Assembly (NCBI GenBank): GCA_902728285.1
Contig: CACVBU010000158.1
Location: 124,001 to 188,000, forward strand
DNA from: Clytia hemisphaerica
Taxonomy: Eukaryota; Cnidaria; Hydrozoa; Leptothecata; Clytiidae
Reading direction: 5' to 3'
Length of the DNA stretch: 64,000 bases
Of this stretch, positions 1-64,000 are shown piece by piece (the first letter of the stretch is position 1; each line of letters opens with the position of its first letter). The position numbers were made by a program, and so were the translations under genes. The notes beneath the pieces are model-generated. The model was not told the DNA's origin. It did not search any database and saw nothing but the letters and a program-made list of their open reading frames with translations.

Positions 1-55
1 ATCTTCTGGATTAACTCTCGTTACACCTTCATCATCAACTCTGAATGTTGCAAGG

Positions 56-1046
56 GTGAAGTCAGAATGTGGGAAGACCCAAATACTGGAGCGACCATTC
101 CAGGCGTTTGGTAGTGTTAACAGAGAGTCAATGTTTAAAATCCTCCTAGCCTACGGCATTCCAGATAAGCTTGTTAATGCAATCCAGATTATGTATACCA
201 ACAACAGAGCCAATGTAATGACATCTGAAGGAGAAACCGAATTCTTTGATGTTGTAACTGGTGTGCTTCAAGGTGATCCATTAGCACCTTACCTCTTTAT
301 TATTGTGCTCGATTATGCTCTGAGGACAGCCATTACTTCTGAAGATGGATTCACTATTGAAAGACGCAGAAGTAGACGACATCATACCGAGAAATTAGCA
401 GATCTTGACTTTGCAGACGATATATCTCTTCTAAATGAGACAGTAGTCGAAGCTGAAAACCTCCTACACAAGCTAGAGATATCAACTCAATCTATCGGTC
501 TCTTTCTCAACGCTAAAACAAACGATGGCATCCAATCTGTTAATGGTATCGCCCTGGAAAAAGTTGACGATATCAATGACATAGAGATAAGACTTGCCCA
601 AGCTTGGTCGGCACTTAATTCACACGAAAATTTGGAAATCAGAAGCCTCACTCAGTATAAAAGTCTTCAAGTCCACTGTCGAGTCTATCCTCCTATACTC
701 CTGTGAATCATGGTCACTGACGTCTACTCTGACAAAGAAACTTGACGGAGCGTATACGAGAATGTTGAGAAAAGTAAAAAAAATCCAGCCTAATGTCCAC
801 ATTACTAACAAAGTGTTGTACGGCAAGCTGCACAGATTGAGCAGTCTTATCCAGGAAAGAAGATTGCAGTTAGCAGGTCACGTCATCAAAAGAAATGAGT
901 CGGCATCTAAACTTCTCCTTTGGCAGCCAACATTCTTAACAAAGAAGAGAGGTCGTCCACACAAGACACTACTCAAAGTCTTAGACCAAGACACTGGACT
1001 TGACAAAGGCGAGATGGTTCGTTTGGCGCACAACAGGGTCAGATGA
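56..1046 (+). pseudogene. Non-LTR retrotransposon reverse transcriptase, 3' part, frameshifted
   Basis: Remnant of a LINE reverse transcriptase, which copies the element RNA into DNA at the target site. The first reading frame (to about 625) shows a degraded box A near FQAFGSVNRE, the box with GVLQGDPLAPYLF, and a catalytic FADD in LDFADDISLL. The second frame (about 594-1046) continues with the LINE C-terminal 'thumb' pattern ILLYSCESW and LYGKLHRLSSLIQERRLQLAGH. A one-base shift near 620-630 separates the two halves. The stretch between SIGLFLNAKT and the AW-A-L segment looks shorter than in relatives, suggesting a small internal deletion. The 5' part (endonuclease) lies outside the window or is lost. 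Clade not resolved; RTE- or R2-like groups are the likely candidates. Confidence 0.8.
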
Positions 1047-1083
1047 AAATACATGGTCATGTCATCACTTTCAAGTGGATGAT

Positions 1084-1677
1084 TTATGTATGTATGTATC
1101 TTCGTTTCGCCTTGAGTAATTTTCGCATTGCAGGCGCAGCTTTCTCTGCAACTTCCTCTCCTCTTTTGAAGAGTTCATTTTTACGAATTTCCAACCAACG
1201 TTTTATAAAGGTGTGAATTCTTAAGTTTGCCCATTTCTGGAAAATTGCTGCAAGCACTTTCTCTGACAAATCTTAATTCCTAAGTCCAATGGATAAAGCA
1301 TTCCACTTTTCTCTTAGCATGACATTAGTACTGAATCTTTCGATTACCACTCTTTATATATCATCACCACAGTAATGAATCAAAGTTTTTTTCTTCAAGA
1401 CAATTCGTGCTAGATTTTCCATTAGCTTTACGAAGGCATAAAAATCATCTGTGATTTTCATTAGCCCGCCTCGATTTATTTGATCTACCCAGTGGCACGT
1501 AAAGTCATTTAACGAAATTTTGTCACCAAGATCCTCATCCTTCTTTGAAGCAAGTTGCTCAAGGAGGGCAGTGACTGCTCTTGCTTGGGACGTTGTCTTT
1601 CCTTTCAACTTTCTTTTTAGAGAAAAAATAAGAAATCCTGCCACATATCTGAGGGTAGATTCTTCATCTCTAGCCAT
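1084..1677 (-). pseudogene. Third exon of a decayed minus-strand gene, transposase-like
   Basis: One open frame read from about 1,667 down to 1,084, interrupted by two in-frame stops (1,354-1,356 and about 1,273-1,275). Visible segments are ESTLRYVAGFLIFSLKRKL, a CHWVDQINRGGLMKITDDF segment, and a C-terminal FQKWANLRIHTFIKRW. From memory these resemble C-terminal parts of multi-copy transposon-like proteins in aquatic invertebrates; I cannot name the superfamily. A plausible acceptor (GCTAGAG before position 1,667) gives the phase needed to follow the exon at 17,293-17,216, so the BEL element appears to sit in the intron between them. The gene is not functional as it stands. Confidence 0.55.
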
Positions 1678-1853
1678 TACAATTTATCTTATATGCACAA
1701 CTTCATCATTAGGCTTTATACAGAATGCTAAGGTCCTTAGTAAGAAGTGCTTCAGAAAATACTGATATGTGTGACACATTGTTAATGGTTGGATATATCA
1801 ATTATTTTTTTTCGGTCAAAAAGAATAAATTATAATCATTAAATAGCTAGTTA
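1678..1853 (-). other. Intron remnant of the split gene, left of the BEL insertion
   Basis: AT-rich, no coding signal. It ends in AGTTA (1,849-1,853), the left copy of the 5-bp target duplication. Confidence 0.5.
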
Positions 1854-2430
1854 TGTTTAGGGGATTGACAAAGTTCATGTAACGATTTTGTTTGTTCGTT
1901 ATATTCGTTCAAGCTAAAAACACGAGAAACAATTATACAAAGTAACTTGACATATTTACATACATAGGCCTATGTTAGTAGTCGGGTTAGTCAGTCAAAA
2001 AATATACAAGTCAAAATTGTACAAGCTATAGTCAAAGTCTGAGCCAAAATCTAAGTCAAAATAGGATAAAAATGGCACAAAATAGCATGGAAAATATGTA
2101 CAAGACAGAAATATACTTACAAAATATTGTCGGCAAACTATCCCAAAAACAAATAAAAGACTTGACTTGATAACTAGTCAGACGCTATCAAAGTTGCAGT
2201 TTTGTCAAAGTCAGACATGACATTTTCTTACTAAAAGGTCGTCTTTTCTCTCACAGCTTTCTTGTGTCTTGTCAAAGAGAAAATTGTGTCAAAAAAAGGC
2301 GTTCAAAGTTTTCTATATAAAAAGGCAATAAAAAACACTAATTACTCCGGCAGGAGAGCCATCATACCAAATCACTCCGATGGAGAGCAAATTCAATGAC
2401 GTTATGCACTTGGGAGTTTTAACCAAAACA
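1854..2430 (-). repeat. 3' LTR of the BEL/Pao element
   Basis: 577 bp. On the plus strand it starts TGTTTAGGGG and ends AACCAAAACA, giving TG...CA ends on either strand. It matches 16,447-17,022 over its whole length. A TATATA stretch near 2,315 could serve as the TATA element. Just outside, at 2,431-2,441, the minus strand reads GTTGGGTGGAG, a purine-rich tract placed where the polypurine tract should be. Confidence 0.95.
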
Positions 2431-2667
2431 CTCCACCCAACAGAGATTGCGTCTCTCCAAACAACCAGTGCATCCAACAAGCATTTGCCATTTGACCAAC
2501 AAATTATACAAACGCAGACTGCGTTTCATGTAAAAGTTCTTTGAGTTACCAATGCGATTAACTCATATCAAAGTTCATTTAGTAGAATCTAACACAACAA
2601 TACCATAATTACAACCAAGCTGGATTTCGAACCACGCTCGTTAAGACCATTTCATCGAAGACAACGA

Positions 2668-3462
2668 TCACCGGACAGCTTCCAGTAATCCTAACCTCCC
2701 AACGGCTCGTTTAAAAGTGCTCCCGTCCTTCGTCCTGACGATTGCCACTCGCGTTCTGCCGTCCTCTGATGGAATTATGCTTTGGATTCGTGCCAACGGC
2801 CACTTGTGTCTGGCGATTGAGGTGTCCTTGATGACCACAAGGTCTCCTGGCTTCATGTTTCTCGTTTCGCTCGTCCATTTTGACCTTTCGTTAAGCGAGG
2901 GCAGGTATTCTTTCACCCATCTTGACCAAAACGTTGCGAGTGCCTTTTGGACTTGCTTCCATTTGCTCCTTAGTCCGGATGCCTCGCTCATGATTGGATA
3001 ATTTGGTGCAGATCGACCAAGAAGAAAGTGATTTGGAGTCAGGGCTTCATAATCGTTTATGTCGTCACTAACAGGTGTAATTGGTCGGGAATTGAGGGTT
3101 GACTCTACCTCAAGTAATAAGGTGTGTAAAGCCTCCTCATTAAACATTCTGTCACCCACCGTTGCCCTCAGTGCTCTTTTTGTCAGCTTGACCATGGACT
3201 CCATGGCACCACCCATCCATGGCGCGACGGGTGGGTTGAACTTCCATTCGATGTTGTTTGCTGAAAGTTCATTAGTAATCCTTTTCTGGTCTAATTTCTC
3301 GAGTGCCTCCCTTAATTCTCTCTCTGCCCCCACAAAAGTAGTCCCGTTGTCACTTCGGATAACCCTGGGGTTACCCCTTCTTGCCCTGAATCTTCTAAGT
3401 GCTAGGATAAAATTAGCATTGGACCAAAGTAGTCCACTCCGACATTTTGGAATGCGTGACAT
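2668..3462 (-). pseudogene. BEL/Pao integrase, core and C-terminal part
   Basis: Encodes the second half of the integrase that inserts the retrotransposon cDNA. SDNGTTF carries the second catalytic Asp and GGAMESMVK the catalytic Glu. Downstream, NHFLLGR and a PGDLVVIKD segment are typical of the BEL/Pao integrase C-terminus. The N-terminal end of this frame joins the preceding frame at about 3,402-3,440 through a junction that removes the core between the first Asp (DYFGP) and DNG: only about 30 residues remain where roughly 60 are usual. The deletion also shifts the frame, so this copy cannot make a working integrase. The stop at 2,668 leaves about 240 bp to the 3' LTR. Confidence 0.85.
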
Positions 3463-4056
3463 CTGGAATCAACTCTTTCAAGTGGTAAGTCAGCCATCAG
3501 TGGATGTTTCGTCTTGACGCTCTCCTTTTTGCAGAAGAAGCATTTCGTTAATATCTTTCTCACCTTTGATTTTGCGGCTGTGATCCAAAATTTCTCCCTC
3601 AGGATGGACAATGTTGCGTTTCTTCCGATGTGATGATGTTTCTCATGTGTATGTCGGATGATGAGTGTGCTGATCGGATGTTCTTTGGATAAGATGATTT
3701 GATGCTTCGCTTGGGTAGGTAACAGTGCTTTTGAAAGTCTGCCTCCTACACACAGAAGTCCTTCCATCTTTGTTGGCTGAAGATTCGTCAGTCTTTGTGC
3801 GGACAAACTTGCTCTGGATTCTTCTTGAGAAATTCTGCATAGTTCTCCGCTGGCTCTTTGAAGATCATTGGCGGTCAGAATTGACATATCTGTCTCCGAG
3901 CTACCGTGTCGTTTGAATTCTACCCATCTCCTTTTCAGTTTCATGATCCATGCGTGAGCTCGTTTGATTTTGTCCCATTCTGAAAACTTCTCCCATCTGA
4001 TGACATCCGTCATTTGATCCTCTAATCTCTGGATGCTAGCTGTCGATGCCTCTTTC
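3402..4056 (-). pseudogene. BEL/Pao integrase, zinc-binding domain and start of core
   Basis: Shows the HHCC zinc-binding module of retroelement integrases (HTHEKHHHIG ... CFFCKK) and the beginning of the core with the first catalytic Asp in VGVDYFGP. The preceding helical segment WEKFSEWDKIKRAHAWIMK is the usual BEL/Pao linker between RNase H and integrase. The frame is open up to 4,056, where the hAT transposon begins. Its register matches that of the RNase H frame ending at 11,269 if the insert and one CTTTC copy are discounted. The 3' end runs into the core deletion described for the neighbouring part. Confidence 0.85.
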
Positions 4057-4070
4057 CAGCGGCGGATTTG
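4057..4070 (+). repeat. Left terminal inverted repeat of the hAT element
   Basis: CAGCGGCGGATTTG, preceded by the duplication CTTTC. It pairs with the right end at 11,255-11,268. Confidence 0.85.
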
Positions 4071-4713
4071 AAGTGAAGAAGTGAAGATATTTCTTCATTA
4101 AAAATTCTTCATGTAAAGTGTTGTTATACCTCATCAAGAAATCAAGAATTGTGTTGTTGGGTGTTAGATGATTTATATGATTTTTTATTATTCGCGACGT
4201 AATTTTTTCCTTTTCCTTTTCATCCCGCCGATCCACGCACACACATCGCCCCCTCTTTAAATTCTTTTAGCTTTATCGTCCGCCTTCTTCCACGCCCGCC
4301 CAGGCACCCCTATTTCCGCGTTTTCCCGGGACTTTAGCTGTCCGTACAGATTTTTTCCGCTTTACGCAAGTATTGTTTTGTTTACATGAACTGGCTACCG
4401 TAAAATTTGCCATTCATCAGTTTGTCAATTTTTTTTGACTCCTAAACTGAAGAACCAAGCAAAGCAACACAGGGAAAAAACTGGGGTCAAAGTTCAACAT
4501 AGCACGAAATGAAGAAATGTTAAGGAAATGAAGATTAATCCCGAATTTACGTCAACGATTTTTTGGCAAAAAAAAACACAACACTACTGGACTGGCAGCA
4601 CGAGACTTGGCTGCTTTATTTGAAAATGGCTGAAAATGGAAAAGGAGCTCATGTTGTTGTTGGATGTGGAGGGGAGGTGAATTGTATGTGATATCCATTT
4701 ATGGTATGCTGAT

Positions 4714-7700
4714 ATGGACCAAAAAACCAGTCTCGACACATTAAATAAATGGAGGGAGGAAATTTTGGCAGCTTCTTCAAAAAATCTCCATCCAATAAAA
4801 CTAAAAACTGACAGGGTTGCCACGACTTTGGTGCCTGAGAGTTTCGACAATTATGAAGCACTAAAGTAAGATTCTTTTTACATTAGTTTCTTGTCTGAAA
4901 AAAGTGTTTTAATAAACTTCTGAAAAAAAATAGTTGTGAATCTCAGCCAGCAGCCATGAGTTGAGAGCCCCTTCCTTGACTCCTCCCCTCTCTGCGACTC
5001 TGGATTTATACCGTGACATGATGAGAAAGCAAAGGGTAAACTTTCATACTCACAGACTCAAATTTGAAGAACTCGTTGGTCATCAAGTTATGGTTGAAAA
5101 GTCTTCTTGATTGTTTCTTTGTTTTTGATTTTATAAATTGATGACCATCAGTGAGTTTTTAAAGAGGTGATGAAAGTTACCCTCATAACCACCCTGGACA
5201 CCACCGCCGTACGTACATTGTACCTACGGTGTTGTACAGTGGAATTTTGAGGTTAAGATCTAAAACACCGTATATTTTCCCACCGTACGATCCTGACGGC
5301 GCACAGCACCGGACTTGTACGGTGTCTTTATTGCAATGTCCAGTGATGGTGGTCCATCTGGGGCGCCCAAGACGCAAAACTTTAAACAGCCATAAAAACT
5401 GAACCAGTGGTCCAATTAACCTCAAATTTTCAACATTAATTCAGTACCTGGCACAGGTCAAGAGGACATAAAAAGATTTTCCTTAAAAGCCAGTTATCAC
5501 GTGGTCAAATTTTCAGGGTAGGCCGATTGCCGACTTTAGGTGTACCAGTCAAATTTCCGCCATTTCGAAAGAAATTCATAAGTTATGAATTTTTTTTTGA
5601 CTTAATCATTATCTAACTAAGCGAATAGTATAATTGTGCCAACGTTCGAGGGGGGCGTGCCCCCCAGGGCACTACCAGACCTGAAATACCCCGGGGCAGA
5701 TAGGGTTAAGGGAAAAAATTTTGACGAGAACTAATTTTGGCGAATTTTGCCAAAATTTGCCAAAATTAGTTCTCACCAAAATTTGCCAAAATTAGTTCTC
5801 ACCAAAATTTGCCAAAATAAGTTCTCGCCAAAATTAAAAAATTATTAACGTATTGAACAAGGCGTTATGTTGGATTCTTTTTCCGTGTATAACCTTTTTC
5901 AGTTAGTCTACTTTCCAAATTTGAGGTTATTGTGATAATTCGTTTAGGATTTATCGCTGGAGCTTTTTTCTGAAATCCGCACCAAATATTTTGCAGACCA
6001 AATCTTTTTACAATGTTTATTTTCTTAATTTTAGATGTACTGCAGATGGTAATTGCTTGTTCAATTCCTGTTCAATCGTCTTGACTGGTGGTTCCGAAAA
6101 ACTTAATCAAATTCTCCGTGCAGCAGTGTCACTGGAATTGTCATGTAATATTGAGTTCTATGAGAATCACCAATTTCTGAAAAAGAAAATTGAGGAGAAC
6201 AGTGAGCATAATGAAGCATTCATAACTGGGATGGCTTTCACCAATGAAGCAGCTGACAGTAAAAATCCTGTAAAGACTGAAGCCAAACGTATAAGTGAAA
6301 ATCGAAAATGGGGTTCTTTGATGGCAATGTTTGCTTTATCTTCTGTTGTGAACAGAAAAATAGTTTCGGTGTATCCTGAGACGTCAGATTTAAATTTCAA
6401 AATTTTCAATGGAACAATTGAACCAAGACAAGACAATGAATCATTTGAATCTGAAAGTAACAATAATAATGATATCATAATTATGTGGTCACGGATTGGA
6501 AATAATGTATCACTTAGTGAGGGAAGATACCAAGCAAACCATTTTGTACCTTTGCTTCAAAAAGATCAGGTTGATGTCTCATTCCAAACCAAAGATCGAA
6601 AGGCTGGTGCCAAGAAGAAGATCAAAACAACCAAACGAAAGTCTCTTGAAACTATAGTGATTGATAATGAAACACCACCTGCAAGCAAAACCATTAAATT
6701 GGACCCAAACCAAAATACTCGTAAGTTAAGAATTCTCAAAAAGAATTTTTATCTCTTACTGATTGTTTTTGTGATCTGTTCTCTTTGACATAAGAAAATA
6801 GTCATTGGTTTTGATTTCTTATGCGTTTTGTTTTTGGCTTTTAAAAAAAGTTTGCTAAAAGTTGTTATAGTTTTGATAACCCATTTAATTAGGAAGTGTA
6901 CTTTAGGGTTGACAAAGAGTCTCTGTGCTTCTCTTATTATTATATCAATTTTTTTATCAGGAGTTGGGACAAAAACCATCAAAACCAAGTCGAAACCACT
7001 GTCTGATTATTTTCCAAAATTTGGGCATAAACCATCCTTGATCAAAAACAAAGAAAATCTTTCACCACAACCAAAAAATCCTCAGCCAGAAACTCTTCAA
7101 CCAGGTGCTATGCAACCACAAATTCCACAACCACCACTTACTCAAGCAAAAAATCCTCTACCAGATCAAAACCATCCTCCTGATGATAACATTTCAATTA
7201 AACAACCTCAAGATATTGATATTGCAGATGTTTTCAAGATAAGAAACACTTTATCTCCTCGTGAAAAGATTGAGCTCAAATATAAAATTATTCAGCCATC
7301 TCAGACGTTTCACTTCCCGAAATCAGGGCAACTTAGTTGCAAATTTACATGGCTGAAGAACTATGAACATCTTGTGTATTCACCAGCAAAAGATGCATTG
7401 TATTGCTTTGCTTGTGTAGTTATGGGAGTTACTACCCGTAGCAACCTCACCAAAGAAAATGGTATGCGTTGTTGGAAAATGGCAACGACAAAGATCAAAC
7501 AACATTTCCAAAATCAGCATGGGGCATTGGAAGATTTTAAGAATCTGACAGTTGCAATAAGAGATCCGAGTAAATCAATAGATGTAACTGCAAATAGACT
7601 TGTCTCAACGATAGTACAGAGGAACAGGGACATGATTCGACCAATAATTGCAACACTGATTTGTCTTGGAAAGTGTAATCTTGCAATCAGAGGCCACCGA

Positions 7701-10700
7701 GATGATTCTAAATACTACCTTGGTGAAAACACTTGTAAGTTACCCTTCCTTCCCTCTTTGCCTAATTTTTACATATTTTGACGAAAACTTTTCTCTATGA
7801 CTGAAATTACACCTTTTTCACTTTGTTATGATGCAGGACCCATTTTATGATGTTTTTCCCATAAGTAGTTGTCACCCCTTGCTTATTACCCCCTTTACAA
7901 TTATCCATTATCCATTTTCTGTATTCAAAATATGATACTTTTACATTTCAGCCAATTCTTGTGGAAACTTCTTGAGTATTTTGAAATTGGTGCTTGACTT
8001 CGCTCCACCTGGTCTGAAAGAGCTTGTAATGAAGTGTCCCAAAAATGCAACGTACAAGTCCAAGACTATTCAAAACCAAATTATAGACGTGATTAAAGAC
8101 TACATCCAAGGCAAGATTGTCAAGAAGATCAAAGTGAAACGAGTATTCAGTGTTTTGGCAGACGAGGCAACAGACGTCAGCAATAAAGAACAGATGGCAC
8201 TTGTTCTGCGGTATCTGAATCAGAATAACATTATAAAGGAAGAATTTGTGAATTTTATTCATTGTAAAACTGGTACAAGTGGCATGGCACTTTCACAAAA
8301 TATTCTGGATGAAGTTAAAGCTTTAGGTTAGTATATTTTGTATGAGTACATCTTGGGGTGCACTAACGTAAAAAAATTAAATTTCAAGCTCGCACTATTT
8401 TTATTCAAAACTATTTGCAAAGGAAATATGCATTAGGAAAGATTCTTTAGGGGACAAATAAGTACCATTAGGGTCATTCATTGTACTTACCCTTCATTGT
8501 TTTGTTTTATCTCAGGACTCGACTTTGAAGACGTCAGAGGACAAGGTTATGATGGTGCTGGTGCTATGGCTGGGAATGAAAAAGGTTGTGCAGCTAGGAT
8601 ATTAAAAATACATCGTTTGGCAGTCTATATCCATTGTTTTGCGCATCGATTGAATCTAAGCATCATGAAAGTTTCTAACATCACACTAGTTAGAGACGTC
8701 TTCGATCATACCCGAGTGATAGCTGACTTTTTTACTAATTCTCCCAAACGTGCAGAATACCTTGAACACATCTTCTCTGAACTGGACGGAGTTCTCAGAA
8801 AACTTATCAATATTTGCCGTACCAGGTATGTATATTGTTTGCATGGTGTATTATTTTTTACTCAATGGCAATGATTTAAGAAGCCTATCAACCTTTCTTT
8901 TTTTATACGGCAACCTTTGTGGTCTTTCGAAAAATATGTTTGCATCAATATTTGATAGTTGACAGAATAAATGAATAGTCTCAAATTGCATGCAACTTTA
9001 AAAATCTATCATGTTTATTCTATTTAAGATGGGTAGCACGGATTCTTGGTATCAACCGCATCGTTGAAAGTTATCTTAAAGTGCACAAAACTTTTTCTGA
9101 TGTTGCAAAATCGGGTGCTACGTTTCAAGGTGTAAAATGGGACGCAAAAACACAAACTAAAGCAAACGGTTGCCGGGCGAAGATGGAGACTTTTGCTTGG
9201 CTTGTTGCCCTTGTCATTACGAAAAACATATTCTTCTACATCGATTCAATCACGACTGGTTTGCAAGGTAACTACTAGTATGTTTATGTAAAAACGATTA
9301 TTTGCTAAAAGTATGGGGCACGTCGTTAAACTTTGGTTATTGTATGGTAATAGCAAAGTTCGGAGGGGGTTGCTACCCTCTCCCTTTCTTCGCAGTTTTT
9401 CGCTCCCTCTAGCGAAAATTTTCAACCCCCTACCTCTTTGGTAATTTTGGGAAGTTGCTACCCTTATAGGGGTTCTAGGGGGTGAGAACTTATGCTATAG
9501 TAGTAATCAAATTCCATTCATTTCCAAGTTCTCGAAATAACTACTAGTTGCTAATTTTTTCATCCTTTCTTTTTTCTCTCCTAACAGCTACTTCGTTGTC
9601 CATCGTCGAGGCTTATTTAGAAATAACTAATGTCATCGAAACTTTAGAAGGAGTCAAACTTAATGTCAACAAATACCATAAAAAATGGTATACCGAAGCT
9701 GTCGAGCTGGCTGCAAAGATTGGAATCAATCCGAAGTGTCCTCGTGTTGTTTGTGGTGTTAGCATGAATCGAGATAGTACACCTTCCAACACCGAAGAAG
9801 AATACTTCAGGAGAACAATCACCATTAGATGCCTAAACGAGGTATTTCATTGATTTAGCTATCTGGTTTCAAAGAAAATGAAAATTGCCTGATTATAGAA
9901 TGGTTGAATTCTCCTCTCTTAACAACAAATTTGTATTTTCCAAATTGAGCAATTATTCCCGTTTGTAGAGGTGAATATGATTATGTTAGGGGAGTATATG
10001 ATTAATAATATCTATCACCTTTATTGTTTTCAGGTTATAAATGATTTACGAGAGAGGTTTGACGCAAACTCTATTGGTGTAATCGATGGCTTCTATTGCA
10101 TTCCATCCGTAATGGCAGTCAAAACAGACTGGAAGCTTCATCTTAGAAAATTTATGATGAAGTACAAAAAGGATATGCCTGACTTAAGCACTGCGGAATC
10201 GGAAATCCATCGTTGGGAAACGACATGGTTGAAGGGAAGTCAGGATGATACTTTACCATCCACAATTGAAGGAACAATGAAAACAATGCTTACAACCATG
10301 TTTCCTAACATATACCAAACTCTTATCATATTGGCTGTTGTACCTGTCACCACGTGCTCGTGCGAAAGAAGTATATCCACGTTAAAACGAGTAAAAAATT
10401 ACTTGAGGAATTCCTGTGGTCAGGTAAAGAAAATTCTAAGCTTTTTCAAATTATTTGAAATTTGATACATCAGAAAATCTGGAAAATTTGAAAATAAGAA
10501 AAATAAGAAAACCAAAAGTCGAAGTGTGTTGCATATATTAGTTCCATTTGATTAGTTCTGCCAGTGGTTGTATTTTTATCTTTATTTATCTTTCAGGACA
10601 GATTGGTTGGTTTGGTGTTATTGCATATGAATAAAGAAATGGATATCGACATCGATGAAATTATAAACAGACTTGCAATCAAATATCCTAAGCGGATGAA

Positions 10701-10728
10701 AATGTCGCATTTACTCGACGATGATTGA
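4714..10728 (+). CDS. OTU protease-hAT transposase fusion, 9 exons, 1,103 aa
   Basis: Exons 4714-4865, 6035-6720, 6961-7734, 7952-8326, 8516-8825, 9029-9267, 9588-9841, 10034-10423 and 10597-10728. All introns have GT...AG borders, all phases agree, and the total of 3,312 nt is a multiple of three with no internal stop. The ATG at 4,714 is the first in frame after an upstream stop. Residues about 50-230 form an OTU-type cysteine protease: DGNCLF with Cys58, an ALSSVVNRKI strand-helix, and NHFVPLL with His220. Then come a Pro/Gln-rich linker, a TTF-type zinc finger (YCFAC 427-431, His461, His466), a DUF4371-like RNase H fold with likely catalytic Asp608 (LADEATD) and Asp675 (GYDGAGA), and the hAT C-terminal dimerisation region with CERSIST (Glu1041 the likely third acidic residue). 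It should cut and rejoin the element ends in the nucleus; the OTU part could remove ubiquitin, which is inference. It looks intact and possibly active. Confidence 0.9.
5737..5842. repeat. Short tandem repeat in intron 1 of the OTU-hAT gene
   Basis: About three copies of a 27-28-bp unit built from TTTGCCAAAATTAGTTCTCA. The motif resembles the GCCAAATTAAATTCCCGCC repeats of the element at 45,082-45,412. Confidence 0.7.
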
Positions 10729-11254
10729 TGCTATGCTTGCTACATATGAACAAAATAACGTTTTACTGAAAACTTTCTAGAGCTATAATGACTGAGGTCA
10801 AATATTATCGAAGCGTTTGACACCTTTTAACAGTCTATATTTTCAAATAAAAATTTAGACGATGATAATTCATAACTTTCCCTGATTATTTTGAATTAAA
10901 ATGCAACTTTTGATAAATACTTGAAACGCACAAAAAATAAGGTATATTCTAAAATAGATATTTATTGAATAATATATTTACACACGTTTTAATAATGTAC
11001 ATAAGGAAGGAGTTGTTTCATTTTTAAACTTATTTAGGTTGAAAAACGAGAAATATCATGACGTTAGGCTATATGACGTAGTTTCTAAATTTCATCCAGT
11101 TTTAAGCCATTTCCGGGCGTTTTAAATGGTCAAAAAATTTCTTAGGGGGCTCCGCCCCCTAGAACCCCCGCTGGGGGGCTTAGAGCGCCACCCAGACCCC
11201 CAGCTCTTTTTTCGGCTCGCTTCGCTCGCTTTTTTCTTCACATGAAAAAAACCC

Positions 11255-11268
11255 TAGATCCGCCACTG
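11255..11268 (-). repeat. Right terminal inverted repeat of the hAT element
   Basis: On the minus strand CAGTGGCGGATCTA, followed on the plus strand by CTTTC (11,269-11,273). The adjacent 11,140-11,250 is GC-rich and self-complementary. Confidence 0.85.
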
Positions 11269-13080
11269 CTTTCGTGATTTCTTCTGGTAGGGGGTCAACT
11301 TTTGCCTCCTCTTCGAATTTGATTAGATCAGGATGTCTCAAAAAATCAGGACCATTGACCCACTTGTCAATTGGTTTGTCTTCTGGTTTTTCTGTGATTG
11401 GTCTTGTCCCAAGATCGGCAGGATTCAACTTGCCAGGTACGAAATTCCAGTCTTGAACATTTGTCTTTTCTCGGATCTCGTTTGTCCTGTTCATCACGTA
11501 GGTTGAGAACCTCTTCTCTTCATTACGTATGTATGATAGTACCACCATTGAGTCTGACCACAAGAATGATTTGTCGATTGGAAGTCTCATCTCACTGTTG
11601 ATATAGTGTTTTATCCTTGAGGCAAGGACTGCAGCTTGAAGTTCTAGTCTTGGGATGGTGTTTCCTTTGATTGGCGAGAGTCTCGATTTTCCAACGATGA
11701 GTGAACATGTAACATCTTCGTCCTTGACCGCTCTGAAGTAAGCACAAGAGCTGAATGCCTTCAATGATGCATCTGCAAAAAAATGAAGTTCTACACCATC
11801 CCTTTCAATTGGAAAACCAAACCATCTTGGTACCTTGACATTTCCAAATTCAGGCAATGTAGACAACCATTCTGTATAGGTATCTAGCAAGCTCTCTGGA
11901 ATAGGGTCATCCCAACCAACTTTTTCCTTCCACATTGATTGGAGAGTGATCTTTGGTGCAATCAGCAATGGAGCCAAGAATCCTAAAGGGTCGTAAATTG
12001 AGCTAAGAAAACTCAAGAGCCCTCGTTTGTTTTTTTGATGCTCCTTCATCTTTATTTTGAAAAAGAATTCGTCCTTGTATGGATCCCACCATACCCCAAG
12101 AGTTCTTTCATGAGGTAAATGTTCCAATTCTCGACTGGTGATCTTTGGGGATACGTCCTCCGTAGGCATAGCTTGCAGCAATTTTGGTTCATTTGATAGC
12201 CATTTCGTCAACCTAAACTTCCTTCCTTTCACAACTTCTGCGACATTAAAACAAGTCTCTACTGCATCCTCGGTGTTGTCAAACGAGCTAAGGAAATCGT
12301 CCATGTAAAATTCCTCAGTCACTGCTTCTGTTACTCTATTTTTATTCTCCTCTGATAGATCTTTGAATGCTTGAACCTCTTTACCTTCCACACGGGTGAT
12401 GCTGCTTCGTAACGCCCAATTGGCACAACATGGAGAGTCGATCTTACCAAAAAGATGAACCTGCATTTTATATTCCGTGATAGGGTCTGGAGGTTTATCC
12501 CTCCAGAGAAAGCGGAGTGCATCTTGATCCTCTTCTGGAACTAAGACTAACTAAACTAATACATTTTCTCAATATCACTGATGACTGCTACTTGACCTCT
12601 TCTGAACCTCGAAAGTACGGTGACAAGATTATTGAGCAGGTTCGGACCAGGTAGCAAACTTTTGTTCAGGGAAGTGCCTTTGAAATTTGAGGAAGCATTG
12701 AAGACGATTCTAATTTTTCCTGGTTTCCTTGGTTCCAGGACAAAGTGATGCGGGATGTAGTTAATTTTGTTCGAAACTGACTTCGCCTCTGTATCTGACA
12801 ATTTCTTTACATGTCCCAAAGTGATGTACTCTTCAATCTTTGAGTGGTAGATTTCTTTGATCTCTGGAAATTTCTCAAGACGTTTCTCTGTTGATAGGAG
12901 CCTTTTCTCAGCTAGGAATCGATTGTTCTCGAGCTGAACTTTGTCCTTTCTCCACAACATTCCAACTTCACACCTTCCTTCGACGAAATTGGTACCGTTT
13001 TCGAGAAGTGTGAGAGCTCTTCTCTCATCCTTCGTCAAGAGAGCAGGTGATAACATTGATGTGGTTGATCTTGTTGCCAA
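11269..13080 (-). pseudogene. BEL/Pao reverse transcriptase and RNase H
   Basis: From 13,080 down to 12,556 the N-terminal reverse transcriptase reads through VLEPRKPGKIRIVFNAS and the first catalytic Asp in VISDIEKMY. A cluster of stops with a frame change (about 12,540-12,560) follows. The frame resumes at about 12,541 with DALRFLWRD, then the catalytic FYMDDFLSS. RNase H follows with FADASLKAF, PRLELQ, WSDSMVVL and NPADLGTRP, giving the four acidic residues expected. The frame is cut by the hAT right end at 11,268; the last residues reported before a stop at 11,180 come from transposon sequence. A UGA at 13,087-13,089 separates this part from the protease in the same frame. Confidence 0.88.
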
Positions 13081-13086
13081 AACCTT

Positions 13087-13809
13087 TCAACACTCGCCCT
13101 CCAGTTTCTCGAAAGATAGGAAGTTTGCGGTTACAGATTTTTCAGAAGATCCTCCTCCAAAGAGTGTCCAACCAAAGATAGTTTTTACCGCTATTGGATC
13201 ATTTTTCGATTTTCCTTTGACAAAATCAAGGTGAAGCAAGGCCTCCGGAGTGTCTGCACCAATGAGAACTTCAACATCTCCCTTGAGAGGCTGGACAATC
13301 GATATGTCCTTCAGATGATCACAACGTTTCTTTAAGTTTGGTAAGTTGTAAGGTCGCATTCTTACATTCAGGTTGTCGACTACCCAGGCATCTTGAATTG
13401 GGATGGCTGAATTGAGATTTTGGGAAGCTGGTGAAATTGTGAAATTGACGGACTTTGATTTGAACGACTGCTTCTTTGTTAGGACGTTTGAAATCCTCAT
13501 AGTTTGACTTTTTCCAGACAGATTCAGTTTTGAAGCGAGACTCGACTTTATCAAAGTTGTATCCGAACCAGTGTCGAGAAGAGCATTGACTTTGATTGTT
13601 ATTTCGCCATTTGAAACAGCAATTGGAATGACTTGAAGATAAGTATGGACTTTTGATTTTCCATAGTTGGATTCAATAACTTCTGGTGTGTCATTTGAAT
13701 CGACGAAGTTGGGGTCATGTAGTGAGGAATGATGGCGTTTCTTGCAATGTCGACAGGAAACTTTTGACTTGCATTCCCGGATAGAGTGTTTTGGTGATAG
13801 TAACAGCAT
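13087..13809 (-). CDS. BEL/Pao second zinc knuckle and aspartic protease
   Basis: Open frame of 240 codons. It begins with a Cys/His-rich stretch (HSIRECKSKVSCRHCKKRHH) that continues the nucleocapsid region of gag, then the pepsin-like retroelement protease with ALLDTGSDTTLI, the catalytic Asp motif of the Pao peptidase family. KTIFGWTLFG near the end is the conserved segment before the reverse transcriptase. It overlaps the gag frame by about 210 bp in the -1 register. A frame change near 13,800 would be needed to link them, either programmed or a mutation; I see no canonical slippery heptamer. It ends in UGA just before the reverse transcriptase. Confidence 0.85.
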   Translation of the reverse strand: MLLLSPKHSIRECKSKVSCRHCKKRHHSSLHDPNFVDSNDTPEVIESNYGKSKVHTYLQVIPIAVSNGEITIKVNALLDTGSDTTLIKSSLASKLNLSGKSQTMRISNVLTKKQSFKSKSVNFTISPASQNLNSAIPIQDAWVVDNLNVRMRPYNLPNLKKRCDHLKDISIVQPLKGDVEVLIGADTPEALLHLDFVKGKSKNDPIAVKTIFGWTLFGGGSSEKSVTANFLSFEKLEGEC

Positions 13810-15341
13810 CGCTTTTCGTTGGTTAGCTTCCTTCTATCAGGGATTGTTTTCTTTTGGAACTCGTCGCATTGCCATATCTTGTGTGGTTTTTGGCAAACCC
13901 AACAGCTCAATTTCTTGTCGTTGCCAGAATCAATGTAGTTGTTTTGGCTTTCCTTGTTGCCACCTTTCTTATCTCTCCTCTTGTTTTCATGAGTTGCAAT
14001 TATATCTGCTATTGGATTGTAGAATTCCTTTAACGTGGCATCTAAGAATTTTTCAAGCTTAAACAGACTTAGATCAGTGTCATCGAAGTCCTTTGATTTC
14101 TTGTAAAAGTTCTTCCTCAGGTTGTCTGGCAACCTAATGACCGCCTTCGACAAGTTTTCCGTTGAGTGAATGGCGGAAATGTTGCCAATCCTTTTTAACC
14201 AAGTCAAAGTGGATTTTAATTGTTGGTGGAACCTTTTCAAAGCTGCTCTATCATTTGACACCAGTTGAGGTTTATCCAGCAGAAGTTTTAGTTTGGCATG
14301 GGTTACCACTGTAGCATTGCCAAAGTCTCTCTTTAATGACTTCAAAGCGGTGGCGTAGAATATTCCTGATGTCCCAATGCACTCAACACCTTTTCTTGCT
14401 TCTCCTGTGAGGACACTCAGCAGTCTTTCTATCCGATCATTGTCCGTGAATGACAACTTGAAGTGAACTCTTCGACTGAAGTTTTCGATGAATTCAGGCC
14501 ATTTGGCACTATCTCCATTGAATTTAGTTAGCTCGATAATTGGTAACGTCTTACTTTCAAACTCATAGCGAAGTGCTGCGCTAGCAGTGACAGGGTTGGA
14601 TAGACCAGCAAGACAAGTCTCTTCTCCCTCAACCAAATCATCAATGAAGTTATCAATAGATTGCAAGAACGTTTTTTGAGGTTTTGTAGCAGCAGTTGGA
14701 TTTTGGGTGACATATGTACCAGAAGATTGACTCAAGCTATCTGAAAAGGCTACTTTTGATGGTATCTGCCTTAATCGGCGAAAGCTGCTGCGGGACTTCG
14801 CTGTCACAGAAGATACCGATGGTGGGGATGGGTTGGGAAATCTGAAATTCTGGATATTCTCTGATCTTGGACTGGAACTTCTTCCATTGAAGTAGCTTGG
14901 TGAATGATAACCAGATCCACCACTACCACAACTTCCAGCGTATTCACTTTGAGCACTGTTTCCACTGGATCCTTGACTGCTTGAATAAACACTTGATGCT
15001 CGTGTTCTGCCACGAATTTCCCTTTCAACTTCAGCTATCCGGTTCGACTCCCTTCTTTCGCTTTCTTCACACTCCTGGATCTTCTTTGGATCAGTTTCCA
15101 TTGACATGTATTCTGTGTTTGTAGCTCTAAACTTGAGGTACGTTGTCAACATAGTCTCTTGTAACACAAACGCATTTTGAACATCTCCTTCGTTGAGACA
15201 AATGAGAATTTGGTTAATGACTCTTGTGAGGCTAGAAAGCTGGGCTCTTCTGGAATTTCGTAATGATACGAGTTTGTTTAGCTCATACATCTGTGGATCT
15301 TCAGCTGGTTGTTGACCTGCAATTCTATTTGATCTCCTCAT
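13599..15341 (-). CDS. BEL/Pao gag polyprotein
   Basis: 580 codons starting at the ATG at 15,341, close to the minisatellite leader. The N-terminal third is polar and predicted coiled (VEREIRGRTRASS) followed by a Ser/Gly-rich linker. The central part from FNGDSAKWPEFIENFSRRVH to about LRKNFYKKSKDF matches the DUF1759 capsid-like domain of BEL/Pao elements. Near the end is one zinc knuckle, CWVCQKPHKIWQC (CX2CX3HX4C). The protein assembles the virus-like particle and binds the RNA genome. The last ~70 codons after KRCCYY run out of register with the second knuckle, which lies in the overlapping frame. Confidence 0.88.
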   Translation of the reverse strand: MRRSNRIAGQQPAEDPQMYELNKLVSLRNSRRAQLSSLTRVINQILICLNEGDVQNAFVLQETMLTTYLKFRATNTEYMSMETDPKKIQECEESERRESNRIAEVEREIRGRTRASSVYSSSQGSSGNSAQSEYAGSCGSGGSGYHSPSYFNGRSSSPRSENIQNFRFPNPSPPSVSSVTAKSRSSFRRLRQIPSKVAFSDSLSQSSGTYVTQNPTAATKPQKTFLQSIDNFIDDLVEGEETCLAGLSNPVTASAALRYEFESKTLPIIELTKFNGDSAKWPEFIENFSRRVHFKLSFTDNDRIERLLSVLTGEARKGVECIGTSGIFYATALKSLKRDFGNATVVTHAKLKLLLDKPQLVSNDRAALKRFHQQLKSTLTWLKRIGNISAIHSTENLSKAVIRLPDNLRKNFYKKSKDFDDTDLSLFKLEKFLDATLKEFYNPIADIIATHENKRRDKKGGNKESQNNYIDSGNDKKLSCWVCQKPHKIWQCDEFQKKTIPDRRKLTNEKRCCYYHQNTLSGNASQKFPVDIARNAIIPHYMTPTSSIQMTHQKLLNPTMENQKSILIFKSFQLLFQMAK

Positions 15342-16446
15342 TGTAACAGTCTTTGATGCAAACAGAATCAGTAGTCAGAGTAGATATGTTCAGGAATGAG
15401 CCGGAAACAGACGAACGGTTTTGGAACTGGACCAGAAACAGACGAACGGTTTTGGAACTGGACCAGAAACAGACGAACGGTTTTGGAACTGGACCGGAAA
15501 CAGACAGAACGGTTTTGGAACTGGACCGGAAACAGGCGAACGGTTTTGGAACTGGACCGGAAACAGGCGAACGGTTTTGGAACTGGACCTGAAAAAGACG
15601 GAACGGTTTTGGAACTGGACCGGAAACAGGCGAACGGTTTTGGAACTGGACCGGAAACAGGCGAACGGTTTTGGAACTGGACCTGAAAAAGACGGAACGG
15701 TTTTGGAACTGGACCGGAAACAGACGGAACGGTTTTGGAACTGGACCGGAAACAGACGGAACGGTTTTGGAACTAGACCGGAAACAGGCGAAACGGTTTT
15801 GGAACTGGACCGGAAACAGACGGAACGGTTTTGGAACTGGACTGGAAACAGACAGAACGGTTTTGGAACTGGACCGGAAACAGGCGAAACGGTTTTGGAA
15901 CTGGACCGGAAACAGACGGAACGGAACAGACAATGTCCGGAACAGACGATGATCAGAACAGACGATGACCGGAACAGACGATGACCGGAACAGACGATGA
16001 CCGGAATAGACGATGACCGGAACAGACAATGACCAGAACAGACAATGCTCGGAACAGACGATGCCCGGAACAGATGATGCCCGGAACAGACGATGCCCGG
16101 AACAGGCGATGCCCGGAACAGAAGATGACCGGAACAGACGATGACCGGAACGGACGATGACCGGAACAGACAATGCTCGGAACAGACAATGCTCAGAACA
16201 GACGATGCCCGGAACAGACGATGCCCGGAATAGACAATGACCGGAACAGACGATGTCCGGATCTGATGAAGCCCGGAAATAACTCAGACTTCACCAACCA
16301 AATCTTGTTGTTGAGGGGCCCATAGGAACTTAAGAGAGGCAGAGAGAGAGGGAGACGAATGCTGTAAGGTATACCTGAACCACACTCCAGTCTAACAATC
16401 TCCACCGCTTATCTCCTCGGCGCATCAGAATATTTTCTTGAAATTT
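15342..16446 (-). repeat. BEL/Pao leader made of two minisatellites
   Basis: Between the 5' LTR and gag. Array A (about 15,401-15,924) has about 17 copies of a 31-32-bp unit containing ACGGTTTTGGAACTGGAC. Array B (about 15,925-16,262) has about 21 copies of a 16-bp unit close to GGAACAGACGATGACC. The units share the CGGAACAGACG core, so B may derive from part of A. Because 31 is not a multiple of three and the units lack stops, long open frames appear on both strands; these are by-products. The primer-binding site should lie next to 16,446 but I could not match it to a tRNA end. Confidence 0.9.
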
Positions 16447-17022
16447 TGTTTAGGGGATTGACAAAGTTCTTGTAACGATTTTGTTTGTTCGTTATATTCG
16501 TTCAAGCTAAAAACACGAGAAACAATTATACAAAGTAACTTGACATATTTACATACATAGGCCTATGTTAGTAGTCGGTTAGTCAGTCAAAAAATATACA
16601 AGTCAAAATTGTACAAGCTATAGTTAATGTCTGAGCCAAAATCTAAGTCAAAATAGGATAAAAATGGCACAAAATAGCATGGAAAATATGTACAAGACAG
16701 AAATATACTTACAAAATATTGTCGGCAAACTATCCCAAAAACAAATAAAAGACTTGACTTGATAACTAGTCAGACGCTATCAAAGTTGCAGTTTTGTCAA
16801 AGTCAGACATGACATTTTCTTACTAAAAGGTCGTCTTTTCTCTCACAGCTTTCTTGTGTCTTGTCAAAGAGAAAATTGTGTCAAAAAAAGGCGTTCAAAG
16901 TTTTCTATATAAAAAGGCAATAAAAAACACTAATTACTCCGGCAGGAGAGCCATCATACCAAATCACTCAAATGGAGAGCAAATTCAATGACGTTATGCA
17001 CTTGGGAGTTTTAACCAAAACA
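16447..17022 (-). repeat. 5' LTR of the BEL/Pao element
   Basis: 576 bp, same ends as the left copy, followed by AGTTA at 17,023-17,027. Differences from the other LTR include CTCAAATGG against CTCCGATGG, TTAATGTCTG against TCAAAGTCTG, and one G fewer in the GTCGGTT tract. Confidence 0.95.
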
Positions 17023-17215
17023 AGTTACTTGCAAGAGTAAACAAAATTTTATGCTTGAAAGTCGATACAAATATACACCAGCAATAGTTTTTTTAAGATG
17101 ATATTGCCCAAACCTAACTATTCAAATTTAACTCGTTAGAGATCACTCTTATTTAAAAACAAAACATTTGTTTAACATGTACTAAATTGAGCGGGAAAAA
17201 TAGTACAATACCTAC

Positions 17216-17958
17216 CATTTTGATCTTTTATCACAGTGTGTTTAGAATTTTCATCAACAGCAGCATCGTCAGCCTCCAACTCCTTCATAACACCTGAAGT
17301 ATTGAAAAATTACAAAGACATTATGAATCCTTGTTAGTTTTTTGAATTTTTAAAATGAAATATTTTAATTCATAAACATTAAATATAGTCTATGTATGTG
17401 TACCCGCCCGATTTAAAACTTTCTCTACTCTCATTCGTGCGATGATTGAAATTTATATTTATCAAAATCTGTCCTTGCCCTTCAAAAAAGCAGTCTCCTA
17501 AAAAAACTCTATGGTTAAGTTACGGTAATCATTAAATTACTTACAAATTGCCTGGTGTTTTAAGAAGGGATATTTTCGTTGGTACATCATTGAACAGATC
17601 CGACGAATTAAAGTTTTTCCCACTATCGTGGAGGGTTCAGAAAGTGGTGCAGGAGCTTCATGCGTGGATTTACTTTTTTTACTCCTTTTAGGATATTTCT
17701 TTATAGCGTAATCAACAGCACTTTCTGCTTTCACAGAAACTCCAAACCTTCTTCATCCACTGATACAATAGTTGGGATTTCGAAATGGATGTTTTCATCA
17801 TCATCACGATCCTCATTTTCAAATAGGTCATTTTCATCAACAACAATATCAATATCGACTTCATATTGTGGTATGACATCGCCAATTATGGGTATATCCT
17901 CATCAAAATCAATTTCTTCTAGTTCCAAATACTCTATTTATCCTTCTACGTCCGCCAT
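17216..17958 (-). pseudogene. First two exons of the gene split by the BEL element
   Basis: Exon 1 runs from the ATG at 17,958 to a GTAAGT donor at 17,544. It begins MADVEG, then a TAA stop, then a very acidic stretch (LELEEIDFDEDIPIIGDVIP; many D/E up to SVDEEG). A -1 shift near 17,735 leads to SVKAESAVDYAIKKYPKRSK and EPSTIVGKTLIRRICSMMYQ. Exon 2 (17,293-17,216) reads VMKELEADDAAVDENSKH between clean splice sites in compatible phase. The continuation is the exon at 1,667-1,084, beyond the BEL insertion. Product unknown; the acidic N-terminus and basic middle suggest a nuclear protein. One stop and one frameshift here, plus two stops in exon 3, mark it as dead. Confidence 0.55.
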
Positions 17959-20071
17959 CCTTCTTTCTTCTTTTTACTCATGTTTTGAGTGCGAACAAAG
18001 GTGGTCTTTTTTCACCATTTTTCTCTCGTAAATGTAAAAAAAATAAGAGGAAATAACGCGCTCTCATTGGTCCGCTTACAATAATAGCGATCAAATTAAT
18101 AGCTATTATCATGGCACTAGACATAGAAAAAGAGAAAAAATCTTCGTGCTTTATCCATTCTAGCTCAACTGAAGTTGAGAAAAATGATATCTGGATATAA
18201 CATGATAATAACCTCTGAATATGACATCATAATGACCTCTGGGTATAACATAACATAAATCGAATGTAAAAATGTCATCATTTTGATGTTAAAAAAAACG
18301 TCATTTTGTTTGCTGGGAAGCTCCCGTTTTCGATGAAAGGTCCCTTAAAGGTTTTACGCTCTCAGATTCGTGTTCGAACCAATCGAGTCTCGCCTATATT
18401 TCTCTTCCAAAACTCTACAATTCGATATATACCTCGTGTTTATCGGATTCACCTTATCGGTGAATAAAAAAATCGTCGAAAAAATTCCCCGACATTTCAT
18501 CATCCGACAAAGCTTTTCCCGACCAAAACTTTTGCACAATTTTTCCCCCGCCCAGAATTTTTTCCCGGTTTATTTATAAATCCCTGACCAAAATTTTCCC
18601 AAGAATTTTTTATTTCGACAGAAAGAAGGATTCCTATCGTAATTTTTCATTGTAAACGTTTTAACAGATCACTCTCAGTTTTAAAGGTCTTTATTAAGAC
18701 CTTTTGGGTGTATCAAGTAACGATCCGCTATCGCAGAACGTTTTGGGTCTTGTTCTAAATCAGACCTTAAGGTCTTGATTTTAATAAGACCTTTATCGCG
18801 CCCAATAGAGACTATTCTAGATCCCGAAAGAGACTTCAAGGGTTCTGATTCTATCATACCAAAATGTCTTATTTTAAACAAGACCTTTCGAAAAAAGTCC
18901 GTTATCGCAGAAAGTTCAAAATTAGACCATATTAGTGCCTAAAAAGAAACGAGATTCTGATTCATGTCTAAGTTGATGCAGATTTTCATATATCAATCGA
19001 TGCTATTGAACTTATCATCAACGTTTAACCTTATAGAATGGAAAACATTAAATAAATATTTTTTAACTTATTAAATATATATAATATAATATATATAAGA
19101 ATTTCTAAAATAATTTTTTACATGAATTTTTATAGAAATCAAAAATACATTATACCTAACATTTCTATATTTTATTTGAATGTAAAACATTTATGACATA
19201 CTTTGAATTAATGAAAAGTAAAATTTCAAGAAATCCTAAAAATCTCCAGGAATTTAAGAAATGCGTAAACGGTCGACTTTCAAAATCTAAGTAGAATCTA
19301 AATTTCGGGGGCCTTACCAAAGCGATTTTTAGCCTCAAATATAAAGTCATTACCAATACGTTTCGATTATATACTAATTTAGAATACAGTTGAAGTAAAT
19401 TTAAAAATTTAATTTCGTAGGAATTCAATATATCATACACGTTTTTGTATAAAAACAAAGAATATAAGAACACAAGGCTTCGATGGCCCAAATATTAAGA
19501 ACATGTTAAGAACATTTCAAGCCTTTTTTTGTGAACTCTAAAATTTCTTAGGAAATTGCACTAAAATACTCAAAAAATGATGAAAATAAGAACATTTTAA
19601 GAATAATTTTAGGCTTACAACTTAAAAAGTTTAGAACATAGGAAGACTTCGAAAATTTTCGACGTTCTTATAAAAGAAACGTGTATTACAGTATTATATT
19701 ACATATTATCATAATGGAATATATTTAGATGTAAACGGAAATGCAAAAACAAATATCTATCTAAATAATTGAAAATCATCGTTTCGTTTTTTTAATTTTA
19801 AAACGTTCCTAATAAAATAATTAGACTGAAAATCGACGAGAACATCGTAAGCCAACCTCAACTCAGCAAAAATTGACAAGCAAATAGCAAGATTGTAGAT
19901 TTAAAGTAGTTCCGCCGAAACATTTTAGAACTAATTTCCTTAAGGAGGATTATATAATGCGAGCATCAATTGAATGTCATCAAAAAATCTTTTTTCTACT
20001 TATCACAGTCTCCTCTTCAATCTCGATTTTTGCAAAAAATGCGTGTTAACTACACAAATGGCACAAAAGAG
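17959..20071. other. Non-coding AT-rich stretch with AGACCTTT motifs
   Basis: No gene seen. At 18,680-18,890 the octamer AAAGGTCT or its complement recurs several times, including the palindrome AAAGGTCTTTATTAAGACCT. The same motif appears in the 110-bp tandem repeat at 26,403-26,815. Positions 19,020-19,110 are almost pure A/T. Confidence 0.6.
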
Positions 20072-23017
20072 TTACATTAAGCTCAAAAAAGAAAAAAACA
20101 ATTTGAATTGGGAGTTTTTAGTTTTGGAACGATGGTATGAAAAATTTAACATAGTGACGAAATATCTATAAATTTTACCCCTCCCTGCTTTCTTTATTCT
20201 TGAAATAAACGTGCTTAACCGGCCCAATGTCTTCGTTTCATCACCAATATCCAAAATGTATTTTTGAATAAATGTTAAAGTATTTATTAAACTGTTCGGG
20301 TAAACAATGTTGAAGACGTAGTATGACGCCAGCATCAAACATACAGCATAAAAAAGGTTATTGGTGGTAGCAAGAATCTCCTCTTCCACTTTAACATCAA
20401 AAGAATTGCCATCGAGTAAAGTACCCAGGTCTTTTTCGTCAAAGGCTACAAAAGTAGGGATAATGCGGGGGTGTGACTCGTCTACTGACTTCAAGAACGA
20501 GGACAGACATTCGTTTAGGAGAAATGGGATTCGTAAAATTTTGTAACAGTTGGTAAGATCTAAATAAAGAATGAGAAGAAATTATTGTTATTCCTTGTTA
20601 GAATACATTAGTTCGTCTACTTTAAGAGCTCATAGTCTGCTACCCCACTTGAAAACAATAGAAATTCAACGTGAAAACTGTGTAAATACTTGTTTCTAGA
20701 AATTTCAAAGTCAAATATCTCAGCTTTGAAAAAATAATCGGGTAAAAAGTGTTTCATAATCCCTTAAAAACGTGAATCTCCTAAATACGATCAAACAGAA
20801 AACGACTTACAGAGTTTCGATTCATCGGTTCGTGAACCAGAAATTCTCATTTTGACGGAGTCAAGGAGGTGTTTGTCTGACTTGGACTGAATGAGATCGA
20901 CTGGTATGTCTTTCACCGTTGCCATGCGGCTTATGATTGACCAGCCACCAACCAATCGAGAGAACTCGTTAAGAATCTAAAAAACAATGTTAAAATAGTA
21001 GTGTGAGAGATAAGAAAGAATATAAATATTAAACAACTAAAAGACTTGAACATGGGCCGAGCACTGTCATTCTTTATGTGTGGAAATCTCTAACAGCTCT
21101 TTTCACGCCCTTCAGAATTTCAATTCCCTCGGAATTTTTAAAAGAACGCCTTGTTTTATTATTAAAAATTTAATTCCAAAGAAGTAATACATATTGTAAA
21201 CTCACCTCATTTTTGCTACGAAGCAATGGGTACTCCAGAAGAACTTCAGCCATATATTTTGGATCTCTGACGATGAATGAACGTCTGTCCGGAAAGGTTT
21301 TTACCATGGCCAATTGACATTGCGCGGTGTTTTGTTGGTGGAGAACCTTTTTTGACTCCTTCATCATTTTCTCTTTGAAGCTCTGGATGGAATCATTAGT
21401 CTCACCATCTTCTCTAGGTGGCAAGTAGGAGGGCACTACCCAACTTTGCCGTGCTTTCTTGGCAGCAGAGGGAACCAATTCACCTTCAGCCTTCTTTTTG
21501 CCGAATCGTAGGCGACTGTTTATAATTTCCGGTACGTCATCCACGTGTGATCTAATCGATACAAAGAAAAGTTTTAGCGGGTCTGCCAAGAAAATAATAT
21601 ACAAGTTTGACGATCTTTTCTGAAAAACATAATATGACACATCAAAATTTAAGTTAGACTTTCCTCTAAACAATGAAAAATGAATGGAACAGAGTTTGAA
21701 TTGACGAGTCGTGAATACTGAATCACGAGTGAATTTGGAGTTTTCACGAATCAATTTTAGATCTAATTTCAAAACTTCAGAAATACTTGCCTGAGATTTT
21801 TGAAACAAGTCCTCAATATTTTTTCGGAAAAACAGCACACAATCTGTCTCATCCAGATGGTAATTTTTAAGGTATGGCCATCTATCGTTAATAGCTGTTG
21901 CCATGGAGATGTATTGTGTAGTTGATGGGAAACTGTAGAGTGAATGACATGGTTATTCTTTGACAGGAAAATTTATTTTTGAAATTTCATAATAATAGTC
22001 AAAAGTAGTCAAAAGGGTTCATACACTCTTATCTTTATAAGCATACATGAAAATCGCTTCGAGGGCAGGCTCAATATGCATCCTAGCAAAATCTCATTTA
22101 CAAAAAAAGGATAAGTATTAATTAACTTACTAAACACCATATTTGGTGACACACTCGTTGTAAATGCCAGAAAGGAGTGATGTGCGCAGAGACCTTCGAA
22201 GATGTTGTTTTGGATTTAGAGTCTTTAAAACATGTTCACAAACCATGTAGTCTTTGATGACAAATGGATTCGGCCAACGCCTATCAAAACAAAATGTAAT
22301 TAATATTATAAACAGAGACATTGACATTTAATAGTAATACTTTGTTAAAGGAAAAATCAGATATTTCACTAAAAGATACTTTTTAGGGTTCTGATATTTG
22401 ACTTTGAATATTCTAGTTTCTACTTTTTGAAATAGAGCTTGGCCAAAAATGGTCAAAATTTGGCATCCCCCCAACAATTAAGTACAAAAGAGTATGTGTT
22501 TCATTCAAATTGTATGAAAAACTTCGTCTTGAAATATANATATTTTTCTTACTCATAAAATGAATTCATAACATTTCATAGATATGACTAAAGAAAAAAC
22601 CACTTACTTTTTCTTCGAAGCAGAAATATTTTGAGTTTCATCATCATGGGTGTCATCTAGACCATTTTCGTTTTCATTTTCATTTTCGTTTTCGTTTTCG
22701 TTTTCAATGTTGTCTTCAAGTTCATTAATGTAGCTGTCTTCATGTTCAGTGATGTTGCTGTTTTCATGTTCAGTGGAGGAGTATACAATTGCTTTCAATT
22801 CATTGCTTTTTCTATCATCCAGCAAAGATACCTCCGCAAAATCAATTTTATTCCAGCCAAAGTCCGAGTCCTCATACATTAGTGTCAAATCTTCAGCATT
22901 ATCAACTCTTGCGATCAATGTATCCTCCAACTCATTTAAATGGTCTATTTTAAAAATATATCGGTCTGATCTTGCTGATCCAAAACATTCGCATTGAAGT
23001 GTAAATTTCATTGCCAT
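20072..23017 (-). CDS. Orphan PB1-like/SAMD3-like family gene, about six exons
   Basis: Exons 23017-22608, 22280-22131, 21932-about 21791, about 21551-21206, 20976-20811 and 20559-20072; phases agree except across the third intron. Exon 1 has a ubiquitin/PB1-like fold pattern (KIDHLNELEDTLIARV, LTLMYEDSDFGWNKIDF) and ends in an acidic NENENE repeat. Then come RRWPNPFVIKDYMV, YISMATAINDRWPYLKNYH, a basic KKARQSWVVPSYLPPREDGE, and the C-terminal AVCLMLASYYVFNIVYPNSL. This order matches, from memory, multi-copy metazoan proteins often auto-named SAMD3-like; function unknown. The third intron is open in frame (21,170-21,904) and its donor would be GC (CAGGCAAGT), with a phase mismatch, so that junction is unsure. 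No in-frame stops in the exons; likely transcribable. Confidence 0.65.
22539..22539. other. Ambiguous base
   Basis: The only N in the window, in an A/T tract within the first intron of the PB1-like gene. It is an assembly artefact or heterozygous position. Confidence 0.95.
22660..22708 (-). repeat. GAAAAC/GAAAAT hexanucleotide repeat, coding
   Basis: About eight hexamers in exon 1 of the PB1-like gene, encoding an alternating Asn-Glu run. Length variation in units of six would keep the frame. Confidence 0.85.
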
Positions 23018-23035
23018 TTTTGTGAGTTATTACTT

Positions 23036-23142
23036 CCTAAAGAAAAGAACGAATGAATGAATAAATGAATAAATAAATGAATAAATAAAGACATAAAAAC
23101 GAATGACTAACTGGAATGTCTTTATTTATTTATTTATTTAGC
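23036..23142. repeat. (AATG/AAAT)n microsatellite with inverted partner
   Basis: GAATGAATGAATAAATGAAT on one side and TTTATTTATTTATTTATTTA on the other, separated by about 30 bp and able to fold. It sits between the two orphan genes. Confidence 0.75.
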
Positions 23143-23184
23143 ATCCCACAAGCAGTCTGTTTAACTTTAAATGTTGTTAATGCT

Positions 23185-24869
23185 TTAACTTTGGTGATCT
23201 GTGGCTCTTTTTTGTCTGTCAATGACAGAATATGGAAAAAGTTCAATCCTATCATCGAATATTTCCAAGGAAAAATAACGTTTTCGTAAAAAATTTATTA
23301 TAACATTAGTCATCAAATCAATTGCAAAACCTTCAAAGCAATCATGTGCAAGGTCAGGAGGTAAACCATCAATCACGTGAAAATAATTTAAATCGTTTAA
23401 GCAACTTTTAGTTTTAAATCCATATGAAGAGCAGAGATCTGACTTTTTCTCTATAGCTTCTAAATTGTTATTGTAACCATTTTTAGTGCGCATTTCAAAG
23501 TCTTTAGTTTTATCATCAAATTTAAGTGATTTTAGTGTTTTATAGCAATATCTGCAAAAGTGCTGGACAGTGCTAAAATTACAATAAAAAACCCCCAATG
23601 CCATGAGCAGCTAGATTGTCAGCAATAAGCATTGAAACTGACCCCTTAAGATTGAATGGAAGCCCTGTTTCTTTAAATTCTAGGCCCCTCATTTCAAGTT
23701 TTTGGATATCTTCAATCATCGGTTGTAATATTTTTCCATCGCAGTAGTCACATAAAAGGTGCGCATCAAAGAGAATAACAAGATCGATGACAGTTAACCG
23801 AGACCTATATATTGCTGGTAAATTTCCAAGCACAAAATAAATGGCAGAGGTTTTATGTTTGACTGTTTTGTTGCCTAAAGGATTGACCGTATTAAAATCA
23901 TCATGGTATAGAATAATCTGAAGAAATAATGGCTCTTCTTTAAACAAAGGATGGTTTGGAATATTGAACCATCTTTAAAATCACGCAAAACATGTTTTTG
24001 AGTGTCAGGAACATCATCTTGTGATTGAGAAACAGCTTCAGCAAAAAAATCCTCATGACCAAGCAATACAGAGAGGGTAGAAAGCAGTGGAACATATTGA
24101 TAAGTGTCAGTCCCCCCTTTTTTATTTTGTCCTAAAACAATTTCAATTGGCTCCACATACTCAGATTTTGTTGTTGTATATTGTGACAAAGATTTTTGCC
24201 CTCTGAATTTATCAAAAGCTAAAGCATATTCACTTTGACACTTAAGAACAATTTTGGTTTCATGGTCAATTTTTAAAATTTGGATTATTTCTGAGAAGAG
24301 ATGATTCTACAGCTTTACTATGCCTCTAGTGATCAAGATTTATTATGTTTGACATTTTTTCACTCAAGAAGCAGGTTGCTTCAGTAGTGATAAAGTATTT
24401 TTCACGCAATTCTAATAAGAATTTATGGATTTTCTCAACAGCAGATTCATCAAAAATAGATTCATCATTTGGCTCAAAATCGTTATTTGAGTCAGCAGTA
24501 AAATTAGTTTGTATGTTATCCTCCCCGCCAAAATGATCAGGCTCACAAGTATCTTCAATGTCGATGTTATTATCATCAGTCACACAGTCAACAGTGTCAC
24601 CAGTTTTCTTTCTTACGAGCATATACTTCTCATAAACCAAGAATGTTTTGTTTGCACATGCCTTCGAAAACTTTGAAGATTTTTAAAGCTCTTAGGACAG
24701 GAGGAAATACGACATATAAAAGGTGCATCAACTGCAAAGTGTGTTTGTCAAAAAAATGATGCAAAAGCTTGTTATAATTGCTGGCAACATAAGGACAGTC
24801 AAGTAGAGGACAAGAAAATTGTTGAGTAATTTGTTCACATGATGGTAATGCTGCCATCTCACCTCTCAA
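23185..24869 (-). pseudogene. C2H2 plus 'NPLG' orphan transposon-like protein, frameshifted
   Basis: Read from 24,869 downward. Two C2H2 fingers open the protein (CPLLDCPYVASNYNKLLHH..H and CRISSCPKSFKNLQSFRRH..H), but the second is in another frame because of a two-base insertion in CACACTTT. An acidic stretch follows, then FKDGSIFQ, and after another shift LQIILYHDDFNTVNPLGNKT, YFVLGNLPAIYRSRL and LIADNLAAHGIGGF. After a further slip in a G/T run come FCRYCYKTL and the signature GLPPDLAHDCFEGF. This order matches a multi-copy family known from fish and cnidarians, probably transposon-derived, enzymatic role unproven. At least four indels, and the C-terminal third is missing after 23,185. 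It lies directly upstream of, and on the same strand as, the PB1-like gene. Confidence 0.7.
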
Positions 24870-25642
24870 GAAAACATAATCAATACAGAAAACAACAACA
24901 ATGAACAGTTTAATCAGCCATTATGAAAATATTGGTGACAGAAACCGAAAGTTTAAGCTTCGCTATTTTTTCTGAGAATTTCTTCTTTACACTATCAGCT
25001 GATATCTGCTTTTCGTGACAACCACATTGAAATGCTCGAACAAATCGCAGCACATAAAAAAAGTTTGAATGAGATAAACAAGACCCTTTCAAGTCTTAAT
25101 TTCGCGCTCTTTTAAAAATGAAAGTGAAAGGAATCGCCACAAAGGTAATGAGAATCTAAAGATTGATCAGAAATGTAAAACAAAGTGGGACAAGAATATC
25201 AAAGTTTTTCTATGAGTATGAAATTGTTCTTGTAAAATTAGAGCCATGACTTCATTGTAAATACTTTCAGAAATTTATTTTCTCTATGATCAAATAATTC
25301 ACGACAAAATCTTCCTTCCTTCTAAAATTATGATCATGAGATTTTTCAGCTTGTTCCCAGACTCCGCATAAATCAATTGGTCACGCCCTCCAATTCGCGC
25401 CAAATTTCAGAACGTGTTTGACGCTGATTGGTCGAGTGATGTTGATGTTCGAATATCCGAATAAAGCAAGTGACCATTCGATTTATATCATTCATTCTCC
25501 ATTCTTACCCAGCAACGAACAGGTCAACGGAAACTTTATCACATAATGACTGGTACGGGTTACGATGTGATAAGAGCCCTCCCGTCCCAGGGTAACCCTG
25601 ATTTCCTCAGAATTTTATTTTAATCTTATTCTCTTAATAGGT
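24870..25642. other. Intergenic stretch
   Basis: Nothing recognisable. 25,370-25,520 is less AT-rich and could hold promoter sequence for either side, but there is no specific signal. Confidence 0.4.
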
Positions 25643-26233
25643 ATGCTTTTAAAAGAGGCTAAAGTTATAGTTAACCTTAGAACTCATTGTAATTTAGCAA
25701 CTTTGATTGGTGTTTGCATTGACGAGCCTCCTTTTAAATTGGTTTTAGAGTTTTACTCTTTTGAAGATGGAGCTAGGTCATTATACAGCCTTTTAAAGGA
25801 CAAAATCAATATCAAGATCGATGCAATGCACCTCGTATTTTTCAAAATTGCGGATGTTCTAAACACCATGCACCTAAGTTGATACATTTACAACGACCTT
25901 AAACTTGATAACGTCGTGCTTAAAGGTAACCGCCATTCTATATAGCCAGTCATCATCGATTTTAACTGCAGTTGTAAAATTGGTAAGGGAAGGAAGTTTT
26001 CTCTCGATGCTATTGAAAGAGAGAGATACAGAGAGGCGAGACGACTTGTAGCTCCTGAGATAGTCGACGGTAGAGGTAGCCAGTCAATATTGAGTGACAT
26101 ATATTCGTATGGCTACATGGCCAAACAAGTATTGAATTGTGGTTATGATTCAGATAAACTTAAATTGATAAAAAAACACTATACTCTTCACCAATTGGCA
26201 GTTACGCTCGTTACGCAATTTGTCAAATTTTAA
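25643..26233 (+). pseudogene. Protein kinase-like fragment with two stops
   Basis: Preceded by an acceptor (CTCTTAATAG). The frame opens with the kinase alpha-C segment LLKEAKVIVNLRTHCNLATL (Glu expected to pair with the ATP lysine) and IGVCIDEPPFKLVLEF, the hinge strand. The catalytic loop is YNDLKLDNVVL with Tyr where His is usual, the metal-binding motif reads DFN instead of DFG, and VAPEIVDGRGSQS matches the APE motif. Later comes SDIYSYGYMAKQVL. The N-lobe glycine loop and ATP lysine are missing. TGA (25,880-25,882) and TAG (just before PVIIDFN) interrupt an otherwise continuous frame. It resembles a tyrosine-kinase-like family expanded in cnidarians, from memory. Pseudogene of a kinase exon. 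Confidence 0.65.
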
Positions 26234-26402
26234 TTGAATAATTTTTAGAACCGTAGCTTAGGCTAATATAACCCTGAAAATACTGGTTGGATATTTTTTC
26301 ATGCAGTACTTTTTGCTGTAAAATGTCTTTAGTACAGTGGCTTTTATCTTAGAATTTTCTATGTCTAGAAAAAATATTTAGTTCCTGCGAAAATTGTTAG
26401 TA

Positions 26403-26815
26403 AACTTTTTTATCGTTTCTATTGGATTTTCACTATCGCGTCTATTGAAAAGACTTGCAGTAAAGTCCGCCTAGGAAAGGTCTTGTTTGAGACCCCTAGA
26501 GGCATCACGAATGAATTCTTTATCGTGTCTATTGGATTTTCACTATCGTGTCTATTGAAAAGGCTTGCAGTAAAGTCCGCCTATGAAAGGTCTTGTTTGA
26601 GACCCTTAGAGGCATTACAAATGAATTTTTTATTGTGTCTATTGGATTTTCACTATCGCGTCTATTGAAAAGACTTGCAGTAAAGTCCGCCTAGGAAAGG
26701 TCTTGTTTGAGACCCCTAGAGGCATCACGAATGAACTCTTTTATCATGTCCATTAGATCTTTACTATCGTGTCTATTGAAAAGGCTTGCAGTAAAGTCCG
26801 CGTAGAAAATGTTTT
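26403..26815. repeat. 110-bp tandem repeat, about 3.7 copies
   Basis: The landmark TAAAGTCCGC occurs at 26,461, 26,571, 26,681 and 26,792, a period of 110-111 bp. Units contain GTGTCTATTGGATTTTCACT and AAAGGTCTTGTTTGAGACCC. Copies differ by a few bases each. Confidence 0.92.
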
Positions 26816-27010
26816 GTTTGAATAATTTTTTTCATCAGATCTTCAAATTTTATCATATATTAATTGTTAATTAGATGAAAAAAATGAAGCCATCCTTACT
26901 TCCTTGCTTATGAAATATTAATTAATATTATAAAATATTCAAGGAAAAATTTATTAGTTTTTAAGTTTTATATGACACCTTTTAGAGGCTAATTATAACG
27001 TGGTTATTGA
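26816..27010. other. AT-rich spacer
   Basis: No feature seen between the tandem repeat and the foldback element. Confidence 0.4.
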
Positions 27011-27706
27011 CTCGGGTAAGTTATGGCATGTCTTAAAATTACCATAATTTTTAGATCGCATTAGCCGGCAGAAAACGACCAAACAAATGACTGAACATGA
27101 AGGGTACTATGATGTAGTTTCTAACCTGATGTGTAACCTAATTGTTTTTTCGCTGATTTTCGCGAAAAACCGTAAAAACTGATTATAACGTCAAAATCGA
27201 TGACGTCATAAAAACTAAAAATTGAATGAATTTCTCAAGGGTTGTTTATCCAATCGTCTTCAAACTTTCACCAAAGACTTATCTCACTAAAGTCGATCAT
27301 TCGAAAAAAAAATTTTTTCGAAATTCTGATTACGTCAGCAAAAAATAGGATTTTTCCTTTTTTCCAAATTTCTGCTAACGTCATGAAAATTTTGAAAAAT
27401 TTCTTTTTCCAAATGATCGACTTTAATGAGATACATCTTTGGTAAAAGTTTGAAGACAATTGGATACACCATTCTTGAGAAATTCAATTTTTAGTTTTTA
27501 TGACGTCATCGATTATGACGTAATAATCAGTTTTTACGGTTTTTCGCCAAAATTAGCGAAAAAACAATTAGGTTACACATCAGGTTAGAAACTTCATCAT
27601 AGTACCCTTCATGTTCAGTCATCTGTTTGGTCATTTTCTGTCGACTAATGCGATCTAAAAATTATGGTAATTTTCAGTTTTTTAGACATGCCATAACTTA
27701 CCCGAG
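27011..27706. mobile_element. Foldback (long inverted repeat) element A
   Basis: A 696-bp near-perfect palindrome. The left end CTCGGGTAAGTTATGGCATG is mirrored at the right end, and the arms run about 340 bp to a short centre near 27,360. ACGTCA-type steps recur in the arms. Flanking bases are GA on both sides. It shares the tip CTCGGGTAA with the palindrome at 61,806-62,384, so the two are one family. No coding capacity; open frames here are mirror images of each other. Confidence 0.88.
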
Positions 27707-28725
27707 GACACTGATTTGTGTACTCTGTTCAAGAAAATTGCGTTGTGATGGTACAACTGATGTGTCTCTATAATAAACTACAGAGATTGGTACGTCACAG
27801 CCAAACATCAGATTCGATCCGACAGCTCACACTGTACCATTCTTTAATGTAAAAAATTGAAGCTATCAACCTAACAACTCTTGTCAACTGTTATCAACTT
27901 CGTCCCCCCTTGTATCGTCAGCTTTAGTTATACGATCTTTATAGCGCTAGATTGTACGCTTGCATCGGCTGGATGAACTCTTTTTTTCAGATGGGGAACT
28001 CAAACATTGACTTAATCACAAAAATTCGAGGTTAAGAAAATTTATCTAAAATGATTGCCGAATGAACGTTTCCAATAAAAAACGGAATGTCGATAATACG
28101 CTGGGGGGGATGAGGTTGAACAGCAATTGATTCGAAGCAGAGAATCGAGACTATAAAAGGTCTAAATGAATGTGACCTGAAAAGGTCTATTTTTTTCGGC
28201 CATCCACCAAATTAAATTCCTGCCAAAATTTCTTCCAATAAGGTATATATTTGTAGTTTAATAAAAAAGAGAAAGTCAAAAATCGGGCTTTGTTACATTG
28301 CATAGTGCAAACCTTTCTCAACCCTTTAAATGCCAATGTTAGATATATTTGCCTAATTTATAACCCATTCCCTATGTTTATCCAAGTGGCAAAGTTTCAA
28401 AAAGAAGACTTCTTTTTGTATGACGTAGTTACAAAAAAATCATAAAATTATATTAAAATTAACAATGGCAACTATTTAGAAGAAAAACAATCCAAGTTGA
28501 TTTTCTTCTCTTTTTTTCTCTTCTCCATGAAGCATTTTGATCAGGAAAATACAAAAACGAAGTATAATGACCATTCTTTTAAGCTATCAACTAAAATTAA
28601 GGGCATTAAGGTATGGTAAGACAAAACTCAAACAGGAGTTTAAACAGCATTTCATATCATGTTCCATAGCCCAGAATTATTCAAGCTATCCACAAAAAAA
28701 AAGAAAGACAAAATAATTGACATAC
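27707..28725. other. Non-coding stretch with a solo MITE tip
   Basis: No gene. 28,186-28,250 resembles the right end of the GGCGG-type element at 45,082-45,412 (CCAAATTAAATTCCTGCC, then CTTCCAATAAGGTA). Confidence 0.45.
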
Positions 28726-29260
28726 CCCTAGTATTTGGCATGTCCCTAATAAAATTGCCTTTCTTGTTGAGAAGAACATACTGGCCTCCCCCAATCTGGT
28801 TACGAATCTCATTCACTCTTGTTCGGACGTTCAATTCTGTCATCTTGGCTAAATTTATTGGAACGTCAAAGATTGGTGATAAATTGTCATCTTTAATCTC
28901 ACATACTTCTATAATTCTTTGTATGTTGGATGGAGGAGGTTTAATTTTTGATGATGAACAACTGGCCAAGACATCAGCTTTTCTTTTCAATGATGGAATT
29001 GCTCGGGTACCATGTGTAGAGAAATTAAAGCTACCACTTGAAAAAGCTGATTTGACGGATGAAAAGTTCCCCCGCCTGGCGCGGTGTGGAAAGGAGTTTG
29101 AAGATGGTTCATTATTACTTTCCTCTTCGTCTTCTTCCATTGCAATTAAATGGCATATACTTGATCTTGGCGGTATCATAAAATTACCATTCTCATCAGG
29201 CCACACGTTACTGACATCATTGCCAACTTTTACTTTACAATGTGCTCCATTTCTTTTAAT
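28726..29260 (-). CDS. Isolated coding exon, unknown protein
   Basis: A 535-nt open exon between an acceptor (GCTATTCAAG before 29,260) and a GTATGT donor at 28,725. It starts IKRNGAHCKVKVG, goes through a Ser-rich basic region, and ends LLNKKGNFIRDMPNTRG. I do not recognise the family; no domain is visible. No partner exon was found within a few kilobases, so it may be a leftover of a larger gene or element. The plus-strand open frame over the same bases is a shadow. Confidence 0.35.
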
Positions 29261-30217
29261 CTTGAATAGCAAGTTCGATCAAATTGACCGGATTAAATGT
29301 GAATATAAATTTGTTATTGAATTCAATCTTTATTGATTCCATTTTTCAGTTATTACTAAAAGAAAAAATTACCTTTCATTTAGTTTACATAGACAAGATA
29401 AATATTGTGACCCTCTAAGCTCACATCAAATTTGCTGATGATTCTTTTTCAACCATCAAAATATTGAATCAGTTTTTCTTATCTTAAGTACCCGCATTTT
29501 CCACAGACATTATTAAGGAAACTGTATTTTGATAAGAACTCTTTTTGGCGAATTAGTAAAAAAATTGAGTAAGTGGATTATTTTTTGAGATTTTCACGAA
29601 TTCCAACCATTTTTGCAAAATTTAGTCCTTGCGGAAATTCTGAAACTCCTCGAATTGTGAAAATTTGTCAACGCGAAAATTTTTGGAATTTGGGGAAAAA
29701 ATCTTTTTTTTGTAATTTTTTTTTAAATTGTACTATCCACCATCCGCAGTGGGTTAGATATACAATGTATTTTTAACTAGTACCTTCGGTGATCACACGT
29801 ACTAAAACCCCCTCCAAAATTTTGAAATTGAATAAATATTAAAAAACTGAAAATTGAAGATGAAGATTGGAATAGAGACAAAAATGCAACGTGGCTAAAA
29901 AACCCGATAGCAAATCTAAACGTGAACACCTACTTGTATATAATATGTTTATAATTCTACAAAAAAGGCTTAATTTTTAAACATATATTTTTTAAATTTT
30001 CAATATTTTCATCCCCTATGTCAGCTACTACGTTTGTACCCCCGTCGTCGTAATTAGCTAAATGTTCCGTAGTGAGTACATTTTTTTGCCTTTAAAATTT
30101 TCACCTATTTCTATCATATTCAATCTCGCATCCATTATCACTTTCGAGTCGGCTTAACTAAGTTTTGTCACGTACTCTTTCTCGTTCCAGTCTTTTAACC
30201 CTATTCAACCTAGGCTT
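29261..30217. other. Non-coding AT-rich stretch
   Basis: No gene or repeat recognised. The poly-T-rich 29,500-29,740 gives spurious open frames. Confidence 0.4.
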
Positions 30218-30792
30218 TTAGAGGCGGTTCAGAACTAGGGGGGGGCTTTTCCTGTACCAGCCTTTACATTTTGATCTAGTGGGTCTTTTTGGATGAAATT
30301 TGGCACACAAGAGAATCGTACTTTTGCTTTTTCGCTTGATATTACTCTTTCGTTTAGCAAGTTCTTCATTCTTCTGATTGTATTTTCTTTCCGTTTCGAT
30401 TTTGAAATCTCCTCTACCTCTATTTCGTCCATCTGGAAGTCTTTTAACACTTTTTTCACTTTTCCCCACCAATTGTTTTCTTTTCCTGAGTTTATTTGCT
30501 CTTTCAGGATTCTTCTGGCAATTCGATTTTCGTCCGAATTCATTAGATCGTGATAAAGTGTTAGCTTTTTAACTTTTATTTGAATTTCAACTGTTGGGAT
30601 TCCTACTTCACTACATCTCTGTATTTCGTAAATTTTAAACAGAGCATCCATCTGAATTCTCTCCAGGTCTCCCATTTCTTGTTTTGTGGTATGAGTCCAA
30701 GTCTCCGTACCGTTAGTTATTACTGGCAGAAGCATGGACTTGATTAACTTTATCGCTACTGTGTTGTGTAGTTTCCCTGCGGTGTATGACAA
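30218..30792 (-). pseudogene. LINE reverse transcriptase C-terminal fragment
   Basis: 185 codons on the minus strand beginning AGKLHNTVAIKLIKSMLLPV and TNGTETWTHTTKQEMGDLER, the LINE thumb segment that usually reads LYG.ETW. The C-terminal part is Lys/Glu-rich (KKVLKDFQMDEIEVEEISK). The catalytic region is missing upstream (above 30,792), so this is a truncated or displaced copy. It differs in sequence from the LINE copies at 56-1,046 and 38,190-42,230. Confidence 0.6.
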
Positions 30793-30954
30793 CCTTTTTA
30801 TTTTTATTACTACTCCTCCGACTTTGTTTCTTTTGTTATTTATTGTATCGTGGTAGTTACCTTTTTTGTTAACATATTTGCCGGGAATTTTTTCGTCCCA
30901 ATTTTCTAAATTCAGGAAATTTTACCATGTCGTATTTACAAAATCTGAATTTTT

Positions 30955-31090
30955 TTTCAGGAAATCAGAAAATTTTTGGAAATGCGGGAGATGCGGGAGA
31001 AAATCCTGAAAATGCGGGAGATTTGACTGAGTTTTTTTCCAGCGGGAGAAAACGTTGGCATGCGGGAGTCTCCCGCCCAATGCGGGAGAG
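30955..31090. repeat. GCGGGAG-rich segment
   Basis: About six TGCGGGAG motifs in 135 bp with an internal GGGAGTCTCCC palindrome. It cuts off the neighbouring integrase-like exon. Confidence 0.6.
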
Positions 31091-31557
31091 TTGACAGCTA
31101 TGATCAATGAGAGCCACATGAGTGCATCCAAAGGTTTGCCCTATTTTTTCATTTTGGTCCATATGGACCTTATACCCAAAATAGGGAGCAAAGTAGGGTA
31201 ACGGATTTGTTCTTTCTTGTAAATCACGGGTTCTTAATTCAAATTCTACGAGAGCAAGTCTCAGTAAAGAATTTGAAATGCGACGTTGAGAAACCACTCT
31301 TCCAGTTGATCCGATTAAAGCCCTTACGCTTCCTTGCATCATAGATCTTCCGTAGTTATGACCAAATCGAGCAATGCAAATTCCTACAAGATTATCTAGC
31401 TCCTGGTCAGTTATTCTAGTTACATTGTTTATTCTGCAAAATCTTCTGACACTTCTCTCGCTTATCCCTCTATCTAAAGGGTGAAGCTGCTTCAATTGAT
31501 TTGAGATTTGTAAGTGTGTCATTCCTCTCTGTACCATCTCTCTCATTTGGGGAACTG
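31091..31557 (-). pseudogene. Integrase-core-like protein, truncated exon
   Basis: After an acceptor (ATTACAG), the frame reads MREMVQRGMTHLQISNQLKQ, a helix-turn-helix start, then RSVRRFCRINNV and the HTH-like MMQGSVRALIGSTGRVVSQR. YKVHMDQNEKIG and HVALIDH match the start of an integrase-like RNase H core, with Asp in HMDQNE as likely first catalytic residue. From memory this is the integrase-core protein family expanded in fish and cnidarians, originally from a mobile element. The rest of the core, with the other acidic residues, is missing; GC-rich repeat sequence replaces it. Confidence 0.6.
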
Positions 31558-32994
31558 TAATAATGGTTTATAGATGTGCCATATTTAACTTAAAGAAACA
31601 AAAGCCAAAATCAAGGAAACATCATGAAACAAGTATGAAAAAATAACAAACGAACAAAAAGACCTGAGTATTCCGGATAGAATAGTTCTAATGAAATTTC
31701 AAAATATATGGTTTTATCATTGTTAACATTTTTATGTGAAAAAAAACAAATAAATATAACGCAAAACCCATGAAAATCTGTAACAATGCCGATTTCCGGC
31801 ATTTTCGAGCAAAAAAACATGTTTTTCAAGAATTTGGCTCCGTCACATTTTAACATTTATGTTTTGCATCAGAAATGTGAAGTAGAATTTTTCGTGAATC
31901 AGCCTAAAAGATTTTTTTACGACCATTTAATTTCGCTAATGTAAACAAATTGGCAAAAATCTTGAAATGTAGAGTGATTTTCTTGATTACCACGAGAACG
32001 CTCCAAACAGTCTAATTGAGCGTCGTACTAGATTTTGCAGGACAACAGTTGTGGTGACAGATTGATGTCATTTATCTAGCGCAACTCTCTTCATCATCCT
32101 TGTTGTTATGAAGAATATAGCCCTTTTTGATAAATGATAAAATCTAAGGCGCCTGAAAATTAAAAAAGGGAAAAAGGTACTTTCTGGTTTATGGGACTGG
32201 GTTCTAGAAAATCTGGAAACTACCTAATTGAGGTAAAGGACTATCGATTTTTATCAATAATCAATCGAACATAATTGAATATTTATCGAATTTTACCCAG
32301 AATTATTGATTTGATTGCCTTCAAAAATCATATTGCTATCATTCAATTGTGTTTGATTGTAATTTTATAGTGGTTGGTTAACTCGACAATCGAATTATTC
32401 GATTAACCTTGCTAAGTAGCCCTTGCCCACAAAACGCAAAAGTTGAAAGAAACCAGAATAATTGACATGCTTTTGACCCGTTGATTACTTTTCTTTTGAC
32501 CCCCTCTCCCTCCTTGGCGACAAAAACATACCTTTTTTAATGCCAAGACGATGTCAATCAAATGAATTGAACGCTGAATCAATTGAACACAATCAAATGA
32601 TTGAAATTTGATTGCCAAACAGCCTAGTTCAAATACTAAAAAAATAACAGATTAGCACGAAGCTATTCTCACTTTCATTCTCAGCTCTCGAATTTGAAAA
32701 AAGTAGGGGTCGGCAGCTCGGCAATTTTCTATTGTCTTTTTAACATTTTAGGTCGGTTTTAAGGTCAGCATTGCCGATTGCCAACCTGAAATTCGAGGAC
32801 TGCATTCTCTTTCTCTTTGAAAAAATGACATGCAGACATTACGTTCTTAACAACAAACTTCACCATAACATCTAAGTCCCTCGACGTTTTAATTGAAAGA
32901 TTGAAATAACAAGATTACTAATTGATCGCATCGTTTGGATCAATAGCAATCGATAGCTAATAATTGATGCTTAAAAAATTGTGAATATCGATTA
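31558..32994. other. Non-coding stretch with TTGATT/ATCGAT-rich ends
   Basis: No gene. 32,230-32,640 is dense in ATTGAT, TCGATT and CAATTG. A similar block occurs at 34,060-34,210, on the far side of the element at 32,995-33,678, so both may be subterminal parts of one larger element. Confidence 0.45.
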
Positions 32995-33678
32995 AGGCCT
33001 GGGCCTGGGTCACAAATAAGTTGTGTTCGCGTCCTCCGACCGACTCACTTTCGATCTTAAAAATCCGACCCTTTTCCAGGCGGCAAGTCGGGAAATTTGT
33101 CGGATTTTTTAGCGATACTAATCAAAGTATTTTGTAGATTCAGTGTGTAGCCAGCATTTTGATCATCAAGTGTTTTTAAGATTTTTATCCGCAATTTTTC
33201 AAAGAATTTTTGCTACGCAACTGCTATGTGCGTGGTCACAATATAGCGGCCATTGAAAAATTGCTCTGTTCCTGTCGCAGCGGGTGCTAAAAATGCATGC
33301 GGGCGGACGGGCAGGCGGAAAGGGCAGGTTTTCGAAATTGCGGCAATTGGTTGCGAGCAGGTAGTGGCGACACGAAACAATACAATTTTTCGACGGCCGC
33401 CAGAGCGATTGAGAAAAAGCTATACTTTAAAAGAACAAATTGCTTTTCCTGGGTTTTCCCCCGCATCTCCGCATCGGAAAACCAGTAAAAAATATGATCC
33501 GGGCGGAACAATTTTTTGATGGCCGCCTATGCAAAATAATTACATTGCAGCTCCTATTGCCTGAACTAACCTATACTCAGAACACATTTTTCCGATGATT
33601 TAAGATGCTGGCCGATCGACCGACTCACATTTTGGGGTTGGAAATGACGCGAACACAACTTATTTTTGACCCAGGCCT
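32995..33678. mobile_element. MITE-like element with GGCCTGGGTCA tips
   Basis: About 680 bp. Left end GGCCTGGGTCACAAATAAGT and, inverted, right end GGCCTGGGTCAAAAATAAGT; both continue TGTGTTCGCG. The interior (33,240-33,540) is GC-rich against the flanks. Target duplication not clear because GGGCCT is repeated at the left tip. The open frames inside (33,253-33,519) show no recognisable domain. Confidence 0.65.
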
Positions 33679-34232
33679 ATTTATCAATATACCTTTCTCT
33701 TAATTCAAACTTCTCAGAAATGGCCCGGGAAAATGTGCGCTCCACAGTTGTGTATAAAATTATTTGGGAGGTAAACGAACGCGTTTTTGCCTGCGAGGGG
33801 TTAGGAAAAGTGGGTTTTCAGCTTCTAACTTTTGATAGCGATCTCTTTTTGGCAAAAAATTCTCAGGGTTGCAAAATATCATAAATAGAGAGAACATACT
33901 CAAATTTGAGAAGATTTTGTTCAACAAAAGTTGAGAAAAGCTCAAAAAACCAACTTTTCCTAAGGGAACCCAGGCAAAAACGGGTTTGTTTACCTCCAGA
34001 GACCAAACGGTAGCAACAAAATAATGCGTGCGCATCTGTTTGGCGAATTACGGGAAAGGTGTATTATAGATTTTAATTGATAACTAATTGATCGATTTTT
34101 AATATCGATTATCTATCGATTGTAATTGATGATTGATTTTTATTGATTATGACTGTTTGGACAATCGAATTATAATCTTTCAATTGTGTTGGATTGCATT
34201 CAATTGGAATTTTCGTTCCATTTTGTTTGATT
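33679..34232. other. Non-coding stretch
   Basis: No gene. 33,770-33,800 and 33,950-34,000 contain a short imperfect inverted repeat (AAAAACGCGTTCGTTTACC type). The TTGATT-rich block is at 34,060-34,210. Confidence 0.4.
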
Positions 34233-35109
34233 GACATCTATGGAGCGCCAAATTACTTTTTATTACAAACTTTTTTTCAACACCAACTTTATTTTTCGAC
34301 ACCGACTTTTTTTTCTCGACACCAACTTTTGTTCTTTTGGCACCAACTTTTTTTTTCAACACCAAATTTTTTTTTTCAACACCAATTTTTTTTTTCAACA
34401 CCAACTTTTGTTTTTTTACATCAACTTTTCTTTTTTCGACACCAACTTTTTTGGCCGTATGTTACTTTGGACGCCAGAGGTTAGGCTTTACATCCTCTGT
34501 TCGTGTCATGCACCCCACACAGAGACGCCCTTATATCGATTTAACGTGTTAAAGTCGGCTGTACTTTGCCGCTTGCAGTTGATTTTTAGCAGGCTAATTG
34601 GCTTATATGACTGGTTTGCATTTAAAAGAAGAATACTTTAAATCGGTTTAACATTCGCAAAGGAGATTAAAATTAAATATCTGACTTAGAGACATATTTT
34701 TCACGCCATCCCTATCTAGCAAACAAGCAAATCCCAATCCCCGAGGGGGGTACTTCAACTAGGTTTGCGAAATGACGGGTGTGTCGTCCGAGCCAAAAAT
34801 AGAAAATCGTACCTTCGGGAGAGTAAAAAATGGCATTTTTGGGACCCCTAGGGTCGTTTGGGCTGGCACAGGAACAGGATGTATATAGAGCCTTGAGACG
34901 CAATGTGTATGCCTCATTGGCAAACGTAAAGGCCCTTTATTTTATACCTAAAATACTTTGACCCTTGGAGAATAAATGGTGTCGATAAAAAAAGTTGGTG
35001 TCGAAAAATAACATTGGCGTCGGAGAAAAAGTTGGTGGTCGGGAAAAAAAAGGTTGTTGTCGAAAAAAAAAGTTGGTAATAAAAAGTAATTTGGCACGCC
35101 CTAGACATC
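34233..35109. mobile_element. DNA element with CACCAACTTTTT subterminal arrays
   Basis: 865 bp (34,239-35,103) flanked by GACATC on both sides. Tips are TATGGAGCGCCAAATTAC and, inverted, TAGGGCGTGCCAAATTAC, followed by the shared TTTTTATTAC. Inside each tip is a run of about 20-bp units, TCGACACCAACTTTTTT, about nine at left and five at right in inverted orientation. No transposase. The TAGGG start suggests a hAT-type non-autonomous element, but the duplication seen is 6 bp. Confidence 0.75.
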
Positions 35110-35828
35110 GTCTGGTAAATGCCCCCTTTCTCAGCAGAAGTTGAGCAAGCTGTGATTGACAAATTTAGACATTCTCAAAGTTTTATTTGCATCATGTAGT
35201 AAAATGTATTCTGTAAATTACATAAACTTCTTGCCTACGATGACCTAAGACCGAACATACCACCACTGACTGGCTACTAATTTAATTAAGAATCCATACC
35301 ATTTTACACATAACATCATGACAGCATCGTGAAGGACCACTTTTGACAGTCTTTTACACCTAGTTGTTGCTAACAGGTATTCTTTCTTGGACATCGCCAG
35401 AATTAGAACTAAAACTTGCATGCCACTTCTTGCCCCAAAACTAATCGTGTGACGGCCCCTGTGACGTGTGCTCGCATCCTCATATTTATAACGTGCAAAG
35501 GCTCATGGTTAATAAAATCCTGGTTTTCGAATCCGAGTTTGCAAAAAGCAAAAAACCCTTTTTTATATTTCTGAAAACCGAAAATGGAATCTGAAAAGTC
35601 GGATTGGCCGTAAAAGCCCGCTCATGGTCCTTGGCTCACATGATCTCTCAGAAGGTGGAAGTTGAATTTCGGCCTTGGTAGCAATGCAAAACAAACAAGG
35701 ATGACGACCTAAAAACACAAAAGCCATATCACATTAACAAGACACAAGACAACCTGCATATCGTAAGCACAAACTTTGAAATCAGAGAACTTTGACTTTA
35801 TTAACAATTAAGAAGGTTATTAAATTAC
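35110..35828. other. Non-coding stretch
   Basis: No recognised feature. Confidence 0.4.
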
Positions 35829-36041
35829 CACTTGCTCCAGTAAGTAGATTATGAAGTTTTGAATGGCAAAGAGGGCAAAAGAAAGGTGGTTTGTGCTCGG
35901 TGAGAAAGTCTTCTTTTAGGAAGAAAAATTTCTGAATTTCGTGCTGGTATTCTTCAACTGAGCTCTTTCTTTCAGTGCAAATTTGACCACAAACAAAGCA
36001 TAAATTTTGTAGACGGGATTTGTGCGTATCCATTGCCATTT
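35829..36041 (-). CDS. Isolated zinc-finger exon
   Basis: An exon of about 70 codons between an acceptor (CCCCTCTAG) and a GTAATT donor. It begins MAMDTHKSRLQNLCFVCGQI and later has FFCPLCHSKLHNLLTGAS. The two CX2C pairs separated by about 40 residues look like the N-terminal zinc-binding module of RAG1-like and related orphan proteins, from memory. No downstream exons were found on this strand in the next few kilobases, so the gene is probably truncated. Confidence 0.4.
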
Positions 36042-37262
36042 CTAGAGGGGAAAAGATCCTTTAAATTTGGTTTTCACATTGTTCTTAAAATGGCCTTAAA
36101 AGTGTCACTTTGGCTGAACAGAAGACTCTCGGTTAAGTGAGTTTTATCCCCTTAAATTTGCGATCTAAATGGAGAAACGACTATAATTTTATTAAGAACA
36201 AAACCTTTTTCTTATAAAAAAGCAAAACAATTGAATGCTTACGTGAAAATGGAGCCAAAGAAAACAGACTGGAGTTGAATAATTTTGGAATTTTTCGAAT
36301 ATTCTGTATAATTTACGAGGCTCGGGATCCTGGTTGTTTTGAGAAATAAGTATTTTTATTTTTCCCAATGTTTTATTCTGTTTTCTCCCTAGAAATAGCT
36401 TGGTATGTGTGGGATGGGATGCTTTTCTCATGATGTAATGTCACGCTCAATCACGCGTCAAGAACTTGGCCGAGATCTTTAAGGGAAAAAATGAGACAAA
36501 TTTAAATTTTTTTGTATTGTGCAGCCAAAGGGTCCCTCTTTCTTAGATAGTAAACAGTTTTCCCCAAAAAATTCGTATTTTTGTTTAATCGGCTTCTGAA
36601 GTCAGCCAAGTTACCAAAATATGACGTTTTACTTCTTGTTGGGAATACTTGATTTTTTTTAGTTACTCAATCAAATATTTTGATATTTTTTTGCACATTT
36701 TCATAGAATAGGGCTTCAGTTATAAAAAGAAACAAAAAATATTGCAATTTAGTTTGATTTTAGACTATTTTTCCACCAAAATAGAAGGTCCAGTAGTGGG
36801 GACGTCGGCCGGCAGGGAAAAGATGCCATTGCAGTGTTGTTTACATTTTGGAATGTGTGGGAAATCTAAACATTCCACGCGCGCGAGTTTTAAAACAGGC
36901 GTGCCCCGTTGGAGGTCCAATAGATTAACCTCTGTCCGTTCATCCGTTCGTTACCAACTTTTCTCGAGATTGGCTCATTAGTTTTTTCTGATTTTTTGCA
37001 CAAAGATGTGTAACTACTATAAACCCTCGAATGTGACGGAGCCCGATTTTGGGAAACAAATTTCTTTGAGCAAATTTGGGCCAAAAAACGGCTAAAAAAC
37101 GGGTTTTCTGGAAAATTGGATCATTAATATTTTCTGATTTTTTTGCATGAAAGTAGGGTACCACCATATGTAAAAGATGGCTCAAGAAGATTGTTGCAAA
37201 AAAAAATTTGTTGGCTCAAAAAAACGCATGTTTATCTAAAAGAATTACTATTATTACAATTA
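36042..37262. other. Non-coding stretch with a diverged 140-bp duplication
   Basis: Two diverged copies of a segment with TTTTCTGATTTTTTGCA lie near 36,955-37,080 and 37,100-37,225. No gene. Confidence 0.45.
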
Positions 37263-37657
37263 CTTCATTTAAGACGCTCACTATTTGCATTGCTCGCAGT
37301 TTGAGCACTCTTGTGACTCCACAATGCAATCCATAAATTGTGTAACCGTACATCCTGTGCCCAAGTTCAGGAGTTGCCATAAAGCCATTATGGTAATAAC
37401 CAGGAGGGCACATTACTATACATTGTATATTGGCTCACTGCTTTTGTAGTTTGAGCACTCTTGGATTGGGTGGAGAGTCTTCATTTAAGATGCTCACTAT
37501 CTGCATTATGCATTGCTCGCTGCTCGCAGTTTGACCACTCTTGTGTCTCCACAATGCAATCCATAAAATGTGTAACCGTACATCCTGTACCCAAGTTCAG
37601 GAGTTGCCATAAAGCCATTATGGTAATAACTGGGAAGGCACATTGCTATACATTGTA
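37263..37657. repeat. Direct duplication of a 165-180-bp unit
   Basis: Copies at 37,263-37,427 and 37,479-37,657 share CTTCATTTAAGA, CCACAATGCAATCCATAAA, GTGTAACCGTACATCCTGT and GCCATAAAGCCATTATGG. The second copy has extra TATGCATTGCTCGCTGC. Coding function not seen. Confidence 0.88.
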
Positions 37658-38189
37658 AAAGAATCACTATTTATAATCATAGATCAATGTTCTTAACCAA
37701 ATTATTATTATTTCTAAAAGAAGAAAATGTCACGTTAGAGCGCGATAGTTTGAGTTTTCTGGAAACCTTATTTAAAAAAAAATTAACACAACGTCCACCT
37801 CCTTGACCTCATTTTGAAAAAAAGAAAAGAAAAATCTATAAAATGCACTATTTGGTGGCTTACAAGACCTTTTTTTCAATTTCTAACCGATAATTATCGA
37901 TTAATTTTTTTTCAGAATAATTCTTTGCATCTTATCAATTCAGCTAATCAAAAATATGGAATAATCTTCTGAATAATGTTTTGAAAAAAATAGAGAAGCT
38001 TTGGTGGCTGACAAGATGACAAAGCAATAAGCAATTTTTTTTTGTTTTTTTCTTTTTTGAAAAAAATGGAAATGAAATGGAAATGGAAAGAAATGGACGA
38101 TGGACCTTCTGCTGCATCAACTGTTTTGAAGTAGTGAAAGATCTCCCTGCTCTTTGTGGTGCAGATGAAGACAACTTTACCAAACTAAA
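37658..38189. other. Non-coding stretch
   Basis: A/T-rich with poly-A/T runs (38,030-38,090). No gene before the LINE. Confidence 0.4.
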
Positions 38190-38948
38190 AAATTGATATC
38201 TCAGAGCGTGATCGTGCTATCGAAGTATATGACGATAACGAGAGGAAGTTGATCAAGTCAGTCCAAACACTAAAGTCCCGTAATGCAAAACTCAAAGACA
38301 AGTCAATCGAGAGATGTACTGTCGAAGAAATGAACGGTAAAGTCCATGAGAAAATCACCGAACTTGGCGCAACCATATGAAGGCGTCAATTATTGATGAA
38401 ATCAAAGCGACACTCTTGAGTGTTGAAAACCAGATGACTGAGGTAAAGCAGCATACGCTGATGTGGTGAAAGACCCTACACAGGATGAGCCTAATACTTC
38501 GATCAAAGAGGTGATTAAAGAAGCTCTGCGGGAAGAAGAAGCCGAGGAAACGAACAAACAGAAGCGTGCTTCGAACATTATTGTTCATGGAGTACCAGAA
38601 CAAGATGCCAGCACGGGCAGGAGCTGGGTTCAGGATCTCATCAAAACAACCCATTCAAACGTTACCATTAAGCCTATTGCCCGTTTGGGTAAGACCTCGA
38701 ACGATAAGAAGCGTCCCGTTTTGATCTGCCTCTTAATCGAAGACGAGAAATTCAATCTTTTGGGAAATTTACCAGCTCTGAAAAGGAATGGAAAGTTTTC
38801 TGGAGTGACCGTTACTGAAGATCTTACACCTGAAAGGCGTAAGAAATTGCGCCTACTATCTATTGAAGCTAAAGAACTGAATGAAACCGAAAAACCAACA
38901 ACAGAAATATCTCGCGCCCGGGGTGATTCAAGCAGTCACCAACAATGA
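38190..38948 (+). pseudogene. CR1-like LINE ORF1
   Basis: RNA-binding protein of the LINE. An N-terminal coiled-coil (RDRAIEVYDDNERKLIKSVQ) is followed by a stop near 38,380, then, in another frame from about 38,463, EEAEETNKQKRASNIIVHGV and PIARLGKTSNDKKRPVLICL, the RRM-like pattern of CR1/L1-type ORF1 proteins. It is followed by the endonuclease-polymerase ORF. The stop and frame change mark it as inactive. Confidence 0.65.
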
Positions 38949-38989
38949 AGAATGTCTTCTTCTCGAACAACCTAACAGAGACAAATATC

Positions 38990-41900
38990 ATCGATCAACA
39001 GGAGCCAACTTTGCTCAAAAAGATTTATCAAAGATATGAAAGTTCTGTATACAAATCCCGATCAGTTGACTTCATTTAAAAAGAAGGAATTACAGTCCAT
39101 GACCCGTTAGGAATAGCCTCACATCGTCGCTATCTGCGAAGCGAAGACAAAAGTAGGTACGTTGAGGGAATTACATGAATACGAATTCGATTATTATAAA
39201 ATTGCTAGTCAAGTTAACTTAGACACATGGGCGTGGCGTTGTCATACTTGTTCACACCTCGATAAAAAATTTAGTAGCCGATGTCAAACCTCCAATCAGT
39301 TTCAACGAAGTATGCATGACTGAAGTACAATTATATGGAAAAGATTTGCTTGTTGTTGTCGCGTGCATCTACCGAAGTCCAAGTAGTTCTACATCATCAA
39401 ACGAAAATAACAGCAACCTGAATTATGTGATCAAATATATTGCACTGAACAACAAGTATTCCAACAAATGTTTGCTAGGAGACTTCCCAAATGTAAATTG
39501 GGACAATTGGACAACCCCACACATAGAAAATAGTAAAGAAGAAAAGTTTCTAGATGCTTTTAGAGATGCATATCTTAATCAACACGTTGACGAGCAAACT
39601 CGATGTCGTAGAACAGATGACCCATCTCTAATCGACCTGATATTGACAGGGGAAGAAAATCAAATAGTGAATCTAGATTACTTAAGTCCAGTTGGTAAAA
39701 GTGATCATAGCTCGTTAGCCTTCAAATTTGCTTGTTACGCTAACCCCAAAAGTGTACAGACAAGGTATATCTTTGTATCGGCCAATTTCCAATCGATGAA
39801 TAACGATCTTAGCTTAAGAGACTGGAAATAAGGTTTCAGGAATGCATCCGTTGAAACATCAGTGGATGATCTTTAGAAAACTTTTAAAGAAGCTATACTC
39901 GACCTCAGAAATAGATTGGAACCCCCGAAAGAAGTGGGAAACATATTTTGGAAGAATAAAGGCAAAATCCCTATCAAAAAGGACCTGCGAGATTAAATCA
40001 AGAAGAAAAAATTGCTGAATAGAAGGTGGTTAAGATCTTCACCTCTCTACCGAGATCGTCACCGCGTCAACTATGTACTCGCAAGGGACAGAGTAAATCG
40101 AATGCTGGTGAAGGCACATGGGGCATATGAGAACAAATCCGACAAATCCAAAAAGAAACCCAAGATCTTTTGGTCTCACGTAAGAAGTAAACTCAAATCA
40201 ACAAGTGGAGTTTCGCCACTTCTTCAGAACCCTGACGATAAATCGTCTCTTAAACATAACAACCACGAGAGGGTAAAAATCTTGCAAAAGCAGTTTTGTA
40301 GTGTCTTTACTGATGATTCAGAGGGTGAATTACCAGATTTCCCTGCACGAAAAGAAAAGAAGATTAGTGATCTACTCGTCACCGAGAAGATGATGAAGAA
40401 ACAGATAAAACTGATTGACACCACCAAATCCTTTGGTCCAGATGAAATTCATCCCAAAATGTTGGTAGAATTGGTCGACCATGTAGCCGAGCCTTTGGCA
40501 ATCATAATGAATAAAACCTTGTCGTGTGGAATCATGCCTTAAGAAAGGAAGATGGCTAACGTTACAGCAATTTACAAGAGCAAGGGTGCTCAAAATCTAG
40601 CAATAAACTATAGACCAGTCAGCCTGACCTTAGTTGTTTGTAAATTGATGGAATCATTTCTTAGGAAGCATATCATGAATCATCTACTAGATCAAGAGCT
40701 ATTGTCAAATAAACAATACAGCTTCGTTAGTCATCGATCAACAGTTACTCGACTCCTGAACTACTTGGATAAGTGTTGCCTACGAATTGCTAATGGTAAA
40801 GTAGTTGATACGATATATTTCGATTTTGCTAAAGCCTTCGATACTGTTCCCTACCGTCTCTTGCTGAAGAAACTTGAAGGATATGGAATATCAGGTAACT
40901 GTCTATGATGGATAGAGTCTTTCTTGACAGACAAAAAGCAACTCGTAAAGGTCGATCAAGTACGAACTCCGTTGTAAGTGGTATTCCTCAAGGAACTGTC
41001 CTTGGACCACTTCTCTTTGTTATTTACTCCCGGGTACCTAATAGCCGCCCCCCCGCTAATTAATTTAATTTTACACCCAGGACATTCTTATTCCAACCCC
41101 CCCCCCCCGCTATTAATTTTTGGGAAAATGTTTTTGAAAGTTCCCTTTTTTGTCTTAATTCTGCTGTATTAGACTCCTTTTCAAACATTTTCCACCCAGG
41201 ACATTTTTATTCCAATCCCCCCGCTTATGAAATTTTGATTTTTTTTCCAACCCCCCTGCTTATTCCAACCCCCCGGCTATTAGGTACCCGAGAGTATATC
41301 AATGACCTCCCAGACAACGTCATCTCATCTATTTTCCTATTTGCCGATGATACGAAGATAGTCAAAGAGATCAACTCAATCGAGGATTCTTTGACAATCC
41401 AACAAGACATCAATGAACTGGAAAATTGGTCGAGAAAATGGCTTTTAAAATTCCATCCAGATAAATACCATGTACTTACTCGAGAACATCATCCATGCAC
41501 ACCCATACTCGTTAGATGGAAACCAACTTGAACACGTTTCCCTTGAAAATGATCTAGGTGTGCTGATCGACTCCGCTATTACCTTTGAAGAGCACATATC
41601 GAAACAGGTCAAGAAAGCGAACGCAATTCTCGGTGTGACTCGAAGAGGCTTCGAGGAATTATGTCCCAGTACATTTTACACACTGTATACCACCTTTGTT
41701 CGACCTCATCTGGAATATGCTCAATCTGTATGGTCACCTAGATTGCGTAAACACGTCAACCTACTTGAAGGGGTACAAAGGCGTGCAACAAGAATGATCC
41801 GTCGTCTACGAAATTTAACATACGAGCAGCGCCCGCGAAAACTGCACTTACCATCTCTTGAATTAGGAGACAATTTGGTGACATGGTTCAAATATACAAA

Positions 41901-42106
41901 CACCTTCACTTCTATGACAAAAATACCATCTTCAAAAAGTTTTCTAGGCGAACTCGTCCCCATCGTAAACACGATTACGAATTGATCCCTAATTTCTCAG
42001 ATGATGGATTAAAAAATCGTTTTATTACAGATGCATACCGGCGTGGAACCAGCTTCCAAAAAATGTTGTTAATGCTAAGTCAATCAAAGCATTTAAAGAA
42101 CTGACT
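38990..42106 (+). pseudogene. CR1-like LINE endonuclease-reverse transcriptase (ORF2)
   Basis: The endonuclease begins near VLYTNPDQLTSFKKKEL and shows ICEAK, IYRSPSSS, GDFPNVNW (GDFN motif) and SDHSSLAF, the catalytic Asp-His of APE-type nucleases. The reverse transcriptase has FWSHVRSKLKS, SFGPDEIHPK, INYRPVSLT, DFAKAFDTVPYRLL, then SGIPQGTVLGPLLFVIY, cut by the MITE at 41,027-41,294, and INDLPDN, FADDTKIV with the catalytic pair. The C-terminal part reads ENDLGVLIDSAITF and FVRPHLEYAQSVWSPRL, typical of CR1. Disruptions include stops near 39,100, 39,830, 40,542 and 40,906, and frame changes near 39,230, 40,960 and 41,480. Confidence 0.85.
41025..41296. mobile_element. TA-flanked GC-tipped MITE inside the LINE
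   Basis: 268 bp (41,027-41,294), ends CTCCCGGGTACCTAATAGCC and its inverse, flanked by TA on both sides. Discounting it with one TA, the LINE frame runs directly from ...LLFVIY to INDLP. The interior holds poly-C runs and CCGCTAATTAATTT motifs. Confidence 0.88.
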
Positions 42107-42451
42107 CAAGCATGGATACAGCAAACGATACGTGACGATTCAAGATCACTTTTGTAATTATTATGTAGACTAGTGTGCCTGGACTGTATATCCTTTAATA
42201 AATAAATAAAATAAAATAAATAATAAACATTGAACAAGACAAAAAAACTATGAAAAATGTTGGAACTTCAATATGAATGATAACAAATATTAAGTTGAAA
42301 GTAATGTAATGAAGAAAGGTAATGTAACTTTTTGACAGCTTGAACAAAGTAGATGCTTGTTTTTCGTGTAGCCTTTTCAAAAAGTGACCTGTGATAAATG
42401 GAACACTTTGTGAAACTGAATGGCCATAGTCATCAATACATCTGAATTGCA

Positions 42452-43720
42452 ATCACACGATATCGATCGAGGTGCTGTCAGATGCTATGATGACAGTTTC
42501 TTTATCTTCAATTTCTTCTGTGACTTCTTCAATAACATTGTCAGTAGATCTCAAGGAAACTTTATTCAAACGTTGTAAAGTCAAAGAATATTCATTGGAC
42601 AAACTACAGGAGCCAAATTCGTCACTACTTTTGTTGCATAAACAAACGCGCGGGGATGTCTTAAATCATGTTTTGCTAGGTAAAACACTATTGCAAAAAA
42701 TGAATCGGAGCCACTGAAAGTTGTAACGGATGAGAGCCTATTTAGTGATCTTTCTTTATCAAGTTAATCACAGTCAATGACTTTGAAAAAGTATTCAAAA
42801 CCCTCTCGGCTCTTCTAGAGATTCTACCATATCTTCAGATGCTTGAAAGAAGCTACCTGCTGCTACTTGTTGACGAATATCAACCTTGGCAAGGCCACCA
42901 AAGTGATCCACCTAAAGAAAAAATGTAGATAACGGAATCAAGTTTGAATTTTTGTATTAAATCAACTGTAGCTCAGAATGACACGTAGCGGAGAGATTAA
43001 AACACTGATATCTATTTGTAGAAAAATATTATAAAAACAAATCTGAAGTTCTGGCCTCAGAGAAGCTTTTTTGTAAACTTACCTCACCCTTCCCATGCCC
43101 AGCTATGCCATAAATTCTAATGATATCCTTTTTGTAATCTGTTGAAGAGATCCTGGATATCTTTAAAATGCTTTGCAGACTTGTACTGTGCTCTGCAGTT
43201 GTCTGATTCAATTTCTATAGCCTCAAAAGTACCTAAGTTGGGAATCTCTTCCAACATATTTCATCATTCACGATTTTACCAAACACTTGGTCATGAACCT
43301 TGGTGTCTGAAAAGTATGGCTGATAACTTTCTGTACCAGGAAGCTTCATAAGACCAGAGTGCATGGTGACCTGTTCATTTGACCAATGGAGAGATTGAGG
43401 CTCGAACTTTACAGGTACTGTGAGATTTTCGCTAAAATCTACATCAAGATGAACTGCATTAACATTTTCTGTGACAGCTTTGACTGTGTTTCGATAGTGG
43501 CGTAACATACTTCGATACCATCATTCCCAAGAAATATATGTTGAATGAACAGTTGGATGTCAGAAAGCCGAAAATAAGAATAATAACCTGTCACTTCTTG
43601 TTTCTCTATTTCAATTTTTTGTAGCTTGCAACATTCGATAAAAGAGCTGATGGACCATCGACAGTGTAGGTGGAGCTTGCAACAGCACATTTCAATCTCC
43701 TTCAACAAATTAGGCTTTAT
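42452..43720 (-). pseudogene. DDE-type transposase-like gene, decayed
   Basis: Read downward. A Cys/His segment comes first (CCCKLHLHCRWSISSFIECC). After a frame change come HLDVDFSENL (first Asp pair) and EPQSLHWSNEQVTMHSG, then, in another frame, ESDNCRAQYKSAKHF (second Asp) and IRIYGIAGHGKGE with a GTAAG donor near 43,080. A second exon (about 42,913-42,785) reads VDHFGGLAKVDIRQQVAAGS, and the last exon (about 42,727-42,452) reads VCLCNKSSDEFGSCSLSNEY before a stop. The HxDVDFSEN / DNCxxQYKS / AGHGKGEVD signature belongs to an orphan RNase H-fold family abundant in cnidarians, from memory. At least three frame changes. Confidence 0.7.
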
Positions 43721-45081
43721 GTAGAAGGGCCTAAGAGCCAGAAATGTAGAAAAACTATAAAGAAGACTTTTAGACGGGTATAGCCGATTTCATTACCTAA
43801 CTCGAGATATTTCATGCCAGGTTCCACTTTTCGCCACAATTTGGTCTAAAATTGACCAAAAATTGCATCTTCTGCGTGAATTATCTCGAGTTAGGTAATG
43901 AAATCGGCTATACCCGTCTAAAAGTCTTCTATCTAGTTTTTTGAGAGCTTTCGAATGGTATACCTGATATTGTCTGAAAATGAGTTTGAAATTTTCAAAA
44001 CATTTCTCCCTTAGGGTTTTGCCTGGGGAAAAAAGAAATTGCCAAAAAAGGGAATGTTCCACCAGTGGAATTTTAGGGGATTTTTTCCTGAGGCATAAGC
44101 ATCCTATAGAGAAGGTCTGGAGAAAGTTTCAGCTATATATTATTTTTTTCCTGTAAATTATGCTAAACGACCCCACTATAGCTTAAATGCTCCAACTTGA
44201 TTTTTATTTATAATGAACTATGATGAACCAATAGTCTGATGCCAGATCAGTAAATTACTATTTTTCACCCGGTTGGTTTCCAGAAACGCTACATTTTTTT
44301 ATTTTCGCCTCAATTGAAAATTTTTTCAAGCAATATCCTGGCATGAAGACTTTTTTTCCTTTTTGGAAATTTTGGAAATTATGATTGCCAATTATGTGAC
44401 ATTTTTTGCTTTTGCAGCATGCTTTTGAAAATTACAAAATGCCTTCTGCTCGGGGAATTTTTTCCTTTCGACGTTCTTTCAGATTATGAAAATGTTTCCC
44501 TGTATATATGAGATTTTTTTTCTTTTGCATTACACTTTTTTTTATATAAGAACCAGTAAAATTTTTCTGAGCCTCAACTGTTCTTTTTTTTTTTGCACTT
44601 TGAGCTTCTATCATGTTCTTATTAATATAATTAATGTAAGTCAGGTATTTTAGGAATTATACCCAATTTTTATTACTTTGACCCCTAAATTGATTGAAAT
44701 TGAGTAGTTTCAGGCTCAGCATTGTTCTTAAATTTTTCTTATTTTTTGGTGATTTTGAGCCCCGTTGTTCTTATAAAATTGTTCTTACATTTAAAAAAGT
44801 GTATGTTTGAAATTATGAAATTTTTTCCCAGTTTTGAAAGTTTTTTTACTTTTTGACATGCATTTCAAAAAATATAACTTTTGGATGCTATAATTTTTTA
44901 CCTTTTTTTCAATATTTTATATATTTTACCTTTTCTCCAATATTTTATATAATAAACCTTTTTTCCAATATGAAAGTATATGCAAAATATTTCATCTATT
45001 ATGAAAATATAAATTTTCCTTTGGTTTTCTCATTGTAAAATATTCTCAATTTTTGATGAACAAGATCAATTTTTGTAGATA
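43721..45081. other. Non-coding AT-rich stretch
   Basis: Apart from the hairpin at 43,761-43,930, only poly-T/poly-A rich sequence; no gene. Confidence 0.5.
43761..43930. repeat. 49-bp perfect hairpin arms
   Basis: Arm 43,761-43,809 (AGAAGACTTTTAGACGGGTA ... ACTCGAGATA) is mirrored at 43,882-43,930 with a 72-bp spacer. Probably a MITE or one arm pair of a larger foldback. Confidence 0.88.
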
Positions 45082-45412
45082 TACCTTAAAGGAAGAAATT
45101 TGGCGGAAAGAAAATTTGGCGGATTTGGCGGATTCGGCTGAAATCCGCCAAATTAAGTTCCCGCCAAAATTTCTTTTTTCCGCCATCCGCCAAATTAAAT
45201 TCCCGTCAAATTAAACATCTCTTTTAAGGTGTTTTTGCTATTTTTTCACTGTTTTGATGCCATCTTAAGGTTAATTTTTTTAAGCGACCGCCAAATTAAA
45301 TTCCCGCCAAATTTAGTTTTTTCGTCCATCCGCCAAATTAAATTTCCTCTGAAAAAACTTTTTTGGCCATCCGCCAAATTAAATTCCCGCCAAAATTTCT
45401 TCCTTTAAGGTA
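45082..45412. mobile_element. GGCGG-type MITE
   Basis: 331 bp with tips TACCTTAAAGGAAGAAATTT and the inverse; if TA is the duplication the element starts at CCTTAAAGG. The interior repeats CCGCCAAATTAAATTCCCGCC about five times. Related fragments are at 28,186-28,250 and in intron 1 of the OTU-hAT gene. Confidence 0.75.
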
Positions 45413-45600
45413 CATTACCCCCTGATTTAAGAAAACGAGAAAAAGAAAAAGTATTTTAGGTTGAAATTTTGAGATATTTGAGTTAAAAAAACTTCAAAAA
45501 AGCAGTTTGTTTTGAAAATAGAATATCAACTTTCTTTTGGTTCACCAGAGTTTGTACATGTTTAAAATGCATTGATAGAAATTTTCTCTCGTGACGATCA

Positions 45601-46064
45601 TGAAAATTCCCGGGGGGCCACTCGATTTCGAAACGACGATATGTGCCGCGCAAAATCTGCTTTTCAAAATCGTACCCTTACAGTGCAGTTCAATATGCCT
45701 GAAAAGGTACCCTTTCAGTGCATTTTCTCTTGATTTACCCAACCCTTATAGTGCACTATATTTCTCAGCTGTAATCTGCTTGAAGAAAAAGCTTGGGAAA
45801 TTTTCTGTTTCAAAGAAAAACTGGGAAAATTATTCTTGTCAGCTGTGATTATCAGACAATAGAAACTTTTTCAAACAAACGAGAAGTATAAACCTTTCTT
45901 TTTAACAATCATTTTGAATTTGTTTTAAAATTCGACCCTTGAAGTGCAATCTCACAGAAACACATCCTTACAGTGCATTTTGGGATGCTGAAAAACCCCA
46001 CCCTTAAGCGCGGCACATGACGCAGGCCAGATCATATGAGTGCCCCCCCCCCCGGGTGAAAATT
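45601..46064. mobile_element. CCCGGGGGG-tipped MITE with 8-bp duplication
   Basis: 448 bp (45,609-46,056), flanked by TGAAAATT at 45,601-45,608 and 46,057-46,064. Tips CCCGGGGGGCCACTC and, inverted, CCCGGGGGGGG...GCACTC, continuing ATGTGCCGCGC on both sides. Interior phrases such as ACCCTTACAGTGCA recur about four times. An 8-bp duplication suggests hAT mobilisation. Confidence 0.85.
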
Positions 46065-47701
46065 ACGAAAAAAGGTTTGTTTACCATGCAAATATCGCGA
46101 AAATAGCCCAAATCATGCCTCAAATTATTTCCCGATCACGCATCACGCAAACGGCTGGGTACAACTTTTTAAAATTGCATCATAAAATGGCTAACTTTCT
46201 CATTTCCGGGATAACATACCTGCCCCGTCTCAGGGACCTCTTTGCTTCTAGGCGTCTCCGGCTAAAATCGGTGTTAAATCTACTTTTGTGGCGTTTTGGT
46301 CCTTTTCCGTTGTACACTAGCAATCGGAAAGTTTCGCTGGGAATAAGGAAGTTTAGCAATCCTACGGTATGTAGTGTAAAAAACCTTTCGCTTGCGAACA
46401 CGAGATTTTCGTATCGTGCGTAACCTCTTTTACAATTGATCTAACTTCGACACACTTTTCAGCAAAAGCACGCCATCTAGCCATTCGGCCTTTACTACAT
46501 CATTGGTGATACTACCGAAAAAAAACTAAACAAAAAGGGAATCGAATAATGGCACACGTTGAATCGCCAGGGGGATAAGAGGGTTTTCAAATTTCCGATG
46601 TCTTTCATAAAAGGCAAGTACTTCACCCACTTACTTTATTAAGAAACATTTTTTATCAGAGGACTGGATTTTATTAGAGCAAGTAACTGGAAAAAAAGCA
46701 TTTATGTCAAAAATTAAAATCTTCCTTATTAGTAACTAAAAAGAGTCCTGAAAAACAATAAAGAAAAAATTACAAAAACAGAAATCCTATCAGCGATAAA
46801 AATAAATGTAACATATATCTTTTTTTTTTTTAATTATTAATATATATATATATATAACTCATTGATTAAAATGAAGAATAAAACAAATATGCAATAAACT
46901 ATAAAGTGACTGCAAAAAAGGAATGACAGGTAAGACAGGAAAAACAAAACAAAACAATAAACCATACAAAGAAAACGACCCAGAGACTTTGGCATAACCT
47001 TGCGGTCACGCCGGGCTGAAAGAAAACACACGGAATAATCATGCGATAAATGATAAAAAGTATAAAAATTAATAGAAATTTGATTTGCATTAAATGTTCT
47101 GGTTTAAGTTATTTGCCATTTCGGCGAAATCAACATCAGCCATCTCGATGGAGTGTTGATTCCTTCGTGTTCCTCGTATGCAAAGCAAGCAGGATCGTAA
47201 TGAAAGAATTCGAACCGTGGAAGGAGGATCGTTCACACCGCTGGTCTTCACCTGTTTCGGAGGAATGAGTCGTGAATGCGATCGATCACTAAAATATATT
47301 GGAATATTAACTGATTGAAACCCCCTATTTTCTGTTTAAAAGACATTAAAACGACATAGTTACCTATAATGAAATTGGGTGCAAAATCGGACAATTTCCA
47401 ATAGTTCCATTTATACGGAGACGATTAGTTTGTCTGAGGCGATCAAAATGAAAAATTAACACCATAGAGAAGTGTACTTCCCATTCATGTTTTAATAGAT
47501 AAAATCTCTAAATTTACGCGGAAAGAAATGTTTTTTCGGAATTTAATTTTGCAGCTAGATCAAAAACAACATACCCTGAGGTAACCAAATAAGGCCGGGA
47601 TGACTTTGTTAAATGTTTCTCTAAGGGAAGCCGTAAATCCGACATGGGTCTTATCCATGTAAAAGTAACACTATCCATGTAAAAGTACACCTTCCCTGGA
47701 G
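46065..47701. other. Non-coding stretch
   Basis: No gene recognised. 46,818-46,858 is a (TA)n tract. Open frames of 60-127 codons here show no domain. Confidence 0.45.
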
Positions 47702-48058
47702 AATGCTCCCGGGGAGATGGGGCATTTAGGCAAAATGGGTGCTGGGTATATGCGAGCCATAAGGGTCCCTTTTCACAACCTCAAAAGTCCCTCAAAGGGG
47801 TACGAAAATCATTAAAAAGCAAAATTAGTCTCTGTAAGGGTCCAAAATTCACAAAACAATCGAAGTTATCTCTCTCGAAGGGTCGTGATTTTTTAAAATT
47901 TGGACTAAAACGAGTAAAAATGTACAAAAATTTTGAGAAAGGTCTCTCTAAGGGTCCCAAAAACACCAATTTTTACTCTCTCTAAGGGTCGATTTTGGAT
48001 TTTTGGCTCGAACATACTCGTCTCTTCGGTAAGCTAGTACCCCACCCCCGGGAGAATG
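47702..48058. mobile_element. CTCCCGGGG-tipped MITE
   Basis: 349 bp (47,706-48,054), tips CTCCCGGGG...CCCCGGGAG, flanked by AATG on both sides. Interior has TGGGTGCTGGGTATATGCGA and several TCTCTAAGGGTC phrases. A second, inverted copy lies at about 62,640-62,970 and a partial copy at 63,825-64,000. Confidence 0.8.
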
Positions 48059-48669
48059 TTCAATCATTTCCCACAAACTCGCATAAAGATGAAAGATTCT
48101 TTATTTAATAAAAAATCTACTTATACTATTTACAATTCTATTTACAGTTCCTTTTTGTTAAACTTTCTGCATTAAAGAAAGCTCATAATAATCATCTTAA
48201 TAGGTTTGTTGATAATTTTTTTCAAGACCTACGATGTCCTTATCATAAAAACAGCATTATTATGTTCACAGATGGTGACCCAGCCCACCACAACAACAGT
48301 CTTGCAAGCCAAATGGAAATTCGACAAATTACATGTGTATTTAGCACCATGGAACATGTGAACATGTAAAAAATTTATTCCTGTTGCAGAAATTAGAAAT
48401 AAAGCTAAAAAATGCAAGGTTAATAAGGTTAATTGTTTTACCAAGATTTAAAGAAAAAAATAGATTGTACATTAATTTATTCCGTCCCTCTATTTTGCCG
48501 TCTCTTTGATTTAAAACAATCGTGACTTTCTCAACCAATATATCAAATTTAAAAAGAACTGTTTCAAAATTTAGGTTACACTTTTTTCTATGTAATAAAG
48601 GAAGGATAATTTTATGGGATAATACACTCTTCTCGAGATGTTCTCGCTCGGCATGAAAACGAGGCCATG
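48059..48669. other. Non-coding stretch
   Basis: No certain gene. 48,229-48,362 (plus strand) reads IIMFTDGDPAHHNNSLASQ, faintly like an RNase H-fold transposase; too weak to call. Confidence 0.4.
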
Positions 48670-48966
48670 CCCGGGGGGGTACTACCCTTGTCGACCGACA
48701 GGGGTGCTCCGCTGAGGTTCGAAAAATGGACCCTTACGTGGGACTCGAAATTTGCAAAAAAGTGACCCTGAATGGGACTGAAATTCCAAAATTTTCTCAA
48801 ATTTTCTACTTTTCCCCCAAATTTTCCAAAAAAAGGCACTCTACGAGGGACTGATTTTTCTATTTTGGTGTTTTTGCGACCCTACCTGGGACTCGTGGAG
48901 GTTAAAAAAGGTACCCAGACCAGCGGAGCATCCCCGTAATCCATCTTGCCCTAGTACCCCCCCGGC
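48670..48966. mobile_element. CCGGGGGGGTACTA-tipped MITE
   Basis: About 297 bp with inverted tips GCCCGGGGGGGTACTA and TAGTACCCCCCCGGCC. Interior phrases such as GGGACTCGAAATTTGC, TGGGACTGA and GGGACTCGTGG recur. Duplication not clear. Confidence 0.75.
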
Positions 48967-49340
48967 CAGGAATGATAAAAATCAAAACTTTTTTTCTAGC
49001 GGGAAATCTTATAAATTCCCATAACAGTTTACAAAATATGTCTTCTTTTCCCTTTTCTTTTCTCATTCCTTTAAATTTTTCTTATTATTTATTCTTTATA
49101 TGTTTACACGAGATATTTGAATGAAAATATGCTTTTTTTGTGAGAAAATTGATCTTTCTGTGAAGTTTTTAATGGAAGGTAGGAGAGATTAGAATATATT
49201 CATAAAAGAAAAGAAGGTTGATTTACAAATATAATGCTGAAAATTTTAGCAAGAAGTTCATTTTTCACCAATTTTTCCAGAGCACGTCTTCAACTTCTGA
49301 CTTTTTTTCCATTTCTTATTATTTACAAGTGTAAATTTTC

Positions 49341-49660
49341 TACTCTAAGGTCCCGAATAAACGTCCCCACCCGCTTATTAATTTTCGAAAATTTTTCGGA
49401 CCCCCCCCGTTCTTAAAAGAACGCCCCCCCCCCCCGTGTTATTAATTTTTCCAGTTTTTTTGTTTTTGAGTTGAAGTGTAAATCAAACTTAATCTATTTC
49501 GAACGACCTTAGAGTACTACAAACCAGGTCAAATACGTGTCAAACGATGATGATTTTCAGCCCCCCGTTTATTCAGACCCTCCCGTTTATTATATTTTGC
49601 AAAAATTTCGGACCCCCCCCCCTTTTATTTAGACCCCCTATTATTTGGGACCTTAGAGTA
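49341..49660. mobile_element. CTCTAAGGTCCC-tipped MITE, TA duplication
   Basis: 316 bp (49,343-49,658) between TA dinucleotides; tips CTCTAAGGTCCC and GGGACCTTAGAG. The uninterrupted sequence is in copy B at about 50,375-50,390. Poly-C runs and CCGCTTATTAATTTTCG resemble the MITE inside the LINE at 41,027-41,294. Confidence 0.88.
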
Positions 49661-50440
49661 TTTGACGTAATTTTTGAAAAATTAAAAAATTCCATCACTT
49701 TTTTTTATTTTCTATTTTAGAGTGTTTCCAACGTTACGTCATTCAAAATGGTAGACTTGGACTAAAAATGATAGAAAAGCTTGACAAAAACCGATTTACA
49801 AGGTATGAAAACCGTTTTAAGGCACTTTAACTCCCCAATTATGAAATAAAATAAGTCTTATACGATTTTCATTCAACATTCCTTCGAAATTTTAACAAAA
49901 CTTATAGAATCTTGAAAATTTTAAACAAACGTAGAGCTCACGTAAGATGTTTTGGAAATGAAATGTCTTGTCATTGCAAATAGGTTTCTGATGCATTGAC
50001 GCACCAAGTTATTTCTTGAGGCTAAAAATAACCTAATGATGGAGAAAATCTCGATTTTGAAACTTCAAATCGTAAAAAATGAAAATTTTCGAATCCGACC
50101 AAATCTATATGCTTTTTTCGCGGATAAAAGATTTCAAAGGCTCGATGAGAGAAAAAGGTTTCGCATTACCCAAGCATAAAACATCCTGAAATCGATCGAG
50201 TTAAACTGGAAACGGTGTTATGGGACTTGTCATGTAATTCCATCCAAGAAAAGAAAACAAGGTTGACTCACAAATATAATGTTGAAAATTTTAGCAAGAA
50301 GTTCATTTTTCACCAATTTTTCCAGAGCACGTCTTCAACTCTGACTTTTTTTCCATTTCTTATTATTTAAAAGTGCAAATTTTTTATTTGACATAATTTT
50401 TGAAAAATTAAAAAAATTCCGTCACGTTTTTCGAGGATAA

Positions 50441-50958
50441 AAGTAGCCAATTCGATTGACTTCAAAATTTGCCATACTCACCAACTTTGCCAAATCCAGA
50501 TTTTCAATGTCAAAAGATCATAGCTTCATGGTAAATTTGTACATCGCTACGCCGCCATTATGATTTCCTTTTTGCGATGCTTCGTCAGCAGTTTTCTGTT
50601 GGCGTTTGTAGAGGGCGAAGTGTTTATACACCTGGGTGGTTTTTTTAACCAATCAAATTGCCGATCGGCATTGTTTTGCTTTAGCATTGGAAGGTATTCT
50701 ATTTTTCAAAATCTTTGGCAAAAGTGGCAAAATTGGAGCGAAAAGAATACAGGTCTCGTGGGAACAGTGTTTTGTTTGGAGCAGTATGGAGGTAAGTTCC
50801 AAAAACGCCAAGAACGCCAGATCCACCACATCTTTTTTATTTGGCATTTATGGCTCTCAAATTTTGCCACATTTGCCAAATTTTTATCAATCGAATGCAA
50901 AAAAATTGGCAATAAGGGCAAAAATGGCATATTTTGATGTCAATCGAATTTGCTGAAG
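50441..50958. mobile_element. AATTCGATTGAC-tipped MITE, AAG duplication
   Basis: 512 bp (50,444-50,955) between AAG triplets; tips TAGCCAATTCGATTGAC and, inverted, CAGCAAATTCGATTGAC, both continuing TCAAAATWTGCCAT. The uninterrupted site is in copy A at about 50,128. The open frames inside (50,560-50,956) are repeat-derived. Confidence 0.85.
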
Positions 50959-51060
50959 ATTTCAAAGGCCCGATGAGAGAAAAAAGTTTCGCATTACCCA
51001 GCATAAACATCCTGAAATCGATCGAGTTAAATTGGAAACGGGGATCAGACTTGTTATGCA

Positions 51061-51684
51061 GAGTATAAAAGCCTACCAGAGAGCTTCTGATTGGATCGAA
51101 ATATCTAATATAATTTCAAAAATACTAGCACGACCACTAGTTCCTGTCTATCCTAATATAAGGCTTATGCAAGAATGCTGATTAAGCACGACCACCAATC
51201 AAACATTCAAGCATTTTTTCGATTTTCCTGATCTATCCTCGTCTAACTCTGATGCAAGCACCAGTGTTTTCCTGAGTTTTTAAACAGCTTTTTATTCTTT
51301 ACGCATGCGTAAGACAATAGATTTGTATGGTTTAGGGGATTTCAATTAATTAGTACCAGGGTCTACTCATTATTCTACCTGGGTCTAAAGTTAGGTATTT
51401 TTTTGCAATTTTTTCCACCGGTTGGCCGATCTGACCGGGTCACGAATACAGGGGTAGTATACAAAATAATTTCATTTTGATAAAGAAGTAAAATCATGAG
51501 CAAAAGGTATGTAGAGTTTTCAAAAATTCATGAATATTACCAGCAGAAGCTTTTTTGACTCTTGCTCTTGGGAAATTCCCCAAATGAACCATAAGTGGTT
51601 ATTTGTCAGAAGACACCTACATGTTTGCTAGCAGACATGTCATTTTTGGACTTCCACTGACTAAAAATGACTGAAATGGGGGGG
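51061..51684. other. Non-coding stretch
   Basis: No recognised feature. Confidence 0.4.
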
Positions 51685-53796
51685 GTTTCAGGGGTCTTAA
51701 AAACCGTCACACCGACAAAATTTTGGGTGAAATACCGTAATACCGTCGGTGGAGGTATCCTAATACCGATACCGATATTATAGTTTTTTTTCGAAAATAA
51801 TGATAAATGAATTTTCAGCTATCAAATCTATTTGTGTAGTAACAAATAAGAAACTGTACAAACAAGTCTTGTACTTTATGAGGCCCCCCAGTCAACCCTC
51901 AATCAACGATGTAAAAATAATAGATAACCAACTTGCCTTGATTCTCAAAAAACATCCGTGTTACGGTTGTAAAAATATTGATGACATTTTGCATCGTAAA
52001 AAGTGCAATTAAATAAAAACTTGCTTCATTTGCAACCTTCTATTGGACAGAATCGATCACGTGATGTATATTATTCCAAAATTTGGGTTAGAAAAAGTGT
52101 ATTTTCCTATAGGCAGCCTCACAGAAGGAATTTTTTATTAGATATTATTAGATTAAGTGGTATCAGGCCGATCCGTAGTCAATTTGTCTAAAGATTGGTA
52201 CCTTTATCTTTTGAAAAAAATTCCAAAATTTGCAGTAAATAACAATTCAAATTTTCTATCAATTCAGTGGATGTCAAAATCTAGCTAAAAGCATAACACA
52301 CACTGCACACAGAGCTATTTAAAGGAGTGCTCATTTCAATAGGAAAACAATGGTTGTTCTCTTGGGAGAAGTGCCTTCTAGAGGTAGTTGGTTATCTATT
52401 ATTTTTACATCGTTGCCTCAATTCAGGTATTCACGCACAAATTTTTGCCAATTCACGTATTCACGCGCGAAAAAAACCATTTTCACGTTCACGCACCAAT
52501 TTTGCTTTTACATCTTTGGTTAAACGATTGTTGGGCTAAATTTAACCTTTTTATGGTCTCTTTTAAACAGATTGACCTATTTCTTATACCAAACATTTTC
52601 GCCAATATATGAAGTTTTTTGCTAGTTTTGTGACCTTATTCTCGATATCGTCGACTTTTACAGCTATTTGAGCTTTCATAAAGCCATATTTTAGGTCTAC
52701 CGCGCCAAAGTTACTTGGTTGTTACGGGAGGCAAATGCAAAATTAAGCCTTTTCCGCAATAATTTCTTCAGCGCAGACCCGTAAGATGTCTTTTATATTG
52801 AGAATTAATTTAAAATCGTGGTTTGGGCCAATCATGGTCTGAGAAGCCGTAAACTTCAACACAGGCTTCATAGAGGTGGTGTTGTGGTGCTACTAGAGGA
52901 CGCGAATTCTAAAGTTTAACCCCACCTCACTATCGGAGGAAAGAAAATAAATGAAAAATAAGAACGCGAGAGAAGCGAGCGCGAAATTTTTTCGACAATT
53001 TTCGCTCTCCTTTGTTATTGACACAATTTTTGATATTCTTTAACACTGACCATTTGTTGGGAAAAATATGGTACAGCAAAGCGACGTACCTGTCGTACCC
53101 GGTGCAGCGTTCCAAGAGTTTCGCCCAAGAAAAAATTTGAAATTTAGAATGCCTAGATTGCCTGAAAACGCATCATATGCATCATGATGTGAATTATTTT
53201 TTAATCGTTCGATGCTGCACAAGATGTTTTTAGAACCTACTTTTACTAATTATTGAAGGAGTAAATACCGCCTTTACTGTCTCAGTAGCAACATAAGTGA
53301 ATACGGAGAGACGACCATATCATTTAGTGCTAACGGAGAAAATTTTATCTAGACTCATTCGTTGGATGTAGTATTTGCATCACAAAAGTGTTGTCATTAA
53401 AAAATGCGCCCGCAGATAAATAACGAAAATATTTGTTTAGATATCGTAACGTTTTGCTTATTTTGAATAACCTCACCATAAGAATAAGTCAATAGGACAT
53501 CTGAGATTGTGCCAGCAAAGCGAGCAAGAAAATTTTACTGGTTAAAATAGCGGAATAGACTTTTCTTTTTTGAATTTTTTTCTGCTTGAAACTCATGAAG
53601 AAACTAAAAGGTAAATAGTTTTATACCGAAATACCGTTTTTTATTGATAAAAATATCGAAATACCGACAGAAAAACAGGCAATTTACCGATACCGGTAGA
53701 AAATGAAATACCGTAATCCCGTCGTTTTTCTCTCGTAATACCGATTTAACGGGGATAAATAGGCCCATACCGTAAAAGTGAACCCCCCCCTGAAAC
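51685..53796. mobile_element. About 2.1-kb element with ATACCG subterminal repeats
   Basis: Tips GTTTCAGGGG at 51,685 and its inverse at 53,796. Just inside, both ends are dense in ATACCG/CCGATA hexamers (51,700-51,790 and 53,620-53,775). The interior has a few short open frames (51,800-52,191) with no domain I recognise. Target duplication not evident. Confidence 0.55.
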
Positions 53797-54841
53797 GAGT
53801 GAACTTCAGCCACACAGGTGGTGGGTGTACCAGAGAGCTCTGAAAGGTTGTTTTTAATTGATTTAATCATCTCAAATATGGTCTAATTGGATGTCTTCTC
53901 GAAAAAGTTGAAGAGCAAAACTCATCGAATCTTCAATCTTAGACAAAAAAGAGACCTGAAGACAAAAAAAAATCATATTATCTTCAATGCCGAGTGGATT
54001 TGGCTTCTGGACTTGTCACCCAAACTCTCCAAGTCCAATTAAAACCATATTTGTTCTAGTAAAAAAAGGAGTTTTCAGAGCTTGTTTTGAATATTTTTTC
54101 ATGCAATTTTGAAAAGTTTGCAACCAATGTTATTTCGGTTACATTGAAATAAATATGTTATTTTCGTTTTAAGGTACGAATTAGAAAATAATTATGCCTA
54201 TTGTTAATATGCTGGTATAAGCAAAAAGATGTTTTTCTTTCCTTTTTCGGACCAATCTTGCTCCACATCCGTGTCAATCAAATGTGAAAAAGCTTGTGAA
54301 TTAAACTTGACGAGTAAGCAAAGGATATCACTCTTTTTTTTAAACAAAACTTTTAATCAAAAACAATATGTCAAAGGGTCTAGTAACGGTCTTGTGGCAA
54401 TCAAAAATATCGTCCAAATATTTATGTAACTTGTAATAAAGTAGCTATCACTTTCAGCTAGGGAGATTGGAAAGATAATGGTCGCTGGCCAAAAAGATAA
54501 TACAGTTAAAATACACTAATACGCTTTCTTATAAAATACACTAATACGCTTTCTTATAAGTCGCTCTATTATTCGATACGCTCCATTATTCGATAATATT
54601 GAAAGTCACCGTCAACAAGAAAGAGTCATAAACGACACTCTACTATTCGATACGCTTCCTTATTCGATGGAAACTTGATTCCCCTTGACAATCGAATTAG
54701 AGAGCATCAACTGTACTTAATGCTATCAAAATTGATTTTTCCATCTTAGCAGTTTTTAAGTTAATCTGTGCGTCATGTGTATTATTTTCTCTAGCACTAA
54801 TTAGGTAAGCTGACTAAGGAACATTCTAGATTAATTTTGTA

Positions 54842-54974
54842 TTTTTCTAAAATGGCGATGCACTGTGGGATTTTTTCGGGAGTATTACAATAGAATTCCC
54901 TCGAGGAATTCTTAAGAGATTTCTATTGTAATACTCCCGAAGCAATCCCACAATGCATCGCGTTTTTAGAAAAA
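54842..54974. repeat. Short hairpin MITE
   Basis: Arms of about 54 bp: CGGGAGTATTACAATAGAA at left mirrored by TTCTATTGTAATACTCCCG at right, loop about 25 bp, outer tips TTTTTCTAAAA. Confidence 0.85.
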
Positions 54975-55315
54975 CCAAAACTCCGATAAGATCTATTGAT
55001 AAAGAACAATATTTCTGATCCGATTATCAAACAAACCATACTGACGCTAATAACAGCATGCAGGTCTTAAATGAATTCCATTTGAATTGTAAAAACGGTC
55101 GCTTAATCTTTAATTATTGGTTGACATTGATTAAAACTACAACGCTTAGTGAGATAATTAACATAAAACAGACTAGCATTCTGGACTATTTGATTGCTGT
55201 AAAGTCTTCAACGTTGAAAATAGGCGGATAAATAATGTTGGTAGATTTAAAGAGGATGCGTTGAAAGAGCACTTAGTAAAATCTGTGATGAGTAAAGAGC
55301 TACATACACTACACA

Positions 55316-55450
55316 ATATATTGTCGGTTAATATATCGGTCTATACACTACACAATTTGTTGTCGCAGGCAATATATCGATAAGAATATATCGATAATAT
55401 ATTGATGAGTGCCGGCAATATATTGAAAAGGTGTCTGCAATATATTGTCA
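55316..55450. repeat. AATATATTG / ATATATCGAT repeat cluster
   Basis: Six or more copies of CAATATATTG-like decamers interleaved with ATATATCGATA. Self-complementary throughout. Confidence 0.7.
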
Positions 55451-55649
55451 ACTCGATTTTCAATATTCCAACAATATGGGGGATTGTTTACAGAACGAAA
55501 ACTAATTTTTAAGATAGGGGACCTGTTGTTTACTGCGTACATTACGGTCCCCAAATTATATCGTCGAATATTGCTCACCATTGTGTAGTCTAAATAGCCC
55601 TTAAGATTACCAAGAAGTTATGTTACTAGTGGTATTTTTCTACATGAAT

Positions 55650-56210
55650 TTCAAAATCCATAACGGCGGATTCAAAATTTTCTTTAGTCACATGGGTTCC
55701 TAGGCTCTGCTATTATTTTTTGAGCTTAAAACCCTGCATATCATATACCAATCGATCAGAAATTTTATGCTGATTAAGAAAAAGGTCAGAACCACGGTCT
55801 GAAAATTTCGTTAGCAAGAGATACGAAGTACTTACGTTTTCTAAGAAATGTACGTTTTCTAAGAAATGTACGTTTTCTAGAAATGTAGAAAAATAAATTT
55901 TCCTGAATTTTATTATTTGAACGATAGGCAAGATCCTCCGAAAATTTCAAGTAAATCAAGTAAGCCAATCAAATGTTACAGCCACGCAAATTTGGAACTA
56001 AAAGCAGTCATTTCAAAAAACCAAAATCGAAAGTGCGTCATATCTCCAGGTAACAAATATTTCAGACCATGGTTCTGACATTTTTCTTAATCAGCATAAA
56101 ATTTGTGATCGATTGGTATATAATATGTCTATGTTTAAAGTTAAAAAAATCTTTTATCAAGCAAGAGGGCTAAAAAGGATTGAAAATCTAAAATCCGCCA
56201 TTATGGAAAT
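55650..56210. mobile_element. Foldback element with CCATAACGGCGGAT tips
   Basis: Inverted arms. The outer part is diverged (GGCGGATT...AATTTTC), while the inner part is well conserved (TATACCAATCGATCAGAAAT, TTTATGCTGATTAAGAAAAA) at 55,745-55,805 and 56,055-56,130. Confidence 0.7.
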
Positions 56211-56630
56211 TTGTGCCTGGTCCAAATAACGCCACACACGTTTTCTGACTCTTCAAGGACTATACTTTCATGATCAAAAGAAAAAATGACTATACACCGA
56301 TGCGCGTACAAGACCTAACTAAGCCCCAAGAGTATAGTGACGATCTTTTAAAATTAGTCGTTTTTTTCTTATAAAAAAACGTTCAGAAACCAAAATTTCA
56401 TGCTCTTGAAATATTCTTTCATATTCAAGACTTCGTGAGTAAAAATAATGGATCTCCAGGCTATCGCTTACCAGACCCCTTTTTTGAACGTTATCTTTTA
56501 TCTATGGTACAATATCAAATACAGCAATAAATGCGTTAGCCAATCAGATTGCTCATATTTTTCATATGTTGATGATTTCAAAAAACTACTTTTAATAATT
56601 AATTTTTCTTTTAATAATTAATTTTTCTTT

Positions 56631-56822
56631 CAGCCAAAATCCAACAAGCCTTCCATGTAATATTGTAGAATAACAGAAAGTCATTTAATTAGTTTAATTA
56701 AATTAGGTAAATAATTAGTTTGATTAAATTAGTTTAATGAAGCTGGTGTAAAAAGCTCACTCCCATATACAAGTCTTTCATTCTACAATATTACACGGAA
56801 GACTTTGTTGGGCTTTGGCTGC
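56631..56822. repeat. Hairpin MITE with TTAATTAGTTTAATTAAA core
   Basis: Arms of about 41 bp (CAGCCAAAATCCAACAAGCC ... ATATTGTAGAAT) mirrored at 56,779-56,822; the loop is made of AATTAGTTTAATTA-type repeats. Confidence 0.82.
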
Positions 56823-57622
56823 AAAAATATTTTATTGGTAGAAAGAGGAATGGGGTGGAGAGACGTGGACGCAAGCGTTTCAAGACTTCTCCTGTCCCTA
56901 GGCCTTAAATTTAAAGTTTAATGGTTTAATGGTTCCTACTATAAAGTGAGACTTTTCATGTACACAAATCACGAAATGTTAAACATTCTACTGTTGCCGT
57001 TAGAGACATAACATTTACATACTAAAATCCATACAGTGTTTAATACCTTAGTAGTAAAATAAAACTTTAATTCAACCCTTCTTCGTTCAAATAAATACAT
57101 GTTAGATCATTTATAAGAAAACATTCAGTTAAAGGTCTTGTAGACGAAATTTTTGTTTGAAATCATAAACTATCTTTTAAAAACTGTTTTATTGCCGAAT
57201 GTTCAACCCTTCTTTACCAAAAAACCCTCAAAAACATAAATCCAAAAGTCTAGTACCTTTCTTGGCTAACTGGTGATTTTATGACACCTAAATCTATGAT
57301 AATAAATACTTTTAAATGTAAGAAACTTTGATTTAACAACCTTTAAAGAAAGTATGCTTTCAAAAAAAGTATCAAATAGGTTCAACTTATATACTAAATA
57401 CAAATAACTGCGCCGAAAAAGGCATTATGGATATGTTTTGAAGCTCAATCCAGTTTAGAATTCTTTACTTAACAACCAAGTTTTTCAAGAAAAGAGTATA
57501 AAGTACTATTAGTGAAAATCAGGGTCGAATAAGACTGAAAGCTGGAAAAGCTGGAAAAGATTCTTTTCTTTAATTTAGCATTACTGGAGATAACACTTGA
57601 TTACGAGAAGTAAAACATAAGC

Positions 57623-60444
57623 ATGGGTTTGGATACAAATTACGTCAAATCCTACTTTGGTATTTTGAAAATTATCGAATTTGTAAGTATATTGGATTCT
57701 TTCGTAAAATGGGTAACAATTAGCACGGGAAATCTTTCAACAAAACGTTCGTAATTGGGACTCTTCATACCGTTATAAGAAGGGCTAGCCCCTCGCTAAC
57801 CATATTGCAGAAAAGAGTCAGAGCCAGATTTCTTCTGTATAGCAATAGGCTACCCTGAGTATCAGAGGTTAAGTTTTCAAAGAAAATAGTAAACCTCTGA
57901 AGACAAATAATAGAAATTTTATCGCGCATGTGTCAATCTAATCACTGTAGAAAAAATCAAAGATGAAGAGCAAATATTACCATATTAATGTCTAGCAGAC
58001 TGTATCAGTATGCAGTTTACTATTTACGAATTACCCAGAAACCTCCAAGTGTAATTGAAATGAGTTTATTTCGAAAGAAATCTTTTACATGATAATCCCC
58101 AAATGTATAACAGTAATTACTAAACTTTTAATTATGGAAATGTCACTTTAATTGAATCATTGAATCGAAATAGTAGACAGACTTTATGTTATGATTCTCT
58201 ATCACTGACTCTTTTTACAAAGCATTGATGACTTTTTGTAAGTTGTGTTTTCAACGACGGGAATAAAAATATCGACTATGACGCTCATCCAAGATCTTGG
58301 ATGGTCGTCATGGTTACTTTTGTCTTGGCTGATTGCGCGATGAATAGAATCTCGATTCGTCGGCACAGCGTAAATATATGATTTTGAGCTGTGCTTTTCA
58401 CGGTAGCAAATAGGCCTTTTCGTAAATTATTTTGAGTGTAATGACTACCTCGTTTTGAAAGCCATTAACTAGGTGATTAAATCCACTGAGTCTTTTAATG
58501 GTTACTTTCATAAATAGAGTTAAACATCTTTTATGAACTCCTCTTGGAATCTAAAGCAATATTTTGCAAACGAGGTAGATTCAATTTTCTATCATGACCA
58601 CACAGCCATCTTTAAAAATTAAGCCCTGAAATTTCAAAGAAAAAAACCAAAGGCTTAATGCTATATTTCTCGAAGTTCATGTACAAATTCTCTGCAATCG
58701 ATTTAAATCTCAAAATTCTTTCACATAATCAATATTACAAAACGTTCATTTTCTCTTAATTCTTATTCACTTTCAGTTCTTTCTTCTCATCGCTTGGGCG
58801 TGTATGGTGGATTATTACAATGGAAATTTGAGTTATCTTTCAAGCAAGAATAGTTTCTTCGTAGCTATGAATATCATGGCCTGGGTTTTTGTCATCATTT
58901 GGTTTTTTGGCTATTTGTTATCGCAATGTCATCTTGTCAACATCTCCAACAAAATGGTTGTGGTAAGTGTCCAGTTTAAAGAAATAATCAGATGGTTTAA
59001 GATATTTGGCATGTGGAATCCTGCTTTTGTCCTGAGCAAAACCTCAAAATATTTTTGCCTAAATGTTTCCAAAGTCGAGATAATTAAATTACAAGTTTTT
59101 TGACTTTCAGTAATAAACAATAGAATTTCAACGTAAGAACCGTGGTAAGAACCCATTTTCAGAATTTTAGATTGTGATATCTCGACTTTAGAATATAGTT
59201 AAAGACAAAAACACTTGGCGATTGTACTCAAAACCACAGAGGGTTCTTCAGCCTAAAAAATCTTAGACCATCTGATTATCCCTTTAAGTTTTACAACCGC
59301 AGTCTGTTCTCTAAAGGATCCTGTATTATAACACGCATTTGTAACTTGTCGTTCTTTTAACCATATATCTTTGTGATAAATTTCTTTTCTTTTCCTTTCA
59401 GTATGGTATCATACATTTGATTTGGTTCGCTTTATTGCTGATCTCTGGCGCCCTGTGTGCACAGTTGGCTGCCGATACAAGAAAAGCGTGTGATTATTTG
59501 AGTCGGTTTAACAAATATTACACTTGTAATATCGCCAAATATGAAGCTGCTGTGGTAAGTATTGACTTCAGCATTTACATAGGAAAACATCTCAAAAATC
59601 CGAAAAATCTCCGTTTTGACAAAATATGACACGAAAACGAGGACATTCTATACTTTTGTTTGAGATATATTGGACCATTCCAAATTTCTATACAGGGGTG
59701 GACCTCTTCAAGTCAATAAACATTTCTTGGAAATGCGTGGTTACCCCCTGAAAATGTGCAAATTTGTAAATTGCAAAAAAATAAACAGTTGGTTGGAAAA
59801 ATTTAGTTCGTACCTTAAAGTGACTAGACGATATGAATTCAGTCTTTTCAGAATTTTGACCCCCTGGAAAACTGAAAAAAAACACTCTTTTAGTACCCTG
59901 GAAATCCTGCTCAAATTACCCCCTGGAAATGTTCGCCCAACCCCCCTGTATTGATATATAAAATGCACGTTTGCCTAAAAAAAGACAGTTAAGTTCATCA
60001 TGGGTTTTCTAATTATTTTCAGTTGCCTTAATTTCCAGTGCACAACATTTTTCTGACAACCTAATTTGAAATTTCTCAGTACTAAGATATTTTCATACTC
60101 GGTTACAATATATACGGTTTATTCCCTTCTTAGTCAAGTGGTTAGGCGATATAGCCTGTCTGACACTCATTTATTTAGTTAATTGTAAACGTATACACAT
60201 TCACCTGGGGCTTGGAAGATAAAGAATATTTCTGAGCTATTAAAAGATACTTATTGATAGATATTTATTGACCCTCATTTATTTTCACCAAATTCAGGCA
60301 TTTGGAATAATTTCATCTGTTGTATTTTTGGTGGATGGTATCTTGCACATTCAACAACGAAATTCTGTAATGGCATCCTCGAGCAGTGGTGGCGTCGTAA
60401 CCAAGAGAACTGTTGTCACGACAACAACTACAACAAAGAAATAG
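57623..60444 (+). CDS. MARVEL-domain tetraspan membrane protein, 4 exons, 181 aa
   Basis: Exons 57623-57682, 58777-58962, 59402-59554 and 60298-60444, all GT...AG and all phase 0. The product starts MGLDTNYVKSYFGILKIIEF. Four membrane segments: YFGILKIIEF-FFLLIAWACM, FFVAMNIMAWVFVIIWFFGY, YGIIHLIWFALLLISGALC and AAVAFGIISSVVFLVDGILH. The last, with its SSVVFLVDG pattern, and the exon layout match the MARVEL family (CMTM/plasmolipin/MAL-like), small proteins of membrane trafficking and junctions. The loop between helices 3 and 4 has two Cys (CDYLSRFNKYYTC) that could form a disulfide. The cytoplasmic tail is Ser/Thr-rich, ending TTTTTTKK. No stops or indels. Intron 3 holds a MITE (59,693-59,948). 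Confidence 0.85.
59691..59950. mobile_element. CAGGGGTGG-tipped MITE in intron 3 of the MARVEL gene
   Basis: 256 bp (59,693-59,948) flanked by TA; tips CAGGGGTGG and CCCCCCTG. Interior repeats ACCCCCTGGAAA about four times. Confidence 0.78.
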
Positions 60445-60979
60445 ATAAAAATATTGTATATACCCTTTCTACTTTTCAGTATTTGATATATACAGCATAG
60501 TCTACCTTACCTCCAACCTCTAAGATTCGAACATCTTAATGCGAAAAAGTTTTGTGGTCCCTTCACTTAACACTGCTTTATAAGCCAATCTCCATGACTC
60601 CAAATTTCCTAAACATTGAAAAATTTGTGTTCCCCCGTACGGATTCGATTTATGGAGACTTTACTGTAACTAATTGTCTAAATGGCAATAGATTTTAACA
60701 GATGTTTTTCGTGAGAAATAACTTTGTTTTTCTATGGTATAAATACCCTATCTCACAGCCCCGGCGGAGCATTTTCAAACATCGGGAAAAAGATTTAAGC
60801 AAAGATTTTCCAGTGGTTTAGGGCTCCACCAGGTCTGTGACACCGGTGTGTATAGCGTCAATAGAAAAGAGTTACGTGAACGTGAAAGTTTGTTTTTTTT
60901 TTTGCGTAATCGTGAGCAATTCTTCTGGGAAACAGAACTTCTATTCTTTCTTTTTTCAAATTCACTAGGCTTTTTATTA
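60445..60979. other. 3' flank of the MARVEL gene
   Basis: AT-rich, presumably containing the 3' UTR. ATAAAA follows the stop directly; no clear canonical AATAAA close by. Confidence 0.4.
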
Positions 60980-61634
60980 TATTAACCAACGGATTAGAAT
61001 AGGTGGATTAACTTCTCTCGTTGCTCCCAAGAGAGATCCATTGTCTTCTCATTGTTACAAGAAAAATCTGTAAATGACTCTGCGCACTCCTCGTTTAGTT
61101 TTTTCATTGTTTTTATAAGAACAATTTTCCAATTTATACAGTTTCGAAAACGAATTTGTCCTATGATTCGATCAATTTTGATGATTTTGCAAATATTTTA
61201 AATCCTGCACTTAAGTTTTAGCATCAACAAACGCTAGACCAGTTTTAATGTAAATTTTTAATCTTTTGTCAATGGCAATCTTCAGATAAGTGAAAATTAA
61301 CGTATGGTCTATAACTAAGAAACTATCGATGGGTCACGAATGGGTTGCATACTGGTGAAAGAAGACTGTATTTAGAATTAGGAAAATAAATTTCAAATTA
61401 TTTGGCTAATTTCTGCATTGGATAGAAAGGGCTAAAAAAGTGCATTTTCTTATTTAAAATGTACCACGTGATACGTAATGACCAATGAAAAATGTTGAAA
61501 GTAATGATTTTTTACAACTTTTTTACAACTTATCAAGTTTTAATTGCTAGCAAACTCGTAAAAAAGTTTGATAACCTAACGAGGAGTGTTTTCTATGAGT
61601 TCTTAATCCACCTATTCTAATCCGTTGTATTAAC
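60980..61634. mobile_element. CAACGGATTAG-tipped DNA element, 7-bp duplication
   Basis: 641 bp (60,987-61,627), flanked by TATTAAC on both sides. Tips begin CAACGGATTAGAATAGGTGG on each strand and stay identical for about 25 bp. The interior has no coding potential. Confidence 0.88.
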
Positions 61635-61805
61635 ATATATGTTCTGATAATTATGCGTTTATGTAGCAGATATAATGTAAATAGATCATAACATGGGTGT
61701 ATCGTGGTGTAAGTGTGAAGAATACCTCCTTAAAATTATTTGATGTTCAATATGCAGATGTCAACACTTTTGATAAATGTATTTTTTTGGGAACATTATG
61801 CACTA

Positions 61806-62384
61806 CTCGGGTAAATTAATGCTTGTCCAAATTTTCGTTAATTCTTCGGACCCATCATCACCCCTCCTAGCATAATAAATTATACCTTAAAAGAAGCGCA
61901 TTACGATGTAGAACATGAGAATCGCTGTTACTTAAATTTAGGTTTTGCCAATTTTGCGAAAAACCGCAAAAACCAAAAAATGCTGACGTCAGCAAAACTT
62001 GTTTTTTAAATAACTCCAGTTTGGCTAATGGTATGAACATGAAATTTGGACCAAAGTTGCATATCAGTAATAAAAACATTTTTGCATTATCATTTTTTTC
62101 AAATTTTGCTGACGTCAGCAGAAATCAGCAAAATACGAAAATTTGCAATAAAGTGCTGACGTCAGCAAAATTTGAAAAAAATGATAATGCAAAAATGTTT
62201 TTATTACTGATATGCAACTTTGGTCCAAATTTCATGTTCATACCATTAGCCAAACTGGAGTTATTTAAAAAACAAGTTCTACATCGTAATGCGCTTCTTT
62301 TAAGGTATAATTTATTATGCTAGGAGGGGTGATGATGGGTCCGAAGAATTAACGAAAATTTGGACAAGCATTAATTTACCCGAG
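61806..62384. mobile_element. Foldback element B (same family as 27,011-27,706)
   Basis: 579-bp palindrome flanked by TA. Tip CTCGGGTAAATTAATGCTTG and its inverse, arms about 270 bp. The centre carries GCTGACGTCAGC-type palindromes. Confidence 0.88.
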
Positions 62385-62639
62385 TATCCCAGTTCTTTTT
62401 CATATTTGTATATTGTAAGTTGTTAAAAAGTTTATTATATTCTTAGAAGGCAGCAGTTGACAAAAATTTACTGTTTATAATAATTTTCGTTAGCTTTGTT
62501 CTGTTAGGAAAGACATGTGTCAAAGAATGTGTGTTTTGTTATTTAGTCTTATTTTTATGTAGAAATATATCTAAAATTTATCCGTGATTTTCTGAATTTC
62601 CATCTTTTTGGTAAACAAAATAAACCCATCGCTCGACGT
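62385..62639. other. AT-rich spacer
   Basis: No feature seen. Confidence 0.4.
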
Positions 62640-62970
62640 TCCCACCAGTCAATTACTGTTTTTCGCTGAAAAGGTGACCCCTAAGAAGACAAAATTGCTA
62701 AAAAAGTGATCCTTAGAAAGATCTTTTCACAAAAGTTTTGTCGATTTTCAAAAAAATTCTCCAAGACTTTAAAAAAATCTTCTCTACTTTCTTGACTTTT
62801 CACTCTCCTTTGTCTAGACTTTGTGAAAAACACTGATCCTTAGGCTAATCTAAGATTTTCAGAATTTTGTAAACCTTAGTTGACTTTGAAAGGTGAAAAC
62901 CCGACCCTTGAGTCCTTAAGACACGCACATACCCAGCACCAATTTTTGCCTAAGTACCAAGGTCTTTTAT
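62640..62970 (-). mobile_element. Inverted copy of the 47,706-48,054 MITE family
   Basis: On the minus strand it reads TTAGGCAAAAATTGGTGCTG and GGTATGTGCG, matching the left part of the copy at 47,706; phrases like CCTTAGAAAGATC echo the interior repeats. Tips are diverged. Confidence 0.55.
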
Positions 62971-63824
62971 ATCTAGGGTTTTTTGTAAACAACAGCTATA
63001 CTGTAATCGCCAAGGGCCGGATTTTAGGGTCTAAAATCGATGCAAAAACTGAAAAACCCTAGCCGGGACGAGCCGGGACACTTTTCTTAAAACTTAACCT
63101 TCTAGGGAGTTTTTTTGTAACCCCTAAATGGAACTCAAATTAAATATTGTGATATTAGGAGGGACTTTGAAGATCTAGGCATCCCCTTCGGGGCCAAGGG
63201 CTAATTTAGATTAGAACAACTCTAAAAATCAAGAACAGACAGCATTTAATCACATTCTGCGATTTCCTCGCAAAAGATAGTTATTCTATGGCCTCAGAAC
63301 AGATATTAAAGAGCCCTTGTGTTGATACTTTCCAGCTGTCTACTGTGAATGCAGGGGTACTTAGGCAGGGGTTCTTCAGAAGTCCGGCACTTTCTAGTCA
63401 GACGCTAAAATACCGACAAAAACACCCCTTTCTCACAGAGCCACTGGGAACCCTTCCCGCTGAAAAAATTGCAAAAATATCCCGAGTGGAAAATTATACT
63501 CTAATTTTTGTCCCCGCTGAAAATAATCAGATAAGCAAATTCTCGCTACTGTAAAATATTTTGCTATTTTTTCCATCCCAACTGAGTTTTCTGATTCGAA
63601 AATGATATGAAACTCAAATACGCCGCCATAAAAACATGGGAATATCCAATCCCCATCGATTTTTAGCCCGTTAATGTTTACCTCCACTTGGCTGGAAAAT
63701 ATCTCACCGGTTAAGTGAGAAGGGGGTGTACAATGTAATCAAAGGTTGCGCCAGTTTTCCGAAATAGATTTTGTCCGACAACGAGTGTCCGTCTGATGTT
63801 TTACTATACTAGTGAGACGCACCT
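62971..63824. other. Non-coding stretch
   Basis: No gene recognised. The frame at 63,288-63,554 has no domain and contains repeat-like CCACTGGGAACCC phrases. Confidence 0.4.
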
Positions 63825-64000
63825 CTCTTATAGGCAAAATTGGTGCCAGGTATGTGCGAGCCATAAGGGTTCCTTCTCCCCACCCTTGAACGAAGTCTCT
63901 CAGTACAAAATCTATTAAAAAACAAATCGAATCTCTGAAAGGGATGAAAATTTAGTGAAAATCGACAAAAATTTTGACTTGAGAAAAAGTCTGCCTAAAA
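63825..64000 (+). mobile_element. Partial copy of the 47,706-48,054 MITE, cut by the window edge
   Basis: ATAGGCAAAATTGGTGCCAG, GTATGTGCGAGCCATAAGGG and AAGTCTCTCAGTACAAAAT align with the copy at 47,725-47,840. Confidence 0.6.

Follow-up and report, generated by a model that had tools for sequence, protein, structure and literature searches.

The analysed stretch of Clytia hemisphaerica DNA (64,000 nt, in the following referred to as the window) contains a coding-intact DNA transposon of the hAT superfamily whose transposase is fused at its N-terminus to an OTU-class domain. The identity of both fused parts, each of them open in the window copy, is well supported by family profiles, fold comparison, conservation of the catalytic residues and further genomic loci that encode the fusion in a single frame. 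The most likely gain for the element would be a more stable transposase. We assign a probability of a little under 60% to this explanation as a whole, which includes that the element is of the 5-bp-duplication (hAT5-like) type and was probably inserted recently. That DNA transposons of other kinds carry OTU domains is already documented; in the present case the domain is N-terminal on a hAT transposase.

The joined reading frame and its domains

Nine exons on the forward strand join into 3,312 nt, corresponding to 1,103 codons plus stop, and the exon borders checked in the window show GT-AG at all eight introns. This bears out the preliminary description, which had claimed nine exons with consistent phases and 1,103 codons without a stop. 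Chance or mis-splicing was rejected as an explanation, since the joined frame remained open in 0 of 10,000 base shuffles and the splice dinucleotides seen in the diverged genomic copy C558 occupy matching positions.

Exon 1 (4714..4865) encodes residues 1-51 as an N-terminal lead into the OTU domain and is 55.6% identical to C558 over residues 7-50. Exon 2 (6035..6720) comprises the OTU domain (about residues 52-235), followed by a basic tail. A linker and a zinc-finger-like region with C428, C431 and H461 are located on exon 3 (6961..7734). Exon 4 (7952..8326) corresponds to the DUF4371 part of the transposase with D608 and D612, exon 5 (8516..8825) to the transposase core with D675 and the motif HCFAHRLNL. 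The transposase continues in exons 6 (9029..9267) and 7 (9588..9841), both of which have a counterpart in C558. The hAT dimerisation region begins in exon 8 (10034..10423), which holds the motif CERS with E1041, and ends in exon 9 (10597..10728) together with the stop codon.

Pfam profiles matched both the OTU part and the rest of the 1,103-aa protein, as the preliminary description had led us to expect. PF02338 (OTU) is found at residues 54-170 (E 1.8e-6, 28.9 bits at a cut-off of 23.3) and was recovered at this locus in a profile scan of the whole genome (32.7 bits). DUF4371 (E 6.1e-23) and hAT dimerisation (PF05699, E 8.3e-7, 29.2 bits at a cut-off of 21.4) follow; an NCBIfam search gave nothing meaningful. 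Of the domain order suggested earlier, OTU and hAT dimerisation are confirmed by Pfam, while the TTF finger and the RNase H fold are named by no search and are visible only as kept C/H and D/E residues. C428, C431, H461, D608, D612, D675 and E1041 are retained in the window and in all ten aligned relatives. We assume that the four acidic residues include the hAT acidic catalytic triad.

The predicted OTU active site is present as described before. DGNCLF (residues 55-60) contains the presumed nucleophile Cys58 (codon at 6054..6056, +) and NHF (residues 219-221) the presumed general base His220 (6540..6542, +). Among the fused relatives reaching the respective site, Cys58 is kept in 16/16 and His220 in 33/34, and Gly56 is invariant. 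The single row deviating from His has a V and is likely P0062, which matches just the first ~25 profile positions. A predicted model of the OTU part (228 residues) was submitted to a fold comparison. All 50 structure matches listed are OTU-class, four of them presumably so. Among the closest known systems is the OTU domain of OTUD3 (4bou), a host deubiquitinase with no transposase. At the sequence level, phmmer with the OTU part against PDB sequences returned just two weak ferritin matches, profile A3 had no match in PDB and a scan of viral contigs gave no match. Based on residues and model, the domain is predicted to be an OTU-class cysteine isopeptidase using Cys58 and His220.

Asp55 of the DGNC motif is D in the window but in just 5/16 fused relatives; some OTU-like enzymes rely on a catalytic dyad, as stated in the accessible part of PMC10318531. 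The variable Asp would also fit a non-cutting domain, i.e. a ubiquitin-binding or folding module like the inactive OTU-like vertnin. Two of the 11 OTU-region matches (P0113 and P0115, both Mytilus proteins) are called Vertnin by their source, and the same excerpt lists vertnin as an inactive OTU homologue and human vertnin as a protein without a potential catalytic site. In our protein, however, Cys and His are kept, and no position of the domain is better conserved than Cys58, Gly56 and His220. A module without catalysis would have no need of this. We consider such a module highly improbable.

A hAT element nested in a BEL/Pao retrotransposon

The element is larger than the exon span that had been noted before and its ends are defined. 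It covers 7,212 bp (4057..11268, +), as judged from end repeats, a 5-bp duplication, the host frame restored on omission and related genomic copies. Terminal inverted repeats of 11 bp, 10/11 alike, are located one at each border. The left repeat CAGCGGCGGAT (4057..4067, +) recurs unchanged over its 11 bases at the left end of C59 and of C753 and differs in 1/11 in C558; the right repeat CAGTGGCGGAT (11258..11268, minus strand) has an identical end in C898. Within one mismatch the window has no matches other than CAGCGGCGGAT at 4057 and, at 11268, the reverse of CAGTGGCGGAT. As two or more terminal-repeat matches occurred in 8/100 shuffles of the window, the pair alone is weak evidence, and the borders rest also on the duplicated CTTTC and the host frame.

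Comparison of the flanks revealed CTTTC at 4052..4056 and again at 11269..11273. For this copy a target duplication of 5 bp matches and lengths of 3, 4 and 6-10 bp do not. Omitting 4057-11268 and one CTTTC leads to a single open frame with 643 codons across the gap. An 8-bp cut likewise preserves the host frame, but there is no 8-bp repeat; the usual hAT type of target duplication was thus rejected, only the 5-bp CTTTC being suitable. The 5-bp duplication is seen in this one copy; C753, the other copy compared on both sides, shows none and has an altered right end. Families of hAT elements with 5-bp duplications have been termed hAT5 (Kapitonov and Jurka 2007, cited by PMC12730594). Our element shares with them the hAT transposase family and the 5-bp target duplication and may belong to this lineage; the accessible part of PMC12730594 mentions no OTU.

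The interrupted host frame runs on the minus strand, from 11274..12550 before the insertion (Pao peptidase family match) to 3402..4051 after it (integrase zinc-binding family match). DUF5641 and DUF1759 are matched by neighbouring frames on the reverse strand. Two direct repeats of 580 bp with 98.8% identity, at 1851-2430 and 16444-17022, are probably the LTRs of the BEL/Pao host. Owing to the restored frame, the family matches and the flanking direct repeats, we regard the hAT element as nested in a minus-strand BEL/Pao retrotransposon (window 1851-17022).

Intron 1 harbours a 34-nt unit in three direct and one inverted copy (5716-5835, element about 1650-1787). Similar stretches occur at many genome sites, and the array is probably a separate small repeat. 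Elsewhere the window shows pieces of other retroelements, with an endonuclease/reverse-transcriptase family match (39223-39828, +) and a reverse-transcriptase family match (2-703, +).

Copies, relatives and history of the fusion

Copies were searched in the whole 417-Mb genome, in which the window occupies bases 124,001-188,000 of contig C113. Exon 2 gives 56 matching stretches, with two stretches from some copies. At the DNA level C59, C898 and C753 are close copies (96-100% identical), whereas C558 and C706 are diverged, with 74-79% in the transposase exons and 66-67% in the OTU exon. One of the six copies, namely that of the window, is open throughout. Compared with the window, the OTU exons of C59 and C898 share an insertion of one base, which breaks the OTU frame in both. 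In addition C59 has stops in exon 5; in C898 exons 3-9 are matched without stops, yet exon 3 is met in two frames. Exons 2-4 are absent from C753, and C706 has a stop inside the OTU exon. C558 keeps the exon order of the window, with exon 1, an OTU exon that is open (58.4% identical), exons 3-7 and an exon 8 whose match extends to residue 102/130; most intron DNA fails to align. Its exon 3 shifts the frame (residues 31-165 in one, 146-257 in another), and C558 was rejected as an intact working fusion on this account. The search for full-length sister copies keeping both parts, proposed in the preliminary description, was consequently successful only in part: OTU exons are found in C558 and, broken, in C59, C898 and C706, and an intact fusion in 0/5 related copies examined. 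As copies with a broken OTU have multiplied, they were moved in trans or the OTU is dispensable; not every moving copy needs an OTU of its own.

Distant members of the family in this genome were examined at 17 loci, which represent 14 distinct places. At every one the hAT core lies in the longest frame, and at 9/14 places the OTU lies in the same frame with no intron between, which led us to reject the OTU as a neighbouring separate gene. Six of the 17 loci had been preselected for seeming to hold both parts, three of those being places not otherwise included. The unpicked places have the OTU in frame at 6/11, where misses are no proof of absence given flanks of 1,500 bases. The Cys and His motifs are both present at 7/9 same-frame places. 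PF02338 also occurs in very long open frames (1,629-2,273 codons), e.g. in C472, C905, C618, C882 and C793, which are possibly further OTU-bearing mobile elements.

The predicted C. hemisphaerica protein P0001 agrees with C558 in four stretches of 97-99% and two of 84-88% and is most likely the gene model of this copy. P0001 starts in exon 3, which could be taken to mean that exons 1 and 2 are a separate gene or transcript merely adjoining the transposase. But the frame shift of C558 falls just before the start of the model and explains the cut despite the upstream OTU exons. Moreover single same-frame ORFs hold both parts in the genome, as do the predicted Hydractinia and Hydra proteins P0014 and P0080, the exon 2 splice donor is retained in C558 and a single element encloses both parts. 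A separate gene is thus barely credible.

A protein search with the window protein yielded at least 109 relatives (8,000 candidates scored); the OTU region and exon 2 alone contributed 11 and 5 further ones. A first screen with the window's own OTU was positive in 28/109. From the window and those of the 28 matches with enough residues a family OTU profile was built, which detects the OTU in 34/111 hAT-core proteins, a count that is partly circular for the profile members because those sequences built the profile. Among proteins with >150 residues N-terminal of the core it is found in 34/36, and one of the other two (P0072) resembles an OTU remnant by eye. Pairwise comparison of 11 members (55 pairs) gave the highest median identity for the core (38.5%); the OTU and the finger region both reach 32.1%, the linker 17.1%.

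In a quick core tree (99 rows) the OTU label (29 rows) takes 14 changes, whereas shuffled labels take 25 on average; well supported branches force 10 or more of the changes. All but one of the OTU rows (28/29) fall inside one clade of 60 rows. This clade also holds two subclades (13 and 7 rows) with no OTU in the predicted proteins, which may be due to loss or to missing upstream exons. Distances in the OTU are correlated with those in the core (r 0.89, n=22, 0/5,000 permutations). In the OTU tree (33 rows) a branch with 93/93 support sets apart 24 rows, i.e. the window, 21 fused relatives and the short OTU pieces P0122 and P0126, which were counted with the fused side although they show no hAT part. 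The remaining 9 rows are OTU proteins of other make-up, including the Mutator-like transposase P0119 and another hAT type, P0118, so that transposases seem to have gained OTU domains repeatedly. We read the trees and distances of the fused family as suggesting one old OTU capture and subsequent joint inheritance with the transposase, with losses.

Selection was evaluated between copies. For the window versus C558 the OTU (180 codons) has pS 0.695 and pN 0.227, resulting in a dN/dS of about 0.14 with dS near saturation, and exons 4-7 (389 codons) have pS 0.75 and pN 0.066. Some of the change in C558, now a broken copy, may have accumulated after it died and would in that case push the OTU value upward. 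Between the loci L048 and L037 pN/pS is 0.22 for the OTU (79 codons), 0.36 for the linker and 0.22 for hAT. The distant, saturated pairs L046/L049, L046/L050 and L049/L050 range from 0.54 to 0.61 for the OTU, 0.70 to 0.94 for the linker and 0.43 to 0.52 for hAT. Near-identical pairs were not used, the differences in the OTU being too few (4 in L046/L047, 1 in L048/L034). A seemingly fast OTU change in the near-identical pairs L050/L051 and L048/L036 was rejected, as it is mostly in leader or misaligned stretches. The excess of silent over amino-acid changes between distant copies, a comparison that the preliminary description had put forward, indicates that the OTU is constrained, in general less than the core of the transposase and more than the linker.

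Known systems and possible function

Several unrelated DNA transposons have acquired ubiquitin- or SUMO-directed proteases, in line with the earlier statement that OTU and ULP proteases were picked up by several transposon groups. According to the accessible part of PMC2836005, Ginger1 transposases, several of them in Hydra, bear a C-terminal OTU or Ulp1 domain. Ginger1 is likewise a DNA transposon with an OTU, but there the domain is C-terminal on a Gypsy-integrase-like transposase and here N-terminal on a hAT transposase. Membership in Ginger1 was rejected because of the hAT families and the OTU at residues 54-170 of 1,103. Helitrons and Helentrons carry OTU and/or VTD deubiquitinase domains; VTD is active in vitro, and OTU domains of transposons had not been activity-tested by 2022 (PMC9741609, accessible part). 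They share a transposon protein with a ubiquitin-directed cysteine protease but are rolling-circle elements, and with a Pfam threshold of E 1 our 1,103-aa protein matches no Rep or helicase family, which excluded them as well. An OTU-hAT fusion was recognisable in none of the titles and abstracts listed from the literature covered, which lay outside subscription journals, Repbase Reports and preprints. This agrees with the earlier remark that the exact arrangement is not known to have been characterised.

The N-terminal OTU, a poorly conserved linker of ~140 residues and the DNA-binding and catalytic transposase would form a single chain. Tethered in this manner, the OTU would have as its target whatever sits at the transposon end. 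It might cut ubiquitin or a ubiquitin-like modifier off the transposase itself and off proteins nearby at the transposition site. A deubiquitinated transposase would be spared proteasomal removal, and transposition would be raised. The putative use considered in the preliminary description, protection of the transposase or countering of silencing, fits this anatomy; taken together with the identity of the two parts, the earlier interpretation is partly supported. Against it stand the variable Asp55, the OTU-less subclades, the copies with broken OTU and an OTU constraint below that of the core. Here the protease shares a chain with a cut-and-paste transposase of a superfamily having laboratory assays. 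With a seemingly old and conserved fusion, a coding-intact copy and natural broken-OTU copies at hand, one point mutant makes it testable whether deubiquitination helps a transposon to move.

The OTU could also be a self-processing protease that frees the transposase, or have its role at a distance from it, in silencing or innate defence. Papain-like viral relatives perform both polyprotein cutting and deubiquitination (PMC10318531, accessible part) and the long, weakly conserved linker could contain a cleavage site. It is, however, the least conserved of the segments compared in the 55 pairs and gives no sign of a fixed site, and we judge this alternative very unlikely.

The linker contains the motif SKPLSDYF (residues 290-297; 6990..7013, +). 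We presume that it and the pattern [ILMV]xx[FYW][FYW] resemble PCNA-binding (PIP) boxes. Among OTU carriers 20/35 linkers contain the pattern, against a mean of 2.6 and a maximum of 7 in shuffles. This would suit an OTU that acts on host repair or replication proteins, e.g. ubiquitinated PCNA or histones, at the excision or insertion site and thereby steers repair. A repair role has been proposed for the OTU and Ulp1 domains of Ginger1 (PMC2836005, accessible part). PCNA binding is putative, though, and the pattern is as frequent in N-termini of relatives without visible OTU (17/31; shuffle mean 1.7, most 8), i.e. not tied to the OTU. An action on repair proteins instead of transposase stability is possible but unlikely. 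Quite doubtful is the more specific idea that the motif brings the fusion to PCNA, with the OTU taking ubiquitin off PCNA or its partners where transposition occurs and so linking movement to replication and repair in an old hAT lineage. PIP-box literature searched by title gave nothing on hAT transposases. A stricter form of the pattern starting with Q is present in 5/35 OTU carriers (shuffle mean 0.30, most 3) and in 4/31 relatives without OTU (mean 0.22, most 3).
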